Positions 1 through 32,579 of a stretch of 32,579 nucleotides of DNA are shown piece by piece. Positions within the stretch are counted from its first letter, which is position 1. The number at the start of each line of letters is the position of its first letter. The notes beneath the pieces are model-generated. The model saw nothing but the letters and a program-made list of their open reading frames with translations, was not told the DNA's origin and made no database searches. The stretch is from Gemmataceae bacterium (GTDB lineage Bacteria > Planctomycetota > Planctomycetia > Gemmatales > Gemmataceae): NCBI GenBank assembly GCA_003136315.1, contig PLDW01000068.1:10592-43170 (forward strand), given 5' to 3'. Position numbers and translations under genes: made by a program.

Positions 1-224
1 CTCGTGCAACGGTATTGGGACTAATCGGGAGTTGAGTTCCCTCGGTACGAGAGTTCGAGCGACTGGAGGAGGGAAACAGCCTGACCAAAAGACCTTACAG
101 CTACCGGTTTGCACCCGGGGGAAAGTGTCCCTGCCCACCCTGCCACTTGCGGCCTGACTTCTTCATGCGTTATCCTCTCCATTGTGGCAGCCGAGTTCGG
201 GTGCCGGTCGCGCGAGGGTCGGTG
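1..224. other. Left-edge region without a confident gene
   Basis: No gene can be supported here. One plus-strand frame is open from the left edge to a TGA near 154-156, so the tail of a gene cut by the window boundary is possible, but the residues resemble no family I know. A minus-strand frame over 21-236 is equally unconvincing. No rRNA, tRNA or clear promoter was recognised. The stretch directly precedes hicB and may hold its promoter. Confidence 0.4.
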
Positions 225-431
225 ATGCGAGGTCAATTTACACTGGAATTTTGGCGAGATGGAGATTGGTACGTTGGGCGATTGCTTGAGGTTCCCGGGG
301 TATTCAGCCAGGGCGAGACGATGGAGGAATTGCGGGAGAACATCCAGGATGCTTATAACGTGATGGTCATTCAGGACCGGTCCCCAGCCCCGCCCGCCGC
401 CGAAAGGCAGCCGATGGAGTTGGAAGTGTGA
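225..431 (+). CDS. hicB: HicB-family antitoxin (short, single domain)
   Basis: This is a 68-residue protein with the HicB-like fold pattern: an N-terminal beta strand (FTLEFWRDGDWYVGRLLEVP), the GVFSQGETMEELRENIQDA segment that matches the family's 'PGv.sqGdT.eEa..Ni.eA' signature, and a proline-rich tail. In HicAB systems the antitoxin covers and inactivates the HicA mRNA interferase. I chose ATG 225 because the family-like sequence begins there; an in-frame ATG at 147 would add 26 residues with no family character. At 68 residues it lacks the C-terminal ribbon-helix-helix or HTH found in full-length HicB, so autoregulation by DNA binding is doubtful. Its stop overlaps the hicA start (GTGTGA), so the two are translationally coupled in the order antitoxin-toxin. 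Family call is from motif recognition. Confidence 0.82.
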   Translation: MRGQFTLEFWRDGDWYVGRLLEVPGVFSQGETMEELRENIQDAYNVMVIQDRSPAPPAAERQPMELEV

Positions 432-613
432 AACGGCTGGATCTCATCCGGGAGCTTGAAGAATCCGGGTGTGAACTCGTCCGGCATGGTGCGAGGCACG
501 ACGTGTACCGCAACCCGGCTACTAGGCAACAAGCCCCAGTGCCGCGTCATCGGGAGATCGCTGAAACACTTTGTAAGGTGATCCGCAAGCAACTTGGACT
601 GGAGACTGAATAA
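428..613 (+). CDS. hicA: HicA-family mRNA interferase toxin
   Basis: A 61-residue protein with the compact double-stranded-RNA-binding-like fold of HicA. It opens KRLDLIRELEESGCELVRHG, followed by ARHDVYRNPAT, which holds the family's catalytic histidine (H24), and ends with the typical PVPRHREIAETLCKVIRKQLGL helix. HicA toxins cleave mRNA and arrest translation until HicB neutralises them. The start is GTG 428, overlapping the hicB stop by four bases. The length is normal for HicA and all visible key residues are intact, so the toxin is probably functional. The antitoxin-first order is the reverse of the E. coli hicAB arrangement but common in HicB-HicA pairs elsewhere. Confidence 0.87.
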   Translation: MKRLDLIRELEESGCELVRHGARHDVYRNPATRQQAPVPRHREIAETLCKVIRKQLGLETE

Positions 614-689
614 CGGCTCAAGGTCGGATGGAAAAGCGCGAGGCAGGTTACTCAGGTCCGAAAAGCACTACTTACGAAAGGTAAACTAA

Positions 690-1070
690 ATGCCACCGAT
701 CGAAGGGCTTTCAATTCAAGGTCGTAACAGAATTTTGCGCATCGATCGGATCGACAGTCATACAGTACGTGTCCGTGTTCATCATCCTGTTTCTGGAGAA
801 GGCCGCACGGCAGATGTGCCATTACAGCAACTACGAGATGCAATTGATAGTATTTGCAGTGGCTTAGATATTCGTCTCAATAGCCTTGATGGCTCTATGA
901 TGGCTGAATTCTCAGCTAGCCAGCTCGCCAAGCGGCATGACCGTCCGGGGTGGTCAAGCGTATGGGTTCGGCCGCACAAGTTAGACGGGAGTCAGCGAGG
1001 GGGTAACGGATGGTTCATCAATGTTCAAAACCCAGCCCTTCAGACTCTTATAAACCAAATGGCAATATAA
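690..1070 (+). CDS. Hypothetical protein, lower GC than neighbours
   Basis: A 126-residue protein that I do not recognise. The start is supported by an SD-like AAGG about seven bases upstream of ATG 690. Residues about 6-50 look beta-rich (SIQGRNRILRIDRIDSHTVR, then a short strand before ADVPLQQL), followed by a helix-prone stretch and a charged segment rich in R, W and G (HDRPGWSSVWVRPHKLDG). No signal peptide, membrane helix or catalytic motif is visible. Base composition is clearly more AT-rich than the flanking genes. It sits between hicA and a severed peptidase remnant, so it may have arrived with the event that truncated the peptidase. It could be a further toxin-antitoxin or defence accessory gene, but nothing in the sequence proves this. 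Confidence 0.6.
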   Translation: MPPIEGLSIQGRNRILRIDRIDSHTVRVRVHHPVSGEGRTADVPLQQLRDAIDSICSGLDIRLNSLDGSMMAEFSASQLAKRHDRPGWSSVWVRPHKLDGSQRGGNGWFINVQNPALQTLINQMAI

Positions 1071-1075
1071 GTTGT

Positions 1076-1288
1076 CAGGCGATCACTCTGCCGCACGTGA
1101 GTGGAGTGATGGCGCTGCTTCTGGCAGCGTTTCCGGCCGCGCCCGCCGAGGCCGTCATCAAGGCCGTCCGCGACACGGCGAAGCACCCGGAACCAGACCG
1201 TCGGCCGGACAACCGCTGGGGTCATGGGGTTGTCCAGATCAAGGCAGCCCACGACCACCTGAAAGATTCTTACCCTCCGCTGGGTTGA
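1076..1288 (+). pseudogene. C-terminal remnant of an S8 (subtilisin-like) serine peptidase
   Basis: The plus frame reads PHVSGVMALLLAAFPAAPAE, then VIKAVRDTAKHPEPD and DNRWGHGVVQIKAAHDHL. This is the end of a subtilase catalytic domain: the block just after the active serine (normally GTSxAxPHVSG), the following helix, and the 'G.G.v.a..A' terminal motif. The GTS serine block is replaced by unrelated sequence (about 1070-1085), and the whole upstream catalytic domain, including the Asp and His, is absent from the window. It is therefore a severed fragment with no proteolytic capacity. The upstream gene ends at 1070, so the breakpoint lies within a few bases of that stop. The next gene starts five bases after this stop, which suggests an original two-gene operon. 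Confidence 0.75.
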
Positions 1289-1293
1289 TACGC

Positions 1294-1674
1294 ATGGCCG
1301 GCTCACCGGATCTCGCGAACCCCAAGCTCAGCCCGGCACTGGTCGCCCGGTTGATGGGCCTTCCCGCGTCGGAAGTCGTCCGGGTGGTGCTGATGCTCGA
1401 CGTGCCAAGCCTACTATCCACCGGCCGTCGACTCACTCCCACCGAGCGGGCGCAGGCCCTCGCGGACACCCGGGCGACGACCACCCGCATGCTCCACGAA
1501 CTACGGACCACGCTCGATGCTGTTGGCGCTCGACCCGCAGACGGCGGAGGGCTCGCCCCGCTTGGAGCGGTTGTAGTGGATGTGCCCGCAGGAGGGGTTG
1601 GAAGACTGGCAGCGGCAGATCAGGTTCGAGCGATCCTTGGCGACCAACCACTTGCCCTCCCCGATGCTGGCTGA
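1294..1674 (+). CDS. Small protein downstream of the S8 remnant, possibly inhibitor/propeptide-like
   Basis: A 126-residue protein with start ATG 1294, five bases after the peptidase remnant's stop. It begins MAGSPDLANPKLSPALVARL and is helix-rich through about residue 75 (LTPTERAQALADTRATTTRM), then ends in a strand-turn-helix pattern (VVVDVPAGGVGRLAAADQVR followed by AILGDQPL). That ending resembles the last strand and helix of peptidase-inhibitor I9/subtilase propeptide domains, where an L..hp.V..v..D pattern precedes the protease. The coupling to an S8 peptidase fits an inhibitor or chaperone role, but this is inference. If that is right, the gene is an orphan because its partner is broken. 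An unknown conserved protein is the alternative. Confidence 0.55.
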   Translation: MAGSPDLANPKLSPALVARLMGLPASEVVRVVLMLDVPSLLSTGRRLTPTERAQALADTRATTTRMLHELRTTLDAVGARPADGGGLAPLGAVVVDVPAGGVGRLAAADQVRAILGDQPLALPDAG

Positions 1675-1682
1675 CCGTGACA

Positions 1683-1690
1683 CACTCGAC
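1683..1690 (+). promoter_or_regulatory. Possible enhancer-binding site for the sigma-54 promoter (copy 1)
   Basis: The octamer CACTCGAC lies 82 bases upstream of the -24 GG of the promoter at 1772. The second copy of this transcription unit has the same octamer 85 bases upstream of its GG (22739-22746, minus strand). A shared word at nearly equal distance in the usual place for a bacterial enhancer-binding protein site is suggestive, but it rests on only two copies. Confidence 0.3.
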
Positions 1691-1770
1691 CCGATCCCCG
1701 CCGCCCCATGTCGGCTTGTCGCTCCCGATCATCGAGACTTGTGGGATTTTGTCGAGCACCTGAGCGCGGC

Positions 1771-1788
1771 CGGCACACCCTTTGCTTG
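1771..1788 (+). promoter_or_regulatory. Sigma-54 (-24/-12) promoter, copy 1
   Basis: The sequence GGCACACCCTTTGCTTG has GG at 1772-1773 and GC at 1784-1785, separated by exactly ten bases, with GGCAC and TTGCT flanks that match the RpoN consensus TGGCAC-N5-TTGCT. The identical 17-base block precedes the paralogous ORF on the minus strand at 22638-22654. Transcription would start near 1797, giving a leader of about 60 bases before ATG 1856. Sigma-54 promoters need an ATP-driven enhancer-binding activator, so this unit is probably signal-dependent. Confidence 0.75.
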
Positions 1789-1855
1789 CTCTCTTTCACC
1801 AGGCAAATGAAGAAATCTTCCCACTCGGTCACCACAAGCTATCGAGGGCCATACC

Positions 1856-1993
1856 ATGCAGACGACCCACGTCAAAAACGATGAGTTGTCCCGGATCGCT
1901 CCCCTCAATACCCCGAACCTCCCAATTTTGGTCGAGGACACCGACACCGCCGACCTGATCGATCTGTGGAGGGATCTCGGCGGCAGCGACTGA
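1856..1993 (+). CDS. MQTTH-family micro-protein, copy 1 (45 aa)
   Basis: A short ORF of 45 residues that begins MQTTHVKNDELSRIAP, continues through NTPNLPILVEDTDTADLIDL and ends WRDLGGSD. It aligns with a second ORF at 22438-22569 (minus): both start MQTTH, share ELSR, PNL, a D-rich stretch and LWR followed by an acidic residue, and end in GS plus one residue. Differences between the copies include synonymous third-position changes (CAG/CAA, ACC/ACT), as expected of a translated sequence. The peptide is acidic, has no signal sequence or membrane helix, and contains no motif I know. It is the only ORF of a short unit with a sigma-54 promoter upstream and an intrinsic terminator about 46 bases after the stop. 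No convincing SD lies before the ATG; GAGGG sits about ten bases upstream in both copies. An alternative is an RNA gene in which the ORF is secondary. Confidence 0.65.
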   Translation: MQTTHVKNDELSRIAPLNTPNLPILVEDTDTADLIDLWRDLGGSD

Positions 1994-2038
1994 CCGTGTA
2001 ACCCTTTCACTCCGGCTGACAACCCTCGTGTATGTCTT
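1994..2038 (+). ncRNA. Conserved 3' UTR segment of the micro-gene unit, copy 1
   Basis: Between the ORF stop and the terminator hairpin, about 40 of 45 bases match the corresponding segment of copy 2 (22392-22437, minus strand). Shared blocks include CGTGTAACCCTTTCAC and ACAACCCTCGTGTA. This non-coding stretch is more conserved than the ORF, which points to an RNA-level function such as a processed 3' small RNA or a protein-binding site. The function is inferred, not shown. Confidence 0.5.
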
Positions 2039-2069
2039 ACCCACCAGCCCGTCTGGTGGGTTCTTTTTT
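2039..2069 (+). terminator. Intrinsic terminator of micro-gene unit, copy 1
   Basis: A nine-base-pair stem ACCCACCAG/CTGGTGGGT (2039-2047 and 2053-2061) with a five-base loop is followed by a T-rich tract (TCTTTTTTA). The tract is on the plus strand, which fixes the direction of transcription of this unit. Confidence 0.9.
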
Positions 2070-2115
2070 ACCTGCCGTAACCGAGCGTGCCTGAATCCCG
2101 GTGGACGGCACTCGG

Positions 2116-2235
2116 TCAGTCCCACTGGCGAATACGATCGACGACTGCAAGCAAGTCATTGCGGCGTTTCTCGATCAGTGCAAACAGGGCCAGGATGGCG
2201 GCCCCAGGACGATACCGCAGACGTACCAGAACCAC
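2116..2235 (-). CDS. Possible 39-aa ORF or gene tail
   Basis: The minus strand reads from GTG 2235 as MVLVRLRYRPGAAILALFAL then IEKRRNDLLAVVDRIRQWD. The amphipathic, coherent look of this string suggests a real coding remnant, but I do not recognise the family. An in-frame stop lies a few codons upstream, so it is either a very short gene or the C-terminal end of one whose front was destroyed when the neighbouring transposase remnant arrived. No SD was found. Confidence 0.3.
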   Translation of the reverse strand: MVLVRLRYRPGAAILALFALIEKRRNDLLAVVDRIRQWD

Positions 2236-2239
2236 TTCT

Positions 2240-2424
2240 GATTTCGATCAGAGGTTGGGATCGCGGATCTGGCAGGGCGGCCGCGAATTACGCTGTCAGA
2301 CCGATGCGATCGTCGAATTGCCCCAGCGGCAACAAGCCGGCATCTGAGGTGAGCGGGGCGTCGGAAACCTCGACTTGAATGGGCAACGGCTCGTAGAAAT
2401 CGAAGTTGTACAGCGACCCAGATT
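2240..2424 (-). pseudogene. Decayed transposase N-terminus (IS1380-like)
   Basis: On the minus strand the frame reads YNFDFYEPLPIQVEVSDAPL, then TSDAGLLPLGQFDDRIGLTA, an in-frame TAA (2288-2290), and then FAAALPDPRSQPLIE. The pattern 'LtSDaGlLpl..fD.riGLt..fa.al.DpR' is the N-terminal block of IS1380-family transposases. After that block the frame degenerates and the rest of the about 400-residue enzyme is missing. One internal stop plus truncation makes this a dead fragment. No terminal inverted repeats could be assigned to it. Confidence 0.6.
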
Positions 2425-2506
2425 GGGGACGAACGATCTGACTCCGGTGTCGTTGCCAGGCGTTTGGTACACAATCTATGGACGAGCACGGGAACGAATC
2501 GGTCAT

Positions 2507-3025
2507 CTCATCCGCTTTCGGTTGCGCCTAAACACAAGTGACCAGGAAAACACCCCAGGAACTCAATCCCCCTCACCCCGTGCGAGAGCCCGGCCCGGTG
2601 GCTACAATCGGAATGATCAACCGATGCGGATTGCAGTGACTACAAAATTTGGATGTGTCCAGGATCAACACCGTGTTTTGGCGTCGTCTGGGTCTCCGGG
2701 GTTTGGGCCTGAGCGGAAATGGGGAATTCATAAGGTGGGGATTGGTCCGGCACGAACGGCCCCAGGAGGGCCGAATGCACCAGCAACCGCTTCCTTCTCT
2801 GGCAGGCAACTTCACCCATTAAGGTGACCTGAATGGTCCTTCCCGATGACATCCAAGAGCAGTGAGGGATTGGGCATCTGGCCGCAGGGTCCAAGGTCGA
2901 AACGGTGTCACGGAACGGTTGGAAACCGTTTCCTTGAGTGAAAACAGGAGGCAGTTGTGACGACCCCCACCCAAGACCCCTGGAACTCGGCACAATTGGA
3001 ACGTCCCCGAGAACCGCGTGAGACA
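2507..3025. other. Intergenic, no gene found
   Basis: Several overlapping minus frames are open here (for example 2640-3227), but their translations are basic and low-complexity, with no family resemblance, so I treat them as chance. A weak near-hairpin is present around 2910-2935. No promoter or RNA gene was recognised. Confidence 0.5.
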
Positions 3026-3078
3026 GCCGAAGCGGGGCAGCGCAAAAAGTGTCACATAATAGATTTGGCAGAATGGTC
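3026..3078 (+). repeat. Imperfect direct repeat, copy 1
   Basis: A 53-base segment beginning GCCGAAGCGGGGCA and containing AAAGTGT and ATAGATT matches a segment at 3213-3264 at roughly four in five positions. The two copies flank the hairpin element at 3100-3195. Read on the minus strand, both encode similar short strings (such as FCYTFGVAPLR), which explains the long but unconvincing minus frames in the area. Confidence 0.7.
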
Positions 3079-3099
3079 GAGGATCGCACATGCCGGGTT

Positions 3100-3195
3100 C
3101 CGGGTGCCATGTCCACCGCTTGGGTCGACATGCATGAATCGCCACAGGAGCATTTCGTCCGCATGCCCACGCAAAGCCGTGGGAATGGCACCCGG
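3100..3195. repeat. Long imperfect inverted-repeat element
   Basis: The arms 3100-3133 and 3161-3195 are imperfect reverse complements beginning CCGGGTGCCAT. The right arm contains its own hairpin (CCCACG/CGTGGG around CAAAGC). The form is that of a REP- or MITE-like intergenic palindrome. It is sandwiched between the two direct-repeat copies, so the whole 3026-3264 block may be one composite element. Confidence 0.6.
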
Positions 3196-3212
3196 CAGAG
3201 TGTCCGAGTGTT

Positions 3213-3264
3213 GCCGAAGCGGGGCAACGCCGAAAGTGTAACAGAATAGATTCGTCAGAGTGTC
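3213..3264 (+). repeat. Imperfect direct repeat, copy 2
   Basis: Second copy of the repeat at 3026-3078. Its first bases form a small hairpin (GTTGCC, then a seven-base loop, then GGCAAC at 3210-3228) that the first copy keeps only in part. The rest of the interval up to the next gene at 3423 shows nothing further. Confidence 0.7.
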
Positions 3265-3422
3265 GTATCGTGATCCGGCTTGGTCACCAATCCTTGAGCT
3301 GTAACCGATACCCCGGCCTTCGGCCTGGGCTGGAGGAAACGGCTTTTCGGACCAATGATTCGGATCGCACGCCACATCCCGGTGGTGGTCCTGGATGAGT
3401 CCTTTTAACTGCTGACTGCTGA

Positions 3423-6323
3423 GTGCCAATGGTCAACTTGCCGGATCATCACCCAACCGTCGCGAACCCGGAGCCCGTCGTGCCGTACCGATTCTCTCCC
3501 CTTGTTCTTCTCGTCTGCGGGATCGTATTGGCTGGCCGTACGGCCGCCCCGCCACCCGCACCGACCGACACGCCCGCCTCAGCCGACCCCCGGCTCGCGG
3601 TCGAACTATTCGCGGCGGCCCCGGACATCGTCCACCCCATTGCTGCCGACTTCGATGCCAGGGGCCGACTCCTGGTCGTCGAGAGCCACACCCACTTCCG
3701 CCCCGCCAACTACGTCGGCCCGAAATATGATCGCATCCGGATCATTGAGGACACCGACGGAGACGGGAAAGCCGACAAATTCACCACCTTCTTCGAGGGA
3801 ACCACCGCGACGATGGATGTGGCGGTTCACCCGGACGGGTCGGTCTACGTCGCCAGTCGCAGCGAGATTCTCCGACTCCGCGACACCAAGGGCGATGGCG
3901 TGGCCGACGAGAAGACCCGGATCGCGTTCCTCGATACCGCCGGGAACTACCCGCACAACGGTCTGAGCGGACTGGCGTTCGACTCTCGCGGCGACCTGAC
4001 GTTCGGGCTAGGGGAGAACCTCGGTGCCGGGTACAAACTGATCGCTGCGGACGGCTCGATCCTGACGGGTGGCGGCGAGGGGGGGAACATCTTCCACTGC
4101 ACCGCCGATGGCCACAATCTCCGCCGTGTGGCGACGGGCTTTTGGAACCCGTTTGGCGCTGGCCGCGACATCTTCGGCCGGCTCTTCGTGGTCGACAATG
4201 ACCCGGACTCGTCGCCCCCGTGTCGTCTGGTGAAGGTGGTGGAGGGTGGGGATTACGGGTTCCAGTTCCGTTACGGCAGGGCCGGTCGGCACCCTTTTCA
4301 AGCGTGGAACGGGGAACTCCCGGGCACCCTCCCGATGGTCTCTGGAACGGGCGAATCACCGTGCGAAGTCATTAGCTACGAATCGGACGGGCTACCGGCC
4401 GAATATCGTGGGAGCCTGCTTGTCCCGGCGTGGGCAGACCACCGAGTCGAGCGTTACATCCCGCGTCCGCTCGGGGCGGGGATCACATCTGACCGCACAC
4501 CGTTTGTCCAGGGCGGGAAGAATTTTCGACCATCCGGTCTGGCAGTCGCCGCGGATGGGTCGCTCTTCGTGACTGACTGGGTGTTGCAGAACTACGAACT
4601 GCACGGGAAAGGGGCGATCTGGCATGTCCGGTCGAAGGACGCGAAACCGATTGCGCGGCCGACCGATCCGAAGCAAGCCCTTCTCAGTCTGCACCGGCCA
4701 ACCCGGGAGGCCGCCGCGCGGACGCTGGCCCGGGACGTGAACGGTCGCGAGTTCCTCCGCGGGCAACTGACTGCGCGAGAGGTCCGGGTGCGGGCTGCCT
4801 CACTGACGGCACTCATCAATGCCGCAGACGACAAAACCGACCTCGCTGCGCTTGCCCGCACAGACGGCGAGTTCGGCATCCGTGAGATGGCTGTGCTTGA
4901 GATGGTGAAGCGTGGGATGGACGTGTCTGCGTTCGCGGCCGCCGACCAACCCGCTGGAGTGCGGGCCGAAGCGCTCGCCGGTGTCCGCGGGAAGGAGGCG
5001 GAAGCACGGTTGCTCGCACTTTTGGTCGATCCGGACCCCTTCCTCCGTCACGCGGCTGTCCGCCGACTCGCTCAACTGCCCGACGTTCTGGCCACACTCG
5101 ACCCGCATGCCATGAAAGATGCGAAACAGCGGATCGGTGTCTTGCTGGCATGGCGGGCGACCGGGCGGGCCGACTCGACCCGGGTTCTGGACGGGTTCCT
5201 GTCCGACGCCGATCCGGACGTCCGCCACATGGCAGCGAAATGGGTCTCCGACGAGAAGCTGGTGGCGTTTCGCTCGAAAATCATCGAGATGCTCAAGGAC
5301 ACGACCCTTGATACCCGTGGGTTCCTGGGTCTGACGACAGCACTCGCCCGTCTCGATGACAAGCCGGTGAATGAAGACAGCCTGGCCGGGTACTTCGTCA
5401 CGCGACTGGCCGACCGGACGGCTCCCGCTCCCGCCCGACTGATGGCGCTGCGGGCCGTCCCTGCGACCTCCCCGAAACTTCCTACTGCCCTATTGCTGGA
5501 ACTGCTCAGGCAGGATGACCCGGTGTTTCGCATTGAGGTCTTGCGAGCGATGAAAGATCGGGCCGATCCCAAGGCAGCGGGACCGGTCCGGGACCTCGCC
5601 CGGGACGCTCGCCAGCCGATCCAGGTCCGCGCTCAGACCCTGGTCACACTGGCTGCGCAAGGCCAAACGGACGGGGATTTCCTCATCGGACTGGCCAGTG
5701 GAACCGACTCCGTCCTCCGCCACGAGGCCCTGCGGGCGCTGGTCGGGGCGAAACTCACCCCCGAACAACGGACGACGCTGGAGACGACCACGAAGGCAAC
5801 ACGTGATTCGTCGGATCTGACCGCCCGAGTGCTGGGAAAGCCATTCTTCACCGGCCGCCCAACCGCGACGGACACCGAAGCCTGGCTCAAACGGCTGGAC
5901 GGTCCGGCCGACCCGGAGGCCGGTCGGCGAGTGTTCGAGCACACTGCGGTCGGCGGGTGTTTCCGCTGCCACCGGGTGGATGGCCGGGGTGCGGATGTCG
6001 GCCCGGATTTGAGCCTGATCGGACGGACCGAGCGACGGTGGATCGTGGAATCGATCCTCCAACCGGCCGCAGTGGTGGCTCCGCACTACCAGGCGTGGAA
6101 AGTCGAGACAGCCGACGGGCGGATTCGGACGGGGCTCCTCGTTCACACCCAACTCGACGAGTCGGTGTACGTGGACGAGACGGGCACCCGGTTCAAGGTG
6201 CTGACGGGGGACGTCCTCTCGACCACCCCAGCGCGGGGGTCGCTCATGCCGGACGGATTACTCGACCGACTGACCGACCAGGAAGCCCGGGATCTGGTGG
6301 CATTCCTCGCCTCACGGAAGTAG
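3423..6323 (+). CDS. PVC-type membrane-bound dehydrogenase with HEAT repeats and CxxCH haem domain
   Basis: A 966-residue exported protein. Residues about 20-45 form a hydrophobic signal segment (RFSPLVLLVCGIVLAGRTAA). Residues about 58-410 are a beta-propeller of the PVC-type dehydrogenase domain (LAVELFAAAPDIVHPIAADF at its start, then IRIIEDTDGDGKAD and GFWNPFGAGRDIFGRLFVVD). Residues about 420-800 are alpha-helical HEAT-like repeats. A C-terminal c-type haem domain has CFRCH near residue 845, followed by GADVGPDLSLIG, and a likely distal Met in GSLMPDGLL. In this family the propeller is thought to oxidise a sugar- or alcohol-like substrate and pass electrons to the haem outside the cytoplasmic membrane; the substrate is unknown. 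The GTG at 3423 or the ATG at 3429 may be the start; no strong SD decides it. The gene stands alone and converges with the AlkB-like gene. Confidence 0.92.
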   Translation: MPMVNLPDHHPTVANPEPVVPYRFSPLVLLVCGIVLAGRTAAPPPAPTDTPASADPRLAVELFAAAPDIVHPIAADFDARGRLLVVESHTHFRPANYVGPKYDRIRIIEDTDGDGKADKFTTFFEGTTATMDVAVHPDGSVYVASRSEILRLRDTKGDGVADEKTRIAFLDTAGNYPHNGLSGLAFDSRGDLTFGLGENLGAGYKLIAADGSILTGGGEGGNIFHCTADGHNLRRVATGFWNPFGAGRDIFGRLFVVDNDPDSSPPCRLVKVVEGGDYGFQFRYGRAGRHPFQAWNGELPGTLPMVSGTGESPCEVISYESDGLPAEYRGSLLVPAWADHRVERYIPRPLGAGITSDRTPFVQGGKNFRPSGLAVAADGSLFVTDWVLQNYELHGKGAIWHVRSKDAKPIARPTDPKQALLSLHRPTREAAARTLARDVNGREFLRGQLTAREVRVRAASLTALINAADDKTDLAALARTDGEFGIREMAVLEMVKRGMDVSAFAAADQPAGVRAEALAGVRGKEAEARLLALLVDPDPFLRHAAVRRLAQLPDVLATLDPHAMKDAKQRIGVLLAWRATGRADSTRVLDGFLSDADPDVRHMAAKWVSDEKLVAFRSKIIEMLKDTTLDTRGFLGLTTALARLDDKPVNEDSLAGYFVTRLADRTAPAPARLMALRAVPATSPKLPTALLLELLRQDDPVFRIEVLRAMKDRADPKAAGPVRDLARDARQPIQVRAQTLVTLAAQGQTDGDFLIGLASGTDSVLRHEALRALVGAKLTPEQRTTLETTTKATRDSSDLTARVLGKPFFTGRPTATDTEAWLKRLDGPADPEAGRRVFEHTAVGGCFRCHRVDGRGADVGPDLSLIGRTERRWIVESILQPAAVVAPHYQAWKVETADGRIRTGLLVHTQLDESVYVDETGTRFKVLTGDVLSTTPARGSLMPDGLLDRLTDQEARDLVAFLASRK

Positions 6324-6409
6324 GACCACAGGGACAGCCGGGCCGCCACGGAGGGGAGCGGTCCCGAAGACATGTCAGCTTTTTTCTGCCGCTCGACTTA
6401 TGATTAATT

Positions 6410-7021
6410 TCAGGTGTTCGATCGTCCATGTACGCCCAGAATCACCCGGAATGTCAGGTTGAGCCGCTCGTGGACTTCTTTTGCGGTCTTTGGGATCTGG
6501 TGGACCCAGTTGTGCTGAGTCGCGCCGCGCATGATGAGCAGGCTCCCGTGCGTCAGTTCGATCTGCCGCTTCCGGTTCTTCTGCTTTTTGTGCCGGAACT
6601 GGAACGTCCGGGTTCCGCCGAGGCTCACCGAGCCGATCACCGGATTCTCGCCGAACTCCGGTTCGTCGTCGCTGTGCCAGGCGACGCTGTCTTGTCCCGT
6701 GCGGTAGCGGTTCAAGAGCACGCTGTTGAACGTGACCCCGGCCAGGGGCTCGATCGCCCGTCTCACTTCGAGGAGAGCGGGCGTCCAGGGTTCCGGGACG
6801 TTCTCGATCCCCGAATAGTGATAGATTGTCCCCTCGTCGCCGTACCATGCCGTGAGTCGGGGGAGCGGAATGTCGCGGCCATAGAGCTGGATGGAGTCTT
6901 GCTGCCAGGCGATAGTGTCTCGGAACTCCTGGAAGAGGCGGTCCACATCTCCCCCGGCAAAGAAGGCCGGGTAGAAGATCGCATCGCCGTCCGACAGGTC
7001 AAGGGTTTGAGCGGGATTCAT
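6410..7021 (-). CDS. alkB: AlkB-like 2OG-Fe(II) dioxygenase
   Basis: A 203-residue protein of the AlkB/ALKBH2-3-like group. It has the core iron-binding set: H116 and D118 in AWHSDDE, and H174 in NWVHQIPK. The 2-oxoglutarate-binding arginines lie in the terminal block ERLNLTFR (R186, R192). Upstream are PLPRLTAWYGDEG and the substrate-lid segment GIENVPEPWTPALL, also typical. These enzymes oxidatively remove alkyl groups from damaged DNA or RNA bases, using 2-oxoglutarate, O2 and Fe(II). All key residues are present and the length is normal, so it should be active. The start ATG 7021 gives a complete N-terminus. It stands alone, converging with the upstream plus-strand gene; no SOS or Ada-type box was seen. 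Confidence 0.92.
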   Translation of the reverse strand: MNPAQTLDLSDGDAIFYPAFFAGGDVDRLFQEFRDTIAWQQDSIQLYGRDIPLPRLTAWYGDEGTIYHYSGIENVPEPWTPALLEVRRAIEPLAGVTFNSVLLNRYRTGQDSVAWHSDDEPEFGENPVIGSVSLGGTRTFQFRHKKQKNRKRQIELTHGSLLIMRGATQHNWVHQIPKTAKEVHERLNLTFRVILGVHGRSNT

Positions 7022-7053
7022 CGGGATTCAGGGTGGGAATTGGGACCAGCCTC

Positions 7054-7166
7054 TCACACCAGAACCGCCTTGATCACATGCACGTGCATGTCGGTCATAC
7101 GGCGGTCGGTGCCATCGAGGCGGACCGTCAGTTTCTCGTGTTCGATCCTCATCAGGTACAGGATCG
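7054..7166 (-). pseudogene. Orphan C-terminus of a DUF1501 protein
   Basis: The minus strand reads YDRHATILYLMRIEHEKLTV, then RLDGTDRRMTDMHVHVIKAV and LV, then a stop. This is the characteristic tail of planctomycete DUF1501 (sulfatase-like) proteins: 'HATIL..lGldHe.lt.r..G.d.rltDvhg.VvkeIl'. An in-frame TGA lies just upstream of the matching part and the rest of the about 450-residue protein is absent. It is a deletion remnant between the AlkB and lipoprotein genes. DUF1501 genes normally pair with DUF1553/DUF1549 partners, none of which is present here. Confidence 0.7.
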
Positions 7167-7233
7167 TCGCGTGCCGGTCATAACAGTGAGTCTTGCTCTT
7201 GGCCGCTTGTCATACCCATCCTTCTCCCCGACG

Positions 7234-7395
7234 TCAGCTTGCCCCGGGACCGGTCTTTTTGCCTGGTACGGTCTTCGATTTATCGAATAATTCATCAGCA
7301 CTGGGACCACCGGGGAGTGGGGAGGGCTTCTTCACTTCCCCGCCGCACCCGGCAGCGACGATCACAATCAGCCAGAGTACGATGATCCGTTTCAT
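7234..7395 (-). CDS. Small lipoprotein downstream of DUF1559
   Basis: A 53-residue protein, MKRIIVLWLIVIVAAGCGGE followed by a proline/lysine-rich tail ending in KKTGPGAS. The first 17 residues form a signal peptide with the lipobox VAAGC, so C17 should be lipidated and the short mature chain anchored in a membrane. It begins 14 bases after the DUF1559 gene on the same strand and is probably co-transcribed. Planctomycete DUF1559 genes often have such a small lipoprotein behind them. No function can be read from the tail. Confidence 0.75.
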   Translation of the reverse strand: MKRIIVLWLIVIVAAGCGGEVKKPSPLPGGPSADELFDKSKTVPGKKTGPGAS

Positions 7396-7409
7396 GAGTC
7401 TCTCCGGGG

Positions 7410-8363
7410 TCAAAAATCGGGGGACACGACCACCCCGTCGTTGCGCCCGGCCAGAAACCGGATGACGTTCGGGTCCGACCCATTCAGGAAGAACCGGACC
7501 GACCCGTCGCAGAAGCCAAACATCGCCCCATTTGGATGGCGGCTACTGAACGCCTGAGGGGCCGTACCATTGACTTCCGCGGTGGCGTTGTCCACATACC
7601 ACATGACATCGCTGATGCGGACCGATCCGGAGCTTGAACCAGGCGCGACCCACCCTTCCATCCCGGCCCAAATGCACGCGGTTTGCCCGCTCTGCTCGTC
7701 GTATTTACACTCCCCGATACAGAGGGTGTTACTCGACCCGTCGGTGATATCCGTGATTCGGATGTAACTATTTTGAAAGAACACGCCGCCGAAGTCCATG
7801 TTCACGGTGATGGTCGGATATGTGTACGGGCCAGCGACCCCGCGGTAATTCGACATCGCGTGGTTGTTCCGGATCGGATTCAGGTCCGGGCCGGTGTCTG
7901 AGGGGCAGCGAAAGAGCTTCAGCGGAGTTTGGCTCAAGAAATTCGGAACGTCCGAGGGCATACAACTCTCGACCCCGCCGCCGAAGCGGGTGTTTTCGGC
8001 GACTCCCATCTGATCAGCCAGAGCCCCCTGTTCGGTATATGGCAGCACGAAGGACGACCATCCCCAGGCGGCATTGAAGCAGTCCGGGTACAGGTTAATG
8101 TAGGGGGCTGGAGTGTCGAACCCCGGAGGGAACGACTCTCGCACCGAGTGATAGTTGTGCAACCCGATGATGATCTGCTTGAGGTTATTCGCACACTTGA
8201 TCCTGGCGGCGGCCTCCCGGACCTGCTGGACGGCAGGTAGCAGCAGGCCGATCAGGATGGCGATGATGGCGATCACGACCAACAATTCAACCAAGGTAAA
8301 ACCGGGGTGCGTGACCACCCGGAACCGAGACCCGATGTGGGCACGGCGCGGTCGGCAGAACAT
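7410..8363 (-). CDS. DUF1559 pseudopilin-like protein (prepilin N-terminus)
   Basis: A 317-residue protein with a type IV prepilin-like leader: HPGFTLVELLVVIAIIAILI has the G-F cleavage site and the E5 residue, so a prepilin peptidase should process it. It continues LLPAVQQVREAAARIKCANN, then LKQIIIGLHNYHSV, typical of DUF1559. The C-terminus has the family hallmark H-x9-DG (HPNGAMFGFCDG). The family is expanded to many copies in planctomycetes, and its members are thought to be surface or periplasmic pseudopilins; the exact role is unknown. I chose ATG 8363 because GGAGGTG lies six bases before it; the longer frame to GTG 8378 begins inside that SD. It likely forms a two-gene unit with the lipoprotein behind it. 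Confidence 0.92.
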   Translation of the reverse strand: MFCRPRRAHIGSRFRVVTHPGFTLVELLVVIAIIAILIGLLLPAVQQVREAAARIKCANNLKQIIIGLHNYHSVRESFPPGFDTPAPYINLYPDCFNAAWGWSSFVLPYTEQGALADQMGVAENTRFGGGVESCMPSDVPNFLSQTPLKLFRCPSDTGPDLNPIRNNHAMSNYRGVAGPYTYPTITVNMDFGGVFFQNSYIRITDITDGSSNTLCIGECKYDEQSGQTACIWAGMEGWVAPGSSSGSVRISDVMWYVDNATAEVNGTAPQAFSSRHPNGAMFGFCDGSVRFFLNGSDPNVIRFLAGRNDGVVVSPDF

Positions 8364-8667
8364 GTATGACACCTCCACGGATCAGACACGCCCACAGCGT
8401 CCTGGCGAGTCAGGAATGAAATGCGGCGGAGCCACGAGAGGGGAGATAAATGAAAGATTAATGATTGGGGGTGAACCCTGTCAAGTCACTTCCGACAAAA
8501 ATCCTTTTCTGTGGAACGAACCTGAAAATGGCAAGTGTAGTTGAAAACCGCTGTTCGATCCAAAGGCGGATGTTTGCCATCTCAGAAATCAGGGAATTGT
8601 CAGATAATTGCTACTTGTTACACTGTCTTGATTTTCAGCTCACGAGAGCTCATCCGCCGCTCAGCTT
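8364..8667. other. Intergenic region upstream of DUF1559
   Basis: This 304-base stretch is more AT-rich than its surroundings and contains no credible gene. It should hold the promoter for the DUF1559 gene (see the separate entry at 8455-8484) and the 3' end of the hydrolase transcript, but no hairpin terminator was seen. Confidence 0.5.
8455..8484 (-). promoter_or_regulatory. Candidate sigma-70-type promoter for DUF1559
   Basis: On the minus strand a perfect -35 hexamer TTGACA (8479-8484) is followed after 18 bases by TAATCT (8455-8460), a weak -10. It would give a leader of about 85 bases before ATG 8363. Planctomycete promoters are poorly defined, so this is tentative. Confidence 0.3.
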
Positions 8668-9669
8668 TCATCCTCCCTTTCCTCGAAGGCGTCCTTTCGC
8701 CTCACGAGTCCGTTCCTCGTTTCCTGTGAAGGTAAGTGACCCGCCCGCAGCACCACCGGTTGGGTAGGCGGGCTGAGTGGCGTGGCGATAGGCTTCGACT
8801 CGCCGATGAGCGAGGATATGGTGGCCGCTGCGCCGGTCTCGTTCGGCCCGGATTGCGGCTACATCGACGGGACCCACCACAATCTTCTCCCCTGGCCCTG
8901 GGTCGGCCTGGGCGAGGATCCGCCCGTCGTGGTCAACGAGCATACTCCCGCCGGGCCACGAGAAGGGCGGGTAATGTCCCGCGCTGGCACCCTGGTTTGC
9001 AGCCACGACACACGCCACGTTCTCCAGCGCCCGGCAGCGATTCACCACCGTCCACCAATCCATCGGCGGGGTGGCTCCCCACGGATCCATGTAGGCCGAC
9101 ACCCGAATCAGAACCTCCGCCCCCTGGATCGCGAGTTCTCGGATCGCCTCCGGGAAGAGCCAGTCGTAGCAGATTGCACACCCCAGGACGCCGATCTCGG
9201 TCGCCACAACGGGGAACATCGGGTCGACATATCCAGGGATATCGTGCGGGCTGGCATGCACCTCCCACGGCAGCCACGGGTGAACCTTCCGATAACGCGA
9301 CAGCACCCCGTCCGGGCCGATGAGCACGGTCGTGTTGAATACGCACCCCGGGTAACGATGGTCGATTTCGAGGAAACTCCCGCTCTGGATGTAGATTCCC
9401 AGATCGCGGGCCTTGTGGTGGTAGCGATCGGTGTGTTCGTTAGGAACGGTGACTGCGAGGTTGTCGGCCAGTTCCTCCACCGTTTCATAGATCGGCGCAG
9501 CGTGAGCGAACTCGGGAAAGACGACCAGTCGCACATCACCAAACGGCCGATACCCGATGACGGCCCGGTCGATCATCCCGAGCATGTGGTCGACCCGATC
9601 GGCGATGCCGTTCCGGTGCGACGGGTTGGGAAAGTCGGTTTGGCATGCGGCAGCGAGGTAGCGCGTCAT
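8668..9669 (-). CDS. Carbon-nitrogen hydrolase (nitrilase superfamily)
   Basis: A 333-residue enzyme with the complete Glu-Lys-Cys triad of the nitrilase superfamily: E53 in VVFPEFAHA, K128 in RYRKVHPWLPWE, and C167 in CAICYDWLFPEAIREL. It begins MTRYLAAACQTDFP, a normal family start, and ends in a charged tail (EERTREAKGRLRGKGG) that looks like an extension. These enzymes hydrolyse nitriles, amides or carbamoyl groups; the closest resemblance is to aliphatic amidase or N-carbamoyl-type amidohydrolases, but the substrate cannot be set from sequence. The open frame extends upstream to 9831 without family resemblance, so I start it at ATG 9669. It stands alone, separated from spoVG by a strong hairpin. 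Confidence 0.9.
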   Translation of the reverse strand: MTRYLAAACQTDFPNPSHRNGIADRVDHMLGMIDRAVIGYRPFGDVRLVVFPEFAHAAPIYETVEELADNLAVTVPNEHTDRYHHKARDLGIYIQSGSFLEIDHRYPGCVFNTTVLIGPDGVLSRYRKVHPWLPWEVHASPHDIPGYVDPMFPVVATEIGVLGCAICYDWLFPEAIRELAIQGAEVLIRVSAYMDPWGATPPMDWWTVVNRCRALENVACVVAANQGASAGHYPPFSWPGGSMLVDHDGRILAQADPGPGEKIVVGPVDVAAIRAERDRRSGHHILAHRRVEAYRHATQPAYPTGGAAGGSLTFTGNEERTREAKGRLRGKGG

Positions 9670-9781
9670 ATAGGGGTTCTCCGGGGAGAGGTAGACGCAC
9701 CTTACGACCCCCGCCCTGTCCGGCAACACGTCGCTGTAATGATCCGATCGATCTGGCCTATCAGTCACATTCCGACACGGA

Positions 9782-9811
9782 GAGAGCCCACCCGAAGTTG
9801 GGTGGGCTCTC
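9782..9811 (-). terminator. Strong hairpin downstream of spoVG
   Basis: A perfect 12-base-pair stem GAGAGCCCACCC/GGGTGGGCTCTC (9782-9793 and 9800-9811) with loop GAAGTT lies about 30 bases past the spoVG stop. No U-run follows in either direction, so it may act as an RNA-stabilising 3' end or need Rho, rather than being a classical intrinsic terminator. Confidence 0.65.
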
Positions 9812-9839
9812 GGTTTCGAGTCGCAAGACACTTTGTCGA

Positions 9840-10433
9840 TTACCCGATCCCGCTGCCGAACCCTTCTTCGTCCTTCGCGACCCGTGCCTTGGCCGCCGGG
9901 GCGTCGGTCGTCTGGAAGTGGGTTCCCTTCGGGGCGGAATGGGCACTGTGCGGTCGGACCGCTTTACCGCCCATTTCGGCGACCACCGTTCCGTAGCTCA
10001 CCGGTGTGTCGTCACCATCGTAATCGTACTCATCGTAGGTGCAGACGTACCCGGGCTGCCTGGCCCGCTCTTTCTCCTCCTGATACGCTCGCACCACCGC
10101 CGCCTGGATCTGCTCCCGGGCGCCGCTATGGATCGGGTGGGCGATGTCTGCGTGGAGTTTCGCCCGGCCATCCGTGTCGCGGGTCGCCCGGGACTCGTCG
10201 AGCCGGAACCCGCACTGGTTGCAGAATCGTGATCGCAGATGGTTCTTGCAACCGCACTTGTTGCACCGGTCGGTCAGTTTCCGACTCGGCATGGCGACGA
10301 AGATTCCCTTCGTCCCCTCGATGATCTTCAGGTCCCGGACCACGAAGGCGTTGTCGAAGGTGACCGAGCAGAACGCGAGCAACCGCTCGTTGTTCTCCTC
10401 ACACAGCTTGATGCGAACTTCCGTGATGACCAC
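9840..10433 (-). CDS. spoVG: SpoVG-family protein with inserted zinc ribbon
   Basis: A 197-residue protein. Residues 1-52 are SpoVG-like ([20 protein letters not shown], then [30 protein letters not shown]). Directly after comes a four-cysteine zinc ribbon ([19 protein letters not shown], about residues 57-75), then the remaining SpoVG helix region ([20 protein letters not shown]) and a long acidic/disordered tail (DEYDYDGDD). SpoVG in Firmicutes is a site-specific DNA- and RNA-binding regulator of about 95 residues; the ribbon and the tail double its length. The start is GTG 10433 with an AAGGAGG SD seven bases upstream, which overlaps the ispE stop. The gene follows ispE by 12 bases, so the pair is almost certainly one operon. 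The ispE-spoVG neighbourhood is also known in Firmicutes. Confidence 0.92.
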
Positions 10434-10445
10434 CGCGGGCCTCCT

Positions 10446-11321
10446 TCAAGCGGGATCGACGTGTAGGGTGCGGACGACGAGGACTCGTGAGTCGGGTTCC
10501 CCCGGCGGGGTGGCGGCCTGGAACGCTCCGGCCACCCGGGCGGCGTCCTGTCGGTCGCGGCAGACGGCAAAAACCGCCGACCCGCTGCCGGACATCAGGC
10601 ACCCGGCGGGGTTCACACCGGCGAGGCGGCAATACACTGCCTCCACAATCGGGGCAAGATCGAATGCTGGTGACTGGAGCCGATTGAACAACGCACGACC
10701 GAGGGCCTCCGGGTCAGCAGCCCGAAATGCGGCTCGGACCGCCGCCCCGGTTGATGGCAGCTCGGGTACGGCCAACCGTCGATACACTTCAGCAGTTCCC
10801 AACCCCACGGGTGGGAAGACGAGAACGATGTGGAACGGCTGCGTGACCGATTCCGGAGCGACAATTTCGCCGCGACCGGTACACCACCCGGCCGGGAGGT
10901 TCAGGAAAAAAGCCACGTCCGACCCGACCTCAGCCGCGATGGTGGCAAGATCGGGTTTCGGCAGATCGAGGCCCCAGATTCGGTTCAGCCCCACAATGGC
11001 TGCCGCGGCATCGCTCGACCCACCAGCCAGCCCCGCCTGCGTCGGGATTCTCTTGATCAGCCGGATGGACGACCCGAGATCGGATCGACTCACCCACTGT
11101 CGGAGTCGGTCCGCCGCCTTGTAGACCAGATTCTCAGGGCCGGTTGGAAGGCCCGGCGGGTCACAGGTGAGATCCAGTCGTCCGTCGATTCTGGGGTGGA
11201 GTTCGAGCGTGTCGTACAGGTCGAGAGCAACCATCAGGGTTTCGAGTTCGTGATACCCGTCCGGACGTTTCGCGAGAATTTCGAGGTACAGGTTCAACTT
11301 CGCCGGGGCAGCGATGACCAC
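10446..11321 (-). CDS. ispE: 4-diphosphocytidyl-2-C-methyl-D-erythritol kinase
   Basis: A GHMP kinase of about 291 residues that phosphorylates the 2-OH of CDP-methylerythritol in the MEP isoprenoid pathway. It begins VVIAAPAKLNLYLEILAKRP with DGYHELETLMVALDLYD, has the ATP-binding loop IPTQAGLAGGSSDAAAAI, then VGSDVAFFL, and ends near AGCLMSGSGSAVFAVC. All GHMP motifs are present. The frame is open to 11594, but the sequence before 11321 has no family character. I chose the GTG at 11321, just before IAAPAKLN, as IspE proteins usually start within a few residues of that motif; another GTG about 24 codons upstream is possible. Its stop overlaps the spoVG SD, so translation is coupled. Confidence 0.93.
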   Translation of the reverse strand: MVIAAPAKLNLYLEILAKRPDGYHELETLMVALDLYDTLELHPRIDGRLDLTCDPPGLPTGPENLVYKAADRLRQWVSRSDLGSSIRLIKRIPTQAGLAGGSSDAAAAIVGLNRIWGLDLPKPDLATIAAEVGSDVAFFLNLPAGWCTGRGEIVAPESVTQPFHIVLVFPPVGLGTAEVYRRLAVPELPSTGAAVRAAFRAADPEALGRALFNRLQSPAFDLAPIVEAVYCRLAGVNPAGCLMSGSGSAVFAVCRDRQDAARVAGAFQAATPPGEPDSRVLVVRTLHVDPA

Positions 11322-11655
11322 CCCGTCCGGCCCGGCGGAGAAGGTCGGGTGGCACGAGCCCGTAGCCCCACCCACGGGGGGGGTGATGGTGCGCGCGGTT
11401 ACCACGATGGGAGTGCCCGGATGAAAGTGGGCGGAGACCGTCCGTGGTCGCGCGAGGTGACACACATCCCGAACCGTCCGTGGCTGCGGGGCGGGCCTTG
11501 TCCATGCTGGCCCGCGTACCCAGGGTTGTCGTTCAGAGCTGTCGAATCGGAGCGTAAACGAAAAATCCGACACCGTCAAGTGGGGGCGAATCAAAACTCA
11601 AGTCCTGGCACAGGCCCGGCCCGTTGGCGGGGCTGGTGCTTCCGTGGGTCGGCCG
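11322..11655. other. Intergenic region upstream of ispE
   Basis: The ispE frame stays open through most of this interval, so a longer N-terminus cannot be excluded, but the translation is proline/threonine-rich and unlike IspE. GC-rich partial palindromes occur near 11610-11640 and may end the PDZ gene transcript. No other gene or promoter was recognised. Confidence 0.45.
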
Positions 11656-12054
11656 TCAGTCGTCCGGATTGATCGGGAGCGGGTAGCCCGGGATGCGGCT
11701 GCCGTAATCGGCTGGTCGGGGAACAAGCTTCAACTTGAACACCTTCCGTTCGCCGTTCCGATCAACCTCAAGCTCGATCATCGCTCCCGGCCGGTAGGTC
11801 GTAATCTGACTCACCACCTGGTTGAAATCGGTCGGGTGGAAAGATCCAATTCGCACGATCCGGTCATTGGCTCGGATGCCGGCTTTACCTGCTGGCATGT
11901 CCGGGTACACTTCGGTCACGACGCAGGTTCCCGTATCCGCCCGGATACCGACGGCTGGCTTTTCCAGCGGGCTCGGCAGGGGTGCGGGGGGTATCGGCGC
12001 AAGAACGGGCGAAAACGCGATCCATCCAAACAAGTAAGTCGTCAATCCGGACAT
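11656..12054 (-). CDS. Small exported PDZ-domain protein
   Basis: A 132-residue protein. The start ATG 12054 has AGGAGG four to five bases upstream, which is preferred over the in-frame ATG 12108. The first about 22 residues (MSGLTTYLFGWIAFSPVLAP) form a hydrophobic signal or membrane anchor, then a proline-rich linker, and residues about 35-120 a single PDZ domain: VGIRADTGTCVVTEVYPDMP, AGKAGIRANDRIVRIGSF, then VVSQITTYRPGAMIELEVDR. No protease domain is attached, unlike DegP/S1C or S41 proteins. PDZ domains bind protein C-termini; here the partner is unknown. It could present substrates to an envelope protease, which is inference. Confidence 0.82.
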   Translation of the reverse strand: MSGLTTYLFGWIAFSPVLAPIPPAPLPSPLEKPAVGIRADTGTCVVTEVYPDMPAGKAGIRANDRIVRIGSFHPTDFNQVVSQITTYRPGAMIELEVDRNGERKVFKLKLVPRPADYGSRIPGYPLPINPDD

Positions 12055-12145
12055 GACCCCTCCTGGCATCGCTGCTGGGGCCGCGGACGAAAGCGACCCA
12101 TCTATCACACATGGCCGATCTTCCAGCCCGTGTCAACGGAAAGAC

Positions 12146-12166
12146 CGGAAAAATATTGTTTTTCCG
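12146..12166 (-). terminator. Possible terminator of the P-ATPase/SPFH gene
   Basis: An eight-base-pair stem CGGAAAAA/TTTTTCCG with loop TATTG lies about 40 bases beyond the stop of the gene ending at 12208. The T-rich arm lies inside the stem rather than after it, so it is a weak or bidirectional terminator candidate. Confidence 0.35.
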
Positions 12167-12207
12167 ATCGCCTGGGGGATGCCTGGGAAGTTCGCCCGAC
12201 CGCCGAT

Positions 12208-15200
12208 CTACGGCTCTTTCGGTTCCCCCGGGCGAGCGCCAAAACCTGGGGGGAGGCGAAGAATCTCCGGATCGAGAATGAAGAGTTGTCGTTTGCCGGG
12301 CAACTCGGCGGCATCAATGAAAACCTTGTCCCGCTGGCGGAACACCTCGACCACTGCGCGAGCAGCCAACCGCGATTCGATGAAAAATCGCCGCTCGGCC
12401 AACAACCGGCTCCGACGGTCGGCGATGTCCCGATCCACTGCCTCGGGATTTTCCTTCCGCTGTTTGATGCGCATCGACCGCTCGGTGGTCAGTGCGTCCT
12501 CCTCCTCCGGCGTGAGCTGAGTCCGAGCGCGATGCCAGGCCAAAAAGGCATTACTCGTGGCCCTGGCGTCCACGGTTTGCCTGTGGGACTCTGTCTCGGC
12601 CTGGCGGATGACCCGCTCGACCTCCTCTTCCTTCCGGCGGCGAGCCCGTGTGGCGTCGCCCTCGGCCTCGTTCACGAGTCGATCGCGTTCCTGGATCGCT
12701 TTCGCAACAGCGTGATACTCCGACACGACCTCCGGCGGGGGGTGCAGGTCGTGGAGTGTGAATCCATCGAGCCGGACCCCGACCCCACCAGGGGCGACCT
12801 CGGCTAGCCGGTGGCCCAGGCGAGCGAGCGCGTCCCGCTCCAACCCCGCCCGGTAGACCGTGAGCAACTCCAGAAATCGGTGCCCAGCAACCAGTTCGCG
12901 AAGCACCGATTCCGCCGCCGATCGAATCACTGCGTCCGGATCCGCGACTCCAAACAAATACCTCCGCGGTTCGTCGATGCGATACCGGACAGTGGCCAGG
13001 ATCTCGACCAGATCTCCGTCGCCGGTGATCATCACGGCCTCATCTGTCAATCGGGCGATACCCTCAGCGTGTGAGCTTGACCACCCCAGCCCGGCATCCG
13101 ACCCACCAGGACGGCGAACCCGGCTTGGTTCGGGTGGGCTGGGCAAGCCGACCGCTCTCTGGTCGTCGGTCAGTCCCCGGAACCCGACCTCGACGGTGCG
13201 AATCTCACCAGGTCGCAGACGGGTCACCGTTTCCACCGGCCACGGCCAGCGCGTATGCAATCCCGGCCCCAGGTCCGCAACCACGGCCCCAAACCGCCTG
13301 ACGATACCCACCTCCCCAGCCTCCACCTGGACGAGTCCAGAGGCGAGCCACCCAAGGACGGCGACAACCCCCACGACCCAGGTGATCGGCTTCCACCGGT
13401 GGGTGATCGCGTGGAGCACATCGTCGAGGTGAACGGTATTCAGCCAGCGGTCAAACGCGATGGTCGAAGCCCGGATATGCGACAGGGTCGGGCTCGTTGC
13501 AACCCTCTCGAACCCGAGCAATCGCATGGAATTGAGCAAGACGAGCAACGAGCCGAGTTGGTGATAGAGCGCGCCGACGAGTGGAGCTTTCTCATACCAC
13601 CCCGGCGCAGTTGCGACAACTGGCCAGATCCACCCGGTGAGGACGATCCCGACGAGATTCACTCCGAACCCGAACACAAGGATATTCTGGCGGATGACGC
13701 GGACCATTTCGCGGGAGAGTCGGACCAGCAACGGGAGCGGTTTCAAGGGTTCGCCCATCAAGACGATGTCCCCGGCCTCGGCAGCGACATCCGTCCCTGA
13801 CCCAATCGCGATCCCAACCCCAGCCCGGGCCAGGGCTGGAGCGTCGTTGATCCCGTCGCCTACGAAAGCGGTTTGAGGTTTCGAATCTCGCGTTTCGCGC
13901 TCTGATGGCTGTCTGGGGTTGGATCGCTCCTGGGAAGCGGACGATTCAAATGTCGAGACCCACTCCGACTTCTGCGCAGGCAGCAATTCGGCGTGGACCT
14001 CCGTCAACGGAAGTTGCTCGGCCACGGTCCTGGCCACCGCCGCTCGATCGCCAGTCAGAAGGGTGATGGACGCAATCCCGATTGCCCGGAGATCCGCGAG
14101 TACCTGAGCAGCCTCAGGACGGACGCGGTCGCGGGCTCCGATTCCGCCGAGGATCACACCGTTTCGGGCAACCAGAAGTGAGGTCTGGCCGGCCGCATCC
14201 AGTCGGTCAAGGAGTGTGATCGCCTCCGGGGAGACGGCAATGCCCTGCTCTTCGAGGAGTCGGCGCGTGCCAACCACGATTGTCGATCCGCCAACCGTGG
14301 CCGTTACCCCACCGCCAGGCTGCGCCTGGAAGGTCTCGACCGCCGGGACGGTGAGGTGGCGGGCTGCCGCTTCCCGGAGGATGAGCTGGGCGAGTGGGTG
14401 TTCGCTCCGCTGCTCAGCGGTCGCGGCAGCGGAGAGAACCTCCTCGGCGGTCGCGGAACAGAGCCCGATGACCTCGCCGAGTTCGAGCTTGCCCTCGGTC
14501 AGGGTTCCGGTTTTGTCGAAGGCGAATGCGGTGACACCAGCCAGGCGTTCGAGTGCCGCTCCGCCCTTGATAAGTACCCCCGTCCCGGCAAGTCGGCCGA
14601 GTGCTGCAATCACCGCTGCCGGGGTGGCCAGGATCAACGCGCACGGGCAAGCCACGACCAGCACCCCAAGGGCGGGGTAGGCGGCAACCCGGGCGGCGGC
14701 ATTCCACCCCGGCCTGGGGATGCCGGGGGGCGGCGACCCGCTCATCTGGTAGAGGACATTGCCGACGAACGTGAGGAGGGTGAGGGCGAGCACAGCCGGG
14801 AGGAAATACCGGGCGAGTCGGTCGGCGTGGCGTTCGAGGGGAGCCTTGTCCTTGAGGGCCGCAGCGGTCAGTTCAAGAATCTGCCCAGCGACTGTCTGCT
14901 TCGCGACCTTCTTCGCCTCAACGGTCACGGACCCGTCCACGACAATGCTACCGGCGAGCACCTCGTCTCCGGTCCCTTTTTCCAACGGCAGGCTTTCCCC
15001 GGTGAGGGCCGACGCATCCACCGCCGAGCGGCCGTCGACCACCACCCCATCGACTGGCACCCGCCCCCCGGGCTTCACCACCACCCGATCACCGACCAGA
15101 AGGTCGGCCGTGTAAGTGCGAACTTCCTCTCCGTCGCGGAGAACCCAGCAGCGGCTGGGGAAGAGTTCGGCGAGTTTCCCAAGAGCCCGCTGGGTGCGCG

Positions 15201-15582
15201 CGAAGGTGTAAGCCTCCAGACACTCCCCTGCGAGGCCGATGAAGACCACCTCGGCGGCAACGAGTTCTTCCCGGAGGATGATCGCAGCGAGGCAGGCAAC
15301 GGCAAGAGCGAGGTCGGCTCCGATCCGGCCCTCAAACAGACTTTCGAGGGAGTTGTAGAGCACACGGGCACCGCCAATGACGGCAGCGATTAGCGCGAAG
15401 CGATAACCGAAGAGTTGCGGGGTCCAGGAGAACGTCTCAACACCCTGACCCTTGAGCCACCCGGCAAGAAGCGGCCACAGGTCAGCAGCGAGGAGGACAC
15501 CGACAAGGCTCGTCAGAGCGTAAAGCCCGAGCGGCGCACCGCTCCGGAAAGGGTCATCGGAGGTGTTCAGATCGCGGTGCAT
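12208..15582 (-). CDS. P1B-type metal-transporting ATPase fused to an SPFH/band-7 (HflK-like) domain
   Basis: A 1,124-residue two-part protein in one uninterrupted frame. Residues about 15-700 are a heavy-metal P-type ATPase: TGES (194-197), the membrane CPC metal site (312-314, VACPCALILATPAA), DKTGTLT (356-362), SEHP (393-396) and GDGINDAP (575-582). It has no N-terminal HMA domain. Between the P-domain LLPAQK and the GDGIND loop sits a polar insert (about 540-571, rich in S, E, R and P). After the ATPase, a new membrane segment (about 732-750, ITWVVGVVAVLGWLASGLVQ) starts an SPFH domain (VEAGEVGIVRRFGAVVADLG, PGLHTRWPWPVETV), followed by a charged coiled coil (about 960-1080), as in HflK. 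CPC suggests Cu, Zn, Cd or Co export; the specificity cannot be set. The SPFH part may cluster or stabilise the pump in the membrane. No separate hflC follows. Confidence 0.9.
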   Translation of the reverse strand: MHRDLNTSDDPFRSGAPLGLYALTSLVGVLLAADLWPLLAGWLKGQGVETFSWTPQLFGYRFALIAAVIGGARVLYNSLESLFEGRIGADLALAVACLAAIILREELVAAEVVFIGLAGECLEAYTFARTQRALGKLAELFPSRCWVLRDGEEVRTYTADLLVGDRVVVKPGGRVPVDGVVVDGRSAVDASALTGESLPLEKGTGDEVLAGSIVVDGSVTVEAKKVAKQTVAGQILELTAAALKDKAPLERHADRLARYFLPAVLALTLLTFVGNVLYQMSGSPPPGIPRPGWNAAARVAAYPALGVLVVACPCALILATPAAVIAALGRLAGTGVLIKGGAALERLAGVTAFAFDKTGTLTEGKLELGEVIGLCSATAEEVLSAAATAEQRSEHPLAQLILREAAARHLTVPAVETFQAQPGGGVTATVGGSTIVVGTRRLLEEQGIAVSPEAITLLDRLDAAGQTSLLVARNGVILGGIGARDRVRPEAAQVLADLRAIGIASITLLTGDRAAVARTVAEQLPLTEVHAELLPAQKSEWVSTFESSASQERSNPRQPSERETRDSKPQTAFVGDGINDAPALARAGVGIAIGSGTDVAAEAGDIVLMGEPLKPLPLLVRLSREMVRVIRQNILVFGFGVNLVGIVLTGWIWPVVATAPGWYEKAPLVGALYHQLGSLLVLLNSMRLLGFERVATSPTLSHIRASTIAFDRWLNTVHLDDVLHAITHRWKPITWVVGVVAVLGWLASGLVQVEAGEVGIVRRFGAVVADLGPGLHTRWPWPVETVTRLRPGEIRTVEVGFRGLTDDQRAVGLPSPPEPSRVRRPGGSDAGLGWSSSHAEGIARLTDEAVMITGDGDLVEILATVRYRIDEPRRYLFGVADPDAVIRSAAESVLRELVAGHRFLELLTVYRAGLERDALARLGHRLAEVAPGGVGVRLDGFTLHDLHPPPEVVSEYHAVAKAIQERDRLVNEAEGDATRARRRKEEEVERVIRQAETESHRQTVDARATSNAFLAWHRARTQLTPEEEDALTTERSMRIKQRKENPEAVDRDIADRRSRLLAERRFFIESRLAARAVVEVFRQRDKVFIDAAELPGKRQLFILDPEILRLPPGFGARPGEPKEP

Positions 15583-15687
15583 GGAGGGTGTTGTACGGGT
15601 GGGAACACCAATTCACCGCAGATGGGGGTGCTGACAGACAGAAAAAGACGATGCAGGGTGGCCGAGGGGCGCGAAAGTCCTGCAGCT

Positions 15688-18501
15688 TCAGCGGTTGACC
15701 AACCGGTCCCACACGCGGGTGATACGGCCGCGGGGGCTGGCGGACACCCGCCCCCCGGCCAGCCAGGCTCGGATATCGTCGGCCAGAGCCGCGGCCGTCG
15801 GATACCGGTCCTCCGGTCGCAAGGCCATTGCCTTGGAGCAGATCGCATCGAGATCCGGCGGGATTGCAGGGTTCACCTCCCGCGGGCGGCGAATCTGGCC
15901 GGTTAGTACAGAAGTTAGAGCATCCCGAAGATCGTCGACCTCAATCGCATATTGACCGGTCAGGATGAAAAAGAGGCTACCTCCGAGAACGTAAATGTCG
16001 CTTCGTCGATCGACTCGGGCTGCGTCGGTCGCCTGCTCTGGAGACATAAATCGGGGTGTGCCCATCACCGCTCCAGTATGAGTCAGGTCGGTTGCACCGG
16101 GGACGACTCCCTGGACTTCTAGTAGCTCCGCTGAATCGTTCGATCGACCTTCGGATCCGCCAGGGAGAAGGTTTCCCATCACCTTTGCTATCCCCCAATC
16201 GAGCACCACTGCCGAGCCATCCGATCGGATCAGGATGTTCGCGGGTTTGGGGTCCCTGTGGATGACCCCCTGCTCGTTGGCGTAGTGGATGGCGTCGCAA
16301 ACCTGGGCCAGAATGTGGAGTAGTCGGGTGAAATCTGCATTCGTGCGACGGGGCATACCGCCACGGGCGTGGAACGCTGTGGCCGCGACGGATAAGTTCT
16401 TCCCCGCGATGTACTCCATCACGATGAAAGGGTGTCCAGTGCTCCCGTGGACTCCGTAAGTGTAGACCACAACGATGTTCGCGTGCCGGAGGTTCGCCAT
16501 CACTTGCATCTCGCGAAGAAACCGAGTTTTCTCCTGTCGACTGGCACGATCGTTCAATTCCTTGATCGCGACCAGCCGACCGAGGGCATTGTCCCGGGCC
16601 AGGATGACTCGTCCGATCCCGCCACGACCAAGCTGCTGGACGGGCGTATAGCCTTGAATAAATTCTGGCTCACCAACCTGCCGACCTACCGAGGTCAGTG
16701 GGAGGTTTGTCTCGGTCCAGTCTGGCTGATCCGGTTCTGCTGGGCGTGTTGCAAAAGGATGGGCAGTGTGATCATGCGCTGCAGGAAGCCGCGACCCAGC
16801 GTAGGGTGTGGGTGGAGCCCCAACCCGTTCGGCGGGTGAGATCACCCGCGGCAACGCAACCGCAGTATTCTCCAACTTCGGAGGGCTCGGATCGGAGGGG
16901 TCTTGGACGGCGGTCAAAGCGTCGGCGGGGGCGTTCGGCGGGGCGGCCACGCTTTCGCGGGGTGGGGGTTGGGCCGGAGCGGCTCGCGTTCGCATGATCG
17001 TGGCGATGTTCGTCTTGTATTCGTCCGGGTGGGCTGCGATCAGCCCGCGATACATGGCCGCAGCCTTCTTCTCGTATTCGGCCGCTTCCGTCGCCTTCCC
17101 GAGCTTCTCGGCTGACTGGGCAAGGGCGATGTAGCAGTTCGCCTCCTCAGCCTGAAAGCGCGGTTGGGAGGCGTAGTCGGTGGAAAGATCCGCGAACATT
17201 TGCGCGGCATCGATAAACCAGTGGATCGCATCGTCGTCCCGCCCCATTCCACTGAGGATATGTCCGAGGTTCACGCACTGGCGGGCGACATGCTCGGCCA
17301 TCGCATGGTCCTTGCTATTCCCCTCCCGCCACTGGCTCCGCAGCGCCATCACAGCCGCCCGTTGGGCTGCAGCGGGTTGGTCGGCGAGCCACCGTTCGAC
17401 CGCGTCCGCCATCGCGATCGTGGATGCGAACCGCTCACCTGAGTTCAGGGCCAAGGCTTTCAGCACGATCGCTTCGAGCACGTCGTCTGCCAGCGGTCGG
17501 GCTGGCAGGTCTTCGCTCTTGGAAGTGAACGGACGGCGGACGGCCTTCGGGCTGGTCGGTGGGCGATCGCGACTTCCGTCCGGGTAAGGGGGCTGGCCAG
17601 TCAGGATCTCGAACAAGATGCCACCCAGCCCGTAAATGTCTGTCCTCTCGTCCTGCTCGGCGGGGTGGCCGGGGATCTGTTCCGGAGCCCAGTACAGCGG
17701 GGTTCCGCCTTTCGTCATGGTCACGGCGGCTTCATCGACTGGCTCAAAGACGGGCTCGGGTGCCACATTGGCCTCACCAGGTCCGGCGCGCAAGCGCCGG
17801 GCCAAGCCCCAGTCGATCACCAGGGTTTCTCCGAACGGCCCGAGCATGATGTTCTCGGGCTTCAGGTCGCGATGGATCACCCCCTGGCTATGGGCGTACG
17901 CAATCGTCTGACAGACGCTGAGGAACCGGGACAGCAGACCCCGGAAGGCGACGGCTTGCTCGGTAATCGTCAGCGGGGCCGATGGCCGACCCAACCCGCC
18001 AAACGCATGAAACCCACGAATTGCGTCCCGCAGTGTCTGCCCGGCGATGAACCTCATCGCGTAGAATGGCCGACCGGTCGGATGCCGGCCCAACCCGTAC
18101 ACCGGGACGATCCCCGGGTGTTCCAACCGTCCGGTGACTTCTGCCTCGAAGAGAAATCGCTCTCGATGTGCCTGAACGTCGGCCAGGTGATCGCGGATTT
18201 CCTTGAATGCAACCTCCCGGTGGAGCTCCACGTCCAGCGCCACGGACACCTTCCCCATACCCCGTTCGCGGTGCTCTCGAAGGTGCTGGAATCGCGGCCG
18301 GGGGGGACCATCCCAGGGAGGCGGCTCAATTGGTTCGCCGCTCGGGTGCTTTGTCTGGGTCTGACCGTCCGGGTCCACCCGCGGGGGTGTCTGAGTGCCC
18401 GTCGGCACACCAGATGTGGGGTGGTCCTCGGCCGCTCCTGACGAATCCGTTGCCAGTGGTGGCATCACGGACTCGGTAGGTTGTGAATCGGTGCATGCCA
18501 T
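15688..18501 (-). CDS. Double Ser/Thr protein kinase with a central helical region
   Basis: A 937-residue protein with two Hanks-type kinase domains. The first (about 70-375) has K100 (VAFKE), HRDLKPEN (210-217), DWG (230-232) and APEQ; its glycine loop is degenerate (HRERGMGKV). The second (about 617-920) has an intact loop LGRGGIGRV, K647 (VAIKE), HRDPKPAN (748-755) and DWG (768-770), then SPEQ. The usual HRDLK is HRDPK in the second domain. DWG instead of DFG is usual in planctomycete kinases. Residues about 385-500 look like TPR-type helices (DDAIHWFIDAAQMFADLS, AEEANCYIALAQSAEKLG), and about 505-600 are a proline-rich linker. No transmembrane helix was seen, so it is probably cytoplasmic. 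The target is unknown. It is followed by the ATPase gene about 105 bases downstream. Confidence 0.9.
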   Translation of the reverse strand: MACTDSQPTESVMPPLATDSSGAAEDHPTSGVPTGTQTPPRVDPDGQTQTKHPSGEPIEPPPWDGPPRPRFQHLREHRERGMGKVSVALDVELHREVAFKEIRDHLADVQAHRERFLFEAEVTGRLEHPGIVPVYGLGRHPTGRPFYAMRFIAGQTLRDAIRGFHAFGGLGRPSAPLTITEQAVAFRGLLSRFLSVCQTIAYAHSQGVIHRDLKPENIMLGPFGETLVIDWGLARRLRAGPGEANVAPEPVFEPVDEAAVTMTKGGTPLYWAPEQIPGHPAEQDERTDIYGLGGILFEILTGQPPYPDGSRDRPPTSPKAVRRPFTSKSEDLPARPLADDVLEAIVLKALALNSGERFASTIAMADAVERWLADQPAAAQRAAVMALRSQWREGNSKDHAMAEHVARQCVNLGHILSGMGRDDDAIHWFIDAAQMFADLSTDYASQPRFQAEEANCYIALAQSAEKLGKATEAAEYEKKAAAMYRGLIAAHPDEYKTNIATIMRTRAAPAQPPPRESVAAPPNAPADALTAVQDPSDPSPPKLENTAVALPRVISPAERVGAPPTPYAGSRLPAAHDHTAHPFATRPAEPDQPDWTETNLPLTSVGRQVGEPEFIQGYTPVQQLGRGGIGRVILARDNALGRLVAIKELNDRASRQEKTRFLREMQVMANLRHANIVVVYTYGVHGSTGHPFIVMEYIAGKNLSVAATAFHARGGMPRRTNADFTRLLHILAQVCDAIHYANEQGVIHRDPKPANILIRSDGSAVVLDWGIAKVMGNLLPGGSEGRSNDSAELLEVQGVVPGATDLTHTGAVMGTPRFMSPEQATDAARVDRRSDIYVLGGSLFFILTGQYAIEVDDLRDALTSVLTGQIRRPREVNPAIPPDLDAICSKAMALRPEDRYPTAAALADDIRAWLAGGRVSASPRGRITRVWDRLVNR

Positions 18502-18692
18502 AAGAAGCAGGCCGGGTATATCGGGGTAGTCGCCGCCGGTGTCAGCGGTCCGGCTTGGACTCGCCTACAGGCCGGATCGATGTCCGTGTGATGCAGTGGT
18601 CGAATTGTTGAAGATTCTACTCGTGCCGTTGGAGAAAAGCGAGCAAGATGCAGGGATGAATCGGTCGGCTCTCTGACCGGCGAAGCGGGTGG
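18502..18692. other. Intergenic between TIR-Sel1 and kinase genes
   Basis: This 191-base interval should carry the promoter of the double kinase. No consensus -35/-10, -24/-12 or hairpin was recognised, and ATG 18501 has no clear SD. Confidence 0.4.
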
Positions 18693-19694
18693 TCAAGCAT
18701 CCACGAGGCGTGTGAGGGCCTTTCGGGCGTTCTCCTGGCCCTGAGCAGCCGCCATCCAATACCACGCTATTGCAGTGGCTCGATCCTGCGTCACTCCCCT
18801 GCCGTTCTCGTACATCTGGCCGAGGTTGTATTGGGCGGTGCTGTCGCAGAGATCTGCGGCCCTGCGTAACCACTCAAGAGCCTTCCCGTCGTCCTGGTCT
18901 ACTCCCCGGCCGTCCCGGTACATCAGGCCGAGGTTATTCTGCGCGCTGGCGATCCCGAGTTCCGCGGCCTCCCGATACAACTCGACGGCCTTGGCGTCGT
19001 CCTGCGGCACGCCTGCACCTTTCTCGTGGCAGACCCCGATCAGCAGCATTCCAATAGGGTGTTTCCGAGATGCCGCGCGTTGCCACTCCGCGAGCCGGGC
19101 GGAGGCCGCCTCGATCAGGTAGGGTGCTGTCGAGCCGCCTTTTGCACGATGTCGATCGTACTCTTGCAAAGCGGTCTGGAGTTGCTCGTCTTCCCGGATC
19201 ATCACCTGATCCAGGACGGTCGATGTGCTGGCAACCAGGAGGTCGTCGAGACCGTGGATGAGTCGGTTCATATCGCTATGGAAGTCCGGATCTCGGCGAA
19301 CCTCCAACCCGTTCCGGAAGGCCAACTCGCAAAGCGAGTCGGGGAGTTGGGTGGGTTTGGGCATCCCGGCCCGGCTGACAAGCACTGGGATCACCGGGAT
19401 GTCGCGGGTGAGGGCGGTCTCGATCTCCAGCCGGACGAAATCGAGTGGGTCGTCGAGCCGACGGCCCCCGTCCTCACCGGTCACCGTTGCCCAGCTTGGG
19501 CCGATGACAGCCAGCAGTACTTGACAGTCTTCGACGGCCTTTCGGATCACCTTGCGGAAGTCGCAACCGAGCGGGATCACATCCACGTCGCGGAAGAGTA
19601 CCTTCTGGTCGAAGTGCGCGCGGAGGCGGTCGAAGATACGGCCGGTCACATCGGCCGAATCGTCCCTGCGGTACGAAACGAATACCTTGGTCAT
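18693..19694 (-). CDS. TIR-domain protein with Sel1-like repeats
   Basis: A 333-residue protein. Residues 1-135 are a bacterial TIR domain: MTKVFVSYRRDDSADVTGRI, FDRLRAHFDQKVLFRDVDVI, LLAVIGPSWATV, then LDFVRLEIETALTRDIPVIP. The glutamate in RLEIETAL is at the position of the catalytic Glu of NAD-cleaving TIRs. A linker follows, and the C-terminus (about 220-333) carries three to four Sel1-like repeats, e.g. DAKAVELYREAAELGIASAQ NNLGLMYRDGRGV and TAQYNLGQMYENGRGV. TIR domains in bacteria act as NADases in immunity or as protein-interaction modules; Sel1 repeats are protein-binding scaffolds. ATG 19694 starts directly at the TIR strand; the longer frame to 19796 adds nothing. It lies between rho and a double kinase; no defence partner gene is adjacent, so a signalling role is as likely as an antiphage one. 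Confidence 0.88.
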   Translation of the reverse strand: MTKVFVSYRRDDSADVTGRIFDRLRAHFDQKVLFRDVDVIPLGCDFRKVIRKAVEDCQVLLAVIGPSWATVTGEDGGRRLDDPLDFVRLEIETALTRDIPVIPVLVSRAGMPKPTQLPDSLCELAFRNGLEVRRDPDFHSDMNRLIHGLDDLLVASTSTVLDQVMIREDEQLQTALQEYDRHRAKGGSTAPYLIEAASARLAEWQRAASRKHPIGMLLIGVCHEKGAGVPQDDAKAVELYREAAELGIASAQNNLGLMYRDGRGVDQDDGKALEWLRRAADLCDSTAQYNLGQMYENGRGVTQDRATAIAWYWMAAAQGQENARKALTRLVDA

Positions 19695-19834
19695 GGGATG
19701 CGACGGTGTGAGGGCAACGGATGTGTGGTCACAGCCTGTTTCAGATTGTACCCTCTCCCAGGATGCGAGGACCAAGCGGACCTCCACGACAGCCAACTCC
19801 GGCCTGCTATCGCTCCCGGGCCGATCGCTCCGCT

Positions 19835-20962
19835 CTACCGTTCCTTCACAAACTTGCCAACCGTCATCAAGAACTCTTCATTTGACACAGTCTTCGCTAA
19901 CTGCTTGACGAGCCCCTCCATCGCCTCGATCGGGCGGAGTGACATCAGCCCTCGCCGCAGGAGCGTGATCCGCTCCAGCATCTCCGCTGGGAGCAACCGT
20001 TCTTCCTTGCGAGTGCCGGACTGGCCCAGGTCGATCGCCGGGTAGACTCGCCGCTCGGCGAGCTTCCGGTCGAGTACCAGTTCCATGTTCCCGGTTCCCT
20101 TGAACTCCTGAAAAATCACGTCGTCCATCCGGGACCCTGTCTCGATCAAGGCAGTTCCTAGGATGGTCAGGGTGCCACCCTCCTCGAACGCTCGGGCACT
20201 GCCGAAGAGTCGCTTGGGCACTTCGAGTGCCTTGGCATCCACCCCACCGCTCATTGTCCGTCCCGTGCCAGTCTGCTTGTTGTAAGCGCGGGCCAAGCGG
20301 GTCAGGCTGTCGAGCAACACGAACACATCACGGCCCTGCTCGGTGAGCCGCTTCGCCCGTTCCAGGACCAGTTCGGCGATCCGGATGTGGTTGGCCGTGT
20401 CGTTGTCGGAGCTGGAGGCGATTACCTCCCCTTTCACCGTCCGCTTCAGATCGGTCACTTCTTCGGGCCGCTCGTCCACGAGCAGCACCATCAGATACAT
20501 TTCCGGATAATTCTGGGCGATGGCAGCAGCGATGTGGGCGAGCAGAACGGTCTTCCCGGTCCGCGGTGGGGCAACGATGAGTCCCCGTTGACCGGCCCCC
20601 ACCGGGGTGAACATGTCGATCACCCGGGTCGTGAGGGGTTCTGGCCCGGTCTCGAGGCGTAGCCACTTCGTTGGGTCGGTGGCGGTGAGTTCGTCCCACT
20701 TCCGGCGACGGAACTGCGCGGGGTCCGCGCCTTCGATCCGATCGATAGCCGCCAGCCGGGGGCCGGTGGAACCACGTCGGGGTGGCTCGATGGGGCCAGC
20801 GAGGAGCAGCCCTTCGGCCAGCCGATATTTGTCGATCATCGGGGCAGGGACGTAGGGGTCGTTCGGGGTCGGAGCATAGTGGCGAGCCGGGTTTCGGAGG
20901 AACCCGAACCCCCTAGGGTGCATCTCCAGAACGCCCTGGAACGCGGTGCGAGATTCGGACAT
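19835..20962 (-). CDS. rho: Transcription termination factor Rho
   Basis: A 375-residue RNA-dependent ATPase helicase that ends transcription. The N-terminal cold-shock-like RNA-binding domain (residues about 8-95) includes [20 protein letters not shown] and [16 protein letters not shown]. The motor follows: Walker [24 protein letters not shown], Walker [17 protein letters not shown], and the R-loop area [15 protein letters not shown], ending [20 protein letters not shown]. All catalytic motifs are intact. It is shorter than the about 419-residue E. coli protein because the N-terminal helix bundle is missing. I chose ATG 20962 with AAGGA six bases upstream; the open frame to 21199 is not Rho-like. 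Confidence 0.96.
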
Positions 20963-21337
20963 TAGGCATCCTTCTGGGTGCGGCCCTGAGCGGTCGGCCC
21001 GCGAGAACGGGTCGAGTGGGGAGAGAGGGGGCCGAATCGCTAGCAAACACAAACGGGACCTGTTGACAAAATCACGACGGGTGCAGTTGGCGGCCATGCA
21101 GGTTGGGCGGTAGCTTCTGAGATTGTAACCGGTCCACGGCGGAAAGGCGAGCGCGAGTTGGCGGGCAAACTCCCATTCCCAGAAGCAGCTCAAAACCACG
21201 CGAGAGAGGTCGCGGCCATGCGTCAGCGGTAGAACTCAGGGATGTCACCCCCCACTGGGTCTCCTCGGTCGTGTCCGACTCAATACCCGCCAGTAAGCGT
21301 TCCAGGACACTCATTTTCTCGCGTTTTTCATCAGGCA
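20963..21337. other. Intergenic upstream of rho
   Basis: About 375 bases that should contain the rho promoter and leader. A minus-strand frame from ATG 21314 to 21072 (80 codons, MSVLERLLAGIESDTTEETQ...) could be a small hypothetical gene, but it lacks an SD or family likeness. A TTGTCA near 21060-21065 (minus strand) is a possible -35 without a good -10. Confidence 0.35.
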
Positions 21338-21444
21338 ATGGCCCGCAGATAACGCAGACTTCGACGCAGATCAAATCTTGATCAATCTATCTCTATTTAA
21401 TCTGGATTTCATCTGCGTCGAAGTCTGCGTCATCTGCGGGCCAT
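21338..21444. repeat. Long inverted repeat (34-base arms)
   Basis: Arms 21338-21371 and 21411-21444 are reverse complements with one mismatch, starting ATGGCCCGCAGAT and containing internal direct repeats of the type ATCTGCG/TCTGCGT. The loop is AT-rich (39 bases). It lies 24 bases past the stop of the receiver-like gene and can act as its terminator. The pattern of repeated ATCTGCGT units recalls widespread dispersed intergenic repeats. Confidence 0.8.
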
Positions 21445-21467
21445 CTCTTGGGGCGACGCGAACCAAG

Positions 21468-21950
21468 TCACTCTCCCACCTCTGCCAGGTCGATCGGTCC
21501 GTCGGGTTTCGATGGTGGCCGTGGCGTGGGTGGTGGGACTTCGCCACCCACCACCCGGCGAATCACAACCGCCATGAGTCCGCTTACCAGATCTTCGAGC
21601 ACCGATTTCGTGACGGGCGGGAAAAGCACATAGCGGGCACCGAGGTCAAGCAGCATCGCCGTCCACACAGCCCGATCAGGATCCGGCAATTTCACATCGC
21701 TGACCGCGACGAGTGGGACGTCCGGGCAGAACCGGTGAGCGTTCGCGATCAACGCGAACCCGTCGAACCGGTCAGCGGCAGGATCAATTTCGACAACCAA
21801 CACCGCAGGTCGCGGCTCCCGAGCCAGGGTGAGCGCGTTGGCTTCCGACCGAGGCTCTCGAACCAGCCAACGATTTTCCCCAACAAGCTCGCCGAGTTGC
21901 CGGGCCACCCACCCGGCCGACTCCAGAATGATGAGTTGAGGGTATTGCAT
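21468..21950 (-). CDS. Degenerate response-regulator receiver-like protein
   Basis: A 160-residue protein that looks like a CheY-type receiver fold that has lost phosphorylation features. It begins MQYPQLIILESAGWVARQLG, where the usual acidic pair after strand 1 is missing; a single D follows strand 3 (VLVVEIDPAADRFDGFALI); strand 4 is VPLVAVSDV; and the conserved strand-5 lysine-proline is replaced (RYVLFPPVTKSVLEDLVSGL). The C-terminus is a proline-rich tail (PPPTPRPPSKPDGPIDLAEV). No output domain is present. The start ATG 21950 is preferred over the longer frame to 22022. It may act as a phospho-independent protein-interaction module; the partner is unknown. The fold assignment is by eye. 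Confidence 0.65.
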   Translation of the reverse strand: MQYPQLIILESAGWVARQLGELVGENRWLVREPRSEANALTLAREPRPAVLVVEIDPAADRFDGFALIANAHRFCPDVPLVAVSDVKLPDPDRAVWTAMLLDLGARYVLFPPVTKSVLEDLVSGLMAVVIRRVVGGEVPPPTPRPPSKPDGPIDLAEVGE

Positions 21951-22117
21951 GAGTTGCCGGGAGGTTGACCCACGACGCGGGCGGTTCGGTGGTGGTTCTA
22001 AGGAATAGCGGGGAAGTGCCAATAGATACCGAACACGGGACTCGTCGTAAGAGAGCCTTCCTTCCTGCCGAAATGGCGATTTTGCTTGAGTGGACCGTGA
22101 GATGGCTCAGACTCCTC

Positions 22118-22285
22118 ATACAGGAATCCGCTGAGGTGGTCTCATTCCCGGTGCAAGCATCGGTCTAACGGGAGGGCGAGGCTCCTGCCGAGCGTGAGTG
22201 GTGAAGCTCGGCAGGAACCTCGCCCTCCCATATATACGTCCAATCGTCTTTCCGTACCTGCGACAACCTCAGCGGGTTCCTGTAT
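22118..22285. repeat. Nested inverted-repeat element (MITE-like), 168 bp
   Basis: The outer arms 22118-22141 and 22262-22285 are reverse complements with two mismatches (starting ATACAGGAA). Nested inside is a 24-base stem-loop, 22170-22193 with 22206-22229 (GGGAGGGCGAGG... arms, one mismatch, 12-base loop). A diverged relative of the right half lies at 24506-24580. Size, terminal inverted repeats and dispersed copies fit a non-autonomous mobile element. No target-site duplication was identified. Confidence 0.8.
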
Positions 22286-22362
22286 CAGAGGGCAGCATGG
22301 CAAGGCGCATCAGGCAATATGAGCAAGTGATTGGGAGGTGGTTGGTCCGGACTGCCAGCGGA

Positions 22363-22391
22363 TAAAAAAACCCACTGGATCGGCCAGTGGG
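22363..22391 (-). terminator. Intrinsic terminator of micro-gene unit, copy 2
   Basis: On the minus strand an eight-base-pair stem CCCACTGG/CCAGTGGG (22384-22391 with 22371-22378) with a five-base loop is followed by seven T residues. Its sequence and position relative to the ORF match copy 1 at 2039-2069. Confidence 0.92.
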
Positions 22392-22437
22392 CAAGAGGTA
22401 CACGAGGGTTGTAAGCTGTGGTGAAAGGGTTACACGA
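22392..22437 (-). ncRNA. Conserved 3' UTR segment of the micro-gene unit, copy 2
   Basis: This is the counterpart of 1994-2038. It shares CGTGTAACCCTTTCAC and ACAACCCTCGTGTA with copy 1 and runs straight into the terminator. The high identity over non-coding sequence suggests selection at the RNA level or recent duplication; the more diverged ORF argues against simple recency. Confidence 0.5.
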
Positions 22438-22569
22438 TCAGTTGCTACCGCTGACTTCACGCCACAGATCGGCCAGGTCGTAGGTCTCCCCGGTGCGATC
22501 GTGGAGGTTCGGGCAACCGTCATCGGCCAGTCGGGACAGCTCTTCGATTTCCATGTGAGTCGTTTGCAT
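22438..22569 (-). CDS. MQTTH-family micro-protein, copy 2 (43 aa)
   Basis: A 43-residue ORF that begins MQTTHMEIEELSRLADDGCP, continues NLHDRTGETYDLADLWREVS and ends GSN. It is the paralogue of the ORF at 1856-1993: same MQTTH start, same ELSR, PNL and DL-DLWR blocks, same GS ending. The peptide is acidic and soluble with no known motif; one cysteine is present here but not in copy 1. It has its own sigma-54 promoter about 70 bases upstream of the ATG, and a terminator about 46 bases after the stop. A 15-codon ORF (ATG at 22618, MKGSPDLANSISRGL) in the leader ends two bases before the ATG, which may couple translation. Confidence 0.65.
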   Translation of the reverse strand: MQTTHMEIEELSRLADDGCPNLHDRTGETYDLADLWREVSGSN

Positions 22570-22637
22570 CCTTACAGCCCTCGCGAGATTGAGTTGGCCA
22601 GGTCGGGAGATCCCTTCATCCGCCCGGCTCTTGTGGT

Positions 22638-22655
22638 CAAGCAAAGGGTGTGCCG
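22638..22655 (-). promoter_or_regulatory. Sigma-54 (-24/-12) promoter, copy 2
   Basis: On the minus strand GGCACACCCTTTGCTTG has the -24 GG (22653-22654) and the -12 GC (22641-22642) ten bases apart, identical to copy 1 over 17 bases. The distance from the GC to the ORF start is 71 bases, equal within a base to copy 1. The start of transcription should be near 22630. Confidence 0.75.
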
Positions 22656-22738
22656 CCCACGGTCCGAATCTTGGCGGGAGCCGTGGAAATCCGTGCTCGG
22701 CAGAACTGGGCAGAAAGTTGACTCTTTTTTCCGGAGGT

Positions 22739-22746
22739 GTCGAGTG
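22739..22746 (-). promoter_or_regulatory. Possible enhancer-binding site for the sigma-54 promoter (copy 2)
   Basis: The octamer CACTCGAC shared with copy 1 lies 85 bases upstream of the -24 GG. Here it forms part of the palindrome TGTCGCACTCGACA, which strengthens the case for a dimeric activator site. Copy 1 keeps only half of the palindrome. Confidence 0.3.
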
Positions 22747-22899
22747 CGACAGTTCGGACACCCCGGCACCTCGCTATCAGCGGGACATCTATTGATACAA
22801 TGACGCTCGGCTGAAGTGAATAATCTCTCTTTCTCTCATCTGAATTTTCACTGACCGCCTCACCAGGTAGCCGACTCTCACCTGCCCTCCTACCCCGTT

Positions 22900-22937
22900 A
22901 GAGAGATCCGCCTCACTGTCGGGCGGCTCGTCTCTCT
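22900..22937 (+). promoter_or_regulatory. Hairpin just upstream of the oxidoreductase gene
   Basis: AGAGAGA (22900-22906) pairs with TCTCTCT (22931-22937), and an inner CCGCC/GGCGG extends the stem. It ends six bases before the SD GGAGG at 22944-22948, so it could affect translation start. The rest of 22656-22899 shows only the upstream region of the minus-strand sigma-54 unit. Confidence 0.3.
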
Positions 22938-22955
22938 GGGTTCGGAGGTGTGGCC

Positions 22956-24056
22956 GTGTCGTCAAACGTCTGCCGATGGGGAATTCTCGGAACCGCGAAC
23001 ATCGCTCGCAAGAACTGGAAGGCAATCCGCCTGGCCGAGAACGCGACCCTCACCGCCGTCGCGAGCCGCGACCCCGACCGAGCGAGAGGGTTTATCGGCG
23101 AGTGTCTGTCGGATGTGCCCTTCCCGATCCCTCCCGTTGCCTGCGGATACGACGAACTGCTCGCGCGGCCAGACGTGGACGCCATCTACATCCCGCTCCC
23201 GACCGGCATTCGCAAGGAGTGGGTGGTGAAGGCTGCGGCTGCCGGGAAGCATGTCCTTTGTGAGAAGCCCTGCGGCGCTGATGCTGCCGAGGTCCGGGAG
23301 ATGGTGGAGGCGTGCCGGGCCAATCGCGTCCAGTTCATGGATGGGGTGATGTTCATGCACAGCGGTCGGCTTCCGCTGATGCGGCGCGTGCTTGACGATG
23401 GCCGTTCGGTGGGGGAACTGCGGCGAATCGCCTCGCAGTTCTGCTTCTCGGCCGGGGACGAGTTCTTCCGGAGCAATATCCGGGTCCACAGCGCCCTCGA
23501 ACCACTCGGCGCACTCGGTGATCTGGGGTGGTACAACCTGCGGTTCACGCTGTGGGTGATGAATTACCAGATGCCGGAGCGGGTGACGGGTCGAGCCCTC
23601 GCCGAACATGGCACCGGCGGCCACCCGGTCCCGATGGAGTTTTCGGGGGAGCTATTCTTTCCCGGCGGTGTGACGGCCTCGTTCTACTGCTCATTCCGGA
23701 CAGAGAATCACCAGTGGGCACATGTGAGCGGGACGAAGGGGTCGATTTCGGTTCCCGATTTCGTGCTCCCTTTCCACGGTGCCGAGGCCGGGTTCGAGGC
23801 GAACACCCCCGTGTTCAAGGTTCGGGGATGCTCATTCCACATGGGAAGCCACCCCAGGCGGTACGCTGCGGCCGAATCGAGTGATGGTGAGCCAGACTCC
23901 CAGGAGACCAACATGATCCGGACATTCTCCGGCCTGGTCACGTCTGGTACGCTCGATCCGACCTGGCCCGACATCGCCCTGAAGACGCAGATCGTGCTGG
24001 ATGCCTGCCTACGGGCCGCGCGCGATGATGGCCGACCGGTGACGCTTGGGGGGTGA
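22956..24056 (+). CDS. Gfo/Idh/MocA-family oxidoreductase
   Basis: A 366-residue NAD(P)-dependent oxidoreductase. The N-terminal Rossmann fold has the nucleotide loop WGILGTANIARKN; the conserved lysine is in GKHVLCEKPCGADAAEV (EKP motif). The C-terminal alpha/beta domain has GALGDLGWYNLRFTLW, the pattern of the dihydrodiol/D-xylose-dehydrogenase-like branch. These enzymes oxidise or reduce sugars, cyclitols or related alcohols; the substrate here is unknown. The start is GTG 22956, because GGAGG lies seven bases upstream; GTG 22950 would be only one base from that SD. The gene is alone on the plus strand. The family is expanded in planctomycetes. The key residues look intact. Confidence 0.92.
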   Translation: MSSNVCRWGILGTANIARKNWKAIRLAENATLTAVASRDPDRARGFIGECLSDVPFPIPPVACGYDELLARPDVDAIYIPLPTGIRKEWVVKAAAAGKHVLCEKPCGADAAEVREMVEACRANRVQFMDGVMFMHSGRLPLMRRVLDDGRSVGELRRIASQFCFSAGDEFFRSNIRVHSALEPLGALGDLGWYNLRFTLWVMNYQMPERVTGRALAEHGTGGHPVPMEFSGELFFPGGVTASFYCSFRTENHQWAHVSGTKGSISVPDFVLPFHGAEAGFEANTPVFKVRGCSFHMGSHPRRYAAAESSDGEPDSQETNMIRTFSGLVTSGTLDPTWPDIALKTQIVLDACLRAARDDGRPVTLGG

Positions 24057-24217
24057 GGTGGGTCGATTCGTCATCGATTACTGAGCGTGCCCCATCTGGT
24101 GAGAGATGCGCATGATCGATTCATCTCCAATTCGGGGAAGCGGTTCTGCCGAAAACATTCGCTTGTCGGTCGGTTGAAGCGTTGTGGCACCCGACCTCCG
24201 ATCATCGTCACGGGCAA

Positions 24218-24340
24218 GTATAGGTTCGCCGAACCCGTTATGGATGCCTCGTTTCGTCGAGGCAGCATCGAAAAACACCTTGGAATTGAGGTTTTTCGTC
24301 GATAGCTGAAATCGCCGTAACGGGTTCGGCGAACCTATAC
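24218..24340. repeat. Terminal-inverted-repeat element, 123 bp (MITE-like)
   Basis: Perfect 23-base terminal inverted repeats (24218-24240 and 24318-24340) start GTATAGGTTCGCCGAACC. Inside are two further hairpins: TGCCTCG/CGAGGCA (about 24245-24264) and CGAAAAAC/GTTTTTCG (about 24269-24298). No coding capacity. Either a non-autonomous transposable element or a structured dispersed repeat. No target duplication was evident at the ends. Confidence 0.8.
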
Positions 24341-24449
24341 GCCTAAATCGACGTAAGTCCTTTGGGGACGGATCTTGCGTGTCGCTTTGCAAGGGATTTT
24401 GCAACCCGTGGTCTCCGGCCCGAACTTGCTCTTTCTCGCCCGGTTTGGT

Positions 24450-24476
24450 CGAACGCCTGACTTTTCCAGGCGTTCG
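24450..24476. repeat. Ten-base-pair hairpin
   Basis: CGAACGCCTG and CAGGCGTTCG (24450-24459 and 24467-24476) are perfect reverse complements around a seven-base loop (ACTTTTC). It stands alone in the intergenic region between the oxidoreductase and the giant gene; no T-run follows, so it is not a classical terminator. Confidence 0.6.
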
Positions 24477-24505
24477 CGCACTCCCGGTAACTGTGCAAAG
24501 GGGTG

Positions 24506-24580
24506 GCCTCGCCCCCTCCCATTTGCATATTTACCCTCTTTCCGGAGATGCGACAGCCGCTGCGGCTTCCTGTATGAGAG
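24506..24580. repeat. Diverged partial copy of the 22118-22285 element
   Basis: The segment runs CCTCGCCCCCTCCC..., then GCGACAGCCGCTGCGGCTTC and CTGTATGAGAG. It parallels the right half of the nested element (CCTCGCCCTCCC..., then GCGACAACCTCAGCGGGTTC and CTGTATCAGAG) in order and spacing. The matching left half is not visible, so this is a truncated or decayed copy. Confidence 0.6.
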
Positions 24581-24671
24581 TATAGCCGGCAAAATCGGTA
24601 TTCACCTTACACCCTTCCCAAACAAATTTCTTTTACCGCTTGCGAAGCGTTCCGAACTCGGATAACGGTAA

Positions 24672-24715
24672 TGGTCAGGTCACCTCAATGGTCAGGTCAC
24701 ATCGCGACCTGACCA
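24672..24715. repeat. Tandem TGGTCAGGTCAC repeat with hairpin upstream of the giant gene
   Basis: TGGTCAGGTCAC occurs at 24672-24683 and again at 24689-24700, and GACCTGACCA (24706-24715) is the reverse complement of TGGTCAGGTC, giving a ten-base-pair stem with a seven-base loop. It lies about 108 bases before ATG 24823 and could be an operator or leader structure. An AT-rich stretch with TATAAT (24754-24759) follows it, a possible -10 without a clear -35. Confidence 0.5.
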
Positions 24716-24822
24716 ACGCAGACCGTACGTACGGCCAATGGATCTTACGACTATTATAATTTTTTAACACAATTTTCCTGGCAGGTTTCTACTTGCTTCT
24801 ATGCCCCGTTGAGGTGATCTTC

Positions 24823-27800
24823 ATGCCCAGCAGAAGCCTTTTCCGGCGCTTGATTTCAAAAGTGTTTGCCTCACCAACTACCAAGCTCAGCCGCAAAGCA
24901 GAGAGGTCGCTCGGCCGACGAGTCGAACAACTCGAAGATCGGGCGTTGCCGACGGGCACCTGGACCCCTTTGGCGAACTTGTCGCCAGCTCCGCAAGGAA
25001 ACTTCGGACGGTCAGTCGGGACCATGATGCTGCTGACCGACGGAACTGTTTTGATGCAAGCAGGCGATGTCTCCAACACCTGGTACAAGCTCACTCCCGA
25101 CTCGACCGGCAGTTACATCAACGGCACATGGTCGCAGTTGGCTTCGACTAGCTTCCAGCACCTCTACGGCGGCAGCGCTGTGCTCCCCAACGGTCAAGTA
25201 TTTGAAATTGGCGGCGAATATAGCGGTCCGTCTGGCGCCTTGAACGACAACAACTCCGGCGAGATCTACGACCCTGTCGCCAACGCCTGGTCCCCCATCG
25301 CCACTTTCCCACAGAGCTCGTTCGGCGACGACCCGGTGGAGGTGTTGGGGACCGGCCCCAACGCCGGCTCGATCCTGGCCGGCTACCTCTCCGGCCCCCA
25401 GACCTATCTTTACAACCCGACCACGAATACATGGTCGGCAGGTGGAACGAAGCTTCGCAACGACCAGAGCGACGAGGAAACGTGGGTCAAGCTCCCCGAC
25501 GGCAGCATCCTGTCTTACGACATCTTTTCCAGCATCTCGTCAGGAGTGGGCCACGCCCAGCGCTACATTCCCGCCACGAATACGTGGGTGGATGCCGGCA
25601 TCGTGCCGGTCCCACTCAGCAGTGCGACCGTCTCCAATGATAACAACTTCTATGAACTCGGGCCAGGTTTCCTGCTCCCTAACGGCAATGTTTTCCAGAT
25701 CGGCGGCAACAGTAACACGGCCCTCTACAACCCTTCGAGTAATACCTGGGTTGCTGGCCCGGTCATCCCTAACGGGAAGGGTGCCGACGATGCGCCAGGT
25801 GCTATCCTGCCCGACGGCACTGTGCTCTTCACAGGCGACACCCCCTACGGCCAGACCCCCACGCAGTTCTTCCAGTATGACCCGGTTGCCAATACCATCA
25901 CGCAACTGACCCTGCCGGCGTCACTCACCCAATCGCTCACCGACAACTCCGCCTTCATCGAGCGCATGCTGGTGCTGCCCAACGGGCACATCTTGTTTAG
26001 CGACGGGACTACCCAGGTGTGGGACTATAACCCCAACACGTCGCCGACCTCGGGCTCACAGCCGACGATTACGACAGTCGTACCCAACGGCGACCAGACG
26101 TATACCCTCACCGGCACACAACTCAACGGCATCTCCGAGGGCGCCAGCTACGGTGACGACGCACAGATGGCGAGCAACTACCCCATCGTGCAACTGACCA
26201 GCAGCAGCGGCACGGTTTACGACGCTCGATCGTTCAACTGGGCCAGCCAGGTTGCGACTGGCAGCACTCCCGTGACCACCCAGTTCACACTCCCCGCCGG
26301 GCTCCCCGTAGGCACGTACTCACTGACGGTCAGCGCCAACGGCATCTCATCGGCACCGTTCAGTTTCTCGAACCCCCTGGCAGTCAGCGGCAGCAACCCA
26401 GCAGCCGGTTCGACCACTTACGAAGCGCCGACAAGTTTCGCCATTCATTTCAATGAGGCAATCGTCCCGGGCAGTGTTGTCGCCAGCGACTTGCAGGTCA
26501 ACAGCATTAAAGCGACCAGCGTCACCTTCGATTCTACCGACACGATCGCGACATTCAGCTACGCCAGCAGCCCCGTGACGACCCCGGGCACACAGACCAT
26601 CACCATTGCCGCCGGGCTCGTCACGGGGCATGACGGCAGCCAGAATACTGAGTTCAGTGCCTCGTTTGTCTATACACCACAGACGCTCACTCTGACACCC
26701 GTCTTGCCGGCCGGGTCGCTGATCTATTCGGGAAGGAGTACCGGAGCCCTCCAGTTTGCCGGCGATGCCGACGCCTTCGTGGTCAACGCCGACTCCGGCC
26801 AGACAATCTCCGTGCTGGTCACCCCGACCTCAACGGGCCTCCAACCGACCGTACAACTCAAGGATCCCTCGGCCGCCGTCCTCGGCAGTACGGCGGCCGG
26901 TGGGCCTGGCCAGAACTCCCTGCTGCAAACGATCGCCACAACCACCGGCGGTGCCTACACCCTCGTCGTCGGCGGTGCCAACAGCACATATGGAAGTTAC
27001 ACGATCCAGGTCTACCTCGACTCCGCCGTTGAGGCTGCGAGTGTCGGGATCGGCACTGACAACACCCTCGCCACCGCCCAGGATCTGACTGGATCGTTCG
27101 TTACCCTTCAAACAGCGCTGGGTTCGGCCAGTCGGGGGGCGGTGATCGGGGCAATCGGCGCTGCGCCCCTCACCCTGAACTCCAGCAACTCGGGCTGGTG
27201 GGACAGCACCGGCTTCCACGATGACACCAACCCAAATTTCTATGCCACAGCGGGGTATAGTGGCACCAACAACCGCAATTTCTTTGTCTTCAACCTGAGC
27301 GGGGTCTCTCATGCTGTCACCGGCGCCACTCTCAGCCTCGTCAGCCCGTCCGGGTACAGCCCCGCCTCGTCGGACACCTACGCCCTTTACGACGTGACTA
27401 CCTCGCTGTCCGCCCTGGAGGCGACCAACCTCGGCCAGACTGCCATCTACAACGACCTGGGCTCGGGAACGAGCTACGGCAGCACGAGCTTCAACTTTAA
27501 CACGAGTAACATTACCGTTTCCACAACCCTCAATGCCGCCGGCCTCGCTGCGCTCAACAGTGACCTCGGCGGCCAGTTCGCCGTGGGCGGCTCAATTACC
27601 ACGGCCACGAGTGGCCGCTACGTCTTCAGCTCCAGCGGTTCCGCCTCGAAGCAACTCACGCTCACCTTCTCAGACCCCTTGACCCACTTCTATTCCTTCT
27701 CCCTGAACGCGGGCGATCAGATCTCGGTGGATCTGAAGAACCTCACCGGCAGCGGCGACACCCTTCTGCTTGAGGATTCGTCCGGCAACACGCTGGCTAC

Positions 27801-30800
27801 CGGCACTGCCGGGGCAGCCAACCTGGACCTGCAGATCAGCAACTTCGTGGCCTCGACTGCCGGGAAATACTACCTGGTGGTTGCCGACCCCACCTCCTAC
27901 GCAACTTACAGCCTGGCGTTGACTCGCAACGCAGCGTTCGACACAAAACCCAACAGCACTTTGGCCACCGCTACAAATATCACCGGCTTTCAAGGGGCAC
28001 TCGGAGAGCTGACCTCCAACACTGTCGCCGTGGCGCCGGCCGCCGACGCCAACACCGAGACCAACAACAGCAACGCCTACCCGTTCAGCCTCTCTGCAAA
28101 CAACATCGCCAGCATGCGCTATCAGCAGATCTACGACCCGTCGGTGTTCAGCGGCACCAGCGTGATCGATTCGATCCAGTTCCGACGCGCATCCGGGCAG
28201 GGGCAGTTCACCTCAACTCCGATCAGCATCAGCATCAGCCTGGGTTACGCAGCCACCACTGTGGCGACCGCGTCGGCTACCTTCGCCAGCAACATCGGCT
28301 CGGGTGGGCTGGTCAACGTTTACAGCGGGACGTTGGTTCTCTCAAGTACGGCCGCCAACAGCAGCCCGCAGGCGTTCGACGTGATCATCAACCTGACGAA
28401 GACTTTCACGTACAATCCGGCCCAGGGCAGCCTGCTGATGGACATCTCGGTGAACAACTCCCCCGGCGGCTCGTTCTTCCTGGAATCGACCGCCAACGGC
28501 GGCCAGACGCAAACGACGCGGATCGACTCCTACGACGTGAATTCGCCCACAGGGACGGTGGGTTACACTGGCGGAACGAACCCGCCTGACTACGGGCTGG
28601 TGACGCAGTTTGGCCTTGTCGCGCCTCCACAGCCAGACTGGTACAAAGTCACCCTCGCCAGCAACCAGACCTTCCTGGCAGTCGAGACGAGTACACCGCT
28701 TGGCGGCCCCAACCAGCCGATCAATTCGCTCGATCCGAAAATCCAACTGTATAACTCGTCCGCCACGCTGATTGCGACCGGCAGCCTGTTGCCGGACGGG
28801 CGGAACCAATCACTGCTGGCCACGGGCTTGGCGGCGGGGGCCACCTACTACGTCGAAATGACGTCGGCGAACAACAACTCCGGCGAGTATTACCTCGGAT
28901 TCACGTCAATGTATCTACACTGGATTGGTAGTTCCGCAGCGAATGGCAACCAGTGGAATGTCGCATCCAACTGGCTTGAGAACACTGTACCCATCAATGG
29001 GGACACCCTGATCTTCGACACGACCACGCCTGGCTTCTCGGCCACCGCCAATGGCTTCGCACCAGTGAACAACATGACCGGACTGACCGGTCTCACAGTC
29101 ACCATCAACGACGCATCCGCCGCGGGCGACTTCGACCTTACGGGCAACGCCATCGGCCTCGCTTCTGCCGGCATCACCACGACTGTCAGCACCGGCACCA
29201 GCGCCACCGAGGCAATGCCGCTGACACTGTCTTCCGCCAACACGTCGATCATGGTTAACGCCGGGTCTTCGCTGGTGATCTCGGGTGTTGTCAGCGGGAC
29301 TGGCGGGATCAACTTCACCGGCGGCACGCTCTCCCTCACCGGAGCCAACACCTATTCGGGCAACACCACCCTGAATGCCGGCACTTTGCTTCTGAGCGGC
29401 AACTACACTGGTTCAACCAGCCCACTCGGCAGCAGCACCGGAACGCTCTTCCTCGACGGTACATCGGCTGCGCCCGCCTTCCTCCAGGCAACGAGCAGCG
29501 GGGCCTCGATCGGCGACCCAATCGTTGTCGCTGCAGCTAGCACCAGTAACACGATCAACGGCAGCGGCAACTTCGACCTGTTCGGCAATATCACGCTGAA
29601 TAACACGTTGTTCATCACCGACACCGGTTCCGTCATCCTCACCAACGGGAACGCGATTAGCGGCAATGCGGCGGTTGCGTTGAATATTAACGATCCTGGG
29701 GGCGGGGTAACATTTGGCAGCGCAGGGAGTTCCTACACGGGGAGCACTATCTTCACGGGTGGCAGCCTGGGGTTTAGCCTGAGTAGCGGCGCCACCACTG
29801 GCCCCATTGGGAACCCGACCTCGTCGGTACTCCAGATTGGCGGAGGCTTCATCGATGGCGGCGGAACAGGAGATACGGTGAGCAACGCGTTTGTCGTGAA
29901 TGGACCGGCCGCGATCGGCAACAGCAGCGGCACTCCGACTCTCAGCGGCAACGGGATACTGAACAGCACCTTCACCGTCGAGGACAACAACCCTTCTGCA
30001 TTCACTGGGGCCCTGAGCGGCCCAGGTGCGATTGGTGTGAATGCTCCACTCGCCGCGACCACCATCGGCGGGACGACAGCCAACTCCAACACCGGCACGA
30101 CCGCTGTCACTTCGGGCAATCTGTACCTGGACAAGACAGCCGGAGTGGATGCAATCGCCGGGCCGCTCACCGTCGCGTCCGGCAGCACGGTGGAGTGGAT
30201 GGCCTCGAACCAGATCAACGACGGTGTGGCCGTGACCGACCAGGGGACGCTCAACCTGAACGGCTTCACGGACACCATCGGCTCCCTGATTAGCGCGTCA
30301 GGCGGTGTCGTCAATCTCTCAACAGCCGGAAGCGCCCTGACGGTCGGAGCGGACAATACCTCGACCACCTACACCGGCACGTTCTCCGGCGGCGGTGGGT
30401 TGACCAAGCTTGGGAACGGGGTTCTCACGCTCACCGGCTCCAGCGGCGCAGGGTTCACCGGGGCCACGACGCTTACAGCCGGGACACTGGCGATCAACGG
30501 CAACGATTCGGACAGTCCCGTTTCGGTCACGGGTGGCACGCTGGCGGGGACAGGGACCGTCAAGAGCATCAGTGCCACAGGCGGAACCATCAGTCCGGGT
30601 GGGAACGGGACAGTCGGCACCCTCACCACAGCTGCGGGCTCGTTTGCGTCGACCATGAACGGTGCGATCTTGCAGGTGGATGTGAACAACCCGGCGGCAT
30701 CGGACGATCTGGCAATTGGCAGTGGTGCGACCGTTAACTTGACGGGTGCCACATTGAGCGTCAACGTCCTGGGAACGGCGGCGGGTAACGTCTACACGAT

Positions 30801-32579
30801 CGTGAGCAGTTCCTCGGGTGGGATCAGCGGGATGTTCACGGGCCTGGCCAACAATGCCACCTTTACATCTGGCGGACACACATTCCAGATCACATACACC
30901 ACCACAGCCGTTCGGCTGACCGATGTCTCATCACTGAGTTTGCACTGGGTCGGTAGTGCCGCCGCGAATGGCAACCTCTGGAACGTCGCTTCCAACTGGG
31001 CCGAAAACACAGTCCCCATGAACGGGGTCACCTTGATCTTCGACACCACGACGGCCGGGTTCTCCGCCACCGCCAATGGCTTCGCTCCGGTCAACAACAT
31101 TGTCGGGCTCACCGGGCTGTCCATCACCATTAACGACACCTCGGCCGCAGGCGACTTCGACCTGACCGGCGACACCATCGGCCTGGCGGCTGCCGGCATC
31201 ACCAGCACCGTCAGCGCGGGGTCCAATGCCACCGAGGGAATGCCGTTGACAATATCAACGGCCACGACCGTGACGGTCAGCGCTGGGTTGCCACTGGTTG
31301 TCTCCGGTGCAATCAGCGGCAGCGGTTCGTTGAGCTCTGTCGGCACCGGGACGTTGGCACTTGAAGGGAATAATTCCGCCTTCACCGGTGCGATCAACGA
31401 CAACGCCGGCACTCTGGTCGTCACTGCCAACAACGCCCTGGGTAGCACAGCTGGCACCACGACAGTCGCAACAGGCGCGATCCTGGACCTTGATGGGACC
31501 TCGTACTCCTCTGCCCAGCCGGTGACCCTCGCCGGTGGGACGATGACCTCCACGACCGGGACCGCTTCGTTTGCCGGACCCGTGACCCTCACTTCCGCTA
31601 GCAGCCTGTCGAACGCCGGGGCCACACTCACTCTGAGTGGTCCAACTCTCGGTTTGGGAGCGAACAACCTGGCCGTTGGCGGCACCGGCACAATAACGAT
31701 CGGCAATGTGATCAGTGGCTCGGGCGGCTTGACCAAGGGAGGGACGGGCACCCTGGTCCTTTCCGGCAACAGTGGAGCGGGTTTCACCGGGACCACCACG
31801 GTTTCCGCCGGGATATTGGCCGTCAACGCCAACGACTCAAGCAGCCCACTCAGCATCACAGGCGGCACTCTGACCGGCACCGGGACCGTCGAGGCTATTA
31901 CCGCCACGGGAGGAACCATCAGCCCGGCGGGGAGCGGCACCGTCGGCACACTCACGACAGCCTCTGGCACGTTCGCCTCGACCATGAATGGCGCGACCTT
32001 GCAGGTGGATGTGAATAACCCGGCGGCATCGGACGATCTGGCAATTGGCAGTGGTGCGACCGTTAACTTGACGGGTGCCACATTGAGCGTCAACGTCCTG
32101 GGAACGGCGGCGGGTAACGTCTACACGATCGTGAGCAGTTCCTCGGGTGGGGTCAGCGGCACGTTCACAGGTCTAGCCAACGACTCGACCTTCCTCCTGG
32201 CCGGCCATACTTATCAGATCGATTACACCGCCAACGCCGTGACCCTGACCGTGATACCATCCGTGACTCTTACCACGGCGTCCTCGATCTCAACGACATT
32301 CAGCGTGGCGGCTCAGTCGGTTGGCTTGAGTGCAACCGTGACCAGCCCGGCCGGGACAGTGAACGAGGGGACCGAGACCTTCACAATCCTGAGCGGGACG
32401 ACGGTGATCGGCTCGCCAGTGACGGTGAACGTGTCGAGCGGATCGGCCAGTGGGAGTTACACACTCCCGGCAGCAACCCCGGGTGGAACCTACACAATCC
32501 AAGCTGCGTACAATGGGACGGCGAACTTCGCCACCAGCACCGACACCAGCCACACTCTGACCATCAATGCTGCCACCGC
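24823..32579 (+). CDS. Giant exported surface protein: Kelch, Ig/PPC and autotransporter-type beta-repeats (3' truncated by window edge)
   Basis: An open frame of at least 2,585 codons from ATG 24823 (GAGGTG about seven bases upstream) to the window edge, so the C-terminus is not seen. Residues 27-43 carry the planctomycete export motif RRVEQLEDRALP. Residues about 60-410 are Kelch-like propeller repeats (e.g. GGSAVLPNGQVFEIGG, ALYNPSSNTWVAGP), followed by a galactose/glyoxal-oxidase-type C-domain (GTQLNGISEGASYGDDAQMA). Next come an Ig-like domain (about 522-625), a PPC domain (about 635-720), a beta-rich region, another PPC-like stretch (about 945-1035), and from about 1365 to 2480 two large beta-helix units, each opening HW(I/V)GS.AANGN.WNVASNW and ending with ...GLTKLGNGVLTLTGSSGAGF-type autotransporter-associated strands. 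An Ig-like domain (about 2480-2585) is cut off. It is probably an adhesin or cell-surface structural protein. The copper-radical residues were not verified, so oxidase activity is unproven. Confidence 0.9.
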   Translation, partial: MPSRSLFRRLISKVFASPTTKLSRKAERSLGRRVEQLEDRALPTGTWTPLANLSPAPQGNFGRSVGTMMLLTDGTVLMQAGDVSNTWYKLTPDSTGSYINGTWSQLASTSFQHLYGGSAVLPNGQVFEIGGEYSGPSGALNDNNSGEIYDPVANAWSPIATFPQSSFGDDPVEVLGTGPNAGSILAGYLSGPQTYLYNPTTNTWSAGGTKLRNDQSDEETWVKLPDGSILSYDIFSSISSGVGHAQRYIPATNTWVDAGIVPVPLSSATVSNDNNFYELGPGFLLPNGNVFQIGGNSNTALYNPSSNTWVAGPVIPNGKGADDAPGAILPDGTVLFTGDTPYGQTPTQFFQYDPVANTITQLTLPASLTQSLTDNSAFIERMLVLPNGHILFSDGTTQVWDYNPNTSPTSGSQPTITTVVPNGDQTYTLTGTQLNGISEGASYGDDAQMASNYPIVQLTSSSGTVYDARSFNWASQVATGSTPVTTQFTLPAGLPVGTYSLTVSANGISSAPFSFSNPLAVSGSNPAAGSTTYEAPTSFAIHFNEAIVPGSVVASDLQVNSIKATSVTFDSTDTIATFSYASSPVTTPGTQTITIAAGLVTGHDGSQNTEFSASFVYTPQTLTLTPVLPAGSLIYSGRSTGALQFAGDADAFVVNADSGQTISVLVTPTSTGLQPTVQLKDPSAAVLGSTAAGGPGQNSLLQTIATTTGGAYTLVVGGANSTYGSYTIQVYLDSAVEAASVGIGTDNTLATAQDLTGSFVTLQTALGSASRGAVIGAIGAAPLTLNSSNSGWWDSTGFHDDTNPNFYATAGYSGTNNRNFFVFNLSGVSHAVTGATLSLVSPSGYSPASSDTYALYDVTTSLSALEATNLGQTAIYNDLGSGTSYGSTSFNFNTSNITVSTTLNAAGLAALNSDLGGQFAVGGSITTATSGRYVFSSSGSASKQLTLTFSDPLTHFYSFSLNAGDQISVDLKNLTGSGDTLLLEDSSGNTLATGTAGAANLDLQISNFVASTAGKYYLVVADPTSYATYSLALTRNAAFDTKPNSTLATATNITGFQGALGELTSNTVAVAPAADANTETNNSNAYPFSLSANNIASMRYQQIYDPSVFSGTSVIDSIQFRRASGQGQFTSTPISISISLGYAATTVATASATFASNIGSGGLVNVYSGTLVLSSTAANSSPQAFDVIINLTKTFTYNPAQGSLLMDISVNNSPGGSFFLESTANGGQTQTTRIDSYDVNSPTGTVGYTGGTNPPDYGLVTQFGLVAPPQPDWYKVTLASNQTFLAVETSTPLGGPNQPINSLDPKIQLYNSSATLIATGSLLPDGRNQSLLATGLAAGATYYVEMTSANNNSGEYYLGFTSMYLHWIGSSAANGNQWNVASNWLENTVPINGDTLIFDTTTPGFSATANGFAPVNNMTGLTGLTVTINDASAAGDFDLTGNAIGLASAGITTTVSTGTSATEAMPLTLSSANTSIMVNAGSSLVISGVVSGTGGINFTGGTLSLTGANTYSGNTTLNAGTLLLSGNYTGSTSPLGSSTGTLFLDGTSAAPAFLQATSSGASIGDPIVVAAASTSNTINGSGNFDLFGNITLNNTLFITDTGSVILTNGNAISGNAAVALNINDPGGGVTFGSAGSSYTGSTIFTGGSLGFSLSSGATTGPIGNPTSSVLQIGGGFIDGGGTGDTVSNAFVVNGPAAIGNSSGTPTLSGNGILNSTFTVEDNNPSAFTGALSGPGAIGVNAPLAATTIGGTTANSNTGTTAVTSGNLYLDKTAGVDAIAGPLTVASGSTVEWMASNQINDGVAVTDQGTLNLNGFTDTIGSLISASGGVVNLSTAGSALTVGADNTSTTYTGTFSGGGGLTKLGNGVLTLTGSSGAGFTGATTLTAGTLAINGNDSDSPVSVTGGTLAGTGTVKSISATGGTISPGGNGTVGTLTTAAGSFASTMNGAILQVDVNNPAASDDLAIGSGATVNLTGATLSVNVLGTAAGNVYTIVSSSSGGISGMFTGLANNATFTSGGHTFQITYTTTAVRLTDVSSLSLHWVGSAAANGNLWNVASNWAENTVPMNGVTLIFDTTTAGFSATANGFAPVNNIVGLTGLSITINDTSAAGDFDLTGDTIGLAAAGITSTVSAGSNATEGMPLTISTATTVTVSAGLPLVVSGAISGSGSLSSVGTGTLALEGNNSAFTGAINDNAGTLVVTANNALGSTAGTTTVATGAILDLDGTSYSSAQPVTLAGGTMTSTTGTASFAGPVTLTSASSLSNAGATLTLSGPTLGLGANNLAVGGTGTITIGNVISGSGGLTKGGTGTLVLSGNSGAGFTGTTTVSAGILAVNANDSSSPLSITGGTLTGTGTVEAITATGGTISPAGSGTVGTLTTASGTFASTMNGATLQVDVNNPAASDDLAIGSGATVNLTGATLSVNVLGTAAGNVYTIVSSSSGGVSGTFTGLANDSTFLLAGHTYQIDYTANAVTLTVIPSVTLTTASSISTTFSVAAQSVGLSATVTSPAGTVNEGTETFTILSGTTVIGSPVTVNVSSGSASGSYTLPAATPGGTYTIQAAYNGTANFATSTDTSHTLTINAAT
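30689..30821 (+). repeat. Near-identical internal repeat, copy 1
   Basis: A stretch of about 133 bases, beginning AACCCGGCGGCATCGG, recurs without visible difference at 32020-32152 within the same gene, and looser similarity extends on both sides. It encodes the end of the first beta-helix unit (NPAASDDLAIGSGATVNLTG). The silent-site identity, against a diverged surrounding repeat, indicates recent duplication or gene conversion. Confidence 0.85.
32020..32152 (+). repeat. Near-identical internal repeat, copy 2
   Basis: Second copy of the segment at 30689-30821, at the end of the second beta-helix unit. Spacing between the copies is 1,331 bases, which equals the unit length of the tandem domain. 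Confidence 0.85.

What the first reader, a model, noticed from the sequence alone, without database searches (positions are those of the whole stretch)
1771..2069. Dispersed sigma-54-driven micro-gene family: promoter, 43-45 aa ORF and terminator as one module
Seen: two units, 1771-2069 (+) and 22363-22655 (-), share an identical 17-base block with perfect -24/-12 geometry, equal spacing from the -12 GC to the ATG (71 bases), homologous MQTTH...DLWR...GS ORFs, and a conserved 3' end with terminator. Established: sigma-54 promoters require an enhancer-binding activator and are rarely found by chance with both elements conserved. Inference: this is a regulated family of micro-proteins or dual-function RNAs not covered by common annotation because the ORFs are under 50 codons and one is antisense to a longer spurious ORF.
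Basis: partly seen in the sequence, partly recalled or inferred. Interest (0 to 1): 0.85.

Follow-up and report, generated by a model that had tools for sequence, protein, structure and literature searches.

The report
Tiny sigma-54-driven proteins in Gemmataceae
The window holds two copies of an apparently undescribed family of tiny protein genes, each a self-contained unit with its own stress-type promoter and stop signal, found so far only in one family of water and soil bacteria; what the proteins do is not yet known.

Summary
Two homologous units, 1772-2069 (+) and 22654-22364 (-), each carry a sigma-54 -24/-12 element, an SD, a 45- or 43-codon ORF and a terminator whose stem covaries. 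They are the only promoter-bearing copies found in this genome, but 21 further units turned up in 11 related Gemmataceae genomes. The shared core is LxRLADDGCP[HN]. In a promoter-blind test 20 of 23 distinct motif ORFs have a sigma-54 site scoring at least 9/11 within 130 nt, against 3 of 181 other genes. dN/dS within subtypes A and B is 0.09-0.51, so the family is translated and constrained; the window pair is relaxed (about 0.9) and unit 1 has lost the Cys motif. Other strict sigma-54 sites in two of these genomes precede GroEL, GroES and small stress-type genes, so a sigma-54 stress regulon is likely. Subtype A adds a leader hairpin with a CsrA-like GGA loop. No usable Pfam, NCBIfam, PHROGs, Rfam or PDB match. 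The role, a soluble peptide docking on a partner, is inferred only; no activator site was found. New protein family, known kind of gene.

The parts
1772..1785 (+). unit 1 sigma-54 element GGCACACCCTTTGC (-24 GG, -12 GC)
1797..2069 (+). unit 1 predicted transcript (start placed 12 nt after the -12 GC)
   Evidence: inference from sigma-54 geometry; no TSS data
1844..1848 (+). unit 1 Shine-Dalgarno-like GAGGG
   Evidence: sequence; similar purine-rich stretch before the start in many homologues by eye
1856..1993 (+). unit 1 ORF, 45 aa, diverged paralogue without the ADDGC motif
2039..2069 (+). unit 1 intrinsic terminator
22641..22654 (-). unit 2 sigma-54 element GGCACACCCTTTGC
22364..22629 (-). 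unit 2 predicted transcript
   Evidence: inference from sigma-54 geometry
22578..22582 (-). unit 2 Shine-Dalgarno-like GAGGG
   Evidence: sequence
22438..22569 (-). unit 2 ORF, 43 aa, with family core ELSRLADDGCPN
22364..22391 (-). unit 2 terminator hairpin and T run, stem covarying with that of unit 1
   Evidence: read from sequence

Best explanation
Each unit is a stand-alone gene for a small soluble microprotein. An enhancer-binding activator responding to stress remodels sigma-54 RNA polymerase at the -24/-12 promoter (inferred from the promoter and from the other genes that carry it); a roughly 270-nt mRNA is made and, in the window copies, ends at an intrinsic terminator (anatomy shown, transcript inferred); a 27-71 aa, mostly acidic peptide is translated from an SD-led start (translation supported by codon statistics). 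The peptide, a short helix ending in LADDGCP followed by a variable linker and in many members a second DLxxLW helix, most likely acts by binding a partner protein through the LxRLADDGCP core during stress (inferred, weakest step). In the window, unit 2 is the typical copy and unit 1 a relaxed, diverging paralogue.
For: Homologues: 13 of 149 genomes at E<=0.1 with one sequence; 21 of 95 Gemmataceae genomes with the profile at E<=0.1, the weakest likely chance; 23 clean units in 12 genomes counting this one. Promoter-blind test: 20 of 23 distinct motif ORFs score >=9/11 for TGGCACGN4TTGC within 130 nt, versus 3 of 181 other called genes, 53 of 4000 random segments and 14 of 2300 shuffles. dN/dS 0.17-0.51 in 20 of 21 pairs of 7 subtype A members (one dS undefined) and 0.09-0.41 in 15 of 15 pairs of 6 subtype B members. 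Subtype A homology starts at the promoter and ends near the 3' hairpin except between close relatives. Stress regulon: strict sigma-54 sites 14 in this genome (reversed control 4) and 10 in G047 (control 5); 16 of the 24, the two window units included, have a plausible start by eye; of 10 downstream proteins sent to Pfam, Cpn60 twice, Cpn10, DUF2171, BrkB and (barely) the YflT heat-stress domain pass the cut-off, YtxH twice and Transgly_assoc fall below it, one has no hit. One RpoN in each of 3 genomes; 23, 17 and 21 activator-domain matches in G000, G004, G047. A published PSSM study also reports sigma-54 enrichment of GroEL/GroES in Planctomycetia (PMC12316311, passages seen).
Against: No expression or mutant data. 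The window pair has dN/dS about 0.9 and its 3' UTR is better conserved than its ORF. 8 of 24 strict sigma-54 sites have no clear gene. No activator site shared by 17 of these promoters. Subtype A 3' hairpins mostly lack a T run, and L070, L077 and L078 have weak hairpins, so termination there is less sure. The other five genomes of the same genus show no clean copy, so the gene is dispensable. Structure models are weak (pLDDT 80.6, pTM 0.35 alone; 66.4 and 0.25 with an alignment).
Confidence: 0.6

Rival explanations
1. The unit is chiefly a sigma-54-dependent regulatory RNA (sRNA or CsrA sponge); the ORF is secondary or the RNA is dual-function.
For: Subtype A leaders start with a hairpin near the predicted 5' end with ARGGAYA in the loop region; the leader pattern has 7 matches in 5 of 10 genomes (reversed control 0) and by coordinates all 7 lie in microgene leaders. 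CsrA has 4, 6, 5 and 4 matches in the four genomes tested. In the window pair the 3' UTR is more conserved than the ORF.
Against: Purifying selection on codons in subtypes A and B. The leader pattern is absent from this genome and, at 3 mismatches, also misses the subtype A copy of G047; subtypes B and C do not show it. No Rfam match in the window or six loci. The GGA loop as a CsrA site is recalled, not tested.
Confidence: 0.15
2. A precursor of a modified secreted peptide (RiPP-like), with LADDGCP as leader recognition motif and a variable C-terminal core.
For: Conserved N-terminal half, variable C-terminal half. An uncharacterised protein family lies within 7 kb of 6 of 7 subtype B units and of none of the other 15 neighbourhoods.
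Against: That family stands at varying distance and strand, has no Pfam or NCBIfam match above cut-off and also occurs in two unrelated held loci (L036, L117); subtype A has no such neighbour. C-terminal parts are not rich in Cys, Ser or Thr by eye.
Confidence: 0.06
3. A small mobile or repeat element carrying a promoter, spread by transposition.
For: Dispersed copies; subtype B homology reaches about 200 bp upstream of the promoter. One of four units examined (L076) is flanked by a 10-nt inverted pair.
Against: Edges in subtype A and in the window coincide with promoter and 3' hairpin; the other three units examined show no flanking inverted repeat; coding constraint; few copies per genome.
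Confidence: 0.04
4. Type I toxin of a toxin-antitoxin pair.
For: Small ORF with its own promoter and terminator.
Against: All 25 rows have negative GRAVY and the window copies have pI 4.17 and 4.27, unlike membrane toxins (recalled). An antisense RNA was not searched for beyond one sigma-70 scan of unit 1, whose single minus-strand site (1755-1728) lies outside the ORF.
Confidence: 0.03

Closest known systems
Sigma-54 (RpoN) chaperone/stress genes of Planctomycetia (Carrera-Reyna et al. 2025, PMC12316311; passages seen)
   Same: Same promoter class; two genomes here also have sigma-54 sites before GroEL, and G047 before GroES.
   Different: The study works with COG groups; the passages I saw (12 of 28 places) mention no unannotated microprotein.
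Small stress-induced bacterial proteins under 50 aa, e.g. YohP (PMC12719787; title and abstract start in a search listing)
   Same: Size; probable stress regulation.
   Different: YohP is a membrane protein; these are hydrophilic by composition.
Sigma-54-dependent small RNAs such as CrcZ, GlmY and Qrr (recalled)
   Same: Short sigma-54 transcript ended by a hairpin.
   Different: Here the ORF is under coding selection.

Membership tests
Sigma-54 regulon gene | -24/-12 element with GG-N10-GC at promoter distance | tested here: met
   20 of 23 distinct motif ORFs at score >=9/11, promoter-blind; two score 8, one none. The 23 units were extracted by requiring the site.
Sigma-54 regulon gene | RpoN and enhancer-binding activators in the genome | tested here: met
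   1 RpoN match in each of 3 genomes; 23, 17, 21 activator-domain matches
Sigma-54 regulon gene | cognate upstream activator site | tested here: inconclusive
   no spaced word above shuffles in 8 and 9 upstream regions
Sigma-54 regulon gene | transcription lost in an rpoN mutant | not testable with these tools
   needs experiment
Small stress-induced microprotein | short translated ORF with coding constraint | tested here: met
   dN/dS below 0.52 in 35 of 36 within-subtype pairs of 13 members, one undefined; but about 0.9 for the window pair
Small stress-induced microprotein | induction by stress | not testable with these tools
   only guilt by shared promoter
CsrA-bound leader or sponge RNA | GGA in hairpin loop | tested here: inconclusive
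   GGA invariant in 7 subtype A leaders aligned; not shared by window unit 1
RiPP precursor | maturation gene nearby | tested here: inconclusive
   none for subtype A or the window; an uncharacterised family near 6 of 7 subtype B units
Type I toxin | hydrophobic membrane peptide | tested here: not met
   negative GRAVY in 25 of 25 rows, which are 23 distinct units

The most novel reading that the evidence does not exclude
LxRLADDGCP[HN] is a transferable docking motif of Gemmataceae: the microproteins are stress-induced stand-alone copies of it that compete with longer proteins carrying the same motif near the C-terminus for a common partner, and in subtype A the same transcript also titrates or is gated by CsrA, making a two-output sigma-54 stress switch.
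Probability: 0.12. Interest if true: 0.75.

Novelty: new variant of a known kind. Interest (0 to 1): 0.55.

Why it matters
It gives a probable sigma-54 stress regulon in a little-studied group of bacteria a family of conserved, unannotated microproteins with a clear promoter handle. Gemmata sp. IIL30 carries two of them; Gemmata has cultured strains (recalled), so rpoN dependence, stress induction and binding partners can be tested directly. It also shows that looking for promoter, ORF and terminator together can recover genes too short for the protein libraries searched here.

Tried and rejected
Shared activator site: no enriched spaced word in 17 of the 24 strict sigma-54 upstream regions. 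Partner gene: clustering of ORFs in 22 neighbourhoods gave, beyond synteny between close relatives, a kinase family in 7 neighbourhoods, a response-regulator family in 6, and one uncharacterised family in 6 of 7 subtype B neighbourhoods and 0 of the other 15 (Fisher p about 9e-5, chosen after seeing the clusters). I first took that family for an abundant one from memory; tblastn over the DNA held finds it also in L036 and L117, so it is not confined to subtype B, but the association is unexplained. An oxidoreductase lies near window unit 2 and near one G047 unit. Separate spread of the 3' UTR: only the two window copies match well in six genus genomes. Fold: none of 47 PDB matches reaches E<=0.001. 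Homologues outside the family: class search 16 of 397 genomes, all listed as family f1; phylum draw 1 of 392, the window's own genome, the known carriers evidently not being drawn; genome-contig scan 7 loci, of which L129 and L130 are other-frame chance matches without a promoter. Print: searches for Gemmata with sigma-54, small ORFs and transcriptomes, for RpoN with small proteins, for sigma-54 with CsrA, and for the string ADDGCP gave no description of the family (listings only, except passages of PMC12316311).

Weak profile hits set aside after inspection: those without the DDGC core or an open frame. Two of the 25 rows (L027, L035) repeat L066 and L079 and were dropped. In one search, 7 of 9 subtype A and 6 of 8 subtype B members were compared; subtype C was not.

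Full report
Observation. The two units are as described. Coordinates refined: GG of the -24 element at 1772 (+) and 22654 (-); ORFs 1856-1993 and 22569-22438; predicted starts about 1797 and 22629. GG-to-ATG distance is 84 and 85. The homologous block of the pair runs from 10 bases before the promoter to the terminator. The terminator stems differ by two paired changes that keep pairing (C-G to T-A, A-T to G-C; read). Within the window alone the promoter consensus with one mismatch is not above chance (3 found, 2.1 expected); the case rests on the homologues.

Copies. The window's genome (11.6 Mb, 524 contigs, 92.5% complete) has two complete units (4 hits at E<=10, two of them units; a third hit at E 0.0016, a frame with RLSDDGCPN but no promoter). 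A single-sequence search gave hits in 13 of 149 genomes at E<=0.1; the 13-row profile 21 of 95 family genomes at E<=0.1, several of the weak ones probably chance. Reading the loci gave 23 clean units in 12 genomes: 2 here, 3 in G047, 3 in G081, 2 in G152, 4 in G068, 2 in G090, 2 in G084 and 1 each in G037, G054, G089, G150 and G075 (25 rows with 2 repeats removed). All hits of the class search are in family f1 (16 of 397); the phylum draw hit only the window's genome (1 of 392). A scan of the genome collection for R[LM]ADDGCP matched 100 stretches, 7 confirmed, of which 5 are genuine and 2 chance. The genuine ones are Gemmata sp. IIL30 (two), Gemmataceae bacterium CJuql4 and two Planctomycetota MAGs.

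Anatomy of the family. Core: D-[DE]-L-x-R-L-A-D-D-G-C-P-[HN], with variants. Subtype A, about 43-48 aa, mostly ends DLsaLWaaLGKDD...; subtype B, 27-35 aa, often ends DLWLDLGGSD; subtype C, 69-71 aa, ends DSGxIRxW; the window pair stands between A and B. Window unit 1 has APLNTP in place of ADDGCP. The window and subtype A and B peptides are acidic (L070 is near neutral, pI 6.05); subtype C is basic. GG-to-start spacing is 52-86. Each unit has a 3' hairpin, but in subtype A it is mostly not followed by a T run, and L070, L077 and L078 have weak ones.

Is the promoter real? Extraction required a sigma-54 site, so I repeated the test blind to it: every distinct ORF with the motif in the held loci was taken and its 130 nt upstream scored against TGGCACGN4TTGC with GG and GC required. 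20 of 23 score 9 or more, two score 8, one has none. Controls at 9 or more: 3 of 181 other called genes, 53 of 4000 random segments, 14 of 2300 mononucleotide shuffles. Unit 1 lacks the motif and is not among the 23. Copies are related, so these are not independent events.

Is it translated? Among 7 subtype A members dN/dS is 0.17-0.51 in 20 of 21 pairs (one dS undefined), among 6 subtype B members 0.09-0.41 in 15 of 15; window unit 2 against two A members 0.41-0.54; the window pair 0.9. The family is coding and constrained; unit 1 is relaxed. Against a purely coding reading, the window pair's 3' UTR is its best conserved segment (63/80 against 90/132 for the ORF); that 3' UTR has no other good match in six genus genomes.

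Neighbourhood. In 22 neighbourhoods no gene recurs beside subtype A or the window units apart from synteny. One uncharacterised family (PILADALQDAGC) lies within 7 kb of 6 of 7 subtype B units, at varying distance and strand, and of none of the other 15 (p about 9e-5, post hoc). It has no Pfam or NCBIfam match above cut-off and occurs in two other held loci. Whether this reflects function or shared variable islands is open.

Regulon. The strict pattern GGCACRNNNNTTGCWT occurs 14 times in this genome and 10 times in G047, against 4 and 5 for the reversed pattern. By eye 16 of the 24, the two window units included, have a plausible start: 15 at 38-91 nt and L080 at 116; 8 do not. Ten downstream proteins were sent to Pfam: Cpn60 (both genomes), Cpn10, DUF2171, BrkB and, just, YflT above cut-off; YtxH twice and Transgly_assoc below; one none. 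Two response regulators were recognised by eye only. A published PSSM study reports the same GroEL/GroES enrichment in Planctomycetia (PMC12316311, passages). I therefore place the microgenes in a sigma-54 stress regulon; this is inference from a shared promoter.

RNA. Subtype A mRNAs would begin with CCGGGSACGCARGGACACGCTGCCCGG or a variant, a hairpin with GGA in the loop region. With up to 3 mismatches the pattern occurs 7 times in ten genomes (five of the ten; the ten are 10 of the 12 with units), all in microgene leaders, reversed control 0. CsrA has 4, 6, 5 and 4 matches in G000, G004, G047 and G068. CsrA control is a lead, not a finding.

Function. No NCBIfam, PHROGs, Rfam or PDB sequence match, and in Pfam only Nod_GRP at E 0.14, below cut-off. 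AlphaFold gives two short helices, with lower confidence with the alignment than without, and no PDB fold match. The commitment to a soluble docking peptide rests on composition and the invariant core and is the weakest step.

Lead. A motif like RLADDGCP also lies near the C-terminus of four longer frames (L155, L160, L161, L162), one of them in this genome; whether those frames are genes is untested.

Noticed in passing
window 12208-15582 (-): One 1124-aa frame joins an E1-E2 P-type ATPase with its HAD domain to a C-terminal SPFH/Band 7 domain; the fusion looks unusual.
   Followed up: partly
window 18693-19796 (-): TIR domain fused to Sel1 repeats, beside a protein with two kinase-domain matches at 15688-18501 (-).
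   Followed up: partly
L062, L064, L065, L071, L073, L076: An uncharacterised family ending PILADALQDAGC... lies within 7 kb of 6 of 7 subtype B microgenes and of none of 15 other neighbourhoods; no Pfam or NCBIfam match above cut-off.
   Followed up: partly
L155, L160, L161, L162: RLADDGCP-like motif near the C-terminus of longer open frames; L161 lies among phage-like genes by eye.
   Followed up: partly
L098 1592-1714: Another sigma-54-preceded 41-aa ORF in G047, hydrophobic by eye, no Pfam match: perhaps a second microprotein family of the regulon.
   Followed up: no
G000, G004, G047, G068: 4-6 CsrA matches per genome, many for a regulator that is usually single (recalled).
   Followed up: no
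L061, L062, L064, L065, L071, L073, L076, L034: About 70-200 bp upstream of the subtype B promoter is conserved among dispersed copies, a candidate activator-binding region.
   Followed up: partly
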